64,000 nucleotides of DNA from contig NZ_ACFE01000004.1 of the NCBI RefSeq assembly GCF_000174015.1, positions 124,001 through 188,000 on the forward strand, given 5' to 3'. The translations under genes and the position numbers were made by a program. The DNA is from Lancefieldella rimae ATCC 49626. GTDB taxonomy: Bacteria; Actinomycetota; Coriobacteriia; Coriobacteriales; Atopobiaceae. Positions within the stretch are counted from its first letter, which is position 1. Every line of letters starts with the position of its first letter. Under the pieces are notes generated by a model. It was not told the origin of the DNA. It did no database searches and worked only from the letters and a program-made list of their open reading frames with translations. Of the stretch, positions 1 through 64,000 are shown in pieces.

Positions 1-321
1 AGCCAACTGCGGAGACGAAGTCGTTAAATCAATCATCCAGGCCCCACGTTTACTTGCACGAAGAATGCCATCGGAAGAGAGATAAACATCCTCAACATCG
101 CTCGGATATCCAACCATAGTAAAAATCACATCGGCATTGGTAACGGCATTAACAACACCATCAGCCCAATGAGCCCCCTTGGCGAGAAGTCCCTCAGCCT
201 TAGATTGCGTTCTTGTGTACACCGTAACGTCGTACCCGGCATCAAGAATATGCTCCGCAATGGGCACGCCCATTATTCCTGTACCAATAAAGGCGATTTT
301 AGAACTCTTGCCTAACAACAT
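1..321 (-). CDS. NAD(P)-dependent oxidoreductase, 3-hydroxyisobutyrate dehydrogenase family (partial, C-terminus outside window)
   Basis: The 107 visible codons form the N-terminal Rossmann domain of a beta-hydroxyacid dehydrogenase (HIBADH/GarR/GlxR family). The dinucleotide-binding glycine motif FIGTGIMGVPIA lies near residues 11-22, followed by the family signature DLTTSSPQLA near the window edge. Such enzymes oxidise short hydroxyacids with NAD(P)+; the substrate cannot be read from this half. The ATG at 319-321 has GAAAGGG about 8 nt upstream on the minus strand. The reading frame is open to base 1, so the gene is cut by the window and not truncated in the genome as far as can be seen. 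Confidence 0.85.
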   Translation of the reverse strand, partial: MLLGKSSKIAFIGTGIMGVPIAEHILDAGYDVTVYTRTQSKAEGLLAKGAHWADGVVNAVTNADVIFTMVGYPSDVEDVYLSSDGILRASKRGAWMIDLTTSSPQLA

Positions 322-396
322 GTGTAAACCCTTTCATATACAAAAAACTGCTTATGGTAAATCCGTTTATTTTTACCCGCATAAAACAATTACGTA

Positions 397-1431
397 CTAT
401 TGCTTGTTACCGCGAACCTTACTTGCAATCTTATCGGCAAGAGAGAGCTTCTCGCGGCGATCGGTACCCCAAAAGACAACCGCAACCATACCGGGTCCAA
501 CATGAGAGCCAATAACTGGGCCAACGGTACTCTGGATGATGGTGATACCCTCACAGCCTTTCTCTTTTCTCAGCTGTGCCTCAACCCACTCGGCATCTTT
601 CTTTGCGTCTGCCGAGACGATAGCCACAGGAAGCGAGAGATCGTATGAGTAGTTATCACGAAAGTCCTGGATAATAGCGCGGAGCGCTTTTTTGCGACCG
701 CGACAAATACTCTTGAGCGAGAGTGCTCCAGCAGCATCGTAGGATATCTCAGGTTTGACATCCAGCTTGCCACCAATATTTGCCGCAGCAGGCGGGATGC
801 GACCTCCCGCTGCAAGAGCGTCAAGCGTTTCAAGCGTAAAATATCCATGCAAGAAGTAATGAGCATCGTTTGCCCACTTGGCAAGCTCATGTGCCGTGAG
901 TCCGGAATTTGCCTGATGAACCGCCTCGATAGCAAGTAATTCTGCCGCTACTGACGGAGCACCATTATCTATCACATATAACTCAAAATCCGGATATTGC
1001 TCCTTAATCATCTGAGCTGCCTGCTGAGCCGCATAAAACGACGAGGAAAGAGCCGCCGGAAAGCAGAGATACACCGTTGGTATACCGGCCTTTGCCGAAC
1101 GCTCAAAAACCTCAAAGTAATGACCAGGGGTTACCGCGGAAGTTTTATAGTGAAGCTGCTTGTTCTTGCGCATACTTTCATAGAACTCATGCGCGGAAGC
1201 ACTCTTCCAACCATCGTCGAACTTCTCGCCATCAGGTCCTGTATACGGGAACTGGATGACCTCAACTCCCAGCTGTTCTGCAACCCCTGGCGCAAAGTCT
1301 GCGGTTGAATCCACAATAATGTGGACACCACTTGGCTTGTGGTACGCCGTACTAAGCGTATGGTTTTGGTTAGCCGTAACCTGCTCGGTTGCAGAAGTTT
1401 GTACACTCGTCTCATCGACGTGTTTAGTCAT
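397..1431 (-). CDS. DegV family fatty-acid-binding protein
   Basis: 344 residues. DegV proteins (FakB in Firmicutes) hold a single fatty acid and present it to the kinase FakA for phospholipid synthesis. The N-terminal half opens with the DegV strand IIVDSTADF after a roughly 30-residue polar leader, and the C-terminal half carries GSHVGPGMVAVVF, the conserved His-Gly-Pro-Gly region of the fatty-acid site. The chosen ATG at 1429-1431 has GAGGA just upstream and overlaps the end of hpf by 8 nt, suggesting translational coupling. A longer frame reaching 1494 would overlap hpf by 70 nt and has no better ribosome site. No fakA-like kinase is in the window. A second DegV lies at 44432. Confidence 0.88.
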   Translation of the reverse strand: MTKHVDETSVQTSATEQVTANQNHTLSTAYHKPSGVHIIVDSTADFAPGVAEQLGVEVIQFPYTGPDGEKFDDGWKSASAHEFYESMRKNKQLHYKTSAVTPGHYFEVFERSAKAGIPTVYLCFPAALSSSFYAAQQAAQMIKEQYPDFELYVIDNGAPSVAAELLAIEAVHQANSGLTAHELAKWANDAHYFLHGYFTLETLDALAAGGRIPPAAANIGGKLDVKPEISYDAAGALSLKSICRGRKKALRAIIQDFRDNYSYDLSLPVAIVSADAKKDAEWVEAQLRKEKGCEGITIIQSTVGPVIGSHVGPGMVAVVFWGTDRREKLSLADKIASKVRGNKQ

Positions 1432-2011
1432 TCTGTTCCTCAATCCTTGGTTTAATGATGCCGTATCCACCGTTCTTACGATGGTAAATAACATTCGTCA
1501 AACCTGTTGTAGAGTTCACAAAAACGTAAAAATCATGGCCGAGAAGATCTGTCTGAACGAGTGCTTCCTCTTCTGTCATAGGCAACAGATCAATGTACTT
1601 CTCACGTACAAGCTGATCATCAAGATCTTCAGCCGGTGTTTCAATGAGGTTGGCCAGCTCTTCTTGAGACAGCGCACGTCCACGCGTATTTTGGGCATGA
1701 TGGTGCTTATCAACAATGCGCGTCTTATACTTGCGAAGCTGACGCGTAACCTTTTCTGCGGCCTCATCAATGGCACCATACATATCATCGCCACTTGAAA
1801 CCACACGTACAACGCTGTTTCTCACAAATACCGTTACCTCAACCGACTTACGTTCAAGATTTGAGGGGTTTTTATCCACACGAAGTACAACGTCACACGT
1901 CATAGGTTGGATATCAAAAACCTTTAATGCGTCACCAATTTTTTCTTCAACATGAGAACGCAGTGCATCAGAAACCGTTACCTTGCGCCCGGAGATTTTG
2001 ATATCGACCAT
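1424..2011 (-). CDS. hpf: Ribosome hibernation promoting factor, long form
   Basis: 195 residues, the length of long HPF. The N-terminal domain (about residues 1-100, starting MVDIKISGRKVTVSDALR) is the S30AE/RaiA fold that binds the 30S decoding region. The C-terminal domain (about 130-190), with DFYVFVNSTTG and YHRKNGGYGIIKP, is the dimerisation domain that joins two 70S ribosomes into a 100S dimer. A strong AGGAGG sits 5 nt before the ATG. A perfect 9-bp inverted repeat lies 26-46 nt upstream of the start (2037-2057), so control at the promoter or leader is plausible. Upstream is a 640-nt gene-free stretch; downstream degV is coupled by overlap. Confidence 0.95.
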   Translation of the reverse strand: MVDIKISGRKVTVSDALRSHVEEKIGDALKVFDIQPMTCDVVLRVDKNPSNLERKSVEVTVFVRNSVVRVVSSGDDMYGAIDEAAEKVTRQLRKYKTRIVDKHHHAQNTRGRALSQEELANLIETPAEDLDDQLVREKYIDLLPMTEEEALVQTDLLGHDFYVFVNSTTGLTNVIYHRKNGGYGIIKPRIEEQND

Positions 2012-2649
2012 TCGGACCTCCTATCGATGACAAACGCAATCTTTGATACAAAGATTGTTGCTCATTTGATACCCATTAGTACCCCAGATGTGTCCGTAGA
2101 TACCAAAATAACGGTAAACGGAAGAGGATATTCGGCAGACGTCTTTTGTTAATGCTCTTATACCTGCCACATCGGTACACGTTTTTCCGTATGCTCACAA
2201 CACTCATATAGCGTTTTGTATCAGAAAATAAAGTGCCTTTCCAGCTGACCTGGTATTTGACCCCACACTCGCGCACTGGAGCGTTTGCTCAAGAGTTTGC
2301 TCAAGAAACACTATCACTCAAAGCTCTCTCGTCTGTGAGACTACCTGTCTCAAATATATCAGACGGTGCGACTTACTTCTAGGACGAGCCATGCTCGTTT
2401 GGAACCGCTCTTGGGTTTCAAACTTACGTGGATCCTTTTGACCTCGTCTGCCTTGGACTAAAGCGGACACCTGCGCATTTACGTCGTTTGTGTATTTACA
2501 CATCCCTGCAATCACACATTCTCGTCTGCTCGCAACCACAGACCTGGAAAGGCTCTTTAAGTATACCCTTTGCGCACCAAGCATCTCTCGCTAAATACGT
2601 GCAGATATCCCCTCATACACGCCCGCAGGTTGACCGAATACCTTACGTT
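2012..2649. other. 640-nt gene-free region between comF and hpf
   Basis: No frame here looks like a protein: the two longest open frames (2318-2584 minus and 2428-2730 plus) have shadow-like composition and no ribosome site I trust. I looked for the conserved cores of tmRNA (tag ending in ALAA), RNase P RNA (GAGGAAAGUCC) and a T-box and saw none. It holds a small stem (ACGAG/CTCGT around 2384-2397), a direct repeat GTTTGCTCAAGA at about 2284-2307, and the palindrome before hpf. It may contain the hpf promoter and an unrecognised structured RNA. Confidence 0.4.
2037..2057. promoter_or_regulatory. Perfect inverted repeat upstream of hpf
   Basis: CAATCTTTG and CAAAGATTG form a perfect 9-bp inverted repeat with a 3-nt spacer (ATA), just upstream of the hpf ribosome site. 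It could be a dimeric regulator operator or a short leader hairpin. There is no T-run after it, so a terminator is unlikely. The function is inferred only. Confidence 0.45.
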
Positions 2650-3399
2650 TCACCAAACGCGCGCAAGTGCCCCAACCGTTACCGATTGCGCACCGTGAGC
2701 CAACAAAACACGAGCTGCCTCCCTCGTTGATGAGCCTGTTGTAATGACATCGTCAAGCAGCAGCAAACAGGCGCCTTCCACATCAGAAACTGAAGTTATC
2801 GTTCCGCGTAAATTTGCAGCGCGATCATGCGCATTGAGAGTTCGCTGATCTTGTGCGGCCGGGCGTGCAAGTACGTCAATGAGCGGCAGCTGTGATTGTT
2901 GGCAAAATGCCTGAGATACCAAGTGCATATGGTCAAAGCCGCGGCGGATAAACGCCTTTTTCGTAGCGGGTACAAAGCATACTCCGTCAATAGTTCCTGC
3001 ATCCCATCGAGGCAGACCGTCACGAGCTTCCCACTGCGCCGCCTCCTCCAATGCAGTCAATATTGCGGCAGCCACAACAGGCGCAAGCCTGAGTTCATGA
3101 GCATCTTTGAGATTGGTTACAATGCGCGCAGGAGGTCCTTTAAACCCCATCGCACAAACGGTACTTCTACTCTCCCATACCACATGAGGTTCTTTTCTGG
3201 TTATACACTCCGAACAGACAAGAGAGCCAAACGGAGCGCCGCAATTTGGACAGGCCCACCTTTGTTCAATCCACGGAAGCTTGGAGATGCATTCTTTACA
3301 GAGAAGCTCCCCGGGCATGTCACACGCCACACAACGCGTTTGCCACAAAAGCTCGGATACGCCATCAGAAACGTAATGGAACACCGGAATTAAAGACAT
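2650..3399 (-). CDS. ComF family phosphoribosyltransferase-like protein
   Basis: 249 residues. An N-terminal zinc-ribbon-like cluster (CVACDMPGELLC followed by CPNCGAPFGSLVCSEC) precedes a phosphoribosyltransferase fold with the PRPP loop LLLLDDVITTGSS near the C-terminus. ComF proteins are needed for inward movement of single-stranded DNA in natural transformation in Gram-positives and Haemophilus; a helicase partner (ComFA) is not visible here. Start ATG 3397-3399 is preceded by GGGGGTTGGT; an upstream TTG at 3510 is less likely. The ribosome site lies in a hairpin (3404-3422). ComF next to hpf is a common arrangement. If the iterated GCGAGAAG word is an uptake signal, this is the one competence-type gene in view. 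Confidence 0.88.
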   Translation of the reverse strand: MSLIPVFHYVSDGVSELLWQTRCVACDMPGELLCKECISKLPWIEQRWACPNCGAPFGSLVCSECITRKEPHVVWESRSTVCAMGFKGPPARIVTNLKDAHELRLAPVVAAAILTALEEAAQWEARDGLPRWDAGTIDGVCFVPATKKAFIRRGFDHMHLVSQAFCQQSQLPLIDVLARPAAQDQRTLNAHDRAANLRGTITSVSDVEGACLLLLDDVITTGSSTREAARVLLAHGAQSVTVGALARVW

Positions 3400-3403
3400 A
3401 CCA

Positions 3404-3422
3404 ACCCCCGTATACTGGGGGT
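3404..3422 (-). promoter_or_regulatory. Hairpin that would mask the comF ribosome binding site
   Basis: On the comF mRNA, ACCCCC (3422-3417) can pair with GGGGGU (3409-3404) across a 7-nt loop. The 3' arm is the only Shine-Dalgarno-like sequence, four bases before the AUG. A six-pair, five-G:C stem there would block initiation unless opened. It lacks the T-run of a minus-strand terminator. Confidence 0.45.
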
Positions 3423-3543
3423 CTTTTCTTGTAAGCACTATAGCATAACGACCTTGCTCAAAATCCCAAGACAGCACTGAGGAAGCATCCGGCACATTTG
3501 ATATGCACAACTATGCCAAGACTAAGCTGCGACACGGCCGCTT

Positions 3544-4578
3544 CTACGCCGTCAGCACAACCATTCCTAAGATAAGCCCGAACCCAATGAAATCGGTCAC
3601 GCTAAAGGAAGTCCCCAGAACAATAACGGTCGTAATCGTAGCCATTACCGGCTCAATGGTTCCAAGGAGCACCGCACGCATGGAGCCCGCATCCTGAACG
3701 CCTTGTAGATATAGTCCGTATGCAAAAAAAGTGCCGACGGTAATACCAACAACCACAAGAATCCAACCAAAAGAATCAAGCGGCGGCATATGGTTCCACG
3801 GTTGATATACAACGGCAAGACACACTGAAGAAAACAAGAACGCAATCCCGTTAAAGACAAAGTTGCCCCACTGTTCCATAAGTTTTTTAGGCAGAATCGA
3901 CAGCGAAGTTTGTGCACAGGCACACAGAGCTCCCCAAAATACGCCGCGCAAAGGTAAACGTAAGCTTGAAAGATCTCCGCCCGTAACCAGCAGATAAGTG
4001 CCGATAAGAGCCATGGCAATCCCAAGCACTTCTCGCTTACGAGGCCCCCTGCGTGCCTTAAAACATACAAAGAATAAGACCCCAAGCATGCCGAGTGCCT
4101 GCATGATAGTTGCCGTGGCTGAATTTGTAGCATCAACCGCATATATGTAGGCAATCTGGGAAAAAAGAATTGCCGTAAAACTTACTGCAAAGATCTTACC
4201 CAAAGCCTGTCTGTCATGTATCGCCTGCGTCAGACGTTTGCGATCAACAACAGTCGCTGCTCCTAAAAAGAGTAATGCCGAGAAGAACTCACGTACGTCA
4301 ATGAGCCAAAGCGGTTCAACGTGATACACGTCCAGCAGATATTTTGCGGCCGTACCAAAAGCTCCCCATGCCGCGCCTCCAATAAGCACACACAGCATAC
4401 CTCGGTGAATGCGCGCCTTATGTCTATCCGATACAAGGCCAATGGAAGCCTCAGCTGCCTCCTGTTCAAACGTTTGGGCGTCCTCAGAGGTCTCTTGCAC
4501 CACGCGCTCTGAAGTCGCGCCAGATTGAGGAGACATATGGGACCAAGAAGACGAATCTGATGGAGAGGGACAAGTCAT
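3544..4578 (-). CDS. DMT superfamily transporter with two EamA domains
   Basis: 344 residues. After a polar N-terminal stretch of about 60 residues there are roughly ten membrane segments in two EamA repeats, beginning LIGGAAWGAFGTAAKYLL and, for the second repeat, GVFWGALCACAQTSLSIL. The family exports or imports small metabolites; the substrate cannot be told. The start is uncertain: the ATG at 4576-4578 lacks a clear ribosome site, and a methionine just before the first membrane helix is preceded by CGAGG, so the cytoplasmic leader may be annotated too long. It lies 145 nt upstream of comF in the same direction. Confidence 0.82.
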   Translation of the reverse strand: MTCPSPSDSSSWSHMSPQSGATSERVVQETSEDAQTFEQEAAEASIGLVSDRHKARIHRGMLCVLIGGAAWGAFGTAAKYLLDVYHVEPLWLIDVREFFSALLFLGAATVVDRKRLTQAIHDRQALGKIFAVSFTAILFSQIAYIYAVDATNSATATIMQALGMLGVLFFVCFKARRGPRKREVLGIAMALIGTYLLVTGGDLSSLRLPLRGVFWGALCACAQTSLSILPKKLMEQWGNFVFNGIAFLFSSVCLAVVYQPWNHMPPLDSFGWILVVVGITVGTFFAYGLYLQGVQDAGSMRAVLLGTIEPVMATITTVIVLGTSFSVTDFIGFGLILGMVVLTA

Positions 4579-4719
4579 AGAGATATAAATCTTTCGTTAC
4601 AAATGGCGCACAAGCCATACTATCGTGTGCCAAACAGGTACAGTTAAACATATAGGTAACCATACACGACTCAACCTATGTAATACGCGAGAATCACGCG
4701 AGAATTCGAGGAGCGTTCC

Positions 4720-7647
4720 ATGACAATAGATACATCACAAAAACTCCACGTCAATGACCATATCGGTGACTTCGTTGTTACAAGCATCGAAAAGTTACCT
4801 GAGATATCCGGAACCGCGTTTGTCTTTTCCCACGTGCCCTCAGGGGCTCGCTTGCTCTGGCTTGCCAACGATGATGAAAACCGCTCATTTGCCATCGGCT
4901 TTAAGACGCCTCCTCAAAACGACACCGGCGTCTTTCATATTCTTGAGCACTCCGTACTGTGCGGATCAAAAGCCTACCCGGTTAAAGAGCCATTTGTAAA
5001 CCTGCTGAAGACTTCCATGCAGACGTTCTTAAATGCCATGACGTTTCCTGATAAGACAGTCTATCCCGTTGCCTCAACAAACATTACCGATCTTGAAAAC
5101 CTTATGAGTGTTTACCTCGACGCGGTTCTCCATCCTGCAATCTATCAGCGTAAACGTATTTTTGAACAAGAGGGTTGGCATCTTGAGGCAGACGACGAAG
5201 GGGTCTTGTCCTACAACGGCGTTGTCTTTAATGAAATGAAAGGCGCCCTGTCAGATCCCGACCGCGCGCTCTATAGCCACATCAGCGCCCGACTCTTTCC
5301 CGATACCGCATACGGAAAAGAATCGGGCGGGATGCCACGCGCCATCCCTCAGCTCACGTACGAGGAGTTTCTTGATACACACGCACGTCACTACACTCTT
5401 TCAAACAGCTATACCATTCTCTATGGAGACCTTGACATCGCGCGCGAACTGTCCGTTATTAGCACACATTTTGCAGGTGCCGAGAAGCGCAATGCTGCTG
5501 CACCCAACCCTCTCCACGCACAAACGCCCGTCTCGCCGGAGCCTGCCAAATTTGAAATGGCAACCACACCCGACAACTCTGCCATAGGCCTTGGGTATGT
5601 TTTGGGAAGCGCAGATCAACGCACGCGCATGCTTGCCGCCGACATTCTCTTTGATACCCTCATGGGCTCTAATGAGGCTCCTCTTAAACGTGCCATACTC
5701 GACACAAACCTTGCCGACGATTTCAGCTACTACTTATCCGACGGCCTTCTTCAACCCTTCTTGTTCCTTGAGATCAAAGGCCTCCGCAGCCAAGAGGCTC
5801 CGCAGAGCTTCCGCACACTTGTCGAGAATACCTGCGCAGAAATTGCAGCTGCTGGCATCCCGTATGCCAAACTTGAAGCGTCCGTCGCGCAAGCCGAGTT
5901 TAATCTGCGTGAACACGACCTACCTTTCTCCGACGGCATCGAATATACGCAAAAATCGCTTGAAAGCTGGCTTTATGACGATGCTCGTCCATACGATTAC
6001 ATCAAGTATGAGGATGCCCTGACAGAAGTTAAAAAAATGCTTGCCGGTTCTGGGTGCCCCGGAGGAGCTTTTGAAACGCTACTCCTTGAACTTGTCTGCC
6101 ACAACTCCCACCGTGCCCAAGTCGAGCTTGTACCAACAGAAAAGGAGCAGGTGGATGAAGAAGTAGCGGAACTCAAACGGCTTCGCCAGCAGATGGATGC
6201 AAACGACATCGAGCGCATCCGCGAAGAGGTCAAAGAGCTTCGCAAAGAGCAGGAAACACCTGACGATCCTAGCGATATTGCAAAGCTTCCGTTTCTCTCG
6301 CTCTCTGATATTGGGCCCGCAAAACCGCAACCACAGCCGATTGTGGTAGAGGCGCCGCTCCCCTGTCTTGCCCATGAGCTTGATACCCATGGTATTGACT
6401 ATGCCTATCACTACTTTGATCTCACACACGCCGTTTCCTACGATGAACTTCCTCTCGTAGGAATTCTCTCCGATGTGCTCGGTAAGCTTGATACCGTTCA
6501 ACATTCAGCTTCTGACCTGGACACTCTTATTGAAGCAAATCTAGGAGCGCTTGCATTTTTTACCGAAGTTTATTCGAAGGATCGCACCGACTTTGCACAG
6601 CCGGTACTTGTTGTTGGCGCCTCCGCTTTGACAGATCACACACAGCAGCTTGCGTCCATCCCCGCCGAAATATGGAGCAGTACAAACTTTACCGACCTCA
6701 CGCGCCTAAAAGACATCCTTACGCAACGACGCATAGGTCTTGAACAGTATTTTATAAGTTCCGGACACGCCGCCGCAATCAACCGCACACTCACTTCTTA
6801 CGCCGCCTCAGCGGAGGTTACCGACATGCTCGGAGGTATCTCGTTCTATTGCTACCTCAAGGATCTGCTCGCCCACTGGGACGAACGTGCACAAACCCTT
6901 CCCGCACAACTTGCCGATCTTAGTGCACGCATCTTTTGCGCCAATGCGGTCACGGTCAGCTTTACCGGATCGGCAGCAAGTCGCGAGAAGTTCTGGCAAA
7001 CCGCAGGAACTCTCGGACTTCCCACACAACCCGCGCACGACCACACGCTTATTGTGCCCGCACCGGCACTCAAGCGAGAGGGCTTCACTATCCCCTCAAA
7101 CGTCAGCTATGTGGGCTTTGGATTTTCCAACGCGCGCGATGGACAACGTGAAACCGCCGGCGCATGGCAGGTTGCAAGCCGCGCCATCACCCTCGATTAT
7201 CTCTGGAATGAAGTGCGTGTTAAAGGCGGGGCGTATGGTGTTGGCTTCAGGCCTTCTCTTATGGGTCTTGACTCGTTCTTCTCGTATAGAGATCCATCCG
7301 TGGATGCCACTCTTAATCGCTACCTTGGCACCAATGAGTGGCTCTCACAGTGGACTCCTGACAAAAATGAGCTTGAGGGCTATATAGTTGCCTCGGTTGC
7401 AACCGTTGACGCTCCTGTTCGCCCTCGTGCCCTCGCACGTCGTCAGGATATCGAGCGCTTCAACGACCGTCCTCAAAACCGCCTCGATCAGCTCCGTGAG
7501 CAAATGTTGCATACCGATGCCAAAAGCTGTCAATCTCTTGGTCAGTCGCTTCCAACGAACGCTACCGACAAGTCCATAGTGGTTTTTGGTCCGCGAGAAG
7601 CGCTTGAAGCGTCGGAGCTTGACCTTGAAATTATCGATTTGATGTAG
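4720..7647 (+). CDS. M16C family zinc metalloprotease (presequence-protease/insulinase type)
   Basis: 975 residues, the full length of the M16C (PreP/Cym1) subfamily, in which one chain makes both halves of a clam-shell chamber that degrades peptides. The inverted zinc motif HILEH is at 73-77, with the distal ligand Glu in NEMKGA near 172. A charged coiled linker sits near 480-510 and the C-terminal half carries KGGAYGVGF, matching the conserved Arg/Tyr region. No signal peptide is visible, so it is probably cytoplasmic peptide clearance. GAGGAG precedes the ATG by about 8 nt. It stands alone, divergent from the EamA gene and closed by a strong hairpin at 7674. Confidence 0.92.
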   Translation: MTIDTSQKLHVNDHIGDFVVTSIEKLPEISGTAFVFSHVPSGARLLWLANDDENRSFAIGFKTPPQNDTGVFHILEHSVLCGSKAYPVKEPFVNLLKTSMQTFLNAMTFPDKTVYPVASTNITDLENLMSVYLDAVLHPAIYQRKRIFEQEGWHLEADDEGVLSYNGVVFNEMKGALSDPDRALYSHISARLFPDTAYGKESGGMPRAIPQLTYEEFLDTHARHYTLSNSYTILYGDLDIARELSVISTHFAGAEKRNAAAPNPLHAQTPVSPEPAKFEMATTPDNSAIGLGYVLGSADQRTRMLAADILFDTLMGSNEAPLKRAILDTNLADDFSYYLSDGLLQPFLFLEIKGLRSQEAPQSFRTLVENTCAEIAAAGIPYAKLEASVAQAEFNLREHDLPFSDGIEYTQKSLESWLYDDARPYDYIKYEDALTEVKKMLAGSGCPGGAFETLLLELVCHNSHRAQVELVPTEKEQVDEEVAELKRLRQQMDANDIERIREEVKELRKEQETPDDPSDIAKLPFLSLSDIGPAKPQPQPIVVEAPLPCLAHELDTHGIDYAYHYFDLTHAVSYDELPLVGILSDVLGKLDTVQHSASDLDTLIEANLGALAFFTEVYSKDRTDFAQPVLVVGASALTDHTQQLASIPAEIWSSTNFTDLTRLKDILTQRRIGLEQYFISSGHAAAINRTLTSYAASAEVTDMLGGISFYCYLKDLLAHWDERAQTLPAQLADLSARIFCANAVTVSFTGSAASREKFWQTAGTLGLPTQPAHDHTLIVPAPALKREGFTIPSNVSYVGFGFSNARDGQRETAGAWQVASRAITLDYLWNEVRVKGGAYGVGFRPSLMGLDSFFSYRDPSVDATLNRYLGTNEWLSQWTPDKNELEGYIVASVATVDAPVRPRALARRQDIERFNDRPQNRLDQLREQMLHTDAKSCQSLGQSLPTNATDKSIVVFGPREALEASELDLEIIDLM

Positions 7648-7667
7648 TTTGTCAGATTGTTTACGTG

Positions 7668-7700
7668 AAAAAACCTCCCGTTATAAAACGAGAGGCTTTT
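7668..7700. terminator. Bidirectional rho-independent terminator
   Basis: CCTCCCGTT (7674-7682) pairs with AACGAGAGG (7687-7695), with one C/A mismatch and a 4-nt loop. It is followed by CTTTT on the plus strand and preceded by six A's (7668-7673) that give a T-run on the minus strand. It sits between the convergent metalloprotease and LPXTG protein genes and can serve both. Confidence 0.85.
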
Positions 7701-7726
7701 GTACCTTACATATGGCCGCTTAACTC

Positions 7727-9238
7727 TTAATCACGAAAGTGTTTAGCTTTATATGTGCGCACTGCAGAGGCACCGACAAACGCTGTGCCAAGCAGAGTAG
7801 CAGCACCGATGCCAAGTGCGCTGGCATCGCCTGTTTCAGGCAGGGTCTGTGCGTTCTTCTTATGAGCGCTCTTTTTGCCCGCCTTTTTCTTAACTTTTAC
7901 TTCTTTTTTCTGCGAATCTTTAGCGGGCTGAGTCTGTGGGGTTGCCTCTTTTTCAGCAGACTGCCTGAGCATATGAAGATTTACCTCGGCAGCAAGTTTG
8001 TCGGAATCTGCCTGATCAGCTTTTGCTTTTGCATCATCATAAGCAGCTTTCTTTTTGGAAAGAGCTTCATCCGCTTGCTGAGCAGCATCGACGGCGCTCC
8101 TCAGACGCTGGATATACTGATTGAGATGGGTAAATTCGGCATCGGTTATATTGGGGGTGTCTGTACCCTTATAGTCAAGCGCTTGCGCACGCGTATTGGT
8201 ATCGCGAGCGGAGCGCAGGCGAGCTTTTGCGGCAGTAAGACGTGCGGGAGCATCGGCAGCATTCTGCTGTGCGTCTGCAAGTGCAGTCTGCGCCTTTGCA
8301 AGCTCCTTTGACGCCGCGTCCGCTGCAGCACGCTTGTCAAGCACCTCCTGCCAGATACCTAGGTGCTCATCATAGTCATCACGGAGTTCCTCGTACTTCT
8401 CCTGAGCGGAAGCAGATTTTGCAGCGGCGTCATCAGCCTCAAGCGTTGCCTTATCCAGATTCTTTCGAGCGGTTTCCTCTACAGCACGGGCTTTATTCAG
8501 TGCTTCCTGGGCGGCTGGGCGGTCCTCAGGAGCTGCGTCTCTTAAAGCCTGTTCCTTAGCGGCAAGATCGGCTCCGGCTGCAACGGCTGCTTTATGAGTG
8601 GCCGTAAGCTTCTCCTGCGCTTTCTGTACAGCTACTTCAGCATCGTCGAACTTCTTCTTGGCATCGTCCATCTTTGCCTTATCCTGCGCAACGACTGCCT
8701 CAGTCACACCAGCATACGCAGCGTTTTTCTCGGCTGTTTTGAGCTTGCTTTTTGCATCGGCATCTTTAGCGGTTGCACCGGTAACGTTCTTCTGAGCATC
8801 AGCGATGTTCTTGGCTGCATTATCAACGTCAGCCTGTGCTGTATCAACCGCAGACTTTGCAGCATCCTCAGCAGCCTGTGCGTCTGATTTTGCCTTATCA
8901 AAAGCACTTTGCGCGTCAGTATGAGCCGTATCTTTCGCAGCATTGGCCTTATCTGCAGCTTCCTTTGCCACATCAAATTCACTCTTTGCAGTTTCTTTTG
9001 CAGCACGAGCAGCATCCGCAGCAGCGGTTGCTTCAGCGACTTGCTTCTCGGCCTCAGGAATGGTAGTGGGTCTACCATTTGTGCTCTTGGCTTCAGTGGC
9101 CAGAAGACCACTTGTCAAAGCTTCTTGAGTGGGCTGAGCAAATGCGGGGGCGGCACCAGCGGCCACAATGGCAGCTGTGGTAATTGCCGCAGTCACCGTG
9201 GCAATACGTTTGGGTCTTTTGACTCTTTTGACGTTCAT
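7727..9238 (-). CDS. LPXTG-anchored coiled-coil surface protein
   Basis: 503 residues. A basic N-terminus and hydrophobic stretch ending in AGAAPAFA form a Sec signal peptide (about 1-34). Roughly residues 55-430 are Ala/Lys/Asp/Glu-rich heptad coiled coil. Then comes a lysine-rich stretch (KKEVKVKKKAGKKSAHKK) and a sorting signal LPETG, a hydrophobic helix and a short charged tail (AKHFRD), as required for sortase attachment to the wall. The role is likely surface display, perhaps adhesion; nothing in the sequence fixes a ligand. ATG 9236-9238 has AGGAAGGTGA upstream; a longer frame to 9415 runs through the promoter. No sortase is in the window. Confidence 0.9.
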   Translation of the reverse strand: MNVKRVKRPKRIATVTAAITTAAIVAAGAAPAFAQPTQEALTSGLLATEAKSTNGRPTTIPEAEKQVAEATAAADAARAAKETAKSEFDVAKEAADKANAAKDTAHTDAQSAFDKAKSDAQAAEDAAKSAVDTAQADVDNAAKNIADAQKNVTGATAKDADAKSKLKTAEKNAAYAGVTEAVVAQDKAKMDDAKKKFDDAEVAVQKAQEKLTATHKAAVAAGADLAAKEQALRDAAPEDRPAAQEALNKARAVEETARKNLDKATLEADDAAAKSASAQEKYEELRDDYDEHLGIWQEVLDKRAAADAASKELAKAQTALADAQQNAADAPARLTAAKARLRSARDTNTRAQALDYKGTDTPNITDAEFTHLNQYIQRLRSAVDAAQQADEALSKKKAAYDDAKAKADQADSDKLAAEVNLHMLRQSAEKEATPQTQPAKDSQKKEVKVKKKAGKKSAHKKNAQTLPETGDASALGIGAATLLGTAFVGASAVRTYKAKHFRD

Positions 9239-9276
9239 GTCACCTTCCTGTTCACGTTCATAACCTTTTACGCAAT

Positions 9277-9322
9277 GTTTATCTATGACCAGATAAACGA
9301 CGTTTAACCCTATCATAAAAGG
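9277..9322 (-). promoter_or_regulatory. Promoter-like sequence and inverted repeat upstream of the LPXTG gene
   Basis: A TATGAT hexamer on the minus strand near 9317 could be a -10 box; the -35 is weak. Between it and the start lies a perfect inverted repeat, GTTTATCT (9277-9284) and AGATAAAC (9291-9298) with a 6-nt spacer, next to a second small palindrome AAACGACGTTT (9295-9305). This could be an operator or a 5' UTR hairpin. Confidence 0.4.
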
Positions 9323-9347
9323 TTTTTGTTTACGAGTAAGGGTATGC

Positions 9348-9473
9348 TTACTCGCTTCTGAGCGCCCGAACAGGATTGGATTTAAAAGCTCTTCTCGCCG
9401 GTAAAAGACCTGCAAGCAAGGTAGGTACCATGCTGATACTAATTAAAATAAACGCCGTGTATATAAGCTTACT
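9348..9473 (-). pseudogene. Remnant of an FtsX/MacB-type ABC permease C-terminus
   Basis: This frame reads as about 41 residues ending in AGLLPARRAFKSNPVRALRSE-stop (final residues given in part). A last transmembrane helix (ILISISMVPTLLAGL) is followed by the P-A-R-R-A...P-V-x-A-L-R tail that closes many FtsX-family permeases. Nothing upstream in frame resembles the rest of such a permease; instead the end of a different membrane gene (9469-10053) abuts it. I read it as the leftover 3' end of a deleted permease gene, possibly removed by a deletion that joined the two. It has no start or ribosome site. Confidence 0.7.
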
Positions 9474-10053
9474 TATCTTTGTTGATATCGGCATCCTTGG
9501 AAAGTGTCTCGTGATAGTTACCCGGCAAAGATGATTCATTTGCTTTGGAAGAAGCCTTTTGAGAAGTCTTGGGGTGAGAAGAGCTGTCCGCAAGAAGATC
9601 TTCGTCCTTGCTGTCCTTCTCGCCTACCCTTATTTGCATCTTGGTTTGAGCCCAGCTGAGCCCATATAAAAAGCCAAAAACTCCTATTGCCATGGGCATC
9701 ATAATTGCCACCACAAGCAACAGCGAAACAATAACTTTAAAGAGGTGGATAGGGATGCTGAAGATGACGGGTGAAAAAACCATCAATCCAAAAACAATTC
9801 CTGCCAGCACTCGAAAGACTATCTTGGTCACGTATGAAAGCTGTATACTGGTAAAATTGCTAATCAGAAGGCTGATAAGCGCCAGTGCGGAAAACCAAAG
9901 CATGGCAGAAGAAAGCGCGTACATCATTAAGAGGAAGACATTTTCCGGCTGAACTTCTGGTTTTGTGACGATAAAAACAATCGAGCACAGCGCAATTAAA
10001 ACTAACAGAATGGCATTGGTAAGAATTGCCGGAGTTTTCCATATTTTTTTCAT
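9469..10053 (-). CDS. Membrane protein of unknown function, four predicted helices
   Basis: 194 residues. There are four hydrophobic segments (about 10-30, 40-65, 75-100 and 105-130), then a hydrophilic Ser/Lys/Asp-rich cytoplasmic-type tail of about 55 residues. I recognise no family. ATG 10051-10053 is preceded by AAAGGAGCT at good spacing. Its 3' end overlaps by five bases the permease remnant at 9348-9473, so it may originally have preceded an ABC transporter gene that was lost, and its tail may be foreign to the original protein. It lies divergent from the dipeptidase gene at 10173. Confidence 0.75.
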   Translation of the reverse strand: MKKIWKTPAILTNAILLVLIALCSIVFIVTKPEVQPENVFLLMMYALSSAMLWFSALALISLLISNFTSIQLSYVTKIVFRVLAGIVFGLMVFSPVIFSIPIHLFKVIVSLLLVVAIMMPMAIGVFGFLYGLSWAQTKMQIRVGEKDSKDEDLLADSSSHPKTSQKASSKANESSLPGNYHETLSKDADINKDK

Positions 10054-10118
10054 AGCGCACAGCTCCTTTGTGCTCTTCGCCCGATTATACTTGAACTTGC
10101 TTATTGTTCCCTGATGGC

Positions 10119-10143
10119 CTGTGCTTTAATCAATAAAGCACAG
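10119..10143. promoter_or_regulatory. Ten-base-pair inverted repeat upstream of the dipeptidase gene
   Basis: CTGTGCTTTA (10119-10128) and TAAAGCACAG (10134-10143) are perfectly complementary across a 5-nt spacer. The element ends 18 nt before the AGGAG of the gene at 10173 and lies in a divergent intergenic region. An operator for a dimeric repressor is the simplest reading; a leader hairpin is possible. No T-run follows. Confidence 0.5.
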
Positions 10144-10172
10144 CTATGGATTGAGACGCAAGGAGAAACACT

Positions 10173-11609
10173 ATGACTGATGAGGTTTTGAAAGCCCAGG
10201 TTGACGCCTATGTTGACGAAAACTGGGAAAACATTATTGAAGACATTCGCTATCTTGTTCAAGTAGAATCCGTGGAGGATCTCTCCGCTGCAGAAGCAGG
10301 AAAGCCCTGGGGGCCAAAGTCGTTTGAAGCACTGCGCCGTGGCCTTGAGCTTGCTGAGCGCCTTGGCCTTAAAACCACCAATGTGGACGGATATCTTGGT
10401 TTTGGAGATCTTCCCGGAGCGTCACAGAAGTACATCGCCACCATTGCTCACACCGATATTGTGCCGCTTGGCCTTGGGTGGACGGTTGACCCGCTCGACG
10501 TCACACGCAAAGACGGCTATCTGCTCGGCCGAGGCGTTTTGGACGACAAGGGTCCTTTTGTGCTTTCTCTTTGGGCTGCGCATTTCTTTGTCGAACACGT
10601 CAAAAAAACCGGCAAACTTCTCCCATACACCCTGCGCGCAATTGTCGGCAACAACGAGGAAACCGGTATGGGCGATGTTCCCTACTATCTTGAGCGCTAT
10701 CCCGAGCCTGCATTTTGCTTTACACCTGATGCTGAGTTCCCGCTCATTTGTGGCGAGAAGGGCGTCTATCACGGCGAGTTTACCTCTGCCGCCATCGCGG
10801 GCGAGAAGATCGTGGAGCTTGACGGCGGCACGGTCCCCAACGCCATCCCCGGTCTTGCATGCGCAGTGGTACGCGCCGATTCCACTACATTGCCCAAGGC
10901 TCCCCACATTGATGTCGAAGACGCAGGCGTTGATGACCAGGGCAACCACCTCACCCGTATTTCTGCTCACGGAAAGGGCGGACACGCCTCTATGCCTGCG
11001 GGAACCGTGAATGCCATTGGTCTTCTCGACGCATATCTACTTGAGCACAATCTATGCAGCGACACCGAGCGTGCCTTCCTTGAATTTTCTGCCCTGCTCT
11101 GCTCAACAACCGACGGTACCGGCACAAATATCCAAAGTTCAGACGATAAATTCGGACCGTTGACCTGCATATCCGGAACCGTCCGTACCAAAAATGGCTG
11201 CTTTGTCCAAACCATCGACTCGCGCTATCCCACCTCTACAACCGGTAAAGCCATCACCTCTGCGATGGAAGATCTCGGCAAAACATATGGGTGCACCTAC
11301 CGGGTAGTTGCAGACGACGTGCCCTTCTATATTGATCCCAAGTCCCCTGAAATTGCCACTCTTTTGGATACGTATCATGAATACACGGGACATGAGGGCA
11401 AAGCATTTGTCATTGGCGGCGGCACGTATGCCCGTCATTTCAAGCACGCCGTTGCATTTGGCCCCGTTGAAAGTGCCGAAGCAGATCAAATTCCTGCATG
11501 GGTAGGTGCAGAACATGGTCCTGACGAGGGTGTGTCTGAAGAATGGCTCCGCCGTGCATTAAAGATTTACATTGTCAGTATCGCCCGTCTTATGGAATTG
11601 GATCTATAA
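10173..11609 (+). CDS. M20 family dipeptidase, PepV/Sapep type
   Basis: 478 residues. Metal-binding motifs of the M20 clan are in order: IAHTDIVPLG (about 91-100, His93 and Asp95), GRGVLDDKGP (119-128, bridging Asp), GNNEETGMGD (159-168, catalytic Glu) and TPDAEFP (184-190). The late metal-ligand region IGGGTYARHFKHAVAFGP is near 410-430. PepV-like enzymes cut dipeptides, often beta-Ala or D-Ala containing, in the cytoplasm and use Mn or Zn. The ATG has AAGGAGA 7 nt upstream. It stands alone, with a 10-bp inverted repeat before it (10119-10143) and a terminator after it (11670-11705), so it is likely monocistronic and regulated. Confidence 0.93.
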   Translation: MTDEVLKAQVDAYVDENWENIIEDIRYLVQVESVEDLSAAEAGKPWGPKSFEALRRGLELAERLGLKTTNVDGYLGFGDLPGASQKYIATIAHTDIVPLGLGWTVDPLDVTRKDGYLLGRGVLDDKGPFVLSLWAAHFFVEHVKKTGKLLPYTLRAIVGNNEETGMGDVPYYLERYPEPAFCFTPDAEFPLICGEKGVYHGEFTSAAIAGEKIVELDGGTVPNAIPGLACAVVRADSTTLPKAPHIDVEDAGVDDQGNHLTRISAHGKGGHASMPAGTVNAIGLLDAYLLEHNLCSDTERAFLEFSALLCSTTDGTGTNIQSSDDKFGPLTCISGTVRTKNGCFVQTIDSRYPTSTTGKAITSAMEDLGKTYGCTYRVVADDVPFYIDPKSPEIATLLDTYHEYTGHEGKAFVIGGGTYARHFKHAVAFGPVESAEADQIPAWVGAEHGPDEGVSEEWLRRALKIYIVSIARLMELDL

Positions 11610-11669
11610 ACACCGAATAGTACTCGGTTAAAGTTCTCTTCCAAGCCATGTCTTTCGGCTTTATTGTGC

Positions 11670-11705
11670 GCGGTGTCTGCTCGTTTTTAAGCAGGCACCG
11701 CTTTT
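11670..11705 (+). terminator. Rho-independent terminator of the dipeptidase gene
   Basis: GCGGTGTCTGCT (11670-11681) pairs with AGCAGGCACCGC (11690-11701), 12 pairs with one T/G, around an 8-nt loop, followed by TTTTA. It sits 61 nt after the stop codon. A GCGAGAAG word follows at 11732-11739, in the intergenic space. Confidence 0.85.
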
Positions 11706-11742
11706 ACGTCTTGCCTGTTGGGCAAATCCAGGCGAGAAGTGC

Positions 11743-12885
11743 TTAGGATACTGTATGGTCTTTCTTTGTATGAGAGAGCACCTTTGCGACAATACTGTCC
11801 GGCAGTCCCATTTCAATACGAATTCCCAAATATAGCGTAATGAGGTTATATACAATAGCGCCCACACTACTTGCCTGCACTTCCGAAAGACCCAAAAAGA
11901 GGGCACTTACTATAAGGGCGGCCACATTAAAAGATGTCACCAAAAACTGAATGATCACAAACGGTCTGATATAACGCGCGTTGTTTGATCCGCGTAAGGC
12001 TATTGCTGCCACAAGTAACGTAAACAACGCAGAGATTGTATCCAACAAAAGTGACAGAGGGCGTATCCCCGCAACAAACACCCGTATTTCTGTTGTATAC
12101 GGTATTGAAACATAGTTACTCATATCCGCCGCACCAAGCAGAAAGGCGTACACCACAAAATAAGCAACGTTGATTACAATGGTGGTAACTGCGATAAAGT
12201 GCAGGACACGCTGGTAGCGAGAACGTATAAAAGTTGTTCCGGATATACCGGCGTCATATTCGCTCTTTACCCTTTCCCCTAAATTTGAAAGAATTCCCAC
12301 ATAAACAATGGTAGTAATAATAACCATCGGATCAAAGATAATAATCTTTCCATTGCCCCACGCCCAAAGCGCCACCACTACCAAAAGAAGTGCGATACCG
12401 TAACAAAGCGCTCGAAACGGATTGACCTTTGCGGCATCATTTGCCGCACGAATACCCAAAAATCCCGTGAGCATCTGAAGCATTCCCAGTGCAATGACAA
12501 AGCCATAAAACAAAAGGTACTGATTACTTCCTCCCACCAAATATCCACCTAAGTGTGTAATATCAGTAGAAAATGCAGGAGAAATTCCCATAAGTACCGC
12601 ATACCCCGAGATAAGAGACGTAACAATATCCGTAATACCAAAGAGCAGAGCAATCCACGAAATCACATAGAGCGTATGCTGTGCGGTAGTTCTTGGGATG
12701 GAAGCCTTAATGTCGTTGCCTTGGGGAGACGCAGCTGAATCACGCTCTTCTGCCACTAAAATCTTCTCGGCAGCCGAAGCCGCATCACCAAGGGCGGCTG
12801 CTCCTTTGGCGAGAAGTTCTTCCCCTTCTTGAATGTGCTTGGTAACTTCACGGCCCAATGACGCTTGTGGCTTTTTTTGATCCAT
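11743..12885 (-). CDS. Multi-pass membrane protein of unknown function
   Basis: 380 residues. A hydrophilic N-terminal region of about 75 residues, with a short helical stretch rich in Ala/Glu, precedes about seven to eight hydrophobic segments, starting with YVISWIALLFGITDIV and ending near residue 365 with a short charged tail (SHTKKDHTVS). I recognise no family motif or catalytic residues. The ATG at 12883-12885 was chosen; a GTG at 12903 would add six residues. The ribosome site is poor (GGGGAAA about 11 nt upstream). It converges on the dipeptidase gene and has no partner gene. Confidence 0.75.
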   Translation of the reverse strand: MDQKKPQASLGREVTKHIQEGEELLAKGAAALGDAASAAEKILVAEERDSAASPQGNDIKASIPRTTAQHTLYVISWIALLFGITDIVTSLISGYAVLMGISPAFSTDITHLGGYLVGGSNQYLLFYGFVIALGMLQMLTGFLGIRAANDAAKVNPFRALCYGIALLLVVVALWAWGNGKIIIFDPMVIITTIVYVGILSNLGERVKSEYDAGISGTTFIRSRYQRVLHFIAVTTIVINVAYFVVYAFLLGAADMSNYVSIPYTTEIRVFVAGIRPLSLLLDTISALFTLLVAAIALRGSNNARYIRPFVIIQFLVTSFNVAALIVSALFLGLSEVQASSVGAIVYNLITLYLGIRIEMGLPDSIVAKVLSHTKKDHTVS

Positions 12886-13043
12886 ACTCCATCGTTTCCC
12901 CACGTGTGTTTGGATACCAGTGTATATGTGTTCAGCCTAAGCGCGCCACGTATTTTTATCATGTCACAACACGCACAGACCAAACCCTAAAATCCGTTGT
13001 GTGAACGATCGATTAAATCATTTTATGAATGAGCCATAAGCCC

Positions 13044-13071
13044 TTGTATGACATATCTTTTTTGCTATGAT
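13044..13071 (+). promoter_or_regulatory. Candidate sigma-70 type promoter for the MATE gene
   Basis: TTGTAT (13044-13049) and TATGAT (13066-13071) are separated by 16 bases. If used, it leaves a leader of about 225 nt before the ATG at 13306. The rest of 12904-13305 shows no open frame beyond a four-codon ATG-TTT-TTG-TGA (about 13182-13193) that follows a GGGAG. I recognise no known riboswitch. Confidence 0.5.
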
Positions 13072-13305
13072 AGCAGGCTGTTGGTATCAATAAGCAGTCT
13101 ACCTGTATATCTTTTCTTTATTGGCGGATTGAGACAACAGCATCAATCAATCGTATGCACTGAAAGGGAGCTTTAGGGTTATGTTTTTGTGATGACACAT
13201 TTTCGCATTGCGCTTCATATTCGTGATACAGCCTGCATATGCCGAGCTATACGTCTTGACGCATGCTGCACAACATGAAACTGAACGGTTCTACGAAAGG
13301 GTGTT

Positions 13306-14670
13306 ATGGAACAAAACAAACTCTTTGCAGAAACTCCCCCGCTGCAACTCTTTTTACGCGCTGCCATTCCCGGCGCCATCGCCATGCTCGCATCCATGCT
13401 CTACGATACCGCTGACGGTATTTTGGTTGGTCGCTTTCTTGGAGCCGACACCTTTGCTGCCGTTGCCATTTCGCTTCCGCTGGTCATTATGAGCTTTGCC
13501 GTTTCTGATTTGGTAGGCGTTGGATCGGCTGCCGTCATTGCCGTTGAACATGGAAAGCATAACTATGATCGTGCCAACGACGTATTTACCACCTCAGTTG
13601 TTATAATTTTTGCAGGTGGTTTCATACTGGGTATTCTCTTTTTCCTCTTTGCCCCAAACATTTTGACTCTTTTAGGAGCAAAAGGTGAGCTTGTAGAAAA
13701 AGGTTCAATCTACCTCCGTGTATATGCAGCCTTCCTACCATTTGTCTCTATTAACTACGCTGCCGATAATTTCCTTAAGATTTGCGGGATGATCCGTCGT
13801 TCAATGATCTTGAGTTTTATCATTGCCATTCTCGGTACGATTCTTGAGTTCTTTTTTCTGGCTGTTCTTCATCTTGATGTCGCATATTCGGCCCTTGGAT
13901 ATTGCATAGCACTGCTCTTCTCGGCCGTCTTTGGTATGTGGCCGTTTGTGCATAACAAGCAAATCCTCAAGTTTGTACAACCTCACTTCTCTTGGGAGAT
14001 CATTCGTGAGGTCTGTGCTAACGGTATGGCCGTCTTTTTGCAAAACATTTCGGGACGCATCTATAGCCTTATCATGAACTCCACGCTCCTCGCCCTCGGT
14101 GGTGCAAATGCCGTTACAACCTATGGAGTCATTTTCTTTTCCGCGGGTATCATTACGCCGCTTGTCTATGGCGAGGCAGATGCTCTGCAGCCTGCCATCG
14201 GCTATAACTGGGGTGCCAAAAACAAACATCGGGTGATTGCCCTTACCCGATATGTTTTTATGGCGGCCGGTCTTATCGGCCTCACCTCGGCATCACTCAT
14301 GTTCTTCTGCCCCGAGCTTCTCGTTCATCTCTTCATTTCCGATGCAACACCCGAGCTTGTCGCCATGGCGGTTCCCGCTATACGCACCTACGCAGCTGCA
14401 ATTCTCATCAACTGGATCTACTTCTGCACGCAGGAATTTGTTATCGCGCTGAAGCTCACTCGTATCTCAAGTGTTCTCAGCGTGCTTGCAACTTTTATCT
14501 ACCCCACTACTGCCGTTGTGCTTCTCGCTCCATTCGGACTCAACGTACTTTGGTGGGCACCTGTGATTGGTGCTGCTCTCACGGTACTTACCAGCATCGT
14601 CATTTTGATTCATATTCGCACCACGCACTTTGCCGGAATACCCGTACGTCACTCACGAGAAATCCGCTAG
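13306..14670 (+). CDS. MATE family efflux transporter
   Basis: 454 residues with about twelve membrane segments in two homologous halves. The first half contains LASMLYDTADGILVGRFLG, a good match to the MATE core around the P/x/D region, and the second half has GEADALQPAIGYNWGAKN, the matching conserved loop. MATE proteins expel cationic drugs and metabolites in exchange for Na+ or H+; the close relatives of this type in commensals are unspecific. AAAGGGTG sits before the ATG. The gene has a long leader and its own candidate promoter, converges on the ABC exporter and has no regulator gene beside it. Confidence 0.92.
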   Translation: MEQNKLFAETPPLQLFLRAAIPGAIAMLASMLYDTADGILVGRFLGADTFAAVAISLPLVIMSFAVSDLVGVGSAAVIAVEHGKHNYDRANDVFTTSVVIIFAGGFILGILFFLFAPNILTLLGAKGELVEKGSIYLRVYAAFLPFVSINYAADNFLKICGMIRRSMILSFIIAILGTILEFFFLAVLHLDVAYSALGYCIALLFSAVFGMWPFVHNKQILKFVQPHFSWEIIREVCANGMAVFLQNISGRIYSLIMNSTLLALGGANAVTTYGVIFFSAGIITPLVYGEADALQPAIGYNWGAKNKHRVIALTRYVFMAAGLIGLTSASLMFFCPELLVHLFISDATPELVAMAVPAIRTYAAAILINWIYFCTQEFVIALKLTRISSVLSVLATFIYPTTAVVLLAPFGLNVLWWAPVIGAALTVLTSIVILIHIRTTHFAGIPVRHSREIR

Positions 14671-14720
14671 TAAACATACCGTGAAGAATTTGTGAGAAGC
14701 AAAGGAATCTTTGGCTGAAC

Positions 14721-16445
14721 TTACTGTCCTACGGTATAGAGCGCCTTGAAATACCCGTCTCGTGCCATAAGTTCATCAAAGGTTCCCTTCTCGCAGATGG
14801 AACCGTCGCGTAAAACGACAATACCGTCAAATTGCTTCAACTGAGCAGCGTCGAGGCGATGTGTTACCACCACGCGTGTTGTGTCCGTCAAATCCAAAAC
14901 GGAGCGAGTAATCTTATCGGCAGTCACCTGATCAAGAGCCGAAGTGGCCTCATCAAGCAGAAGAACCTCAGCGCCACGCAAGAGACTACGCGCAATGCAT
15001 ACACGCTGACGCTCACCGCCCGACAAGTTGCATCCCCCTGAGCCGCACGCATAGGCATAGCCGTGAGCAGCCACAAACTGAGTAAGTCCCGCCTGATCAA
15101 CGGCAGATTTGAGTTCCTCATCGGAATAGGTTCCAAACATGGTGATGTTATCGCGAAGCGTGGCATCAAAAAGGAAGGTATCTTGACGTACAAGTGAAAT
15201 ATTGGTGTACAGTGACTTTTTCTGAACATCTTTCAGCTCAATGTTGTCATACCTGATTTCTCCCGTATAGGCATCATGTGAACCCATCAAAAGAGAAAGC
15301 ATCGTTGACTTACCCGATCCCGAGGCTCCCACAAGAGCAGTGCAAGAGCCTGCTGGAAGTTCAACTGAAACGTCAGACAATACTGGTACATCAACGTCAT
15401 AGGAAAATCCAACATGCTTAAATGCAATGCCTTTCTTCAGACCGGAAGGCAGCTCGCGGACACCGTCCTTCTCGGCATGAGATGCAAGAGCTTCTGCAAG
15501 TTTATCAACCAACTCACGCACCGATTTACGGGCGGCAATCACAGGGGGAACGTCTTGTGCAGGGCTTGAAATCCACGTCATCAACTGAGCGGCCATTAAA
15601 ATACCACCGGGTGTAACGCCGTTACCGGTTGCGCAAAGATACGCACCAAGTACCATTACAAACATCTGAGAAAGTCCCATGGTGACAGACGACATAACCA
15701 TAATGAGCTTCTCGGTTTGCGTGCGGCTCTGCTTCACCTCTTCGAGCTTATTGTTGCTTGTATCAAAAAGCCCCTGCGACTCCTTCTCAATGGAAAAGCT
15801 TTTAATCAAGGGGAAGCCGGAGAGTAAATCACTTACCTGAGCCACAAACGTATCAAATTGATTTGAAGCTTCATGCTGTTTTTGAGCGAGCGTATCGCCG
15901 GTTTTAAGGGTCACTATGAGTGGAATAAAAGCTGCTACGATTGCCATAATCGCCAAAAGGGCATTTTGGTAGAACAGAATGCCCACCGCAACCACACAAC
16001 TTAATACCTCGGCTATGGTCAAAAATACTTTATCGAGATAGGTGGTCTCTATCGTATTCGTATCGTTAGTCAATGCCGAGATATACTGACTCACGCCTTC
16101 CTGAGCAAAAGAGCCAATCCCTTTTGTAAGCAGATTTGAAAAGGCTACCGCGCGATATTGCGAAAGTGCACGTCTCAGGAACACGGGATGAATGCGGCTG
16201 CGTATGATGCCGAGAATTGCCTCAAGAACGCACATCGCTGCCCACGCGATGCCTCCCCACAAAACACCCATCGCATTACCGGCAACGGCAAAGTCTATGA
16301 TTAAAGCAATCACGACGGAAAACAGCACGTAAGAAAGGTAAGAGAAGCTGTTAAGCGCAATATTGAGTACAAATAACCCCTTATTACCTTTGAGAAAGCT
16401 CTTTAGGAGTTCTTTTTTAATGGCTTCTTTCTTTTCTTCCATCAT
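14721..16445 (-). CDS. ABC exporter, fused membrane and ATPase domains
   Basis: 574 residues. Six membrane segments (about 20-300) are followed by a complete nucleotide-binding domain: Walker A GASGSGKST near 375, signature LSGGERQRVCIARSLL, Walker B VLLLDEATSALDQ and the switch His in VVVTHRL. Half-transporters like this dimerise and export lipids, peptides or drugs. No second half-gene is adjacent, so it would act as a homodimer or with a distant partner. The start at 16443-16445 is the ATG best spaced from AAGGGG; a longer frame reaches 16481. Nothing beside it points to a substrate. Confidence 0.9.
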   Translation of the reverse strand: MMEEKKEAIKKELLKSFLKGNKGLFVLNIALNSFSYLSYVLFSVVIALIIDFAVAGNAMGVLWGGIAWAAMCVLEAILGIIRSRIHPVFLRRALSQYRAVAFSNLLTKGIGSFAQEGVSQYISALTNDTNTIETTYLDKVFLTIAEVLSCVVAVGILFYQNALLAIMAIVAAFIPLIVTLKTGDTLAQKQHEASNQFDTFVAQVSDLLSGFPLIKSFSIEKESQGLFDTSNNKLEEVKQSRTQTEKLIMVMSSVTMGLSQMFVMVLGAYLCATGNGVTPGGILMAAQLMTWISSPAQDVPPVIAARKSVRELVDKLAEALASHAEKDGVRELPSGLKKGIAFKHVGFSYDVDVPVLSDVSVELPAGSCTALVGASGSGKSTMLSLLMGSHDAYTGEIRYDNIELKDVQKKSLYTNISLVRQDTFLFDATLRDNITMFGTYSDEELKSAVDQAGLTQFVAAHGYAYACGSGGCNLSGGERQRVCIARSLLRGAEVLLLDEATSALDQVTADKITRSVLDLTDTTRVVVTHRLDAAQLKQFDGIVVLRDGSICEKGTFDELMARDGYFKALYTVGQ

Positions 16446-16713
16446 GTTCATCCCCTTGAACAGACACACGCTAACCCTCAAGTACCTATTGCACCACGAG
16501 ACTCAATGTCTTTTTATAAGTAACGCAAGAACACAAGCGGTGGCGCCGTATTGGATAACCCAGGCACCGAACGCTCTGTTGAATATCAGTATGCTCGCGT
16601 ATTTCTAAAAGTACATTACGTATACGTTGAATCAAGCTTGAGGATCCGTTGATTTTGCTCAACCTTCCGTTGAATTTCCTGCTCACAGGCGAGTCTGAGG
16701 TTAAATATCAAAA
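16446..16713. other. Intergenic region upstream of the ABC exporter
   Basis: No gene is seen. The stretch should hold the exporter's promoter, though no convincing -35/-10 pair stands out. Features are a palindrome ACGTATACGT (about 16618-16627) and four loosely spaced GTTGA words between 16570 and 16675, two of them within CCGTTGA. These are too degenerate to call a regulator site. Confidence 0.35.
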
Positions 16714-16746
16714 ATAACCCGCACCGATTCAGCCGGTGCGGGTTAT
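16709..16746 (-). terminator. Strong rho-independent terminator
   Basis: A perfect 13-bp stem, ATAACCCGCACCG (16714-16726) with CGGTGCGGGTTAT (16734-16746), and a 7-nt loop. On the minus strand it is followed by a T-rich run. It ends the transcript of the NlpC/CHAP-like gene, whose stop lies 100 nt upstream of it. Confidence 0.9.
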
Positions 16747-16845
16747 CTGAATACCATTGTTGGATTCATATGGGTATATGACATCCCGTGCAAATCTTAT
16801 GTAGCGCGAACGCACGACACATCCTGCGCGACGGAAGCAATACAC

Positions 16846-18141
16846 CTACGAGAGTGCAACGCCTCCGAGCCAGCCCCAGCGAGGCGTAGATAGACCACCG
16901 AGGTTGGAAATCCAAGAAGACAGGCTTTGTGTTTTGACAACACCTGAAATATTGTGGCGAACCATGCCTCCGCCGATATAGATTCCGACGTGTCCATAAA
17001 TAAGCGCTGCGGCAGAGCCTCCCAGAGATGCAACGGCGATAATCATGCCTGTTTGAATGGTACTCTGATCGGATGAGTGACACCACCTATAGTACATATC
17101 GCATGCGTTTCCATAGAAATTTCCGATACCGGCATTCGAGAAGACAGTGGAAACCCATGCCGCACACATACCCGCACCAGTAGAGCCCGTATAGTTAGCC
17201 GCGCTGACTACTGCAGCCGCCGACCCGGAACCTCCACTGGAAGAACCCCCGCCGGAATAGGAACCTCCACCATACGAAGAACCCCCACCGGAAGAGCTAC
17301 CGCCATACGAAGGACCCTCACCGGAAGAGCCTCCACCGGAATAGGAATTCTCATTGGAACTCTGCTGTGCCGCCGCAAGAGCAGCTGCCTGCTGAGCTTC
17401 AAGGAGTTCTGCATCATGCTGAGCGATAAGCTGCTTTACCTGATCGTCAAGGCTATTTACATACGAAACAGCCTCGTTTTGCTTGGCGGTAATCTTATCA
17501 AGCTGGGCACGCTGATCTGCCTGCAATGTCTGAAGACTTGCCTTTTGGTTCTCAAGGTCGGCCTTCTTGCTCTCAAGTGCTTGACGCTCTTGATCAAGTG
17601 AATCGCGCAGAGCTTTAACGTCAGCAATCATCTTCTTGTCAGACTCGGAAATCTTATCAAGGTAGTAGATGTTGCTCGTAAGCTCCTCAAAAGAGGCAGA
17701 CGACAGAAGGAGCTCAAGTGCACCCTGCGGACCCGCCTTATAGTTACTTGACATACGAGCACCGAGCTGCTTGCGCTTCTCGGCCATCTCGGCTTCTTTT
17801 TGCTTGATCTCTTGCTGCTTGGATTCGATATCGTTTTGCGTGCTATCAATCTGCTTCTGAACGTCTTCAACCTTATTGTTGGTTTCGTTCATTGCACTTT
17901 GCATCGATGAAACCTGCTCCGACAGCTCCTTCAGCTTTGCCTGAGCCTCATCGTACTTGCTTTGAGCAGCATCAATTTCACTCTGTGTAGTTGCCAGCGC
18001 AGTAAATGGACGCAAACTTAAGGATGCCGTTACAGCAGCGGCAGCTCCTGCTCCAACAAACAGTTTAAGTACCTCACGGCGAGAAATCGCCTTGTTCTGT
18101 ATACCATCTTGGCTCGTACGAGCGTCTTGGTCAAAAGTCAT
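16846..18141 (-). CDS. Tat-exported coiled-coil peptidoglycan hydrolase-like protein (NlpC/CHAP-like C-terminus)
   Basis: 431 residues. The N-terminus has a twin-arginine motif ISRREVLKLF followed by a small-residue hydrophobic stretch and an Ala-x-Ala type site, pointing to Tat export. Residues about 50-245 are coiled coil like PcsB/CwlO proteins, then a Ser/Gly-rich flexible linker (about 255-310), then a papain-like domain with Cys in GAGMCAAWVS and His in YGHVGIYIGGG. Such proteins cut cell-wall peptides during division and are usually kept off by the coiled coil. A Tat signal on a wall hydrolase is unusual; tatA and tatC are in this window. AAGGAGACC precedes the ATG. A strong terminator follows at 16709-16746. 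Confidence 0.85.
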   Translation of the reverse strand: MTFDQDARTSQDGIQNKAISRREVLKLFVGAGAAAAVTASLSLRPFTALATTQSEIDAAQSKYDEAQAKLKELSEQVSSMQSAMNETNNKVEDVQKQIDSTQNDIESKQQEIKQKEAEMAEKRKQLGARMSSNYKAGPQGALELLLSSASFEELTSNIYYLDKISESDKKMIADVKALRDSLDQERQALESKKADLENQKASLQTLQADQRAQLDKITAKQNEAVSYVNSLDDQVKQLIAQHDAELLEAQQAAALAAAQQSSNENSYSGGGSSGEGPSYGGSSSGGGSSYGGGSYSGGGSSSGGSGSAAAVVSAANYTGSTGAGMCAAWVSTVFSNAGIGNFYGNACDMYYRWCHSSDQSTIQTGMIIAVASLGGSAAALIYGHVGIYIGGGMVRHNISGVVKTQSLSSWISNLGGLSTPRWGWLGGVALS

Positions 18142-18289
18142 TTGGTCTCCTTGTGCGGATAGGGAACGTGGGACCTATCGAGTTATTCTACCCGCTTTTG
18201 AGTTTTGAACCAAACTTTTAGCAAAAAGATTGTGAATTTTTTGACGGAACTCCTTTTGTGGCGAGAAGAACCACTGGTAGCCATTACTT

Positions 18290-19345
18290 TTATCGGTTTT
18301 CAATATGTGCCACGTTTTTGATGGAGATTGTCATTCTGCCATCTGATTCTCGTGTAAACTCCAAAAATCCCGGATGATTAGTCATCTCCGAAGGAAAGGT
18401 AATCTCGATGCCGGTATCCGTCCGAATCTTGTGACTACGTGTCATGCGTCCGGCAGGCCCTCGTTTAACCGAGACTTCCTCCGGCAAGTGCTTCTCGGCG
18501 GCTCGCGCCTCATAGCGCTCACAAATCTCCGGCCTGTCCTCAAAAACCTGGCGCCCGACGTTGACGGGATCAACCGTTTCGTGTACTTCAACGGCGGCGG
18601 CAACGGCCGCTTTTGCACGAGACACTTCCACTGCCGGCTCAAGGTTATACTCTTCGGCCAATTCCTGAACAATGCCGGTAACCTCGCTGATTACTTCTTG
18701 GCTTGACGCCTCGGAAGAGCACTGCAAAAAGAGTTCGGACATGATATGACGAGCCTGACCAGCCATAAGGCGCTCATGATCGTGAAAATCAATTGAACCC
18801 GTACCCAAATCAATGACTGCATAGGTATCGACTTTTTGTGTGGGATTTGGAAGTGTGGCATCCTGTCGCAAAATCTCATTAGACGTTGCGGACACGTCGT
18901 GGACAAATGCCTGTTTTCTTGGGAGAAGCACAATCGCAAAGAGTCGGCGAGTATCCCCGTCAAAAGCATCATCATCGCCACTCGCCTCATCTGCAGTATC
19001 CGCAGATGTTGCAGCATCGGTGTTGAGATAGTCTGCCACCAAAAGATCACACTGCTCGGTTTCATCAACCTTGCGAAGATTTTCCCAGAACCACTGGGCA
19101 ATCTGCGCGGAAAACTCCACGAATCCAAAATCGCCGTGTGTATATTCTTGAAGCCCGCCTGCAAAGTTGCTCTTCTCGGCAAACTCACCGTGGCGAGATT
19201 CCGGATTTGACGTAATCTTGCGAAGGCGGCGCTGCACGTACGAGCGCGTCTGCCTGTCCTCCAGATCCAAAGCGGTGTCAGAAAAGTGCTTTGTGCCCGT
19301 CTCAAAATCAAAGACGTGCAGGATGGCTTTGGAAACGCGAAGCAT
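18290..19345 (-). CDS. Nucleoid-associated protein, NdpA/YejK (37-kDa) family
   Basis: 351 residues, close to the family's usual 335. The N-terminus (RVSKAILHVFDFETG) and C-terminal stretch (GIEITFPSEM followed by ISIKNVAHIENR) match the NA37 family, whose Enterobacterial member YejK associates with the nucleoid and topoisomerase IV. An acidic insert (ADEASGDDDAFDGD) near 115-130 is not part of the typical fold. The ATG has TTAGGAG 8 nt upstream. It lies 36 nt after the EIIA gene in the same direction, so the two are probably co-transcribed, though no functional link is obvious. Confidence 0.82.
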   Translation of the reverse strand: MLRVSKAILHVFDFETGTKHFSDTALDLEDRQTRSYVQRRLRKITSNPESRHGEFAEKSNFAGGLQEYTHGDFGFVEFSAQIAQWFWENLRKVDETEQCDLLVADYLNTDAATSADTADEASGDDDAFDGDTRRLFAIVLLPRKQAFVHDVSATSNEILRQDATLPNPTQKVDTYAVIDLGTGSIDFHDHERLMAGQARHIMSELFLQCSSEASSQEVISEVTGIVQELAEEYNLEPAVEVSRAKAAVAAAVEVHETVDPVNVGRQVFEDRPEICERYEARAAEKHLPEEVSVKRGPAGRMTRSHKIRTDTGIEITFPSEMTNHPGFLEFTRESDGRMTISIKNVAHIENR

Positions 19346-19381
19346 GTACTAAAACTCCTAACGGGGCAAAAAAGCCGAACT

Positions 19382-19945
19382 CTATCGTGAAACGTGCAGA
19401 ATAGGATCGCCAAGCTTGACCAAAGGACGGCCGCCTACCAGTGTGCCCGACTCCCCAACCAAATCGATATGACTAAACTTGTCCGCATTGGTAACGGTAA
19501 TGACAATCACGTTTTCATATCCGGCAGACTCAATGCCCAACGAATCAAATGCGATAAGCGGAGTTCCGGCCTTAACGTTGTCATTTGCATGCACGAAACG
19601 CTTGAAACCCTTACCGTTCATCTTGACGGTATCCACGCCAATATGAATCAAAATCTCAATACCGCTCTCAGTAGTCAGACCAATTGAGTGGTTGGTTACA
19701 TTGGTAGCGGTTACGCGAGCATCACACGGAGCGTAGATACAGTCAAGGCCAACGGGCAAAATGCCATAACCTTCGCCAAAAAGACCGCTTGAGATTATCT
19801 CATCATGAACCTCTTGTACGCTCACCAAAACACCTGAGCAGGGGGCATATACGGTGTCCTCCCGTGTCGTAAACGTGGCCTTCTGCGGTGTCTCGTCATC
19901 GTTGGCAGACACGAACACATTTTTGACCTTGGACCAAAGACCCAT
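19382..19945 (-). CDS. Glucose-family PTS enzyme IIA
   Basis: 187 residues forming a complete IIA-Glc domain. Two active-site histidines are visible: His86 in TNHSIG and the phosphorylated His101 in ILIHIGVDTV; the KGFKRFV stretch typical of the family follows. It carries phosphate from HPr to a IIB domain for sugar uptake, and in other phyla also signals sugar status. It is a stand-alone protein (Crr-like), not fused to IIBC. A strong ACAGGAGGA precedes the ATG. It leads the two-gene run with the nucleoid protein. No IIBC transporter is near, so it presumably serves permeases encoded elsewhere. Confidence 0.93.
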   Translation of the reverse strand: MGLWSKVKNVFVSANDDETPQKATFTTREDTVYAPCSGVLVSVQEVHDEIISSGLFGEGYGILPVGLDCIYAPCDARVTATNVTNHSIGLTTESGIEILIHIGVDTVKMNGKGFKRFVHANDNVKAGTPLIAFDSLGIESAGYENVIVITVTNADKFSHIDLVGESGTLVGGRPLVKLGDPILHVSR

Positions 19946-20041
19946 GATTCCTCCTGTAGCTCAATACGTTTGACGAGAAGCGCTTCATGCGCGCGGTATC
20001 ATTCTACCGGTAACCATTCTACCTAAGTGGGACGCCAAACG

Positions 20042-20081
20042 AAACGGACGGATATTCAAAAGTTGAATATCCGTCCGTTTT
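20042..20081. terminator. Long perfect hairpin terminator
   Basis: An 18-bp perfect stem (5' arm 20042-20059, 3' arm 20063-20080, core ACGGACGGATATTCAA) with a 3-nt AAG loop and A/T ends. It lies between the 3' end of the permease gene (20132) and the start of the EIIA gene (19945), both on the minus strand, so it should end the permease transcript. Confidence 0.85.
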
Positions 20082-20131
20082 ACCCACCGGTGTAAGAAAC
20101 CAAGCGCGTAAATGCTTTCGCCTGTGCCTCT

Positions 20132-22240
20132 TTAGCTGATCCTGCGATTACCCCGGAAGATAATGCTGCGCGCCGTGAAATAGGTCAGCAGGAAATAGCC
20201 GCCATATACCGCAAGCACCAATGCAATCGTTCCGACTAACGAAGAGGCGATATCGATGCCCCCTACAATAGAAACCACATCCGCCACAATTGAAAGCGCT
20301 ACAAACGCATGAGCACTCGCAACGATCAAAGGCAAGAGGAAATAAACACCGATCTGAATGAACAGCGCTCGGTTTACCGTGCTTCTCTCAGCACCAAGCT
20401 CCGCCAAAACCCGATACGCGCGTACGTTATCCGATGCTTCAGAGAGCTGCTGCAGAGCAAAGATTGAAGCGCAGGCAATAAGCAGGATAAAGCCAATATA
20501 CAGCGCAAGATAGGTAACGGCTGCCGTCATAAGGCTGGTTCTTTCTGCGGTCTCTTTGGTTGAGGAGAGATTCAGCACTGCCCACTCGTCTTTATCTTCA
20601 TCACCGAGAAGAATGCCGTTACCAAAAGCGGTCTTTTTGGCATCTTGAAGGGTCTTCTCGCCCGCATCTTTTGTTTGAGCGTAGTTGACGAAAAGAACCG
20701 AGCTCTCCAGAGAAGCTTCTTTGGGCAGAGCATTATCAGAGACGACCAATGTTCCTGTTGCAGAATGCTCACTTACACTGCCGGGCATCCGAAGCTTATC
20801 GTCGTAGCCACCGGCAACCGAATGATACGTCGTACCATAGAGATCAAGTGTCTTGTTGTCCTGCGAATACTTCTTCCAGAAATCTATTACTTTGGCATTT
20901 GAAGTGGTCCAGACGAGATATCCGTCTTGGCCAAAGTCAACCGGAGACAGCCCGTTTATTTGCCGTATACGGTTATATTGCGAAGCCGTAATAATGGGAA
21001 CGGGCAGAGATCCCACCATATCATCGTCTACATACCCGGGATAAATAGAGCTTGGATTAACGCCGGCATGTTTTGCAAATACCCCAAAGTTCAACTCAAC
21101 CTCACCACGAGAATCTTTGACCATATAAAAGTCAACCTGAGTAGAAGTATCCATCAAAGAATCCCACTTGGGATAGCGGGAGCGAGCAAGCTCATTTAGG
21201 TCCATCGTAGATATGCTTTTGGGATCCATGCTGTGGTTGACGGTCATGGAAAGCGTTGCATCAACCGAAGTAATGGCTTTGAACTGTGCATTTATCGCTT
21301 CAACAAGCGAGAAACCCGAGCAAAAGCCACAAATAGCAATAAAGAGCATGGCGCACACCATCGAGATGGAAAGCCACGCCGTATTTACCCTGCTGTTGAA
21401 CTGGCGCAGAGTAAAAGCATTCAAACCGCGAAAATAAAAACTCTTCCTTGATTGCACAAAGCGAAGCAAAAACCCCGACATCGAAAAGAAAAAGAGCAAC
21501 GTTCCTACAGACACCAAAGCCGTTGCGCCCGCAAATTCTCCGTCCATCTTTCTCATACCGTTATGCAGCAGCATACGATATGAAATGCCGATGATAACAA
21601 GTGAGGCAATAAACAAAACGACGGAAACAGCAAGATTTCTGACTTTTATGTTTTCACTCACCTTATCGGCGTCAATAAGATCAATGAGCTTGTAGCGTGA
21701 AATCGTCACGACATTAAAAAGCAGTGACACCGCAAACATAATGGTGAAGTACACAATGGTTGAAATACATGAATGTGCAGAAAAGACAAAGGTAAATTCT
21801 TTAATCTGCGCGTCAAAAAGACGTGCCGTGGCATAGGTCATCAGCTGTGAGCCAAAAACACCCGCAACAAGTCCAACCGCAAGCGCCAACACACCAACAA
21901 TCAACGTCTCTAACACGATAATTTTTGAAACATCTTGTCGTGTCATGCCTAAGGTGAGATACATGCCAAACTCATGTTTGCGGCGGCGAATCAAAAAACG
22001 ATTTGCATAGACAACCAAAAAGCCTAAAACAATGGCCAGAAATACCGAAACACCCGTGATAACCCCGGCCAGCAGTTGCACGATGGCGCGGCTGTCATCA
22101 CTGAGATTTAAGACAACCGTCTGTTGTGTGATGGAATTGAACGCATAAAAGAGAGCCACACCTATCGCAAGCGTCAAGAAATAAACGCTAAAATCACGGA
22201 TGGACTTACGTACATTTCCAAGAGCAATTTTAGCGTACAT
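20132..22240 (-). CDS. BceB-like ABC transporter permease (FtsX type)
   Basis: 702 residues. Starts MYAKIALGNVRKSIRDFSVYF, typical of BceB/YtrF permeases, then four membrane helices, a large extracellular domain (about 320-560) and more FtsX-type helices at the C-terminus. In Firmicutes such permeases bind lipid-II-targeting peptide antibiotics and signal to a partner histidine kinase. ATG 22238-22240 overlaps the ATPase stop by 11 nt, with GGGAGG upstream. With the ATPase gene and the kinase and regulator at 24272-26027, it makes a complete set. A longer frame to 22405 lies entirely within the ATPase gene and was rejected. Confidence 0.88.
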   Translation of the reverse strand: MYAKIALGNVRKSIRDFSVYFLTLAIGVALFYAFNSITQQTVVLNLSDDSRAIVQLLAGVITGVSVFLAIVLGFLVVYANRFLIRRRKHEFGMYLTLGMTRQDVSKIIVLETLIVGVLALAVGLVAGVFGSQLMTYATARLFDAQIKEFTFVFSAHSCISTIVYFTIMFAVSLLFNVVTISRYKLIDLIDADKVSENIKVRNLAVSVVLFIASLVIIGISYRMLLHNGMRKMDGEFAGATALVSVGTLLFFFSMSGFLLRFVQSRKSFYFRGLNAFTLRQFNSRVNTAWLSISMVCAMLFIAICGFCSGFSLVEAINAQFKAITSVDATLSMTVNHSMDPKSISTMDLNELARSRYPKWDSLMDTSTQVDFYMVKDSRGEVELNFGVFAKHAGVNPSSIYPGYVDDDMVGSLPVPIITASQYNRIRQINGLSPVDFGQDGYLVWTTSNAKVIDFWKKYSQDNKTLDLYGTTYHSVAGGYDDKLRMPGSVSEHSATGTLVVSDNALPKEASLESSVLFVNYAQTKDAGEKTLQDAKKTAFGNGILLGDEDKDEWAVLNLSSTKETAERTSLMTAAVTYLALYIGFILLIACASIFALQQLSEASDNVRAYRVLAELGAERSTVNRALFIQIGVYFLLPLIVASAHAFVALSIVADVVSIVGGIDIASSLVGTIALVLAVYGGYFLLTYFTARSIIFRGNRRIS

Positions 22241-23069
22241 CAGCGCCCTCCCCTCCCAGGAAGGAAACGACGTCCATAATCTCATCAAAGAACTGCTTAC
22301 GGCCCTTCTCGCCACGAACGATCTCGTTAAAGATGCGACCGTCTTTGATAAAGACCACACGGTGCGCATAGGAGGCCGCAAACGAGTCGTGGGTAACCAT
22401 GGCAATGGTAGCTCCCGTGCGGTTCATACCCTCAAAGCTCTCAAGCAGAGCGCGGGCATTCTTGGAATCAAGGGAACCCGTGGGTTCGTCCGCCAGCACA
22501 AGCGAGGGGTTGGTGACGATTGCGCGAGCCGCAGCTACGCGTTGACGCTGGCCACCGGACATCTCGTGCGGGAACTTGTCGAGCACCTCGGATATCTCCA
22601 GGCGATGCGCCACTTCCTCCACGCGCTGAAGCGTCTCTTTGGCGCTCACGTGGCCGATGGTCAGCGAGAGCGCAATGTTCTCCCGGGCCGTCAGCGTATC
22701 CAACAGATTGGCATCCTGAAAGATGAAGCCCAAACGATCGCGGCGAAACGTTGCAAGGTCACGGCCACGCAGACTGGTAATCTCTTGATCGTCAACGAAG
22801 ATGTGGCCTGCCGTCGGCTGGTCGATGGTGGAGATGCAATTCAAAAGCGTTGTCTTACCGGATCCCGAAGGTCCCATAATGGCAATGAACTCACCGCGTT
22901 GAACGGATAGGTTGATGCCGTCGAGTGCCTTGGTGATGTTGTTTCTCGCTCCGTAATATTTCTCAAGATTCTGACATACCAGTACAAACTTCGGTAAAGC
23001 AGAGTTGTGAGTTGGCTGAGCTGTCTGCTGCATATGGACACCGGCAGGGGCAATGGGGCTATTGGGCAT
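22230..23069 (-). CDS. BceA-like ABC transporter ATP-binding protein
   Basis: 279 residues. A polar N-terminal extension of about 40 residues (PNSPIAPAGVHMQQTAQP) precedes a complete ABC domain: Walker A GPSGSGKTT, signature MSGGQRQRVAAARAI, Walker B LVLADEPTGSLD and the switch His in VTHDS. This is the MacB/BceA subfamily that powers FtsX-type permeases. AAAGGAGAC lies 5 nt before the ATG at 23067-23069. Its stop overlaps the permease start, so the two are co-translated. The N-terminal extension is longer than in BceA proteins and its role is unknown. Confidence 0.92.
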   Translation of the reverse strand: MPNSPIAPAGVHMQQTAQPTHNSALPKFVLVCQNLEKYYGARNNITKALDGINLSVQRGEFIAIMGPSGSGKTTLLNCISTIDQPTAGHIFVDDQEITSLRGRDLATFRRDRLGFIFQDANLLDTLTARENIALSLTIGHVSAKETLQRVEEVAHRLEISEVLDKFPHEMSGGQRQRVAAARAIVTNPSLVLADEPTGSLDSKNARALLESFEGMNRTGATIAMVTHDSFAASYAHRVVFIKDGRIFNEIVRGEKGRKQFFDEIMDVVSFLGGEGADVR

Positions 23070-23234
23070 GAGATGTCTCCTTTGAACAAGACGTTCTTCT
23101 CGCGTACGAATGTCTTTATCATCACACGGGCGCATCCACAAAGCCATCGATACACCTTACAAAAACCTTACGGTTTTATCACATTGCTTGCGCCATAATA
23201 GGATAAACAAAATGGCAACCATACGGGAGCTTCT

Positions 23235-24275
23235 ATGGAGCTTGTAATCAAACGATTCGGTGAGTTGAGTGCGGAAGAACTCTACGAGATTCTTTCTCTC
23301 AGAGCGGAAACCTTCATTGCTCAGCAAAAAATTGTCTACAACGATTTAGACGGTCTCGATTATCGTGCCACACACGTTTTTTATCTGGATACTCCACAAG
23401 GTGAAGAGACGCAGGGCGAGAAGACCGTTGCTGCCTATCTGCGTATACTTGATCCAGGTATCGTATATCCTCAACCGACGATCGGTCGTGTGTGCTCGCG
23501 CCGTAAGGGATGCGGTATTGGTGGCAAACTCTTACGCGATACCATTGCCTATCTGGCAGAAAATACCGGATCCTCGACACTTCTTGTAGAAGCTCAGGCT
23601 AGTGCGGAAGCCGTATACCGCCGTGAGGGCTTTGAGCAGACGGTTCAAACAGACGGTCCAATTGAACACTTTGGCGTTAAGCACCATCTGATGTCGCTTG
23701 ACCTCAACAAGGTACGCAAAATCTCAGGCATTGACGGCATGCCTGAAAAAATTGATGAATCCTGCGTAACCATACGCCCCGTACACGCAGATGAACTGTC
23801 ACTTTTACAGCGTATCAGCACCAATGCCTTTGTCGATACCTTCTTAGCTTTCAAGACCGCCGACGATCTTGCCGATTACGTCGAGGATGCGTACGGCGCA
23901 GATACCCTCGCACAAGAACTTGCAGACCCTGAAGCTGCCTTTTATTTTATTGAAGTCAACCGTGAGGTTGTGGGATACCTTAAACTAAGCGTCGGATACG
24001 CACAAACCGAAGCACAGCGTGCAGACTCCCTTGAGGTGCAGCGTATTTACCTGCTGCCTTCCTATCAGGGTCGTGGTCTTGGATCTCTCCTCATGTCGTT
24101 TGCCCTTACGCAAGCCCAAAAGTTGGGTAAAACACGCGCGTGGCTCGGCGTTTGGGGACACAACGAGCCTGCAAAAGCTCTCTATGCCAAGTTTGGTTTC
24201 AAAAAGTTTGGTCATCATACCTTTGTCATAGGATCCGATCACCAGACAGATGAACTTTGGGAAAGAGCCATTTAG
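23235..24275 (+). CDS. Tandem GNAT acetyltransferase (ElaA-like plus PaiA-like domains)
   Basis: 346 residues with two acetyl-CoA domains. Residues about 1-155 resemble ElaA (LRAETFIAQQKIVYNDLDGLD, then the CoA loop RRKGCGIGGKLL). Residues about 175-346 resemble PaiA-type acetyltransferases (VQRIYLLPSYQGRGLGSLLM with the Q/R-x-x-G-x-G/A loop, then NEPAKALYAKFGF). Both catalytic cores look intact. PaiA relatives acetylate polyamines; ElaA's substrate is unknown. GGGAG precedes the ATG. It is the only plus-strand gene between the ABC pair and the two-component pair and overlaps the kinase stop by 4 nt, tail to tail. Whether it acts in the same resistance process is a guess. Confidence 0.88.
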   Translation: MELVIKRFGELSAEELYEILSLRAETFIAQQKIVYNDLDGLDYRATHVFYLDTPQGEETQGEKTVAAYLRILDPGIVYPQPTIGRVCSRRKGCGIGGKLLRDTIAYLAENTGSSTLLVEAQASAEAVYRREGFEQTVQTDGPIEHFGVKHHLMSLDLNKVRKISGIDGMPEKIDESCVTIRPVHADELSLLQRISTNAFVDTFLAFKTADDLADYVEDAYGADTLAQELADPEAAFYFIEVNREVVGYLKLSVGYAQTEAQRADSLEVQRIYLLPSYQGRGLGSLLMSFALTQAQKLGKTRAWLGVWGHNEPAKALYAKFGFKKFGHHTFVIGSDHQTDELWERAI

Positions 24276-25318
24276 CGTGCGAGAAGATCTGCCATGCTCT
24301 CGCTAAACGTAATGGTAACCGCAGTTCCCACACCTACCTCAGACGATACGGCCACGGAAAGTCCCATCTTGGTACACAGCTGATGAACCAAATACAATCC
24401 AATGCCGGTTGATTTGGCATATTTGCGGCCGTTTTCCCCCGTGAATGCCTTATCAAAAACCCGGGGAATATCTTGTGCGGGAATGCCGATACCGTTGTCA
24501 AAAACGGTAAGACTTGTCACATACGTTCCTGCAGAAACTTCTTTTTGATCTGCGGATATTTTAACTTCTGCCTCTCCGGGAGCAAGATCTTCTCGCCGAT
24601 ATTTTGCCGCATTGATAAGCAGCTGGCTCAAAATAAATTCGAGCCACTTAGGGTCTGCTTTGACGCAATATGCAAGATGTTCGAGGTGCGGTACAACGCC
24701 CGCATCAATCAGAGCGCGTGCATTGGCGCGAAGTGCGGCTCTCACGACACTTTCCAGACGTACCGAACGAATGGAGAAGTCTCTATCAAGAGCGGCTCCC
24801 CGTGCATAAAAAAGAGCCTGTTCAACAAGGGACTCCACCTTAGAAAGCTGAAGGTCCATGGCATCGGTTGCTTGTCCGGGATTGTTCTGTGCAATTAGGT
24901 GGGCTGCGGAAATGGGAGTTTTTATCTCGTGTACCCACATCTCAATATATTCACGATATTCTCGCGATGCCGCACGATTCTTTGCAAGCCGGTCTGCCAT
25001 TGATTTTGACATGGCTTTCAGCGCCTCATAAAAAAGCTGCTCTTCATAGGTGGTAGGTGCAGCCGACATTGAAGGTGTCAAAAAAGCATTGACGTCCATG
25101 GCTTTAAGATCTTGCGAAAGTCTTTTATAAAAGCCAAACCGATGAAGATAATCGGCGATAAGACCCACAAAAGACACGATTACGATTAAACAGATGCTGT
25201 ACCAAATGATAAACGGAGTAACGCCCGCTATATACAACGTGGCAAAAAGCACTATCGACATCGCAAGGATTGCCAGTATGGCAATCGTTCGGTTTTTGAG
25301 ATAGATAAAAAAATTCAT
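24272..25318 (-). CDS. Intramembrane-sensing histidine kinase, BceS-like
   Basis: 348 residues. Two membrane helices near the N-terminus (about 12-30 and 34-55) are joined by a very short loop, the hallmark of intramembrane-sensing kinases that listen to a BceB permease rather than a ligand. The phospho-acceptor His is in WVHEIKTP near residue 130; the ATPase core has DNGIGIPAQDIPRVFDKAF and a G-box in STGIGLYLV. ATG 25316-25318 starts 34 nt after the regulator stop; a TTG at 25372 would overlap it. The ribosome site is weak, consistent with coupling. It probably pairs with the regulator at 25353 and the transporter at 20132-23069. Confidence 0.9.
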   Translation of the reverse strand: MNFFIYLKNRTIAILAILAMSIVLFATLYIAGVTPFIIWYSICLIVIVSFVGLIADYLHRFGFYKRLSQDLKAMDVNAFLTPSMSAAPTTYEEQLFYEALKAMSKSMADRLAKNRAASREYREYIEMWVHEIKTPISAAHLIAQNNPGQATDAMDLQLSKVESLVEQALFYARGAALDRDFSIRSVRLESVVRAALRANARALIDAGVVPHLEHLAYCVKADPKWLEFILSQLLINAAKYRREDLAPGEAEVKISADQKEVSAGTYVTSLTVFDNGIGIPAQDIPRVFDKAFTGENGRKYAKSTGIGLYLVHQLCTKMGLSVAVSSEVGVGTAVTITFSESMADLLAR

Positions 25319-25352
25319 GTTTGTGCACCACACAACCCGCAGAGCCGTATGC

Positions 25353-26027
25353 CTATATGACGATATACCCAAGACCGCGCCGCGTGCTCACATACTCTTC
25401 CACACCAATACCGGCAAGCGTCTGCCTCAGATGGCTCACATTAACCGTGAGCGTATTGTCATCGACAAACTCATCCGACTGCCAAAGCTCTTCCTGAATG
25501 CGCTGACGGGACACAACGGTGCCGGCGTTACGCATCAAAATTGCCAGTATCCGCAGCTCGTTTTTGGTTAACTCCGCGCTTCCTCCTGCCGCATGAACCC
25601 GACAGGCCGCGGTGTCAAGGGTAACGCCACCGTGTGTGATCTCGGCTGACGGTTCTGCCACTACACCAACGCGACGAAGTACCGTTGCAATATGGAGCAG
25701 TAAAATCTGTGTATTATACGGTTTTGCCACAAAGTCGTCGGCACCCAAAGAGAGCATCATAAGTTCATCAAGATCGGAGTTTCTGCTGGTTACTGCAATA
25801 ATGGCAACGTTGCTCTTTTGTCGCACTTCTCGGCATACGTGCTGTCCGTCCACTCCCGGCAAATTGAGATCCAAAAGAACCAAATCAACTCCGGACTGTA
25901 AAATTTGCCCGGGAACATCGACAAACGACGTAAGCGCACATGCGTCATATCCATTGCGCTGCAACAGCGTCACAAGCTCATCTCTGATTTTTTGGTCGTC
26001 TTCAACTACCAGTAGTTTTTGCATCAT
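25353..26027 (-). CDS. OmpR-type response regulator, BceR-like
   Basis: 224-225 residues. The receiver domain (about 1-115) has the acidic pair in VVEDD, the phosphorylation Asp in VLLDLNLPG and the Lys in VAKPYN. A winged-helix DNA-binding domain follows, ending in STRRGLGYIVI. The start ATG (26025-26027) shares one base with the tatD stop (TGATG), so it is translated by reinitiation from tatD; a second ATG follows directly. Downstream is the kinase. The likely target is the promoter of the ABC pair at about 23070-23234, by analogy with BceR; I cannot see a clear repeat pair there. Confidence 0.92.
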   Translation of the reverse strand: MMQKLLVVEDDQKIRDELVTLLQRNGYDACALTSFVDVPGQILQSGVDLVLLDLNLPGVDGQHVCREVRQKSNVAIIAVTSRNSDLDELMMLSLGADDFVAKPYNTQILLLHIATVLRRVGVVAEPSAEITHGGVTLDTAACRVHAAGGSAELTKNELRILAILMRNAGTVVSRQRIQEELWQSDEFVDDNTLTVNVSHLRQTLAGIGVEEYVSTRRGLGYIVI

Positions 26028-27061
26028 CAATCCAAACCACACAGGCGCAGCGCATTGGTCCAAAGCGCATCATAGGTTTCTTGTTTTGAAGCCACACCGG
26101 CTTCGGCACGTATGCGGGCGAGAAGTTCTGCGGAAAACGCCACCATCGCAGGTTCACACTCACTGCCGCGCAAGGGCTCGGGAGCCATATAGGGCGCATC
26201 CGTCTCCGAAAGTATCTGCGCACTTGGACATGCCAGTGCGGCACTCCGGATATCTTCCGAGCGCTTAAACGTTGCCGCTCCGCCAAATGCGACATAACAG
26301 CCAAGTTCCACAAAGGGTGCCATAACTTCCACGCCGTCAGTAAAGCAATGCAGATCGCAGCCGGCCTCAGGGACACCTTCCTGCTCAAGAATGGTTTGCG
26401 CCACATCATGTGCGTGGGTATTGCCTTCTCCGTCACGAAGATGCAGCTCCACGGGCAAACGATGCTCATGCGCCATACGGAGTTGCGCCCGAAAAGCACG
26501 TACCTGAGCTTCCTCACAAACCTCACAGTACGGCCCAAAATCAAGGCCAATCTCACCTACACCAAGCGTACGCTCACATGCAAGCAACTGCTCCATGCGC
26601 GCACGGGCGTCATCATCAAAATCCGCCGCCGAATACGGATGCGCACCCGCAATGACGAAAACATTTTCAAGAAGCTCCGGAACATTCTCGTATGCACCCG
26701 CAAACGTTGGCGGCACGAGACCGCACTCTGCAAAGCGTGAGAGATATTCGCGAGCCTTTGCAATGGTTTTGCCAAACCACGCCTCCAGCGCCTGAGGATC
26801 TTTCCACGTATCCGGAAACTCATGAGCAAACGCTGGATCTATGGGGCATACCAAAAGTCGCACACCCGCAAGAGCCGCACGCACAAGCGATAGAGCCGCA
26901 TCATGGTCTTCCAGAGATCCCAGGTGCCCGTGGGTATCAGCAAGAGGAGCAAGAGGGGTGGGCGCTTCATGGGCACGACCGCGAATATCGTGAAAAAGAC
27001 AGCTGTCTTCAAACGTCAACGAATCGACGTCAGCCATGGACAAATGTGGTTTCTTCCCCAT
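26027..27061 (-). CDS. TatD family metal-dependent hydrolase (nuclease)
   Basis: 344 residues, about 80 longer than usual TatD; the extra is an N-terminal stretch and an insert. The metal ligands H-x-H are in LADTHGHLGS near 50-58, Glu is in LGVGEIGLDFG, and ETDAPYMAPEP carries the late Asp. TatD enzymes act as 3'-5' exonucleases or D-aminoacyl-tRNA-type hydrolases. ATG 27059-27061 has AGAAGGAGGGG 4 nt upstream, the best ribosome site in the area, and starts inside the end of rsmA. It sits between rsmA and the two-component regulator, and metG-tatD-rsmA is a widespread cluster. Confidence 0.9.
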   Translation of the reverse strand: MGKKPHLSMADVDSLTFEDSCLFHDIRGRAHEAPTPLAPLADTHGHLGSLEDHDAALSLVRAALAGVRLLVCPIDPAFAHEFPDTWKDPQALEAWFGKTIAKAREYLSRFAECGLVPPTFAGAYENVPELLENVFVIAGAHPYSAADFDDDARARMEQLLACERTLGVGEIGLDFGPYCEVCEEAQVRAFRAQLRMAHEHRLPVELHLRDGEGNTHAHDVAQTILEQEGVPEAGCDLHCFTDGVEVMAPFVELGCYVAFGGAATFKRSEDIRSAALACPSAQILSETDAPYMAPEPLRGSECEPAMVAFSAELLARIRAEAGVASKQETYDALWTNALRLCGLD

Positions 27062-28016
27062 ACGCCCCTCCTTCTGCCAGCGCCATGGCAAGGCGCACAA
27101 AATCCTTCACTCCCAACGCTTCCGCACGAACGGTAGGCTCTATATGTGCGGCGAGAAACGCTTTCTCTAGTGTATCTTTTTTAAATCCCGAAGCTCCCAT
27201 AGAGTTACGGATGGTTTTTCTGCGCTGCGCAAATGCGGCGTCAATGACGCGTGCGACCCAGGCAAGCTGCTCGGATGTCAATACGCTGGTGCCCGAAGGA
27301 TCTGTCATGGGAGCTCTTTCAAGACGTACGACGGCGGAATTGACGCGCGGAGGTGGCATAAAATTACCTGGCGCTACCTCAAAGCGGCCGGAAACCTGTG
27401 CATAGAGAGCAAGCTTGGCAGTATATGCGCCATACGCTTTGGTACCGGGCTTTGCCGCAATACGATCGGCAACCTCGGCTTGCACCATAACGACAGCCTG
27501 TTCAAGCGTTGTAAATTCCTGAAAAAATAGAAGGATCAGAGTGGCCGCCACCTGATAGGGCAAATTGGAAACAAACTTATTGGGGCCAATCAAAGCCCCA
27601 CTCGCTTCTTTGCCCTGCGTGTCTGCAAACACCCCAAGCGAAGCATACGCATCCCCCACCAGCTGAGGCGTTGCTTTCAGGGCATCTCCCATGCACAAAA
27701 CAAAAGAGTCTTGATGCGGCTCTTTACACGTTGCCGCAAGCACACCCTCAAGCTCGCGGTCAGCCTCAATCGAACAGACTGCACGAACGTAGTCGAGCAT
27801 TGCTACCGTAAGCGTTCCGAGCCCGGGTCCTACTTCCAAAACCACATCATCTGAGGTCAGCTCGGCAAGCCGGATGATTTTGCGAATGATGTTGTCTTCC
27901 ACCAAAAAATTCTGACCCAGCCGATGCTTTGTGGCAAGCCCAAAGGCTTCCAGTGTCTCACGAGTTGCACGAGGATTGGCCAACCATGAGGCTGCATCTT
28001 GCGCGGCAAACGTCAC
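27030..28016 (-). CDS. rsmA: 16S rRNA adenine dimethyltransferase
   Basis: 328 residues. The S-adenosylmethionine site is LEVGPGLGTLT and the adenine-binding motif is FVSNLPYQVA; GQNFLVEDN opens the domain as in KsgA. It dimethylates A1518 and A1519 of 16S rRNA during 30S maturation. I chose a GTG at 28014-28016 because AAGGTGA lies 7 nt before it and it begins 13 nt after the metG stop; longer frames run back into metG. A 30-residue insert (about 120-150, containing FADTQGKEASGALIGP) is longer than in E. coli. Its 3' end overlaps tatD by 32 nt. Confidence 0.93.
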   Translation of the reverse strand: MTFAAQDAASWLANPRATRETLEAFGLATKHRLGQNFLVEDNIIRKIIRLAELTSDDVVLEVGPGLGTLTVAMLDYVRAVCSIEADRELEGVLAATCKEPHQDSFVLCMGDALKATPQLVGDAYASLGVFADTQGKEASGALIGPNKFVSNLPYQVAATLILLFFQEFTTLEQAVVMVQAEVADRIAAKPGTKAYGAYTAKLALYAQVSGRFEVAPGNFMPPPRVNSAVVRLERAPMTDPSGTSVLTSEQLAWVARVIDAAFAQRRKTIRNSMGASGFKKDTLEKAFLAAHIEPTVRAEALGVKDFVRLAMALAEGGAYGEETTFVHG

Positions 28017-28029
28017 TTCTCGCTCACCT

Positions 28030-29643
28030 TTATTTTGTGGAAGCAAGACGGGGGAACAGTGCTTCTCCCTTGGTAACAGCAAGTCCGCCGGAAAGCTTGC
28101 CCCACGTACAATCTTTTTCAAGCGCACATGAAGTTATCTCATCCTCGCCCAAACTCATACGGCTGAGTACCTCAGCCGATGTCGTAGGCATAAAGGGCAT
28201 CAAAAGATGGGCACTGATACGAATGGCCTCCAGCAGCGAGTAAATGATTTCCGCAAGCTCGCTCACGCGCGCAGGATCTTTTGCCACGTTCCAAGGCGCG
28301 GACTCTTCAATGTAGTGGTTGGCGGCATGAACAAGCTCCATGACCACATCTTTTGCTCCCACATAGTTCATATGATCCATGCAGGTAGCGTAGCGCCCAT
28401 AGATACCGTCAGCCAGTGCTTTTAAGGGATTTTTATCAGAGATGAGCGCACCGTCAACGTGAGGCGTGCACCCTGCAAAGTACTTGTCGCTCATATTAAG
28501 CGAGCGAGAAACCAAATTGCCCCAGCTGTTTGCAAGGTCCGCATTGTAAACCTGCTCCATACGCTCAAAGGAAATGCCGGAATCTTCACCGGGTACCACG
28601 TCAGTCATGAAGTAATAGCGATATCCCTCAACGCCCAAAAGCTTTACGACATCCTCGGGTGCAATGGCATTGCCGCGCGACTTTGACATCTTCTCTATCG
28701 CACCGGTCTCAGAGTTCCGCACGTTAAGAAAACCATGGGCAAATACGCGCTCAGGTACACTCTCACCAAGAGCCATAAGCATTGCCGGCCAGATAACACA
28801 GTGAAAACGGATGATGTCTTTGCCTACTACGTGCATCTGAGCAGGCCAGAAGCGTGCACGCAAGGCGGCCGCCTCCGGAGAATCATCGCCATACCCAACC
28901 GCGGTATAGTAGTTGAGCAGCGCATCAAACCACACGTAGGTAACATGGCCTTCATCAAAGGGAACGGGAATTCCCCAGTCAAAGCTTGTACGAGAAACGG
29001 ATACGTCCTGAAGTCCCGACTCCACAAAGGAACGAACCTCATTGAGACGAAAATCAGGCTCTACGAACTCGGGATGTTCTTCGTACAGTTTAAGGAGGCG
29101 ATCCTGAAACTCGGAAAGTTTAAAGAACCACGACTCTTCCGTTACACGCTCAAGCGGACGATGGCAGTCGGGACATAGATGCTGTCCTTTTGTCCCTTGC
29201 TCTTCATCGGCCTTCTCTACCTGCGTCTCGGTGAAGTACGTCTCTTCATGAACGCAATACCATCCGTCATACGAACCCTTATAGATATAGCCCGAATCGC
29301 GCATACGCTCCCAAAGATACTGCACGGCGCGATACTGGCGGGGCTCGGTTGTCCGAATGAAATCATCGTAGGAGACCTCAAGCTCATCCCACAAATCCTT
29401 GAAATACGGGGCCTGAGAGTCACACCACGCCTGCGGCTCCATTCCGTGCTCAGCCGCAGCCTGGGCGACCTTCTCGCCATGCTCATCCATGCCCGTCAAA
29501 AAGAGGACATCATAGCCGGCAGCTCGACGAAAACGTGCTTGTACGTCGCACAAAAGCGAGCAATACGCCGTACCAAGATGCGGCTTTGCGTTGACATAAT
29601 AGATGGGCGTTGTAATGAAATATGGCTGTTTACCCTCGGGCAT
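28030..29643 (-). CDS. metG: Methionyl-tRNA synthetase
   Basis: 537 residues. Class I signature PHLGTAY replaces the canonical HIGH near residue 24, and KMSKS is at about 318 (EKMSKSRGN). A single zinc knuckle (CPDC, about residue 158) is present, and the methionine-binding region GMDEHGEK is intact. The C-terminal tRNA-binding domain found on longer MetRS forms is absent. ATG 29641-29643 follows GAGGGAG. It is followed after 13 nt by rsmA and preceded by a 108-nt gap and rsmI. No T-box is visible in the gap. Confidence 0.95.
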   Translation of the reverse strand: MPEGKQPYFITTPIYYVNAKPHLGTAYCSLLCDVQARFRRAAGYDVLFLTGMDEHGEKVAQAAAEHGMEPQAWCDSQAPYFKDLWDELEVSYDDFIRTTEPRQYRAVQYLWERMRDSGYIYKGSYDGWYCVHEETYFTETQVEKADEEQGTKGQHLCPDCHRPLERVTEESWFFKLSEFQDRLLKLYEEHPEFVEPDFRLNEVRSFVESGLQDVSVSRTSFDWGIPVPFDEGHVTYVWFDALLNYYTAVGYGDDSPEAAALRARFWPAQMHVVGKDIIRFHCVIWPAMLMALGESVPERVFAHGFLNVRNSETGAIEKMSKSRGNAIAPEDVVKLLGVEGYRYYFMTDVVPGEDSGISFERMEQVYNADLANSWGNLVSRSLNMSDKYFAGCTPHVDGALISDKNPLKALADGIYGRYATCMDHMNYVGAKDVVMELVHAANHYIEESAPWNVAKDPARVSELAEIIYSLLEAIRISAHLLMPFMPTTSAEVLSRMSLGEDEITSCALEKDCTWGKLSGGLAVTKGEALFPRLASTK

Positions 29644-29751
29644 ACCGGCTCCCTCAACAAACTTCAGTAACTTTGAAATTGTACCGCAGGATGGCACTCC
29701 CGTTGTTCAAAAGCCATACTTTACTGGCTCCGCTTCTCGGGAGCCCTCCGC

Positions 29752-30663
29752 TCACGGCGTATGCACGGCTTTCAAAATGGCTTCATACACAACATCACGA
29801 TCAAGCGAGAAGGACTTGGAGAGCCGCTTTGCAAGCGTAGACTTACGTTCTCCCGCTTCAAGCCCTGCCTGGATGGCATCTGCAAGCGTTTGCTCTGCTG
29901 ACGGGTTCATGGATGCCTCGGAGGCCTTAGAGCCTTCTTCTGACTCATGCTCTTTGGGAGCGGAGACCACGATGACACATTCTCCCTTGAGGTGTTCCCG
30001 CGCCGCAACGGTTGCCGCCAACTCCGGTGCCAACCCACGTATCACTTCTTCGTGGACTTTCGTAAGCTCTCGCACAAGCGCAAGACGACGGCGCGGCATC
30101 ACCTCGGAGATGGTTGCAAGTGTTGCGGCAACCCTTCGAGGAGATTCATATATCACCAGCGTCGCCGGAATGGCTGCCAGTTGCACTAGGCGATCTTTCT
30201 GCGCGCCATGTTTGCGCGGCAAAAAACCTTCAAAAAAGAAATGTTCGCTCGCGAGCCCCGATGCCACAAGAGCGCACGTTACCGCAGACGGCCCCGGAAC
30301 AACCTCCGTTGCAAATCCCGCATCAAGCACGGCATCCACCAAGCGCTGTCCCGGATCAGAAACTCCCGGCATCCCCGCATCCGATACAAATGCAAGATGT
30401 TGACCTTGCGCAAGTCGTTTAAGTGCGGGAGCGATCTGAGCCTCAATAACGTTCTCGTCGCACCTCTGCAGAGAGGCATGTAAGCCAAATGCCGAGAGGA
30501 GCTTTGAAGTGACGCGTGTATCCTCACAAAAAATGACATCCGCAGTGGCAAGCGTATCGAGGACGCGTGGTGATGCGTCCGAAAGGTTTCCTATGGGTGT
30601 TCCTACCACCGAAAGCAGACCCGATTTTGCAGGTGAAACACGCGGTTGGTTTTCCGCTTCCAT
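29752..30663 (-). CDS. rsmI: 16S rRNA (cytidine-2'-O)-methyltransferase
   Basis: 303 residues. The tetrapyrrole-methylase fold is shown by VGTPIGNLSD near 20-29, FCEDTRVTSKLL, SDAGMPGVSDPG and VPGPSAV. It modifies the 2'-OH of C1402 of 16S rRNA, next to the P-site. A low-complexity Glu/Ser stretch (HESEEGSKASEASMNP) separates the core from a C-terminal helical domain. The ATG shares a base with the stop of the GH5-like gene (TGATG), so the two are co-translated, with GAGAGGA about 11 nt upstream. Downstream metG follows after 108 nt. Confidence 0.93.
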   Translation of the reverse strand: MEAENQPRVSPAKSGLLSVVGTPIGNLSDASPRVLDTLATADVIFCEDTRVTSKLLSAFGLHASLQRCDENVIEAQIAPALKRLAQGQHLAFVSDAGMPGVSDPGQRLVDAVLDAGFATEVVPGPSAVTCALVASGLASEHFFFEGFLPRKHGAQKDRLVQLAAIPATLVIYESPRRVAATLATISEVMPRRRLALVRELTKVHEEVIRGLAPELAATVAAREHLKGECVIVVSAPKEHESEEGSKASEASMNPSAEQTLADAIQAGLEAGERKSTLAKRLSKSFSLDRDVVYEAILKAVHTP

Positions 30664-31700
30664 CAGTTGAGCATTCCTCTCTCAAACGAAGCAAGAGCAA
30701 CGCGCGCGTCCCACCCTGCCAAAAACGCGCTCGTCTTCCAGGTCTGGAAAAACCAGGCAGGACATCCGCGATATGCGGCAAGCTGTCCGGAAGCATAAAT
30801 ACGCTCAAGGGCAATGCGACCCTCAGCGGTCATGGAGCCGTCCGGCGTGGGAAGCGAAGCCGACCACTTTCCCACCATCACCGGCAAATCTCCCGATGAA
30901 ACCTGAAGAAGATAAGAACGCTTTGCGTCTATCACTCTCTGAATACCTAAAGGGCCGGAACAGTCAACGGAAGAAGGTGTTTTGTCCAAGTGACAATCAA
31001 GCCATACATTTGTATAGGATTGTTGACTCATAAAACGCCGCCAGCCTGAAGGCCATCCCCCGTCGGGAAGAATAACCACCGGATCTTCTCCCGCAACCGT
31101 ACGGACAATGTTGTATGCGCGGCGATAATAGTTGCGCAAAGAGTGAGCCGGTACCCCGTCAATAACGCGCAGTCCCTGACGGATACGCGGTTGCACCTCA
31201 TCGGCAACTTCAATGCCAAAAAATCCCAAACGATGTGCATAACGTTGCGCAAGCTTTTTGATAATTTCAAGGCTCTTCTCGCAAGAAATGCGAGTACGGG
31301 GAGAACCTCCGGGAGTACTGTCTTGTCCGTCAGGAAGCCCCGGATTGACGGCAAGTACGAAGATGACGTGGAGCCCGATTTCCTCGGCCCACTCAAGCGC
31401 TCTGTCCACCATATCAATGCACGGTTGATATGGTGTGTTTTGAGGTTCAAAGACATACCACGGTATCGGCAAGCGCAACGCATTAAAGCCTCGCGCCGCA
31501 ATCCGAGAAAAATCTTCGGAGTGAATGAAAGAGGCGCGATGAGCACGCACAAGCTCTGCGTATTCATCCTTTCCAAGTTTGGCCGCCAACGACACCTCAT
31601 CAACCGTGGCAGTTCGTGCAAACGGTTCAGGAGTTACCCAAGGTTCCAACGTCAACCAACCCGTTAGGTTAACTCCCCGTAAGACCTTGGTGGCCGCCAT
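30663..31700 (-). CDS. Glycoside hydrolase family 5-like protein, probably catalytically altered
   Basis: 345 residues. The fold resembles fungal-type exo-beta-1,3-glucanases of GH5: RGVNLTGWLTLEPWVTP at the start, ALRLPIPWYVF, an acid/base Glu region IEVADEVQP (the usual N-E-P is D-E-V), and a later DCHLDK. The strand that normally ends in G-E-W-S, with the nucleophile Glu, reads MVGKWSAS, with Lys in place of Glu. It is therefore probably unable to cut by the retaining mechanism and may bind sugars instead, unless the base is a sequencing error. No signal peptide is seen, so it is cytoplasmic. ATG 31698-31700 follows AAAGGGG. It is coupled to rsmI. Confidence 0.8.
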   Translation of the reverse strand: MAATKVLRGVNLTGWLTLEPWVTPEPFARTATVDEVSLAAKLGKDEYAELVRAHRASFIHSEDFSRIAARGFNALRLPIPWYVFEPQNTPYQPCIDMVDRALEWAEEIGLHVIFVLAVNPGLPDGQDSTPGGSPRTRISCEKSLEIIKKLAQRYAHRLGFFGIEVADEVQPRIRQGLRVIDGVPAHSLRNYYRRAYNIVRTVAGEDPVVILPDGGWPSGWRRFMSQQSYTNVWLDCHLDKTPSSVDCSGPLGIQRVIDAKRSYLLQVSSGDLPVMVGKWSASLPTPDGSMTAEGRIALERIYASGQLAAYRGCPAWFFQTWKTSAFLAGWDARVALASFERGMLN

Positions 31701-31776
31701 TGCCGCCCCTTTCAGAATACGCATACACGTTACGTATACACGTAGCGCTTTTATAATCTAGTCTCAGTATACCCGG

Positions 31777-32199
31777 CTACTCGCGCGTATAGATGGCACA
31801 GTTAAGAGGCGTCTCATAAACTTCAATTTGCGAGACAGGCACACCTTGTGCGGCAAGTCGGTCAAAAAAGTATTTGGCAAGATTTTCCGCCGTCGTACGA
31901 AACGGAAGAATCGAAAGGGTAAAGCCCTCTTCATGAAGGCACTCGATGGTCTTTTCCATCAAAGACCCCTCTTCGACTAAAAACGTATGATCGAGTTCAT
32001 CGGTAAGCTCACGGAGCCTCTTTTTGAAAACGCCAAAATCCATGACCATGTCTTTCGTGGTTCCCTCGCTCCCAAGATAAGACTGTGAGATATATGCCAC
32101 CACGCGCCACCGATGGCCGTGCAGATTCTCGCACTTTCCATAATAGTCAGTCAGAAAATGCGAGGCATCAAACGAACTTTCAGTTTTTAAGCTATACAT
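31777..32199 (-). CDS. queD: 6-carboxytetrahydropterin synthase (QueD) family protein
   Basis: 140 residues from the ATG at 32197-32199; the ATG at 32215-32217 would add six. Zinc ligands are His14 (FDASHF), His27 and His29 (ENLHGHRW), with catalytic Cys23 in GKCENLHGH. MVMDFG and LDHTFL follow as in QueD. The enzyme makes 6-carboxytetrahydropterin for queuosine and related 7-deazaguanines; PTPS-type homologues act on folates, which the Cys motif makes less likely. No queC or queE is nearby. The start overlaps the end of ricT by 8 nt, so it is co-translated. A 76-nt gap with a possible promoter separates it from the GH5-like gene. Confidence 0.85.
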   Translation of the reverse strand: MYSLKTESSFDASHFLTDYYGKCENLHGHRWRVVAYISQSYLGSEGTTKDMVMDFGVFKKRLRELTDELDHTFLVEEGSLMEKTIECLHEEGFTLSILPFRTTAENLAKYFFDRLAAQGVPVSQIEVYETPLNCAIYTRE

Positions 32200-33601
32200 T
32201 GTTACTGTTTTCACCATGTGTCTTTTTACTTGTTTGATTTTTCCCATGATGCCGGCGGCGAGAAGAAGCATTTTGCTGTTCTGTGGCCGGCGCTTGAGCC
32301 TGCGACGTTGCATGAGAGCGCCGCGGACGACGTATTTGCTTGTCGTGCGGTGGTGTCTTCTGTGAAGTCTGCGGCTCTGCTTCACGCATGCCCGCACGGT
32401 CTCCCGGATGGCGTGTACGTTTTGTGCGCTGGGGAGTATTCTGAGTTGATGTCTTGGTCGTCTCAGGCAACCCCGCTTCCTGACGGTGATGGCGACGGCG
32501 ACGTGGCACATCAACGGGTATTTCAACAGGACTTACGTCTTTGGCATCTTTTGTTTCATTTTCATACGTTGGCGCCATGCGAGAAGGACGTACCCGATGA
32601 GTGCGCGGTACCTTAACAAACAGATCGGGATTTATCTCAGGCTCTTCTTCCTCAAGAACGCCATGCTCGCGATCAAGTTCGGCCAAAGCCATCTGCACAT
32701 CGGGAGATTCGAGTTTTTCAAGCACTTGTCGCGTTACGGTATCAGGGCGACACGCGCAGCCAAACTCTTCCGCTTTTTTCTTCGCGGCATCGGAGGCCGT
32801 CATATCCCCCAAGGGAATGCGTACCGTTTTGCCATTTTCCAGACGGATTACAACTTCCTCTTTCGGCGTGTTGTATTCAACAATTTTTCCGGTTCCAAGG
32901 GGAGTTTCAATGACGGCATTGCGCTTGGGAGCACGATTCTTAAAGTCCTTATATGCCTCAAATTCATAGCGCAAACAACACATGAGGCGTCCGCACGCTC
33001 CTGAGATTTTCGTGGAATTAAGAGGCAGGTCTTGCTCTTTTGCCATACGGATAGAAATAGGCTCAAACGAAAGGCCAAATCGGCGGCAGCAAAGCTCTTG
33101 TCCGCAATGACCATATCCGCCGATAACGGCCGCTACCTCACGCACGCCAATCTGTCTCATATCAATGCGCTGATGCAGCTCATGAGACAAGTCTCGTACC
33201 AGCTGGCGGAAGTCAACTCGCTCATCGGCCGAGAAGTAACACACGACCTTCTCGCCATCAAAGAGATATTCCGCTCCCACCGGCTTCATATCAAGATTTT
33301 CTTCAGCGGCAAAGCGGCAAAATATGGGGAAAGCGTCATCTCCCATCTGAGCAAGTTGTTCCGCGCGTTCAAGATCCTCAAGCGAGGCCACGCGGAGCAC
33401 CGGTTTAAGCTCGGCATCCCCAATGGTATCTGCGAGTTCGTCGTCCGTGACATCGCGAACATCATCGATAACGAGTCCAATCTCTTGTCCTCGTTCCGTC
33501 TGGCAAATAACGTGATCGCCCTCTTGCGCGCCTGAGTCTGACCAATCAAACCACAGGCCACGAGCGGCATATGAAAACTTTACCGGTACAACGGCGGGCA
33601 T
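32192..33601 (-). CDS. ricT: RicT/YaaT family PSP1 protein with basic C-terminal tail
   Basis: 469 residues. The PSP1 domain contains GYGHCGQELCCRRFG and GACGRLMCCLRYE, the cysteine clusters that bind iron-sulfur in the Bacillus Ric complex that controls RNase Y and development. From about residue 320 the protein changes into a Pro/Arg/His/Gln-rich, disordered tail (RRRRHHR, RTKRTRHPG, RRPRRS) of about 150 residues, not seen in Bacillus. RicF and RicA are not in the window. AAGGAGGCG precedes the ATG, and the start lies 22 nt inside holB, matching the tmk-holB-ricT order in Firmicutes. The tail might bind nucleic acid. Confidence 0.9.
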   Translation of the reverse strand: MPAVVPVKFSYAARGLWFDWSDSGAQEGDHVICQTERGQEIGLVIDDVRDVTDDELADTIGDAELKPVLRVASLEDLERAEQLAQMGDDAFPIFCRFAAEENLDMKPVGAEYLFDGEKVVCYFSADERVDFRQLVRDLSHELHQRIDMRQIGVREVAAVIGGYGHCGQELCCRRFGLSFEPISIRMAKEQDLPLNSTKISGACGRLMCCLRYEFEAYKDFKNRAPKRNAVIETPLGTGKIVEYNTPKEEVVIRLENGKTVRIPLGDMTASDAAKKKAEEFGCACRPDTVTRQVLEKLESPDVQMALAELDREHGVLEEEEPEINPDLFVKVPRTHRVRPSRMAPTYENETKDAKDVSPVEIPVDVPRRRRHHRQEAGLPETTKTSTQNTPQRTKRTRHPGDRAGMREAEPQTSQKTPPHDKQIRRPRRSHATSQAQAPATEQQNASSRRRHHGKNQTSKKTHGENSNNV

Positions 33602-34758
33602 GTAAGCGCCTCCTTGATAGCAAGCAGCATCGTCTCTACGACGAGCTGGGGAGTTACCATGTGCTCGAGGTTGAAAGAGGCTTCCTGAATGGCAGCAAGC
33701 GCTCTGATCACCCCGCGCGTATATGTTCGTGAAGCAAGGCGGTCAACCACGTCGGCAACGTCCTCGTTCACAATTGGTTCTGATATATTCTCGCAGCGGA
33801 CAAGGACGTCTCGAAGGAGCGACTCTGCAGCAGCGAGAGCTTCCATCATACCTGAACGTTCCCGTACGGTAAGCTCTCGCTTATTGGCCTTCTCAACTTC
33901 TTTAAGAACTTTTTTCTCCAAAAAATCCTTATGAGTCTCAAGGGCCTCCTCTTGAGCACGTTGAAGCGTGCCGAGCGGTATTTTGACTTCTGCCACGATT
34001 TCTCGCGCATTTCCTAAAATATCCCACGAATCGCAGCGCAGCGTATCACCTACCGCCTCCACCATCAGACGACGCACTTCTCTTCTTGATGGTGAAGCGA
34101 GAAAATCCAGCGCCCTTGAAGGAGTTCCGATAACCGCAAGTGCCACACGTGCTTCCGTTTGGCTTGCCACCGTCTTACGCATAACCGCCGAAAGTGCATC
34201 TTTTTCCGAAAGCGTACGAAACGGAACCACTTGGCAGCGAGAACAAATCGTGGGAAGCACGGTTGAGGTGCTTCGTGCACAAAGAATAAATATGGCGTCA
34301 CGCGGAGGCTCTTCGATGGTTTTCAGCAGTGCGTTTGCCGCTTCGGTCCGCAAAAGATCGGCCCGATCAAGAACGTATACCTTATTTTGAGCTTTGATGG
34401 GAGCAAGCATCACGTCGGAGATAATCTCTCTGACCTGACCGATAAGATATCCCGAAGCACTCTGCGGCTTGTACCAGTGCACATCGGGGTGTGTATGATG
34501 TGATACGCGGATACAGTCCTCACAGGTGCCATCTCCCCCATGCGGGCATACAATGCTCTTTGCTACGGCCTCGGCAGCGGCGATCTTTCCGGATCCCGGG
34601 GCTCCCACAAAAAGATACGCATGGCTCAAACGCCTCTGCTCAAAAGCCCGTCTGAAAAACTCTCGTACCCGTGGCTGCTCATGTAATGTCTCAAAGGCCG
34701 GGATTTGAGTTTTTCCGGTCTTTGTCAAAGGCGTATGTTGTAGCAACTCCTTAGGCAT
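33580..34758 (-). CDS. holB: DNA polymerase III delta-prime subunit
   Basis: 392 residues. AAA+ clamp-loader domain: Walker A GAPGSGKIAAA (Ile where Thr or Ser is usual), a zinc module CPHGGDGTC-EDC with His/Asp after it, DLLRTEAANALLKTIEEPP and sensor SRC in ICSRCQ. Together with gamma/tau and delta it loads the sliding clamp. The C-terminal collar domain runs to the end. ATG 34756-34758 follows GGAG and lies inside the last codons of tmk (8-nt overlap); a longer frame to 34971 lies inside tmk and was rejected. Confidence 0.92.
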   Translation of the reverse strand: MPKELLQHTPLTKTGKTQIPAFETLHEQPRVREFFRRAFEQRRLSHAYLFVGAPGSGKIAAAEAVAKSIVCPHGGDGTCEDCIRVSHHTHPDVHWYKPQSASGYLIGQVREIISDVMLAPIKAQNKVYVLDRADLLRTEAANALLKTIEEPPRDAIFILCARSTSTVLPTICSRCQVVPFRTLSEKDALSAVMRKTVASQTEARVALAVIGTPSRALDFLASPSRREVRRLMVEAVGDTLRCDSWDILGNAREIVAEVKIPLGTLQRAQEEALETHKDFLEKKVLKEVEKANKRELTVRERSGMMEALAAAESLLRDVLVRCENISEPIVNEDVADVVDRLASRTYTRGVIRALAAIQEASFNLEHMVTPQLVVETMLLAIKEALTCPPLYR

Positions 34759-35470
34759 CTTGAGCTCCAACCTCAAGACCAAACGTTTTGGCTTCTTGTA
34801 TCTCCGGTACAAGGTCACAAAGGTCGGCAACCGTACGAGCATGAACCTCTGCAATGGTGCCATATGCCGATACAACATGCACGCGAGAAGGTTCTGCCAC
34901 GGAAAGACGTATATATGCCTCGCGTACACACCTTTGAAAGGCTGCTCCTTCTGCTTCCATACGATCGGCACCGTTGGTGGTTGCGCGCTGAAATGCCTCA
35001 GCGGGCTCTAAATCAAAAATAAGCGTCCGTGTGGGAACAACGCCACAGCTCCCTAGATCATTTGCCCGACGTACGACCTTCTCGTCAATGCCGCGACCGC
35101 CTGCCTGATACGCAAATGTAGAATCATAAAACCGATCACAAAGCACAATTGCTCCGCGAGCAAGAGCAGGTTCAATGACTTGGCGCACCAACTGCGCACG
35201 AGATGCCTCATAGAGCAAGAGTTCGCACTCATCGGCCATATCGGTATTGGACGCATCCAAAAGAAGGGCCCGAATTTTTTCGGAAATGGCCGTTCCTCCG
35301 GGTTCACGCAGACGCACTAGTTCTTTGTCGGTTTGCATAAGTGCTTCTGCGAGAAGGTCTGCCTGGGTTGATTTGCCCACACCGTCTATGCCTTCAAGCG
35401 TGATGAACAGACCGCGCGCCGACATATCCGTTGTTTCATCTAAACACCGACGTATCATTGTATCCGGCAA
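34751..35470 (-). CDS. tmk: Thymidylate kinase
   Basis: 239 residues from a TTG start at 35468-35470, chosen because GAGGAGGGA lies about 6 nt before it; ATG at 35458 or 35425 has no such site. P-loop EGIDGVGKST, LREPGGT and DRFYDSTFAYQ are the family motifs in order. It phosphorylates dTMP to dTDP. It opens a four-gene run tmk-holB-ricT-queD joined by short overlaps, and a strong promoter lies 93 nt upstream (35563-35590). Confidence 0.93.
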   Translation of the reverse strand: MPDTMIRRCLDETTDMSARGLFITLEGIDGVGKSTQADLLAEALMQTDKELVRLREPGGTAISEKIRALLLDASNTDMADECELLLYEASRAQLVRQVIEPALARGAIVLCDRFYDSTFAYQAGGRGIDEKVVRRANDLGSCGVVPTRTLIFDLEPAEAFQRATTNGADRMEAEGAAFQRCVREAYIRLSVAEPSRVHVVSAYGTIAEVHARTVADLCDLVPEIQEAKTFGLEVGAQDA

Positions 35471-35562
35471 ATCATTCCCTCCTCTGCAGAACCCATAAAT
35501 GTGAGCAAACTTCTCTCAATTGTGCTGAAACTATGGTGATGCAACATTTTTTCAGTCCTTCT

Positions 35563-35590
35563 ATCATACCCACTTCGTTTGGGGTATCAA
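35563..35590 (-). promoter_or_regulatory. Sigma-70 type promoter for the tmk-holB-ricT-queD operon
   Basis: On the minus strand TTGATA (35590-35585) and TATGAT (35568-35563) are 16 bases apart. The start point would be near 35556, about 85 nt before the TTG. It is the clearest promoter in the window. Confidence 0.65.
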
Positions 35591-35599
35591 TGAAGAAGG

Positions 35600-35624
35600 A
35601 CGGACGTTGGAGAGGGACGTCCGT
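35600..35624 (-). terminator. Hairpin downstream of topA
   Basis: ACGGACGT (35600-35607) and ACGTCCGT (35617-35624) form an 8-bp stem with a 9-nt loop, 58 nt past the topA stop and just upstream of the tmk promoter. The following bases are only moderately T-rich, so termination is likely but not certain. Confidence 0.45.
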
Positions 35625-35681
35625 TCAAGAAATTCTTAGAGCTTACGGCATGTACGTATAGGCTCACGCAATCACCTGACT

Positions 35682-38210
35682 TCATTTTTTACTCGTTTTT
35701 CGTCCTGTTTTTTTGTGAGAAGTGCGCTTTGTCCCAGCGCCACGTCCCCGTGAAGCAGACGTTTTCTTCTCTTTACCGGGACAATCGTAATTGGGGCAGA
35801 GCTTCCAAGGCCCTCTCTGCGTCGTAACGACCACCAAAGGAGCACCACAATCAGGGCAGACTTCGTCTGTACGCTCAAGTTCTCCGCGCGCAGGCAAAGG
35901 ATAACTTGTTCCGCATTCTTCGTAGTTTGTACAGCGGATAAATCGCTTGCCGGTGCGCTCGGATTTATGGGCTATGAGATCTCCGTGTTTTCCGGCTGCC
36001 TTACAGACGGGACACTCGCCCACGACAAGGTCGGGCTCTGCATTTGTAGGACAAGCGGGATTGACGCACATCTCATATGCACGCTGACGAAACGGCTGTA
36101 CCTTGATACGCGGGGCACCGCACTCAGGGCACACCCCCGCTTCGCCCTCAAGGGGCTCAATGCGTCCCTGGGGCAATGGATAGGTCACGTCACAATCGGG
36201 CCAACCCATGCAGCCTACAAAGCTGCCGCGTGTCTTGGCCGATGTCTTCACAACCAGATCTTTGCCACATTTGGGACATACGCCAACTTTGGCATCCGCC
36301 GTTACGGCGTCCGCAATAGCCTCGGATAAGTCTTCTTCATGCTCGATGAGAGTGTCAATCATGTCTGCCAAAAGAGTTCTCGAATGGGTAACGACACCGT
36401 CACGGGTATCTTTGCCTTCGGACACCTTTGTCATGTCTTCTTCAAGTTCGGCCGTCATATTTGACGTGGTGATCCGCGGAACAAACTGCATAAGCGCATC
36501 AATGATTGCCATACCGAGTTGGCTGGGCTCGACGGGATCGTTTTTGAGATATTTTCGCTGGTAAAGAGTATCAATAATGGAAGCTCTCGTAGCTTTTGTA
36601 CCAAGGCCGCGCTTCTCCATCTCCTGAATCAGTTTGCCCTGGCTATAGCGTGCCGGCGGTTCTGTCTGCTTCGCATCAAGATTGAGCTTGGTAACGTCAA
36701 CAACCTCACCCTGGCTAAGTTCCGGCAGCTGATCGTCCTTCTTAAGCCCAAAAGGATAAATGGCACGAAAGCCCTTCTCGGCAAGAACATTACCGTTTGC
36801 AACAAACGGTTGTCCGGCAATGTCCAGCGTAATCTTGGTACCTGCAATGGTAGCAGGCCCCATAAGCGTTGCCAAAAAGCGGCGCGCGATGAGGTTATAG
36901 AGCTTCCAAGCAGCAGGTTGGAGCTTATTTTGATCGGCTGCGGCAGTGGGATAGATGGGAGGATGGTCGGTAGACTCTTGTTTGCCTCGCGTTGCGCTCA
37001 GCTTCCCGGCAGCAAGAAGCGTCTTGCATACCCCAGCATACTGTGGAACCGACGACAACGTACGGACACAGCCCTTCAAATCCAGCGAAGACGGATAGAC
37101 CGTGTTGTCAACGCGCGGATACGAAATCAAACCATCCATGTACAGTGACTCTGCGAGCCTCATGGTACGCGCAGGCGACAAACCCTCAGAGGCTGCGGCT
37201 GCCTGCAGAGACGTTGTGTTAAAGGGAGCAGGAGGCTGTTGCTTGCGCGATTTTGATTCAATACGAACCACCGTGGCTTGATGCTGCTCTTTCACCGCAT
37301 CAAAAACCGCATCCGCTTCTTCTTTATTCCAGAAACGAGAAGTGGCGTGCGTAATTTTAAAGGTTGCATCGGAGTTGTCCTCAAGAGGTGTCGCTTCTCC
37401 TGAGATAACCCAATAATCTTCAGGGGTAAACGCCAGGCGCTCTCGCTCACGCTCTACCACCAATGCAAGCGTTGGCGTCTGTACACGGCCGGCAGAGCGC
37501 GTATTGCCAAAACCGCCGAAACGCACACAGGTCAAATACCGGGTAAGCACGGCGCCCCAAATGAGATCAATGAACTGACGTGACTCGCCTGCAGCCGCCA
37601 AATCATAATCAAGTTCAACGAGGTTGTTAAACGCGGTGTCTATCTCATATTTGGTAAATGCGGAATACCGCGCACGAGAAACAGGGAGATCGGCTTTAAC
37701 CGAAAGTACCTGAGCGAGTGCATCGGAGCCAATGAGCTCTCCTTCGCGGTCAAAGTCCGTAGCAATAATGACGGCATCGGACTTCTTGGCAAGATTTTTA
37801 AGAGAACGAATAATTTCTTTTTCCGCAGGCTCTTTTTCCACCGGAGCCCAGATGAGATACGGCAGGCTGGGTATTTTCCAACCTTTAAGATCAATTCCTG
37901 CTTTGAGATAAGGTTTCCGTTTTTCCTTATACGGAGGACGCGCAAGGCCGTCGGGTACATCAGCAGGAATATGCTCTCCGTCTTCCGTTGCACCATACCA
38001 GCCCTCATCCGCATCAAAGAGCAGCTGTGTTGGGAAATCGGGCTGCAGAATGTGGCCGCGCAAACCGATGGTCACATACTCTTCTCCGCCTTTTCTAAAA
38101 CGATAGACAGGCGTGTTGTATACCTTATCAGCCTCGGGTTTACCTGACTCAGACAGAAGTCTGGCGATTTGCTGGGCTGCATCGTTTTTCTCGGTAACAA
38201 TTAGAATCAA
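35682..38210 (-). CDS. topA: DNA topoisomerase I, archaeal-like type IA
   Basis: 842 residues. The TOPRIM acidic motif is IIATDFDREGELIG (about 149-160) and the active Tyr364 sits in LISYPRVDNTVYP, which together with ESTDHPPIYPT is the archaeal type IA pattern rather than the bacterial Y-x-R-T-D-S and HEAIRPT. The usual Thr of the R-T-D core is Val here. The C-terminal third has several Cys4 zinc-binding units (CPKC, CPEC, CPVC, CPDC) and ends in a Lys/Arg/Ser tail. It relaxes negative supercoils behind transcription. It follows tatC by 64 nt and ends a five-gene run. Confidence 0.92.
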   Translation of the reverse strand: MILIVTEKNDAAQQIARLLSESGKPEADKVYNTPVYRFRKGGEEYVTIGLRGHILQPDFPTQLLFDADEGWYGATEDGEHIPADVPDGLARPPYKEKRKPYLKAGIDLKGWKIPSLPYLIWAPVEKEPAEKEIIRSLKNLAKKSDAVIIATDFDREGELIGSDALAQVLSVKADLPVSRARYSAFTKYEIDTAFNNLVELDYDLAAAGESRQFIDLIWGAVLTRYLTCVRFGGFGNTRSAGRVQTPTLALVVERERERLAFTPEDYWVISGEATPLEDNSDATFKITHATSRFWNKEEADAVFDAVKEQHQATVVRIESKSRKQQPPAPFNTTSLQAAAASEGLSPARTMRLAESLYMDGLISYPRVDNTVYPSSLDLKGCVRTLSSVPQYAGVCKTLLAAGKLSATRGKQESTDHPPIYPTAAADQNKLQPAAWKLYNLIARRFLATLMGPATIAGTKITLDIAGQPFVANGNVLAEKGFRAIYPFGLKKDDQLPELSQGEVVDVTKLNLDAKQTEPPARYSQGKLIQEMEKRGLGTKATRASIIDTLYQRKYLKNDPVEPSQLGMAIIDALMQFVPRITTSNMTAELEEDMTKVSEGKDTRDGVVTHSRTLLADMIDTLIEHEEDLSEAIADAVTADAKVGVCPKCGKDLVVKTSAKTRGSFVGCMGWPDCDVTYPLPQGRIEPLEGEAGVCPECGAPRIKVQPFRQRAYEMCVNPACPTNAEPDLVVGECPVCKAAGKHGDLIAHKSERTGKRFIRCTNYEECGTSYPLPARGELERTDEVCPDCGAPLVVVTTQRGPWKLCPNYDCPGKEKKTSASRGRGAGTKRTSHKKTGRKTSKK

Positions 38211-38274
38211 GGAAGTGCCTTTCCCGACATTTATACATACAGGCTCAACAACAAATCACCTGTAAGACATCCTG

Positions 38275-39051
38275 TTAGTCACGATTTGCATACTCTTCTC
38301 GCGTCCACTTCAAAGCAGCTTTGCCGTCTTTGGCAATGATCACTGAGCGTGCAACTCCAAGAGCAACCTCATAGAGCAGGATAAGCGCCGCGAACATGAG
38401 TGCCATGGTAACCGGGGAGGCGTCAGGCGTGACGACGGCAGAAAGCACGAGAAGTCCCACGTACACGTAGCGCCACTGCTCCCGCAAAACCTTATAGGGA
38501 ACCAAATGCAAAATAGCAAGGTAAAAAATAACCAACGGCAACTGGAACGCAATGCCAAAACCAACCTCAAACATAATAATGATGCTGAGATAGTCTTCTG
38601 CCTCATTGAGCGTTGCAGCAAACTCGGTTGACTGCTGAATGAGCCAGCCAAATGCGGTGTTCAAAATAATGAAATAGCAGAAAATCATTCCAAAGAAGAA
38701 CAAAAACACCATGGCCGCTACCGTGGGAACCACCCAACGACGTTCCTTCTCATTAAGTGCCGGAAGGAAAAACGCCATAATTTCCCAGATGATAATTGGA
38801 GTGCAGATAATAAAGGCAAAGAAAAATGCCACCTTAAAGCGGATGGAAAAGCCTCCAAGAACCGAAAGTACCGTCAGAGTACCTCCCGTAAGAAATTCTC
38901 GAATGGGATTTGTCAGCACTTCAATTAAGGCAGGTGTCGCAAAGTAAACCACAATGGCCGTAACAAAAACCGAGACGACTACGATGGTTAGGCGCCGACG
39001 AAGCTCACCAAGGTGATCCATCAAAGGCATACGAGCTGGAGTAATTGGCAT
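38275..39051 (-). CDS. tatC: Sec-independent protein translocase TatC
   Basis: 258 residues with six membrane helices. The N-terminus has MPLMDHLGELRRRL, the conserved H-L-x-E-L-R-x-R that recognises the twin-arginine signal, and the glutamate-rich first periplasmic loop follows the family pattern. It forms the receptor of the twin-arginine system that exports folded proteins. It starts 18 nt after tatA with no strong ribosome site, so coupling is likely. Two candidate Tat substrates are at 16846 and 51002. Confidence 0.95.
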   Translation of the reverse strand: MPITPARMPLMDHLGELRRRLTIVVVSVFVTAIVVYFATPALIEVLTNPIREFLTGGTLTVLSVLGGFSIRFKVAFFFAFIICTPIIIWEIMAFFLPALNEKERRWVVPTVAAMVFLFFFGMIFCYFIILNTAFGWLIQQSTEFAATLNEAEDYLSIIIMFEVGFGIAFQLPLVIFYLAILHLVPYKVLREQWRYVYVGLLVLSAVVTPDASPVTMALMFAALILLYEVALGVARSVIIAKDGKAALKWTREEYANRD

Positions 39052-39069
39052 AATAATCGAAAGCAGGAT

Positions 39070-39771
39070 TTACTCCGTGCCTTCACCCTCCTCTCCTAAC
39101 TCAGAGGTAACGGACTCATTGGGAAGGGTCTTCTCGGAAAAAGCAGGGGTTGCACCTTCAGCCTCTTTTGCGTCCTCTTTCGCGGCCTCTTTTTGCGCGC
39201 GAGAAGAACGCCTGTCTCCCAAATGATACAAATCACGTGCGGAGTTTGTCTTTTTCTTTTCATTGGTATCGGAAGCTGAAGCCTTTGGAGCAGCTCCAAC
39301 TTCCTCATGAGCTGAATCTGTTTTGGATTCAGTGTCACCGCCATCAACGTCTTTGTTTGAAGCGGGAGCGGCGTCTGCCGGAGCTTCAGTATCCGCTTGG
39401 GCACTGTTGTCGGTATCACCCTCGGCACTCTCATGAGCAGCCTCTTTTTTCTGAGCTGCCTCACGCTCAGCCTTAAGACGAGCGCGACGCTCGGCAAAGG
39501 TTTCTTGTTTGGGAGCTTCTCCGTCAATGTCAGAATCATCCGATGCCGCAGAACGGAGCTTCTCGGAACGCTTGGGTTTTTCATTCAATACGTCAGCGGC
39601 GGGATCCAAAAGATCGGATTGAACCACCTTATTAAATCCTTCCTGCGCCGATCTAAACTGACGCAGTGCCCGGCCAAGCGTCCTGCCCATGCCAGGCAAC
39701 TTGTCAGGACCAAAAACTAAAAACGAGAAGAGCAAGATTAAAACAAGCTCCGTTTCACCAATACCAAACAC
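39070..39771 (-). CDS. tatA: TatA/TatB family protein with long acidic tail
   Basis: 233 residues. The first 60 (start GTG, then FGIGETELVLILLFSFLVFG-PDKLPGMG) are one membrane helix, a hinge (FGPDKLP) and an amphipathic helix, closer to TatB (Glu8, G-P, L-P) than TatA. A further 170 residues are Glu/Ala/Lys-rich and disordered, far longer than TatA and longer than most TatB. With no other TatA in the window, this may be the sole pore component, or a TatB with TatA elsewhere. AAAGGGTT lies 8 nt before the GTG. It overlaps nothing and is flanked by the STAS gene and tatC. Confidence 0.88.
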   Translation of the reverse strand: MFGIGETELVLILLFSFLVFGPDKLPGMGRTLGRALRQFRSAQEGFNKVVQSDLLDPAADVLNEKPKRSEKLRSAASDDSDIDGEAPKQETFAERRARLKAEREAAQKKEAAHESAEGDTDNSAQADTEAPADAAPASNKDVDGGDTESKTDSAHEEVGAAPKASASDTNEKKKTNSARDLYHLGDRRSSRAQKEAAKEDAKEAEGATPAFSEKTLPNESVTSELGEEGEGTE

Positions 39772-39799
39772 GTTTCTAACCCTTTCGGATCATCGTCTT

Positions 39800-40117
39800 C
39801 TAATCATTCTCGCGGACATTAAGATCTTCCGTAACGCCGAGAAGATCAAACACGCGTGCCACGTTCTTTTGCGGATGAGCAACGACAAATACAACCTGTG
39901 CTTCCTGAGCGCGATGTGCTATCCCCACAAGAACACCAATACCCGTTGAATCAATATATGAAACATCGGAAAAATCTGCGGTAATTTTTGATGTGTCACC
40001 GGTAAGTGCGGCCTCAAGTGCCGAACGAAGCTCGGCTGCGTTTGATACGTCAACTTCACCGTTCACACAAACGATGCATTTGTCTGCCTCATGTGTAACC
40101 GTAATATCCAAAGCCAT
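39800..40117 (-). CDS. STAS-domain anti-sigma-factor antagonist
   Basis: 105 residues, one STAS domain. The phosphorylation Ser57 is in SYIDSTGIGVLVG, as in SpoIIAA and RsbV. Such proteins free a sigma factor by binding its anti-sigma kinase when unphosphorylated. Neither a SpoIIAB/RsbW-type kinase nor a PP2C phosphatase is near, so the partner is elsewhere. AAGGAGGAG precedes the ATG at 40115-40117. It lies 16 nt after the TPR gene and 28 nt before tatA, an unusual position. Confidence 0.93.
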   Translation of the reverse strand: MALDITVTHEADKCIVCVNGEVDVSNAAELRSALEAALTGDTSKITADFSDVSYIDSTGIGVLVGIAHRAQEAQVVFVVAHPQKNVARVFDLLGVTEDLNVREND

Positions 40118-40133
40118 GTTCTCCTCCTTAACT

Positions 40134-40919
40134 TTACTGTTTGCTCTTGTCCTTACTATCAAGTAACTTCTGAGCGATATCGCGAACATTTTGTGAACCG
40201 TCGGAGTCTGCCTCAACAGCTTTTTGAAGAGCCGCATCAGCATCCTCGGCATTACCCATCTTAAGATATATCATGCCAAGGTTGAGCCAGGCGGCGGCAC
40301 AATCAGGTGATTTTTCGGTCAGATTCTTAAGCGCCGTAACGGCACCTTCCTGATCTCCACTCTGAAATTGAGCAACGGCTCTATCGGCACGAACGGTATC
40401 CGAATCACTGCTTGCAAGGTATACGTCATATTCTGATAATGCCTGTTTTATGTGGTCATCCGCCTGTTGCTTGGTGGTGTCATCGGATGCCACCTTACGC
40501 AGTGCCACTCCCCAGTTCAGATGAACCTGTGCCAGCTTAAGAGTGGCGGCAAGATTGTTTGGATTTCCCGACAAATCATCGGTGAGTTCTTTTTCCTGCG
40601 CAGCGTACTGAGCATTAATGGAATCAGGCGTAGGAGTTTGCGTTTGCACTTTGGAAACCGTGGTTTTTGAGGTCCCGCCACCAAAAATCATGGAAAGAGA
40701 CGGGATCATCATTGACAGTGCGATAAACAGCGAAAAAATGCCGATGGCAACTTTCTTTCCTGTTGACAGTCTCCCCGATGCTCCCTTTGAGCTCTGAGCC
40801 TTAGCATTTGCCGCGTCTTTCTGAGCCTGCAGAAGCTCAGCATCGGAGCGGTTTTTTGACTTGGCCGAACGAGCGGAGTGTTGCCGTATACTTTTTTGCT
40901 TTGATGCCTTCTTTGGCAT
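40134..40919 (-). CDS. Membrane-anchored TPR protein
   Basis: 261 residues. A Lys/Ser/Ala-rich cytoplasmic N-terminus (about 1-55) is followed by one membrane helix (VAIGIFSLFIALSMMIPSLS), a linker, and TPR repeats: SPDCAAAWLNLGMIYLKMGN is a clear one, with at least two more degenerate units before it. TPRs bind peptides or scaffold complexes; with the helix they face the outside. GAAAGG precedes ATG 40917-40919; a methionine at 40955 is possible. It leads the run TPR-STAS-tatA-tatC-topA, so a role in export quality control is possible, though unproven. Confidence 0.85.
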   Translation of the reverse strand: MPKKASKQKSIRQHSARSAKSKNRSDAELLQAQKDAANAKAQSSKGASGRLSTGKKVAIGIFSLFIALSMMIPSLSMIFGGGTSKTTVSKVQTQTPTPDSINAQYAAQEKELTDDLSGNPNNLAATLKLAQVHLNWGVALRKVASDDTTKQQADDHIKQALSEYDVYLASSDSDTVRADRAVAQFQSGDQEGAVTALKNLTEKSPDCAAAWLNLGMIYLKMGNAEDADAALQKAVEADSDGSQNVRDIAQKLLDSKDKSKQ

Positions 40920-41088
40920 GACATACCTTTCACTGTCCCAAAACCTTCGGGACATTTTCCAAGCGCATTTACTAACTGTTCAGGGTACGCCAGTTTGTGC
41001 TTCCACGGAAGAACAGAACGTTCCCGCCGAAGATTCTACAGAATTTTAAGCGTTTGAGGCGTACGCAAAAAACCATTGTTCCCAAGAC

Positions 41089-42477
41089 TTATATAAAGGC
41101 GCTTTGCCCCCTATCGACTTTTGCAAGTCTTGCGGCTACCTGTTTGGCCGCAACGACAAACACATCAAGTGCGAGAGAAAGCTCTTCGAGACTTGGATAG
41201 CTTGGGGCGAGACGGATGTTGGAATCAAAAGGATCGTTGCCTGATGGCCAGGTAGCTCCTGCAGGTGTCAGCGTTACTCCCATCTCACGCGAGCGAGACA
41301 CAATGGCGCGAGCAGAACCAACGGGTCCATTAAACGATACGAAATAGCCTCCCTGAGGATGCGACCATGTTGCAACCCCAAGGTCTCCAAGTCCTTCTGT
41401 CAGCTTTTGTTCCACCAGTTCAAAACGCGGCCGTAGAAGCTCTGCATGACGTTTCATGTGAGCCTCTACCCCCGCCTTGTCTTTTAAGAAACGCACATGC
41501 GCAAGCTGTGAGAGTTTTTCCGGTGATACACGCCGCACGGAAAACGATGTACGAATCTCTTGAATATCGTCTGTGGAAGCGCAAAGCCACGCCATTCCCG
41601 ACGATGGAAACGTAATTTTAGCGGTAGATGCAAACTCAATAACCAAATTATCCGCACCCTGCTGCTTAAGAGCATCGAAGATGTTAAGCAAGGGCGGGCG
41701 CTTCTCGCCTTCTTGCGCAAATACATGGTAGGCATAAGCGTTATCCCATAGAATACGGAAATCCGGTGCTGCAGGCTTCAGAGCAGCAAACGCACGCACA
41801 ACCTCATCGGAATAGCTCACTCCGGACGGATTGGCGAAACGCGGAACGCACCAAATACCCTTAACCGTTGGATCTTCTTCCACAAACGTACGGACAACAT
41901 CCATATCGGGGCCATTTTGTGTCATCGGAATAGCAACGTTTTCAAAACCGTAATACTCACTAATCCGAAAATGGCGATCATAGCCAGGAGTTGGACACAA
42001 AAACTTAAGACGAGCACCCGGATGCGCAGAAGCAAGCTCTGATGCTTGCCGGGCTAACGGTGGCTGACCCGCGATACCGTGTGTATATGCCATATCAATA
42101 ACATCATGCATAAGATTCAAGCTGGAAGATCCCGCCACGATAACGTGCTCAAAATCAACATCCAAAAGCTCCGCCGCCAATGCGCGTGCAGACGGAAGAC
42201 CGTCGGGGTCTCCATAGTTGTCCGCATACGAAGCACCGTCCATCAGATTGGAAGATGAATTCAAAAGATCAAGCATGGGTTTGGAGAGCGCCGTTTGCTC
42301 TCGGCTTGGCTTACCGCGCGCCATATCAAGCGTGAGGTGCTTATCCGCAATCTGCCGCGCTTCTTCTCCAATCTCTTTCAGCGCCCTGTCAAGATCCGCA
42401 TCACTCATACGCTGATAGACATTCCGCTCCTGCAAAAGCATGTGCTGAAAAAGCTTCTTATCTACGGTAATTGGCAT
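41089..42477 (-). CDS. PLP-dependent aminotransferase, AspT-like class I subgroup (PF12897 type)
   Basis: 462 residues. The PLP Lys is in FASTAKITFPSSGMAW, the Asp that holds the pyridine N is in LWDNAYAYHVF, and NPSGVSY and SFNGPVGSA mark the substrate pocket. The long N-terminus (TLDMARGKPSREQ) is typical of this actinobacterial/Firmicute subgroup, likely an aspartate aminotransferase. AAAGGGGG precedes the ATG by 6 nt, excluding the shorter start at 42408. It is transcribed away from the small gene at 42589. Confidence 0.88.
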   Translation of the reverse strand: MPITVDKKLFQHMLLQERNVYQRMSDADLDRALKEIGEEARQIADKHLTLDMARGKPSREQTALSKPMLDLLNSSSNLMDGASYADNYGDPDGLPSARALAAELLDVDFEHVIVAGSSSLNLMHDVIDMAYTHGIAGQPPLARQASELASAHPGARLKFLCPTPGYDRHFRISEYYGFENVAIPMTQNGPDMDVVRTFVEEDPTVKGIWCVPRFANPSGVSYSDEVVRAFAALKPAAPDFRILWDNAYAYHVFAQEGEKRPPLLNIFDALKQQGADNLVIEFASTAKITFPSSGMAWLCASTDDIQEIRTSFSVRRVSPEKLSQLAHVRFLKDKAGVEAHMKRHAELLRPRFELVEQKLTEGLGDLGVATWSHPQGGYFVSFNGPVGSARAIVSRSREMGVTLTPAGATWPSGNDPFDSNIRLAPSYPSLEELSLALDVFVVAAKQVAARLAKVDRGQSAFI

Positions 42478-42588
42478 GATATCCCCCTTTGGACCGTATA
42501 CAGAAGTATAAAGGCGAAACCGGACAACAAATGGCTCTCCTTCAAAAAGCTGCTAGACTGTCACACAACGGCAACGATTGGAGGCACT

Positions 42589-42849
42589 ATGGCGAGACCG
42601 GGAATTCGAGCAGACGAGTATGGCGATCTGCAGCGGCTGGTCGATAACGTATATAAACACGCTCCGTCAAGTTATGCCTCAAATATTGATGTTTTGGTCA
42701 GAGCGGAAATTGATGACCTTAACCAAGATCTCTTGGAAGTAATCAATCTCATTCCTGCGGGCACCTATAAGCGAGCCACACTTTGTGATCAAATAAACTC
42801 TATCGTGACTGCTCATGGCTGGGGCTTTACGTACGGCACGGTGGAATAG
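42589..42849 (+). CDS. Small protein of unknown function
   Basis: 86 residues, soluble, with a helical, acidic middle (LVRAEIDDLNQDLLEVINLIP) and no Cys or motif I recognise. ATTGGAGGC lies before the ATG with ideal spacing, and the only other plus frame that covers it continues into the aminotransferase antisense, so I chose the inner start. It converges with nhaA, 7 nt between stops. The good ribosome site and sensible protein composition support a real gene. Confidence 0.7.
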   Translation: MARPGIRADEYGDLQRLVDNVYKHAPSSYASNIDVLVRAEIDDLNQDLLEVINLIPAGTYKRATLCDQINSIVTAHGWGFTYGTVE

Positions 42850-42856
42850 TTTTATC

Positions 42857-44224
42857 CTATTTTTTATCTGACGGACGCTCTTTTGTGGCGTCGTGCAATA
42901 TGTCGGCCACACGAACAAAAGCTATTCCCAAAAGACTTGCCGCAATGGAACCCGCTAAAATTGCGCACTTAGCCGCAAGAACGTTGTTCTGATCGCTAAA
43001 CGCAAGACCTGAAATAAGAATCGACATCGTAAAGCCAAGACCTCCCATAAGGCCAACGGCTGTAATTTGCATCCAATTCACACGCTTGGGAAGCTTACAG
43101 ATACCCGACTTAACGAGAATAACCGTCGTAAGAATAATACCCACGGGTTTGCCGATAACCGCTCCAAAAAACGTACCGTATGCCACGGGATTTAAAACAA
43201 TGCTTCCAAAGTCAGAACCCATGAGAGTTATCTGGGCGTTTGCAAATGCAAAGAGAGGAAGAATAATGAAGTTAACCGGCACGGAAACATATCGCTCAAC
43301 GCGTTGCAGAGGAGGCGTTACATGATGCATAACATGCTCAACGCGAAGAGCGCTTCGGGTAAAGTCGTGCTGTCCTAAAATATGATGCTCGTCGTCATAG
43401 TTGGCGTTTAGTTCACGAGCACGGCCTTCAAGCCAGCCTCCGAGATGATTGAGACGAACATCCGAGCGGCTCGGCAAAAAGAATGCCAAAATGACACCGG
43501 CAAGCGTTGCATGAATACCCGAGTGGTACATGCAAATCCATAAAATCAGTCCAACAAACAAGTATGGAGCAGATGAGTAGAGCTTCATGCGACTCATACC
43601 CCACAGCACCAAAATCACTCCAAGTGCTGCCGCGCACCAGGCGATATCAGGAGTCTGGCCATAAAAAAATGCGATGACCACAATGGCCAAAATATCATCC
43701 GCAATGGCAAGTGTCTGAAAGAAAACTTTTGTTTGTGTTGAAATTCTACTTCCCAACAGACTCATAACCCCAAGGGCAAACGCGATATCGGTAGCAATGG
43801 GAGTAGCCCACCCATGCATGGCTCCGCCATAGTTGCAGAGCAAATATATACACGCGGGAACTGCCACACCGCCAACCGCAGCAAGCATCGGAAGCATGGC
43901 TTGACGGGGTTTACGCAGCTGACCCACCGTAACCTCGTACTTAAGCTCGATACCAACAAGTAAAAAGAAGATGGCCATAAGAAAATCGTTAATAAACGAC
44001 TCAAACGATATACTGACGGTAAAAGCTCCCACTGTAAAAGAACATTCTGCTTCAAAGAACTTCTCGACAATCCCATGCGCGGGCGAATTGGCCACGACAA
44101 GAGCAAGAAGCGCCGCCATAACCATGGTTGCCGCCGCAACGGTACTGTTTGAGGTAACCTTGCGAACTTCCGTACGATATTCAATGCGCTTTACAACAGC
44201 GGGCTCACCATAAATACTTGGCAT
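42857..44224 (-). CDS. nhaA: Na+/H+ antiporter NhaA
   Basis: 455 residues, twelve membrane segments. The ion-binding aspartates are visible: Asp145 in ATDIAFALG and Asp176-Asp177 in LAIADDILAIVV, equivalent to D133, D163 and D164 of E. coli. It expels sodium in exchange for protons. A hydrophilic insert of about 60 residues (about 285-340) is longer than in E. coli NhaA. The ATG has GATAGGTT upstream. It diverges from degV2. The 207-nt gap between them shows no known riboswitch. Confidence 0.93.
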   Translation of the reverse strand: MPSIYGEPAVVKRIEYRTEVRKVTSNSTVAAATMVMAALLALVVANSPAHGIVEKFFEAECSFTVGAFTVSISFESFINDFLMAIFFLLVGIELKYEVTVGQLRKPRQAMLPMLAAVGGVAVPACIYLLCNYGGAMHGWATPIATDIAFALGVMSLLGSRISTQTKVFFQTLAIADDILAIVVIAFFYGQTPDIAWCAAALGVILVLWGMSRMKLYSSAPYLFVGLILWICMYHSGIHATLAGVILAFFLPSRSDVRLNHLGGWLEGRARELNANYDDEHHILGQHDFTRSALRVEHVMHHVTPPLQRVERYVSVPVNFIILPLFAFANAQITLMGSDFGSIVLNPVAYGTFFGAVIGKPVGIILTTVILVKSGICKLPKRVNWMQITAVGLMGGLGFTMSILISGLAFSDQNNVLAAKCAILAGSIAASLLGIAFVRVADILHDATKERPSDKK

Positions 44225-44431
44225 ATCTAACCTATCTGGCTCAAGTTTCTTTTCCTCATCTAGTTTATCATGTGCTCATTCAGCTTTGCATGGGCGCCCC
44301 AGATGCACGCCATATCTTGCAATTCTCGCTTTTACCAAGCGCTCTGGTGGGTAGAGTTATCGTAAGATATAGTGTTAGTCCGTGGTTTCAGTTTTTATGA
44401 GCCTCGTCTTTTCAATAGTTTGGAGCAATGT

Positions 44432-45304
44432 ATGTCCAAAAAAAGGATTGCGGTCCTTACCGACTCAGGCACCAACACACCGGCAGAGTTCATTGCCGCT
44501 CATGACATTCGTGTTGCGCCACTTCGTATTAACTATTCAGACGGCACCACCTATGAGTCCACCGTCAACATTACTCCGGAACAAATTGCCTCCCGCTTTG
44601 ACCAAGAGATTCCAAGCACTTCGCTTCCCTCGCCGGAAAAGATTCACACTCTTTTTGATGACGTAAAGGCTTCGGGTTATGATGCCGCTGTCTTTATCTG
44701 CATCTCTTCAGGACTTTCGGCAACATGCGATACCGTTCGTATGATTGCTCAAGACATTTCGGATCTGCCCATCACGGTCATCGATACTAAAAATATCGGT
44801 ATTGCCGCAGGTCTTATTGTCATAGAAGCCGTTCGACTCATCGAGGCCGGTGTCCCTTATGAAGAGCTCGAGCAAAAACTTGTGGCAGCTTCGCAGAGAA
44901 CTCGCGTGTTCTTCTCCGTCCCTGCTCTCAATTTTTTACGTAAGGGAGGACGCATCAGCGAAGCCGTCTATCGCATTGGCTCTGTATTGAATATCAAGCC
45001 CGTCTTAACCTGTGAACCAACCGGTACCTACGGTGTTGCCAAGCGTACCCGCGGCTGGGAGAAGTCTCTGAAAGAAGAGCTGGTACTTGCGGCAACGGAA
45101 GCTCAGAAATATCCGCATGTTCACGCCGCAATTTCTTGTTCCGCTCCCAACCTTATCTATACCGAGATGGAAGAGCGGATGCGCCAGGCAATTCCCAACA
45201 TTGTTGATTTTGTAACTTCAGATATAGGCTCTGACCTCTTGGTTCACACGGGGCCAGGACTTGTTGGTATTGCGGTACAAGGTATTGATGAGGCCTCTCT
45301 CTAG
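44432..45304 (+). CDS. DegV family fatty-acid-binding protein (second copy)
   Basis: 290 residues. Starts MSKKRIAVLTDSGTNTPAEF, with the DegV motifs SGLSATCDTVR near 110, LRKGGRIS near 170 and VHTGPGLVGIAVQG at the C-terminus. It binds a fatty acid for a FakA-type kinase. GGAGC lies 7 nt before ATG 44432. It is shorter than the copy at 397-1431 and only distantly similar, so this is a paralogue rather than a recent duplicate. Paralogous FakB proteins select different acyl chains, which could be the case here. It converges on rnhA. Confidence 0.9.
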   Translation: MSKKRIAVLTDSGTNTPAEFIAAHDIRVAPLRINYSDGTTYESTVNITPEQIASRFDQEIPSTSLPSPEKIHTLFDDVKASGYDAAVFICISSGLSATCDTVRMIAQDISDLPITVIDTKNIGIAAGLIVIEAVRLIEAGVPYEELEQKLVAASQRTRVFFSVPALNFLRKGGRISEAVYRIGSVLNIKPVLTCEPTGTYGVAKRTRGWEKSLKEELVLAATEAQKYPHVHAAISCSAPNLIYTEMEERMRQAIPNIVDFVTSDIGSDLLVHTGPGLVGIAVQGIDEASL

Positions 45305-45326
45305 CCTCATCTTTATGGCCTCGCAC

Positions 45327-45860
45327 CTACTCGCCTTGAAAGCCCACATCCTCGAGAAGATCTTGTCCATCTGCAGCCGTAGTGGCAAGTTCGTCGCAGC
45401 GCTCATTAAGCTCTTCTCCGGCGTGCCCTTTTACCCACACGTAGTGCACCTCGTGAGAAGAACTTGCAACAAGCAATCGCTTCCACAAGTCAATGTTTTT
45501 GACGTTCTGCTTGTTTGAGGTTTTCCAACCACGACGCATCCACCCAAAAATCCACCCTTGGTTAAATGCATCAACCACATATTTTGAATCGGAATGAACC
45601 TCGACCACACAAGGCTGAGTAAGAGCCTCCAGAGCCACAATTACGCCTAAAAGCTCCATGCGGTTGTTGGTTGTCAGACGATACCCCTGCGAAAATTCAC
45701 GCGTATGACGTTTGCCTGAAGCATCAACGTAAACCAATACGGCCCCATATCCACCGGGACCGGGATTACCGCGAGAAGCTCCGTCCGTATAGGCAACTAC
45801 CTGTGCTCTCTTTGAAGAGCTGCCTATTGTCTCGGACTGTGTATACACATCCTCATACAT
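45327..45860 (-). CDS. rnhA: Ribonuclease HI
   Basis: 177 residues. Catalytic carboxylates Asp26 (YTDGASRGN), Glu69 (NNRMELLG), Asp91 (VHSDSKYV) and a late Asp (ERCDELA) are all present. It cuts RNA in RNA-DNA hybrids, removing primers and R-loops. A 20-residue N-terminal leader precedes the core. It starts three bases after the polA stop, so it is co-transcribed with polA, and both act on Okazaki fragments. Confidence 0.94.
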
Positions 45861-45863
45861 AGC

Positions 45864-48575
45864 TTATTTAGCCTCTGCCCAATTTGGACCATATGATACG
45901 TCGGCAATCAGAGGAACCTTCAGCTCAACTACCTCTTCCATGGTCTCTTTTACAAGCCGGGAAACAGCTTCTATTTCATCATTTGGCACTTCAAGATCAA
46001 GCTCGTCATGAATCTGCAGGATGAGCTTTGCCGCACATCCCTCTTTACGCAGGCGCTTCTCGACACGAATCATTGCAATTTTGATAATATCGGCAGCGCT
46101 TCCCTGCATGGGGTGATTCATGGCAGTACGTTCACCAAAGGCAATAAGCTGACGATTGTGCTGACCAAATTCACGAATATGGCGCTTTCGACCATACATG
46201 GTCACCGCATAGCCCTTCTCGTGTGCGATACGTACCGATTCATCCAAATACGCGCGCACTCCGGGATATGCGGCAAAATAACGGTCAATCATATCTTGTG
46301 CCTCAGCACGCGGTATCTTGAGCGAAGTTGCCAATCCATACGCCTGCTGACCGTACACAATGCCAAAATTAACCGCCTTTGCCCTGCTCCGGAGCTCCGG
46401 GGTAACTTCTTCCACCGGCACCCCAAAGGTACGCGAGGCGGTAGCCGCATGAAAGTCCGCCCCTGACTGAAACGCCGCTATCAGATGCTCGTCACCTGAC
46501 AGGTGAGCCAAAAGCCGAAGCTCAATCTGTGAATAGTCGCACGCTAAAAATACATGACCGGACGGAACGGTAAACGCGGTACGAACCCGATGTCCTAGCT
46601 CGGAGCGGGTGGGGATATTCTGCAGGTTTGGATCGGAACTTGAAAGACGCCCCGTGGCTGCCACCGTCTGGTTAAATGTCGTATGGATTCGGTGATCGCC
46701 TCTGATAAGTGCGGGAAGCGCATCCAGATAGGTTGATTTAATCTTAGCGCGCTCACGATACTCAAGAACGTCAGCAACAATCTGATAGGTATCGGCCAAA
46801 TCGGAGAGTACCTTTGCGTTTGTCGAATAGAATCCCGAACGGGTCTTCTTAAGCCCAAACGTTGGCAAACCGAGCACGTCAAAAAGCACATGGCTCAACT
46901 GACTGGGAGAATCAAGGTTAAAGGTCTCTCCCGCTGCTTCATGAATACGCTCCACGCGAGAAGCAATGTCTGCTCCAAGCTCTTTCGATTGTTCCGCGAG
47001 CTTTGCGGGGTCCACAAAAAGCCCGCGCCGCTCCATTGCGGCAAGTACCGGAAGAAGCCCCATCTCAATAGTCTCAAAGAGCTCCAACGACTTATCATCC
47101 TCAAGCTTTTTGGTAAGCGTAGCCTTGAGCGCTCTTGCGGCAACTGCTTCATATGCGGCTGCGGGGATCTTATCGGAACCGACAGAGAGTTCCACCCCAA
47201 AGTAGAACTCAACAAGGCTGGGTATTGTAAAGCTGGAACGATCGGATTCAAGCAGATAAGCAGCCACTCCTACGTCAAAAATACGGCTCGCATCAACGTC
47301 ATCAGGGACAAAAACCTCAGGCTCGGAAGAATCAACGGGACTTACATCATGTAAGAGTGCCTTCACGTCTCCGGACACCATCAGGCCTTTTTCAAGGATT
47401 TCCCTCAGTGCCGAGGTGGCATTGTCGTCTTCAAACTTACACAGCTCCTGTGTTGTTGCAACCCAAAGTGTATGTCCAAAACCAAAAAGGGAACCGTCTT
47501 GTTTGCCCGTATCGAGAGCAACGCCCAGCCACTCCTTACGCGACAATGCCGCCTTTAGAGCTTCCCACGCATCCTCGGCCTCCAATAGCTTTGCGGGAAG
47601 TGCAAGCTGAGGATCGACGGGCACTTCCGTTTGCTGTGGATTGGCAGAAGAGACGCCCTTCTCGCCGGCCAAGCGTACCAGCCGGCCTGTCATACCGGTA
47701 AATCCAAGCTTTGAAAACGCAGCAACGACTTTATTCGGATCAAACGTTGGGAACTGAGCGTCAGCCAGATTAATGTCAATTGGCGCATCCGTACGTATGG
47801 TGGCTACTTTACGAGAGAGAAGCGCATCTTCTTTGTGTGTACGCAGATTCTCGCCCATTTTGCCTTTCACTTCATCGGCATGAGCCAACACTTCGTCAAG
47901 ACTGCCATACTCGACAATGAGCTGAGCTGCTTTCTTGGGACCAATCCCCGGAACACCCGGAATATTGTCGGATGAATCTCCTTTGAGACCATAAAAGTCC
48001 GGAACCAGCTTTGGCGTGATACCGGCATAAAGATCCTCCACAGACTCAGGCGTCATAATGGAAACATCGGAAACGCCTTTACGGGTAGACACAATCTTGA
48101 CGTTTTCGGTAGAGAGCTGATACATGTCGCGATCTCCCGTAAAGAGCAGCATCTCATATCCGGCTTCCTCACCGCGCCGTGCGAGAGTGCCTAAGATATC
48201 GTCACCCTCCCAGCCTTCAAGTTCGCACACGGGAATATCTAAGACCCCAAGGAGAGTCTTTACGATCGGAAACTGCACGTGAAGCGCATCATCCATGGGA
48301 GGCCGCTGTGCCTTGTACTGCGGCAGCATATCAATACGCACCTGTGGTTTTCCCTTGTCAAATGCGCAAATGACGCCATTGGGCCTAAACGATTCAATCA
48401 TCTTGATAAACATATTGAAGAACCCAAAAAGCGCCCCGGTAGGAGTTCCGTCGGGAGCCGACATGGGCTGTCTGATGGCGTGAAAAGCGCGGTGCATCAG
48501 TGAATTTCCATCAATGACCGCAATGGTTTTACGTTTTTTGTCGGTATGGGTGCCGGCACCGTCTGTCTCAGGCAT
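45864..48575 (-). CDS. polA: DNA polymerase I, without active proofreading domain
   Basis: 903 residues. 5'-nuclease domain (about 15-300), an exonuclease-like middle domain, and the polymerase domain with motif A DYSQIELRLLAHLSGDE, motif B RAKAVNFGIVYGQQAYG and motif C QIHDELDLEV. The middle domain reads VALDTGKQDG where proofreading enzymes have D-x-E, so its metal-binding Glu is gone, as in Taq and some Gram-positive PolA. ATG 48573-48575 follows AGGAGA; the frame extends to 48698 without a start site. It is followed by rnhA and diverges from glnN. Confidence 0.93.
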   Translation of the reverse strand: MPETDGAGTHTDKKRKTIAVIDGNSLMHRAFHAIRQPMSAPDGTPTGALFGFFNMFIKMIESFRPNGVICAFDKGKPQVRIDMLPQYKAQRPPMDDALHVQFPIVKTLLGVLDIPVCELEGWEGDDILGTLARRGEEAGYEMLLFTGDRDMYQLSTENVKIVSTRKGVSDVSIMTPESVEDLYAGITPKLVPDFYGLKGDSSDNIPGVPGIGPKKAAQLIVEYGSLDEVLAHADEVKGKMGENLRTHKEDALLSRKVATIRTDAPIDINLADAQFPTFDPNKVVAAFSKLGFTGMTGRLVRLAGEKGVSSANPQQTEVPVDPQLALPAKLLEAEDAWEALKAALSRKEWLGVALDTGKQDGSLFGFGHTLWVATTQELCKFEDDNATSALREILEKGLMVSGDVKALLHDVSPVDSSEPEVFVPDDVDASRIFDVGVAAYLLESDRSSFTIPSLVEFYFGVELSVGSDKIPAAAYEAVAARALKATLTKKLEDDKSLELFETIEMGLLPVLAAMERRGLFVDPAKLAEQSKELGADIASRVERIHEAAGETFNLDSPSQLSHVLFDVLGLPTFGLKKTRSGFYSTNAKVLSDLADTYQIVADVLEYRERAKIKSTYLDALPALIRGDHRIHTTFNQTVAATGRLSSSDPNLQNIPTRSELGHRVRTAFTVPSGHVFLACDYSQIELRLLAHLSGDEHLIAAFQSGADFHAATASRTFGVPVEEVTPELRSRAKAVNFGIVYGQQAYGLATSLKIPRAEAQDMIDRYFAAYPGVRAYLDESVRIAHEKGYAVTMYGRKRHIREFGQHNRQLIAFGERTAMNHPMQGSAADIIKIAMIRVEKRLRKEGCAAKLILQIHDELDLEVPNDEIEAVSRLVKETMEEVVELKVPLIADVSYGPNWAEAK

Positions 48576-48883
48576 ACTTCTCCTATCTAAAGTTACAAAT
48601 CCATTGTACCCGGCATGTCGACCGGCCTGCGGCGAGAAGTACGCGCGGATGTAAGACACATGCCAAAAGTCTGCCCTGCACTCACGGGGCGCCTGCAACG
48701 GGCCTCAAAATCGGATTTCATGTCTTGAGGGCCGGTTCAATCTTAGGGAGCTCATGTGTATTTATTGCAGTCTCCATCACAAAGACACGATTTTCTCGTC
48801 CCCGTGCGAAAGTCAATGGCGTACAGTAGAGTTTGTGGCAAGAAGTACTTCTCGCCCTCACCTATTCATCCAAGGAGGCTTTC
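48576..48883. other. Divergent intergenic region between polA and the GSIII gene
   Basis: About 310 nt without a gene. It contains two copies of the iterated word (48632-48639 plus, 48848-48855 minus), a hairpin CCTCAA/TTGAGG (48703-48708 and 48725-48730) and a 20-bp palindrome next to the GSIII ribosome site (48837-48856). I do not see the glutamine-aptamer glnA RNA motif. Confidence 0.55.
48837..48856. promoter_or_regulatory. Imperfect 20-bp palindrome upstream of the GSIII gene
   Basis: GGCAAGAAGT and ACTTCTCGCC read as an inverted repeat with one mismatch and no spacer, ending 27 nt before the GTG. It is partly a GCGAGAAG word (48848-48855) paired with a degenerate one. It may be an operator for nitrogen control or merely a doubled uptake-like word. 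Confidence 0.45.
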
Positions 48884-50977
48884 GTGGCAAACGACAAGGT
48901 ATCGCGCGAATTTGGCACACTTCTTTTTACCGACGCCGATATGCAAGAAAGGCTGCCTAAACCAACCTATAAACGTCTGCGTGATGTTATCAGACATGGA
49001 AAACCACTGGAAATTGACATTGCCAACGAGGTTGCCCATGCCATGAAGGAGTGGGCACTTGAGCACGGCGCCACTCACTTTACGCACTGGTTCCAACCGC
49101 TGACCGGCATCACCTCGGAAAAACACGATAGCTTCATGACGCCTCAGGGAAATGGCACCATTTTGATGACATTCTCCGGCAAGGAGCTTGTGCAGGGAGA
49201 ACCTGATGCTTCAAGCTTTCCTTCCGGCGGTCTTCGCGCAACCTTTGAGGCACGCGGATATACGGTTTGGGATCCGGTAAGCCCTACGTTTATTAAAGAC
49301 GAGGTTCTCTGCATCCCTACGGCATTCATTTCCTACACCGGAGAAGCCCTCGATAAACGCACGCCGCTCCTGCGCTCACAGCTTGCCCTTGAACGCCACG
49401 CAAAACGTGTACTTGCGCTTTTTGGCCAGACTCCCGAGCGCATCGTGACAAATATTGGTCCTGAGCAGGAGTATTTTCTCATCCGTGAGAAGGATTTTGA
49501 GAAGCGTCCCGATTTGATTTTGTGTGGGCGTACGCTCTTTGGATGCGAGCCGTCTAAGGGACAAGAGCTTGATGACCATTACTTTGGGGCCATACGTCCC
49601 ACCGTTAACGACTTCATGAAAGAGCTTGACGACGAGCTTTGGAAGCTGGGAATTCCCGCAAAAACCAAGCACAACGAAGTTGCCCCCTGCCAGCACGAGC
49701 TTGCTCCCGTCTTTGAGCAGGGATCTCTTGCCATTGACAACAACCTGTTAACCATGGAGAAGCTCAAGCTCTTGGCACCACACCACGGTCTTGCCTGCCT
49801 TGAGCACGAACGACCCTTTGACTACGTCAACGGTTCGGGCAAACATGATAACTGGTCGCTTGCCGCCGACGGCGACAACCTTCTTGAACCGGGAGACAAC
49901 CCCGGAAAGAACCTCCGCTTCCTCGTCTTTTTGGCATGTTTGGTTGCAGGCGTTGACACTCATGCCGATCTTTTGCGCATGTCCATCGCTTCTGCCGGAA
50001 ATGACCATCGTTTGGGTGCCAATGAAGCTCCGCCTGCCATTGTTTCAATCTTCTTGGGCGATGCACTCTCCGCAATTGTCAACGATCTTATGAGCGGTGC
50101 CGACGTTCATAAGGCAAAGCGCACGAAGATGGACTTGGGCGTACCGACATTGCCTAAAGTTCTCCGCGACAATACCGACAGAAACCGCACAAGTCCTTTT
50201 GCATTTACCGGTAACAAATTTGAGTTCCGCATGTGTGGCAGCCAGCAGAACCTCTCTGACCCCAATGTTGTCCTCAACACCATCGTTGCAGAACAGTGCG
50301 ATCGCTTTGCCACTGACCTTGCCGACGTGTCTGAATCCAAGTTCACGGAACAGGCATTGAAGTGGGTAATCGACTCCTTTAAAGACCACAAGCGTATCTT
50401 CTTTGAAGGTAATGGCTACTCAAGCAAGTGGGAAAAGATTGCCGAGAAGCGCGGACTTCCCCACTTCCGCACCACACCTGACGCTCTGCCCGCACTTATC
50501 GCCCCCGAAAATATTGCGTTCTTTGAAACATATGGCGTCCTGTCTGAAAACGAAGCACATGCCCGGTATGTTGCAAAGGCCGAGCAATACGCGAAGGTTC
50601 TCAATATTGAAGCGAAGACCATGTCGTATATGACGCGTCACATGTATCTACCGGCGCTCTTTAAGTACTCGGGTAAAGTCGCCGAATCGGTTGCACGTAA
50701 GCAGGAGATTGGCATTACCTCTCAGGCGGAGCTCGATGTGACACGGAAGCTCACCGAGGGCATTGACGGCATTTACGCTGCAGTGGGAGAACTGGAAGCA
50801 AAGAATGGCCATGCCGCCACGCTGCGCTCAAAGCCGCAGACACAGTGCGAGTTCTATCGCGATGAAGTTATTCCTGCCATGGAGCAACTCCGCAAGATTG
50901 TTGATGAGATGGAGCTTATCTGCGGACATGATTTTTGGCCGGTCCCGAGCTACAACGAAATGCTGTTTTACGTGTAG
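48884..50977 (+). CDS. glnN: Glutamine synthetase, type III
   Basis: 697 residues, the GSIII length (about 700 against 450 for GSI). Characteristic blocks are [23 protein letters not shown] and [16 protein letters not shown], and the ATP region [17 protein letters not shown]. It makes glutamine from glutamate, ammonia and ATP and is the ammonium-assimilating enzyme in many anaerobes. The start is GTG 48884 with AAGGAGGC 5 nt before it; an upstream frame to 48833 is unlikely. It is divergent from polA, stands alone and overlaps the palindromic leader element described at 48837-48856. Confidence 0.93.
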
Positions 50978-51001
50978 AGTGCTGCCTTATACATAGATTT
51001 A

Positions 51002-52288
51002 TCAGCCCTCCTGTGCTCTCTTACCTGCTTCAGAGGTTGAGAGAACTTTGCCCGTGTTATCAAGAGCTTGAGGAGCCTCTCTTAGTGCAGAAACCGCCCC
51101 ATTGAGGTGTATTCGATCCATATACCACGGGGCCTTCACACCGGAGATAGTTGGCATCATGTAAGATCCCGTTGTACCTATTTCACTCGCAAATTCAGTA
51201 GAAAGACAAAATTCCACCCATAGACGAGCAGCATTGGGATGCTTAGCTTGAGATGATATAGCAACACCATACGTAGTAAAATGCGTCGGAGTAAAAGGAA
51301 GCAAAGGCATTACGTTATCAAAATCATTATGCCCTAGCGCATATAAAGCCTCACTCGCCTGACATACCGTTACAAGGGCACGTCCAAGGCCAAGATCCAC
51401 CAGCATATCACGCACGTTATCAAATGCTTTATATGCCTGGGTGGAAAGTTCTTTAAGAAACGCAATGCCCTGATCTATTCCAAGGTTTCCTATCATTGCC
51501 ACAGCAAAACTATTGCCATCATGCGTCTTTTCATACTCAGGAAGCACAATCTGGTCTCGTAAATACGTAGAGAGAAGATCGTTCCAGTCATGCGGATGTG
51601 CAAGGCCCATGACGTCTAGACGCTCCTTATTTATAGCAATGATCAGAGGGTCTGTTGCTATGCCATACCAAAGCTTTGAGTCTGTGGAAAATATAGGCTT
51701 TAGAAGATGCTCTTTATTTTGAGCATCATAACTTGCCAAAAGATTCTGTGCACCCGCCTGATTTAGGTGCTCTGTGTCAACAAAGAACCAACTGTCAATC
51801 GGATGGTCTATCGGGGATGGATTAAGATTTTTACCATCGTCTGAATTAACATTGAGATATGGCTCCATCTCATCTACGGAAACAACCTGATAATCTACTA
51901 CAATGCCAAAAAGAGCTTCAAATGCGCTTGCTGCTTTTTGAATATAGTCAGAGTCTGGTGTATACACCGTTACTTTTTGTTCAAGATATGCTGCGGCCAC
52001 AAGATCGGGATCGTAACCCTCCGGCGTCTCTTGTGGGATATGAGTACTTGCCGGAGCTTCTGAAACCTCAAATCCAAGCATATTGAGGACCTTGTTTCCA
52101 CAGCTTGAAATACCCATGTAAAGGCTCACTAACCCTGCACTAACAGCACCAAGAGTAAATGCTCGACGCACAATAGAACCTGCACTCACAGACTCTGTAG
52201 CATCTTGTGTAGAGTCGCTTGGCACATCCGTCTTTTTCTGTATGGAAATTATTTTTGGTCGATTTTTGCCGCGGAACTTCTGAAACAT
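51002..52288 (-). CDS. Orphan solute-binding lipoprotein, iron(III)-binding type
   Basis: 428 residues. N-terminus: polar stretch, twin arginines IVRRAFTLGAVSAG, a hydrophobic helix, and ISSC as a weak lipobox, so probably a Tat-exported lipoprotein. The body has the type 2 periplasmic-binding fold of FbpA-like proteins (KVTVYTPDSDYIQKAASAF; PLIIAINKERLDVMGL; WNDLLS). GAGGAGG precedes ATG 52286-52288. No ABC permease or ATPase is adjacent, so the partner is elsewhere or the protein has another role. The ligand may be iron, but no metal-ligand pattern is evident. Confidence 0.8.
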   Translation of the reverse strand: MFQKFRGKNRPKIISIQKKTDVPSDSTQDATESVSAGSIVRRAFTLGAVSAGLVSLYMGISSCGNKVLNMLGFEVSEAPASTHIPQETPEGYDPDLVAAAYLEQKVTVYTPDSDYIQKAASAFEALFGIVVDYQVVSVDEMEPYLNVNSDDGKNLNPSPIDHPIDSWFFVDTEHLNQAGAQNLLASYDAQNKEHLLKPIFSTDSKLWYGIATDPLIIAINKERLDVMGLAHPHDWNDLLSTYLRDQIVLPEYEKTHDGNSFAVAMIGNLGIDQGIAFLKELSTQAYKAFDNVRDMLVDLGLGRALVTVCQASEALYALGHNDFDNVMPLLPFTPTHFTTYGVAISSQAKHPNAARLWVEFCLSTEFASEIGTTGSYMMPTISGVKAPWYMDRIHLNGAVSALREAPQALDNTGKVLSTSEAGKRAQEG

Positions 52289-52425
52289 GTCGCCTCCTCT
52301 TCGCCAAAAATTATAGCAACGATTCAATACGTATATGATTCAGAGTACATTCGATGCAGCACGCGCTTCTTAACATCAGCACATTTCTTGTTTTCGGTGC
52401 ATTTCTTAGCTTCGACACATACTTT

Positions 52426-52995
52426 TTATTGCAAGAGCGCTTTGAGGCCTATGGCAATCAAAACAAAACCGCCAATCATCTCCGCACGATCTCCCAAAAT
52501 CGATCCTAATTTCTTGCCTATAAAAAGTGCCACCAGACAGACAGCAAAAGTTATCAAACCAATCGCACATGAAGCACCTAAAATATTTGCCGTCTGAGCA
52601 CGAAAACTTACACCAACCGCAAACGCATCAATTGCAGTGGCGATCGCCTGTAAGATGAGGACCGGTATTGTAAATGCTTTTCGCCCTGTCTGATCCTCCT
52701 CATTGTCCGCATTGTCTCGCAGCGCCATATATCCGCTGTATACCATATTTCCGCCGATAAAACCTAAGATAAGAAATGTAACAATATCGGCATACTGCTC
52801 AATTATCTGAGCCGCAAGGCCTCCCGCAACATATCCTGCTAGGGGCATCGCAAACTGGAAGATCCCAAAGAATGTCGGCATAAGCATCATGCGACCACGA
52901 CTCTCGTGCTGATATAAAAATGAGTTGGAAATCGTGACGGAAAACGCATCGGTTGCCAACGCCAAACCAAGGATACTTATTTCAAGCGTGCTCAT
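52426..52995 (-). CDS. mntP: Manganese efflux pump MntP
   Basis: 189 residues, six helices in two related halves, each with a conserved Asp motif: LATDAFSVTISNS and AIATAIDAFAVGVSF. It expels Mn2+ from the cytoplasm. GGGGGAGGAAT precedes ATG 52993-52995. MntP genes are often controlled by a yybP-ykoY riboswitch; I see none in the 91-nt gap to the next gene, but there is an inverted repeat (TTAGT/ACTAA at 53044-53061) in the divergent promoter region that may be an operator. Confidence 0.93.
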   Translation of the reverse strand: MSTLEISILGLALATDAFSVTISNSFLYQHESRGRMMLMPTFFGIFQFAMPLAGYVAGGLAAQIIEQYADIVTFLILGFIGGNMVYSGYMALRDNADNEEDQTGRKAFTIPVLILQAIATAIDAFAVGVSFRAQTANILGASCAIGLITFAVCLVALFIGKKLGSILGDRAEMIGGFVLIAIGLKALLQ

Positions 52996-53033
52996 ATTCC
53001 TCCCCCATAAGCACAAACGCATAAGGCTAAATT

Positions 53034-53061
53034 GTATCTATTATTAGTGAGATACTACTAA
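53034..53061. promoter_or_regulatory. Inverted repeats in the mntP/phospholipase divergent promoter
   Basis: TTAGT (53044-53048) with ACTAA (53057-53061), and GTATCT (53034-53039) with AGATAC (53050-53055), interleaved. A metal-responsive regulator operator is conceivable but neither matches an MntR or DtxR box that I can name. Confidence 0.3.
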
Positions 53062-53086
53062 CTACAAGAAATTCATAAGGAGCACT

Positions 53087-53992
53087 ATGCCGGCTTTACT
53101 GACACATTTTGTTTTTGGCTCACGGATGGCCAATGAAGTCCATTCGGGCTTCTTCAAAACCTCGGAGGAACTCAACGCGTTTTTGCTGGGAAATCAAGGT
53201 TCTGACCCCTTTCTTGCTCGGCACCTTACATGGCCCAATCATGCTCTCGCCTGTAATCGGCTTCACCGGTGCCTGCATACAAACCAGATTGTCGAGATCT
53301 TCTCCGCATTTCAAGAAGCAACGACATACCTACCTGAGGTTGATGCGAGCATTGGACAGGCGTTTACGCTTGGAATTCTCAGTCACCATGCACTTGATAA
53401 AGTCGTGCGACCATTTATAGACGCCCAGCAAGAGGCTCTGATCCACACTGATCCCAGTCTTGAGCCCTCGCGTCAAGAAATCCGCTCTATCATTGAAGCC
53501 GATCTTGACTCATGGCTTCTGTGGAACCAAATGCACACAACCGTCGAAGAATTTTATCCGGCGACCGCACTTGAGGCGGACAAAAGCACCTGTCGCGTTG
53601 GTGGGGCTCTTTTTTCGCAGGTTGCACTCGCAATGTTCGGCCTCAATATAGGTGCAAGCGAATACGCTGGTGCCATCGCCGACTACACACGCATCTATCA
53701 CACTATCGAGAAGACCGACCCTACATACGCAACAAAGCTTCCCGATGTTCTCTATCGAACCGAAATGTTTGTACGACCTTCCTCAAGCTCCTATATAGCG
53801 GCCATGAGCCATCAGGCTCTTCGCACCGATGCCGTTGCAGCAGCAAATCTTAAACGGATTCCCTGGAAAGATCCTGCTACAAGCGCCATACGAACGGAAA
53901 GTTTTCCCGATCTTCTCGAAGAAGCGTCCCACCTATATCAGACGCTCGTCCGTGCGTATACCTGCAATGACCGTACCGAAGTAGAAGACTAA
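53087..53992 (+). CDS. Zinc-dependent phospholipase C family protein
   Basis: 301 residues. The N-terminus LLTHFVFGSRMA, the FLLGNQGSDPFL block and the GILSHHALDKVVRPFI helix match the PF00882 zinc-dependent PLC-like family, with several conserved His/Asp residues forming the metal site. No signal peptide is seen, unlike secreted Clostridial alpha-toxins, so a cytosolic phosphoesterase-type role is more likely. AAGGAGCAC is 5 nt before the ATG. It shares a divergent promoter with mntP. A nine-copy repeat array follows directly. Confidence 0.82.
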   Translation: MPALLTHFVFGSRMANEVHSGFFKTSEELNAFLLGNQGSDPFLARHLTWPNHALACNRLHRCLHTNQIVEIFSAFQEATTYLPEVDASIGQAFTLGILSHHALDKVVRPFIDAQQEALIHTDPSLEPSRQEIRSIIEADLDSWLLWNQMHTTVEEFYPATALEADKSTCRVGGALFSQVALAMFGLNIGASEYAGAIADYTRIYHTIEKTDPTYATKLPDVLYRTEMFVRPSSSSYIAAMSHQALRTDAVAAANLKRIPWKDPATSAIRTESFPDLLEEASHLYQTLVRAYTCNDRTEVED

Positions 53993-54114
53993 ATTTCCCA
54001 AACGCCACATTAGGCTCAAACGTTGGATGCTCTTCTCGCCACCGACTGAGGGTTCTGGTAGTTGAGGTTTGGCAAGCCGATGTTGTTACCAACCGCGATT
54101 GCCGCCAATTGATA

Positions 54115-54400
54115 TCACCACTAAACGAGATTACGGCGGGCAAATCCACCAGTAAACGAGATTGTGGCAAGGAAAATCCACCACTAAACGAAGTTCTTCT
54201 CGCAATTGGATCAAACTCGTGGTTTAGTGGTGTTTTTAGAAGTAAAACGTGTGTTTAGTGGTGGTTTTTCGTCAATTTGAGCGTTTAGTGGTGGATCAAA
54301 TCACCACTAAACAGTGCTTTTGGTACGTTTTTTGAAATCTTCGTGTTTAGTGGTGATTTTAGGAGACGGACGGTCGTGCGCCTGTACGTTTACTGGTGAT
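54115..54400. repeat. Array of nine short repeats built on GTTTAGTGGTG
   Basis: Nine copies of a word with consensus CGTTTASTGGTGRWTTT occur in 286 nt between the phospholipase gene and the arsC-like gene. Copies 1-3 (54115-54131, 54145-54163, 54177-54193) read as CACCACTAAACG on the plus strand; copies 4-6 (54218-54232, 54248-54263, 54281-54294) and 8-9 (54342-54355, 54387-54399) are reversed; copy 7 (54301-54313) is forward. Copies 6 and 7 form an 11-bp hairpin with an 8-nt loop (54283-54293 with 54302-54312). Centre-to-centre spacing is about 30-45 nt. No open frame crosses it, and copies 2 and 9 share one variant base. Confidence 0.75.
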
Positions 54401-54440
54401 TTTAAGCAGGCGCTGAATGAGGGCAACCGTAGTAAATAGC

Positions 54441-54809
54441 CTACAGCAAACGCTCTCTCCATTCCGGCTCCCGAAATCCCGTGAGCACGAAATCGGATCC
54501 TATTACAAGTGGCCGCTTTACCAGCATACCGTCCGTCGCAAGAAGTTTGTAGGCGTCGGCGTCTGTCATGCCGGCATCAAGCTTCGATTTAACGTTCTTC
54601 TCGCGATATACCATGCCGCTGGTGTTAAAGAAACGCCTGATAGGAAGGCCACTACGCGCGTGCCATGCTGCGAGTTCATCCTCTGAGGGGTTCTCTTCTT
54701 TGATGTCTCGAGACTCATACGCAATATGATGATCATCAAGCCACTTTAAAGCCTTTTTGCAGGTTGAACAGCGAGAGTAACAGAGTACTAGAATTGTATT
54801 TGAAGCCAT
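54441..54809 (-). CDS. ArsC/Spx family protein
   Basis: 122 residues, single thioredoxin-like domain. Cys motif CYSRCSTCKKALKWL is near the N-terminus (C-S-T-C redox or Cys-x-x-Cys region), with the Arg-rich RSGLPIRRFFNTSG and the DGMLVKRPLVIG loop typical of YffB/Spx/ArsC proteins. It could be an arsenate reductase with glutaredoxin, or a Spx-like regulator of RNA polymerase; no arsenic genes are near. GGAG precedes ATG 54807-54809. It lies 57 nt after ligA in the same direction. Confidence 0.88.
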   Translation of the reverse strand: MASNTILVLCYSRCSTCKKALKWLDDHHIAYESRDIKEENPSEDELAAWHARSGLPIRRFFNTSGMVYREKNVKSKLDAGMTDADAYKLLATDGMLVKRPLVIGSDFVLTGFREPEWRERLL

Positions 54810-54866
54810 AGAATCTCCATTCCAATCATGCGCAACAGAGCCGTCCCACTTGCGCACATTATCTAC

Positions 54867-56996
<2,130 letters not shown>

Positions 56997-59900
56997 CTAT
57001 TTACGTCTCCGAAGCGTACGACCAACGGCCTTGAGGGCTTCTCGCCGCGCACTTCCATACGGAGCAAGCGGATCGATAATCTTTCTCAGCGGGCTTGAGT
57101 CGGAAAGTGCACGCTCGTGAAAGACTTCCGTGACATCCGCATCCTTGCGTGCACCTGGTGTCATATCTTGAACGATAGCCTCATAGAAGGGCGTATCCCG
57201 AGCGTACTGCCAAAAATACTGTGCCATATCGCAACTTGCATTCTGCCATGGCTTAATTGCGCCCGCAAAGTGTACGACATATGGATTGTTTCTCCCCGCA
57301 AGATACGCGTCATATACCGCAGCCGGAGCCTGTGGATAAAGTTCGTCCGCCCGGCCAAAGATATTATGGGTTACGTTCCATGCGGCGGGCAAATACGTTA
57401 CCCGTCCCTGGCACTCCTGATTGAGAATGTCCTGGTCGTTATAGATATAGACGGGATTTGTGGCAATTTGCAGCCACTCCACGATACTATGAAGGCGCCG
57501 CAACTCCCGCGTATTGAACACCATAACGCCAGCTTGGAAATATGCATACGGGTCGTCCATATTCAAAATTTCAAGACTATAGCGCATACGATCGCCACCG
57601 CGTACGTTCAAATTGGCCAGGTAATCAATGTCGCGTGTCGCGGCAACAAGAGTATTGCCCAAATCTACGTCAAAAAGTTCCGCCACATTCCCGTTTACCA
57701 CAAGATCGGAGTCAAGGTAGACAACCTTGTCATACGCCGACAAGATATCTTGCGCCAAAAAGCGAAAATATGTCTCAACGCTAATATGGGCGTTATTGGT
57801 ATCAAGCTTATAGTCTCGGACCATGCGGCTTACGTTATAGAAGGTCACCTGGGCATTTTTGTACCGAGAGAAGTACCTCATCAGTATACTTTGTTTATTG
57901 TGACCAATATCGGTATTCAAGACCACTACATCATAAAAGCGAGTCGGATCCGCATTTTTCAGCATCGAATCAATCGCAACGCTCAAAATGGGGGCATAGT
58001 TATTGTCCGCTGCAAAAACGACGGGAACCACGCGCTTTCGAGAAACCCCTATCTGCTTCTCATAATAAGGCTTAAATTTCTGAATTCTCTCCGGATTGGT
58101 AAAGTGTATACACTGCAGCTCTTTGACTTTCCAATCTTTGCCCTCCGTACGAAGCATGTGCAGACGCCAAATATTAAAGAGTCGCTCCGTCAAATGACCC
58201 GGAGTGCGCAGAGCTTCCTTACTATACTGCGTCATATCATGGCGAGAACACCACTCGTCAATAAGAGGAAACACCCATGATGCATACGCATCAAAAATAG
58301 GCTTACGCATGATATACATGTTGCAGAAGCACTGCTCATGGCCATGCAAAAACGTATGTACATCCTCAGCATATTCGGGGTGCTTCTCAACAACAAGGGA
58401 AGCAATCGTATCGATATCACGCGGATGCAGCAGAGGTGCCGCATGATATTGCTCAAGAGGCGTATCGGCATCCCCCGGAAACTTACGAATGTCCTTTACT
58501 CCCGTGGTAATAAGATCATAGCCCTCGATACACTTTCGGATGGATTCATCGTCAAGACCGTATTTTTTAATCGTATCTTTATCGATAAACGTATCCATAA
58601 CTTCACCAAACGGGTTTTCCTTATACACAGTATCAGTGAAGTTAAAGTAGCGACGATAGTGCGCAAAGCCCACATACTCCGCGTCATGTATATTCTTCCA
58701 AGCCCAATATTGCGTGGTCATCTCACAATACATGGGATTTTTCTCGGAAATATTGTCTCCCATATCATCGTGAAGCATATCAGCAAAACGCGTATGCTCG
58801 TGTTTTTGTCCGGGACCCACTTGTATCGGCTGAAGTGAAAGCGCATCGGGCACGTCAACGTCCTTATGCGATGTCACCAAAATACGAATCGGCTGACGCT
58901 TATAGCGTTCCTCCATTGCTCTTCTCGCCAGATACTGCATGTGCTCATCGGCCACGTCTTTCATATGAGCAGCGCGCGCCATTGCAACGCCGTCTTCCGA
59001 GCCCATTTCTGCGGTAAATGCATGCGCATACGCGTAAAACCGATGCGCGTCCGAGTCCTGCGGCAGCTCTTTTTCTGAAGCAATGGCTTCATATGCGATG
59101 TCTCGCACAAATCGGTAGAGCTCACGGGCAACCACTGCATCATTGAAGACAGCCGCAAATGGTTTGAGCGCTTCTTCTTGCTCTGCGGGGTCAACGCGGA
59201 CAAGCCAATCGTTGGCGAGAAGCTCAAGAAGCTTGTGGACCATTCCGCAGTACGCAGACTGAAGCTCAGCCGTTGCGCCCTGCTCTTGAACAAACTCTTC
59301 GGTTTTCTGAATACAGGCAGCAAACTGCTTACAAAACCTTCCGAACGTATCCATTGAAATCTTGGAGGTACCGGTCACGCCAATGCCGTAGTGATAGATA
59401 TATCCTCGGCATGCCTCAAAGCCATCGGCTGTTTCGGAAAGAGTTGCAAGTACAAAAACCTCATACGCATCTTCCGCACGCTCAAGCACCTCATCGGTCA
59501 TCCGTTCGAAAGCAGCCTTAAAAAGCGACGCCCGATACAAACGCTGCGTAGCACGCCAATCAAGAGGCTGTCCGTTTGCTTCGTCATAAATCATACGAAG
59601 AATGTCGGCATCATTTAAAGGCGTGGTTGGACGGTTGATATAGGCCGCAAAACCCTCGGCCTCCTGTGGAGTTACTCCATTTTCCGGAATAACCGTAATG
59701 CCAACATGGAGCATATCAACAGGATGCTCGTCCATACGACCAACTACCTGCTGAAGAAAGTCAGGAGCAAGCTCATCGTCACCGTCGAGGCAAAACACGT
59801 ACTCGCCGCTTACAAGAGCTGCAGCGCTCCGTCTGGCAAGATGAAGGCCGCGATTCTTTTCATGGCGAACAAGACGGAAGCGTGTATCGTCTCCAATTGC

Positions 59901-60053
59901 TTCAACGAGAACCGCATGGGTGTTATCCGTTGAAGCATCATCGACCACAATGGCTTCAAAATCAGTAAACGTTTGGTGCTTTACACTTTCAATGCAGCGT
60001 CTAATGTAGGATTCAATGTTATACGCAGGGATAACCAACGAGACCTTAGGCAT
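56997..60053 (-). CDS. Three-domain glycosyltransferase (GT2-DUF4422-GT8)
   Basis: 1018 residues. Domain 1 (about 1-230) is a GT2 fold with SLVIPAYNIESYI and the D-x-D-like CLDGDDE. Domain 2 (about 390-640) is DUF4422, with ILVTSHKDVDVP, EMTTQYWAWKN and YVGFAHYRRYF. Domain 3 (about 690-1000) is a GT8 fold with VPVVFAADNNYAPIL and metal site VYLDSDLVV. Such fusions build surface polysaccharides or teichoic-type chains; the sugars cannot be told. AAGGAGC precedes the ATG. It starts the run with ligA. It is soluble and lacks a membrane segment. A promoter is likely in 60054-60187. Confidence 0.88.
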   Translation of the reverse strand: MPKVSLVIPAYNIESYIRRCIESVKHQTFTDFEAIVVDDASTDNTHAVLVEAIGDDTRFRLVRHEKNRGLHLARRSAAALVSGEYVFCLDGDDELAPDFLQQVVGRMDEHPVDMLHVGITVIPENGVTPQEAEGFAAYINRPTTPLNDADILRMIYDEANGQPLDWRATQRLYRASLFKAAFERMTDEVLERAEDAYEVFVLATLSETADGFEACRGYIYHYGIGVTGTSKISMDTFGRFCKQFAACIQKTEEFVQEQGATAELQSAYCGMVHKLLELLANDWLVRVDPAEQEEALKPFAAVFNDAVVARELYRFVRDIAYEAIASEKELPQDSDAHRFYAYAHAFTAEMGSEDGVAMARAAHMKDVADEHMQYLARRAMEERYKRQPIRILVTSHKDVDVPDALSLQPIQVGPGQKHEHTRFADMLHDDMGDNISEKNPMYCEMTTQYWAWKNIHDAEYVGFAHYRRYFNFTDTVYKENPFGEVMDTFIDKDTIKKYGLDDESIRKCIEGYDLITTGVKDIRKFPGDADTPLEQYHAAPLLHPRDIDTIASLVVEKHPEYAEDVHTFLHGHEQCFCNMYIMRKPIFDAYASWVFPLIDEWCSRHDMTQYSKEALRTPGHLTERLFNIWRLHMLRTEGKDWKVKELQCIHFTNPERIQKFKPYYEKQIGVSRKRVVPVVFAADNNYAPILSVAIDSMLKNADPTRFYDVVVLNTDIGHNKQSILMRYFSRYKNAQVTFYNVSRMVRDYKLDTNNAHISVETYFRFLAQDILSAYDKVVYLDSDLVVNGNVAELFDVDLGNTLVAATRDIDYLANLNVRGGDRMRYSLEILNMDDPYAYFQAGVMVFNTRELRRLHSIVEWLQIATNPVYIYNDQDILNQECQGRVTYLPAAWNVTHNIFGRADELYPQAPAAVYDAYLAGRNNPYVVHFAGAIKPWQNASCDMAQYFWQYARDTPFYEAIVQDMTPGARKDADVTEVFHERALSDSSPLRKIIDPLAPYGSARREALKAVGRTLRRRK

Positions 60054-60187
60054 GCAATGCTCCTTTTTGTATTAAACGTCATCTATCACATATCGACATT
60101 GACTATACCAGTGTCATTTTAACTGATTTATAAAAGGCACTTGCAGTCGTCTGTCTCAAAAAGCTCTTTGCTTCTTTTGCGACGTGG

Positions 60188-63100
60188 TTAGTCAACACTC
60201 TTCAGGCTTTCTACCATATCAATTTTTGCCAGCTTATGGCGCATTGCCACATACACAAAAAACGAAAAGAGCAGGGTAAGTCCAAACGCGTATACAAAGC
60301 TCAGTGGATGAATAACACGACCAAACATCACCGTATCAACCTCTGCAGTCTGCACAACAAAACCTTCAAGACAGCCGCCGAGTATCAGTCCAAGTGTAGA
60401 CCCACCGAGCGTCAACAGGAAAGTCTCTCGAAACACATACGCATCCACCTCTCTTCGGGTAAAGCCAAGTACCTTCAAACTGGCAATTTCGCGAATGCGC
60501 TCTTCTATATTGATGTTCGTAAGGTTATACAACACAATAAAGGCGAGAAGTGCCGCTGATATAATCAAAATCGCAACTACTTTTCCCACTACCTCAAGAG
60601 ATTCCTTATATACTTTAATGGTAGTGTTGATATCACTCACGCTTGCAACCTGGGAATTTTCAGAAAGTTCATCACCGATCTGCTGGCGGATTGCCTCGTC
60701 TTTTGGCGCAGAAAAAAGCAACGCATAGGACGCATTTTCCCGAGGCTCAAGGGACTTCTCGGCATTCTTCCCCACATACATATAATGCCATGCGTAATTC
60801 TCGGTAATACCGGTTACCGTAAGCGATTTACCCGCATCCGCAACATTACCAATACGATCTTGTTTATATACCGTAACGCGATCCCCCACATGCACGTTGA
60901 GCTTCTTGGCAATTTTCTCTGAGAGCACTACGGAATCATCGGTAAACTCAAGAGGCTTTTGCGATAACCGATCTCGCAGCACCACGGCATTCTTAAAACG
61001 ATCGGTCTCCAACGGAGACATCTCTATGACTGAGACGGCATGTTCCTTTGACAGCGTGTCAGAGGAAACCAAGATGTTCTCGCGCCAAACAAGAGTGAAA
61101 TCGTCAGATGACACCTTCTCAGATGCCGATTGCGTAGCTGCGGTAATGCGCTCTTCAACAGCGTGAACATCATCGGTTGTGGCTTCTTTTTTCATACCTA
61201 CAATATAATCATAGTGAAAAAGACCAGGCCACTGAGCATCAATAACATCATTGATGGAATTTTGCACGCCAAAGGCAACCAGCAAAAGAGCCGTACAGCC
61301 GGCAATACCGATAACCGTCATGAATAGACGACGCTTGAAGCGGAAGAGATTTCTCGCCGAGACTTTCCACGAGAAGGACAGACGTTTCCAAAGTGGGGTA
61401 ATACGCTCAAGCAATATACGCGATCCGGCCTTTGGAGTTTTTGGAAGCATGAGCGCCGAAGGTTCCTCACGAAGCGTTGAGAGCACCGCAGAGATCGTTG
61501 CAAGAAGGGTAACGCCCACTCCAAGTCCACCCGAGAGAAGCGCTATGGATACGCTTATGGGCATTGCCGACTCTGCGTGAGGAATATTGTAGATTGAAGC
61601 ATATGCGGAAATGATAATATTCGGAAGAACCTGAGAGAGCACCGCAATTCCAAGTGCCGCTCCTGTAACGGAGGCAATTGCCGCATACAGAACATATTTT
61701 GCCGCAATCGCAGCCTTTGAATACCCAAGAGCCTTATGCATACCGATAACGGTACGCTCATCTGAAACCATACGGGTCATGGTAGTAAGCGCAATCAGAG
61801 CTGCAACCAGGAAAAACATCAACGGGAACACCCGGGCAATATCGTCTATTCTGTGTGAATCTCTGTCATATGCGGCATTACCGATGTCTTTTGTTCGGTC
61901 AAGTACATACATGTCGGGCGCCGCAAGATCGTCAACCTGCTTTTGTGCCTCATTGATTTGCGCTTCGGCATCAGCAAGTTGCGCTTCAACCGCTACCTTC
62001 GAATCCTCATAGCTCTTTTGTCCCTCAGCGTAATCACGACGCGCATTATCAAGCGTTGTCTGGCCTCTCTTCAGCTGCTCAAGCGCCGAGTCAAGTTTTT
62101 GCTGTGCGACGGCAAACTGCTCATCAGAGGCTGTAAGGGCAGCCTGATAATCTCTCTCGCCCGCGGCAAGCTGCTTTTGTGCCTCATCAAGACTCTGAGC
62201 GCGAGCATCAAGTTCTTCTCGCGCTTTCGTAAGTTCAGCTTGTTCTTGATCCAACTCGGCCTTTGCCGATTCAAGCTTTGCCTGTGTAGCGAGAAGCGCA
62301 TCGATTGCATCGGTTGGGTACCCCGCTGCCTCAAGCTGTGTCTTTGCGTCTTCCAGTGTTGCTGCCGTGATACCTTGATCCGCTAAGGATGCAAGTGCCT
62401 GTGACTTCGCCGCACGAAAGGTTGCAAGTCCCGTGTCAAAATCGGCTTGTCCTTGTGCAAGCCGGGCTTTTCCTGCCGCATATTGTGCTTCTCCGGAAGC
62501 CAGAAGATCTTTTCCTTTTGAGATTTTTTCTGCCGCTGCATCAAGCTCTCCTCGCACGGCTGCAAGCTGTCTTTGAACTCGTGCTTTTTCTGATTCAAGG
62601 CGAGAAGTTCCGTCCGTATGATTTCTTCTTCCTAAAGAAAGCTCAGACTCACCGGCATCAATACGCGCTTGTGCATCTTCGAGCTGAGATCGTGCATCTC
62701 CAAGTTTCTGAGTAGCTTCAAGACGAGCTTTCTCATAGTTGGCCCGCGCTTCATCAACACTCTTTTGAGCTTTCTCGCGCAGATCAGAAACGCGAGCTTG
62801 AGCAAGAGAAGGTACTGCGTCCGTCACACGCTCTTCAACCGAAGAAACGATGTTTTTATATGCATCGGAACCTGAAATTTGAGCCGATGCGCCTCTCACT
62901 TTGAGATAGACATCGGTATACGGATCGTCTGCTGCAAAAGCGTCCGAAGACACATACGCAAATTCCTCTACCGTTCCATTTCCCAGTGACGTTGATCCAA
63001 AATTGCTACTAAAAGGAAAGTTTGGCGAGTTGACATAGCCAACAACCGTGTATGAACCTCCTTTAATGTGCAAGCCATCAGTGCTCTCAGGAATCTCAAT

Positions 63101-63604
63101 CACTGATCCGAGAGGAACATCACTATGTTTTTTTGGATCAGACGAAATAACAACCTCGTTTGCCGCCTCAGGCCAACGGCCGTCTGTTAAAACCGGCTGA
63201 TTAAAGGCACTCGCGCCTTCTTTTACATCATTTTCTGTTACGTCATTTTTTTGAGAGGCTGCCGTGGTTGTGGACGGAAGCTCCATAACACGAGTAACCA
63301 CCCTCGTTGATCCCATTGTTGCCATAACGTCAACCGAGCGCGCCGGAAGGACCTTCTCAACACCTTCAATCGCCGCAAGACGATCTATATCGGCCTGCTC
63401 AAATCCGAGCGTAGAAACCACACGAATATCGTAGAGTCCCTGCGCATCATAAAACTCATCTGCGCTAAGGCGCATATCGCGTCCGGTCATCTGGAGCCCT
63501 GCAAAAAATCCGCATCCCAAAGCAACAATGCCCATAATGGCCAAGAAACGACCAAGCGAGCCCCGAATGGCTCTCAGCGTTTCTTGTATCAGGGCGCGTG
63601 ACAT
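60188..63604 (-). CDS. Very large FtsX-type ABC permease with coiled-coil extracytoplasmic domain
   Basis: 1138 residues. The first FtsX-type helix starts near residue 20, followed by an extracytoplasmic portion of about 530 residues, of which about 270-560 is continuous heptad coiled coil (Lys/Glu/Ala/Gln). Then come three helices with SRIDDIARVFPLMFF-type FtsX (about 580-710), and a second block (about 735-1138) with helix, second extracytoplasmic domain and three more helices, ending MRHKLAKIDMVESLKSVD. This is the duplicated FtsX permease found in lactobacilli and streptococci, where it moves or senses envelope molecules. ATG 63602-63604 begins 2 nt after the ATPase stop. Confidence 0.88.
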   Translation of the reverse strand: MSRALIQETLRAIRGSLGRFLAIMGIVALGCGFFAGLQMTGRDMRLSADEFYDAQGLYDIRVVSTLGFEQADIDRLAAIEGVEKVLPARSVDVMATMGSTRVVTRVMELPSTTTAASQKNDVTENDVKEGASAFNQPVLTDGRWPEAANEVVISSDPKKHSDVPLGSVIEIPESTDGLHIKGGSYTVVGYVNSPNFPFSSNFGSTSLGNGTVEEFAYVSSDAFAADDPYTDVYLKVRGASAQISGSDAYKNIVSSVEERVTDAVPSLAQARVSDLREKAQKSVDEARANYEKARLEATQKLGDARSQLEDAQARIDAGESELSLGRRNHTDGTSRLESEKARVQRQLAAVRGELDAAAEKISKGKDLLASGEAQYAAGKARLAQGQADFDTGLATFRAAKSQALASLADQGITAATLEDAKTQLEAAGYPTDAIDALLATQAKLESAKAELDQEQAELTKAREELDARAQSLDEAQKQLAAGERDYQAALTASDEQFAVAQQKLDSALEQLKRGQTTLDNARRDYAEGQKSYEDSKVAVEAQLADAEAQINEAQKQVDDLAAPDMYVLDRTKDIGNAAYDRDSHRIDDIARVFPLMFFLVAALIALTTMTRMVSDERTVIGMHKALGYSKAAIAAKYVLYAAIASVTGAALGIAVLSQVLPNIIISAYASIYNIPHAESAMPISVSIALLSGGLGVGVTLLATISAVLSTLREEPSALMLPKTPKAGSRILLERITPLWKRLSFSWKVSARNLFRFKRRLFMTVIGIAGCTALLLVAFGVQNSINDVIDAQWPGLFHYDYIVGMKKEATTDDVHAVEERITAATQSASEKVSSDDFTLVWRENILVSSDTLSKEHAVSVIEMSPLETDRFKNAVVLRDRLSQKPLEFTDDSVVLSEKIAKKLNVHVGDRVTVYKQDRIGNVADAGKSLTVTGITENYAWHYMYVGKNAEKSLEPRENASYALLFSAPKDEAIRQQIGDELSENSQVASVSDINTTIKVYKESLEVVGKVVAILIISAALLAFIVLYNLTNINIEERIREIASLKVLGFTRREVDAYVFRETFLLTLGGSTLGLILGGCLEGFVVQTAEVDTVMFGRVIHPLSFVYAFGLTLLFSFFVYVAMRHKLAKIDMVESLKSVD

Positions 63605-63606
63605 GC

Positions 63607-64000
63607 TTACCACTCAACCGTCATTGCATCTACTGGATGTTCGTTTATTTCAACTTTTGAAGCCTTGCCTTCATGCACGTGAATAACCCGATTGGCAATT
63701 TTAGTAAACGCTAAGTTGTGAGTAACGATGGCGATCGTCTCGTGCTGTTCTTTACAGGTATTCTGCAGAAGTTTCAAAATCTGCTTGCCCGTTTGATAAT
63801 CAAGGGCTCCTGTTGGTTCGTCACATAAAAGCAGCCGAGGATTTTTTGCCAAAGCTCGAGCGATAGAAACGCGCTGTTGCTGACCGCCGGAAAGCTGAGA
63901 AGGAAAACTGTCTTTTCTTTCTGCAAGACCCACGGCCGCAAGGGCATCCATTGGATTCATGGGATTCTTACAAATTTGCGTTGCCAGCTCAACATTTTCC
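63607..64000 (-). CDS. ABC transporter ATP-binding protein (partial, N-terminus outside window)
   Basis: 131 codons of the C-terminal half of an ATPase. The signature LSGGQQQRVSIARAL, Walker B LLLCDEPTGALD and the switch His in IVTHNL are all in view; Walker A lies beyond the window edge. The subfamily is MacB/LolD, matching the FtsX permease next to it. The stop at 63607-63609 is 2 nt before the permease ATG, so they are translationally coupled and form one transporter. The frame is open to base 64000. Confidence 0.93.
   Translation of the reverse strand, partial: ENVELATQICKNPMNPMDALAAVGLAERKDSFPSQLSGGQQQRVSIARALAKNPRLLLCDEPTGALDYQTGKQILKLLQNTCKEQHETIAIVTHNLAFTKIANRVIHVHEGKASKVEINEHPVDAMTVEW

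Follow-up and report, generated by a model that had tools for sequence, protein, structure and literature searches.

The gene at positions 30663..31700 on the minus strand of the window (the whole 64,000-nucleotide stretch of the Lancefieldella rimae genome analyzed here) appears to encode a pseudoglycosidase of the GH5 fold that would retain a pocket and act as a coupled partner of RsmI, the rRNA methyltransferase encoded directly downstream. This is the best reading of the locus, with a probability of about 0.6. It builds on the computed fold, the missing catalytic residues, the conservation of the gene and of the catalytic face of the barrel, the linkage to rsmI, and the close or overlapping reading frames of the two genes.

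The gene, its neighborhood and its distribution

The longest open reading frame (30663..31724, minus strand; 353 aa) is open throughout and reads ...LPVMVGKWSASLP... in translation. The ATG at 31700, the in-frame Met9 of this frame, has GAAAGGGG five bases upstream and is therefore the likelier start, so that translation probably begins at 31700 rather than at 31724 and yields a protein of 345 aa; the residue numbers used here are all counted from 31724. The stop-to-stop frame comprises 364 codons, and strand 1 of the modeled barrel begins at residue 15 of 353; there seems to be little room for a signal peptide, and the protein is probably cytoplasmic and stand-alone. Searching the NCBIfam profiles at E 0.1 assigned it to no family. 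Its TGA stop and the ATG of rsmI overlap by one base (TGATG); rsmI is the gene for 16S rRNA (cytidine-1402 2'-O)-methyltransferase (29752..30663, minus strand; TIGR00096, 219.7 bits against a cut-off of 167.9). Upstream, on the same strand, there is a queD-like gene with the longest frame at 31777..32526 (TIGR03367, 84.9 bits, just below the cut-off of 89.25); the profile match begins at residue 113, and the true start probably lies further inside this frame. The longest queD frame is overlapped by a gene of the RicT/YaaT family (32192..33601; NF041131, 264.5 bits) with a long, basic, low-complexity-looking tail.

The pairing with rsmI is general among the 183 distinct orthologues: in all 181 testable loci, the gene directly downstream, in the same orientation, is rsmI (the other two loci are too short). 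A possible rsmI start is found at most 15 nt from the stop in 172 of 179 cases, with an overlap of 1 nt in 68 and of 4 nt in 32 (100 of 179); the start was taken as the in-frame one nearest to the stop, which favors small gaps and underestimates some of them. On the other side, the nearest upstream gene among six tested is queD in 61 of the 183 loci, ricT in 23, and metG, on the opposite strand, in two; 84 loci have none of the six in the stretch examined and 13 are too short. A frozen housekeeping cluster is not enough as the sole cause of the pairing because the upstream neighbors vary, metG being on the opposite strand in two loci, while the rsmI pair persists; for four loci this was viewed in the list of open reading frames. 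The initial annotation had the gene as maintained and co-translated with rsmI; its maintenance and its overlap with the rsmI start are supported, and translation of the two may be coupled. No fusion with RsmI was seen among the orthologues, the longest of which has 376 aa. The mirror-tree comparison with RsmI gave a partial r of 0.41, against 0.16 for queD, a weak signal from 17 genomes kept of 35.

In the window's family, 133 of the 140 genomes contain a match, two of these (G153 and G162) only an enzyme-like one (E about 1e-38 and 3e-37), and 131 of the 140 contain an orthologue, four as fragments (G017, G099, G109, and G126); the seven genomes that lack a match are G013, G130, and five members of genus g31. 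A second family of the order (f10), presumably Coriobacteriaceae, has the orthologue in all of its 65 genomes, and none of the 20 other genomes of the same order, some of them incomplete, has a match at E 0.001. At E 1e-20, 23 of 396 genomes in a sample of the phylum match, all 23 from the two families. Forty-seven named relatives come from Atopobium, Olsenella, Tractidigestivibacter, Olegusella, 'bacterium OL-1', and uncultured assemblies labeled Atopobiaceae, Coriobacteriaceae, Olsenella, or actinobacterium; the nearest is that of Atopobium sp. oral taxon 199 (74% identity). One f10 genome (G164) has two orthologues, L113 (C124) and L214 (C19), which are 58% and 45% identical to the window protein, respectively; L113 probably entered this assembly as a contaminant derived from the window's family.

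In genus g31, the gene is missing at the queD-rsmI junction in all four genomes in which rsmI was found (L279, L280, L281, and L282); in the fifth, rsmI was not found. Here queD leads straight into rsmI, a natural absence of the gene that makes a useful untouched comparison. The RsmI tree places g31 among members of the window's family, with low support and with the family not recovered as one clade. In the eight outgroup loci that were read, rsmI is likewise present without the GH5-like gene, and RsmI therefore seems to be independent of it. In one outgroup genome (G046, C2), rsmI is seemingly split into two pieces in different frames (L277 and L278), which points to a frameshift or an assembly error.

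A GH5 barrel with a dismantled catalytic site

The affinity of the protein to GH5 is clear at the levels of both sequence and predicted structure. The Pfam profile PF00150 (GH5) matches it with 30.7 bits (cut-off 23.5), and the GH5 profile is matched by all 47 members of alignment A1 at E 0.001. The closest relatives in the PDB by phmmer are exo-beta-1,3-glucanases (8z2w, E 5.6e-32; 6zb9, E 4e-30). The AlphaFold2 model, built from an alignment of 47 sequences including that of the window (pLDDT 85.9, pTM 0.88), contains eight barrel strands (15-19, 82-87, 119-124, 168-172, 216-220, 240-245, 282-287, and 323-326), and together with the structure searches identifies the (beta/alpha)8 barrel of clan GH-A. 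Exo-beta-1,3-glucanases are also the first matches of the model in Foldseek (8z2w, E 1.1e-23) and in VIA-align (6zb8 and 6zb9, Z 38.0, 2.4-2.5 A over 326-327 residues); the structural matches to these enzymes have Z of 34 to 38 over 323-327 residues, at 25-31% identity. The whole-chain fold resembles those of the moose-rumen enzymes 6zb8 and 6zb9, Exg of Candida albicans (1cz1), and the Aspergillus oryzae enzyme 8z2w. The RGVNL-GWL-LE-W start, the strand-2 Arg, and the strand-6 His are common to the window protein and the exo-beta-1,3-glucanases, and 8z2w also has the TWKT motif of strand 8. Unlike these enzymes, the window protein has Lys in place of the nucleophile, Asp in place of Asn, and Ala in place of the strand-3 His, carries no signal peptide, and is encoded next to rsmI.

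The replacement of the nucleophile had already been noted for the locus: the initial annotation had read Lys in place of the nucleophile Glu in VMVGKWSAS. Lys286 (codon AAG, 30867..30869, minus strand) ends strand 282-287, the seventh of the eight in the model, where retaining GH5 glycosidases have the nucleophile Glu that the window protein lacks. In the phmmer alignments, VGKWS of the window pairs with VGEWT and VGEWC of exo-beta-1,3-glucanases; Lys286 stands opposite the Glu of VGEW in two of the three alignments shown, the third being with a crystallized mutant that has Gln there. The translation, the alignment, and the strand-7 location in the model all bear out the original reading, and placing the nucleophile elsewhere in the barrel, the other outcome envisaged for a structural alignment, finds support in neither the phmmer alignment nor the modeled strand 7. 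A one-base sequencing error, which the initial annotation wanted excluded, is ruled out as well: GKWS is found in 5 of 5 genomes of the window's genus, and Lys is conserved beyond it, in 75 of the 183 orthologues, with two codons (68 AAG and 6 AAA, the window's own AAG left out). The remaining orthologues have Glu (79), Ala (22), Ser (5), or Thr (2) at this position. These counts leave out two short rows (L110 and L249) and the orthologue fragments of G017, G099, and G109; they include L113 and one row without the protein end.

According to the initial annotation, the fold is otherwise intact and the acid/base Glu still in place, which is correct for Glu176 (codon 31197..31199, minus strand), located after strand 4 at the GH5 acid/base place in the model, and for the barrel itself. 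It fails for three other residues, all encoded on the minus strand: Asp175 (31200..31202) replaces the Asn before the acid/base, Ala125 (31350..31352) replaces the His at the end of strand 3, an active-site residue in the GH5 subfamily concerned, and Asp247 (30984..30986) replaces the strand-6 Tyr, which in Candida Exg contacts the nucleophile. Among the 183 orthologues, none retains the strand-3 His, 8 retain the Asn, and 52 retain the acid/base Glu; the group as a whole, with these residues gone from 183, 175, and 131 of its members, respectively, has therefore already departed from ordinary GH5 hydrolysis. Both catalytic Glu are found in 19 orthologues, among them L103 of Atopobium minutum, the nucleophile alone in 60, the acid/base alone in 33, and neither in 71, so that at least one is missing in 164 of 183; the complete combination of His, Asn, and both Glu never occurs. 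An acid, Asp or Glu, occupies position 175 in all 75 Lys sequences, and Asp is found there in 70 of 79 Glu-state ones. By contrast with the catalytic residues, Arg84 (183/183), Trp329 (182 of the 182 rows that have the residue), Glu27 (174/183), and His245 (165/183) are kept. In a GH5_18 enzyme, according to the account of its active site, Arg, Asn, His, and Trp residues surround the two catalytic Glu (PMC6160142). By their place in the barrel, these contact residues may be equated with those kept here.

Position 247 appears to have followed the fate of the nucleophile. Glu286 is paired with Tyr247 in 79 of 79 sequences, whereas Lys286 is paired with Asp247 in 46 of 75, with Tyr in 19, and with Phe in 10. 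The two positions thus remained linked up to the loss of Glu, after which 247 changed, often to an acid possibly facing the Lys. The invariant pairing suggests that the nucleophile still mattered in the Glu-state proteins and, together with the 19 orthologues that have both Glu, implies that the ancestor was possibly an enzyme whose specificity was unusual.

The order of the losses was examined on a quick tree of 84 orthologue representatives and 13 paralogue enzymes, computed with the six active-site columns left out and with SH-aLRT support only. One clade of 48 rows (SH-aLRT 98) contains no Glu286 (0/48), whereas outside it 35 of 36 rows keep Glu, the exception being L237, which lost it separately. 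The tree shows Glu as the older state at position 286, lost mainly once, in the 48-row clade. The 79 orthologues with Glu, an outcome that the initial annotation had named as refuting its reading, accordingly do not refute it. The simplest history would be a single change from Glu to Lys followed by several changes from Lys to Ala, Ser, or Thr. The tree requires a minimum of 8 changes at the nucleophile position and of 30 at that of the acid/base. Lys286 is one step in a longer dismantling, the loss of the nucleophile not being the key event. In the orthologue L026, which sits on a very long branch, Thr takes the place of the nucleophile and the acid/base pair reads Ser-Asn.

Some relatives encode, in addition, separate intact exo-glucanase-like paralogues with a RGVNLGNWLVLE-type start. 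Fifteen distinct GH5 paralogues were identified in the same two families (L039-L041, L248, L250-L259, and L262). Their barrel is homologous to that of the window protein (about 25-36% identity) but, unlike the latter, all 15 keep the catalytic residues, including the strand-3 His, the Asn, and both Glu; compared with them, the window protein also has Asp247 for the strand-6 Tyr. In none of the 15 loci was rsmI found nearby, within the stretch of the locus examined.

Selection and candidate functions

The gene is under purifying selection, as estimated from sequence pairs with identity of at least 72% and dS of 0.1-1.5, which are not independent of each other. The median dN/dS is 0.18 over all 1089 pairs kept, 0.24 for Lys-Lys pairs (484 pairs, 65 sequences), 0.15 for Glu-Glu pairs (574 pairs, 64 sequences), and 0.12 for Ala-Ala pairs (14 pairs); the higher value for Lys than for Glu pairs is compatible with some relaxation. 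Among the paralogue enzymes, whose pairs were filtered less strictly, values range from 0.19 to 0.70. Silent sites are saturated in the window's own comparisons; the closest pair of its genus (L004 and L005) has dN of 0.020 and dS of 0.60. In a comparison confined to the orthologue group, with segments we defined from the model strands, conservation is stronger on the catalytic side of the barrel (1.19 bits) than on its other face (1.70 bits, p 0.001) or in the helices (1.64 bits, p 0.006). Such conservation of the barrel mouth is partly expected in any GH5-derived barrel and could reflect an inherited scaffold; what matters is its persistence after the catalytic residues went, the five former catalytic columns lying between the 45th and 72nd percentile of variability. 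There are also 22 columns that are at least 95% conserved in the group and shared with at most 3 of the 15 paralogue enzymes; the group-specific conserved residues include Arg182, Arg197, Asn198, Thr299, and Gly302, none of which lies in a barrel strand.

Selection on the gene, the lack of a signal peptide, the pocket residues, and the overlap with rsmI favor a non-hydrolytic ligand-binding protein in a unit with RsmI. Under this scenario, a GH5 exo-beta-glucanase-like ancestor would have become a cytoplasmic, stand-alone (beta/alpha)8 barrel and lost glycoside hydrolysis, while the barrel mouth, with Arg84, Glu27, His245, Trp329, and the WFFQTWKT stretch that follows strand 8, was kept as a putative pocket, in which a sugar-like ligand is probably bound but not cleaved. 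The protein would be made first in a unit of two overlapping genes, its translation likely coupled to that of RsmI, and its most likely role would be that of a ligand-responsive or structural partner, through a presumed physical or regulatory link. The parts of this scenario differ in strength. The firmest is that the Lys clade is non-hydrolytic, which is very probable: judging by its residues, the Lys protein cannot carry out the known mechanism of retaining GH5 hydrolases. Ligand binding can be proposed with moderate confidence, at roughly even odds, and any functional connection with RsmI that goes further than their joint expression is doubtful. Of the options given in the initial annotation, a non-cutting protein is likely, whereas altered specificity is unlikely in the Lys clade, where there is no nucleophile; in the 19 orthologues with both Glu, specificity may be altered.

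Several other explanations deserve consideration. The protein could serve RsmI, or the ribosome, purely as a protein partner or chaperone, with the barrel as a scaffold and the pocket irrelevant. The invariable adjacency of rsmI and the close or overlapping frames, kept while the upstream neighbors change, are compatible with such a role, as are the weak excess of rate co-variation with RsmI and the group-conserved residues outside the barrel strands (which need not be exposed on the surface), but conservation is concentrated at the barrel mouth and not in the helices, and g31 and the outgroup genomes keep rsmI without the gene, which makes this explanation rather unlikely. A different chemistry at the remodeled site formed by Lys286, Glu176, Asp175, and Asp247, for example, a Lys-dependent reaction on a reducing sugar, with Glu-state relatives acting on activated glycosides, would account for the mouth being the most conserved part of the barrel and for the partly rebuilt appearance of the site, where Asp247 often accompanies Lys286 and an acid is always found at 175 in the Lys sequences, although Asp at 175 is common in the Glu state, too. 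It is nevertheless improbable: Lys286 is replaced by Ala, Ser, or Thr in the same clade (29 of 183 overall, with L237 outside) while the gene stays, and therefore Lys is not essential to the group-wide function, and no site examined varies more than the acid/base column (72nd percentile).

A more specific version of the link to RsmI, a sugar-sensing pseudoglycosidase in which a ligand in the former active site modulates RsmI and thereby the 2'-O-methylation of C1402 in 16S rRNA, is quite improbable as well; if true, the two genes would form a carbohydrate-to-ribosome control unit linking carbohydrate status to ribosome modification. Finally, the loss of catalytic residues, the higher dN/dS of the Lys pairs, and the absence of the gene in g31 could indicate a decaying relic, just as the single-base difference could come from an error in the sequence. 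Both variants are largely refuted, by the occurrence of Lys in many orthologues with two codons, the absence of inner stops among the matches listed, the purifying selection, and the 22 group-conserved columns, and are very improbable.

Relation to other non-catalytic GH5 proteins

Pseudo-GH5 proteins are a known kind. In the passages concerned, Aspeborg et al. 2012 (PMC3526467) list several GH5 groups without catalytic machinery that are thought to have new functions, namely GH5_30, a fungal group among the mannan-related subfamilies, the Xanthomonas subgroup of GH5_1, a subgroup near GH5_8, and Rsi24C-GH5, for which interaction with crystalline cellulose and conveyance of a signal are reported; GH5_9 is given there as fungal-only at that time. 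These groups share with the window protein the loss of catalytic residues, but, going by their descriptions, on which the separation of the window's group from all four is based, the Xanthomonas and GH5_8-like proteins are modular or lipoproteins whereas the window protein is stand-alone and without a signal peptide, and Rsi24C-GH5 is an extracellular sensor domain whereas the window protein is near-universal in two bacterial families and encoded next to rsmI. No earlier description of an rsmI-linked GH5 group was found in the open-licence literature, and a term search of the main text of PMC3526467 gave no occurrence of Atopobium, Collinsella, or Coriobacter.

Across two bacterial families, the successive stages in the decay of a pseudoenzyme can be followed here in living intermediates that have both catalytic Glu, one, or none, and the gene is kept beside one rRNA methyltransferase gene despite this decay. 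Profile-based annotation would label the protein a cellulase, as Pfam does, so that carbohydrate degradation would be overcounted in these bacteria. Should its link with RsmI prove functional, the protein would offer a direct entry to the possible metabolic tuning of rRNA modification.
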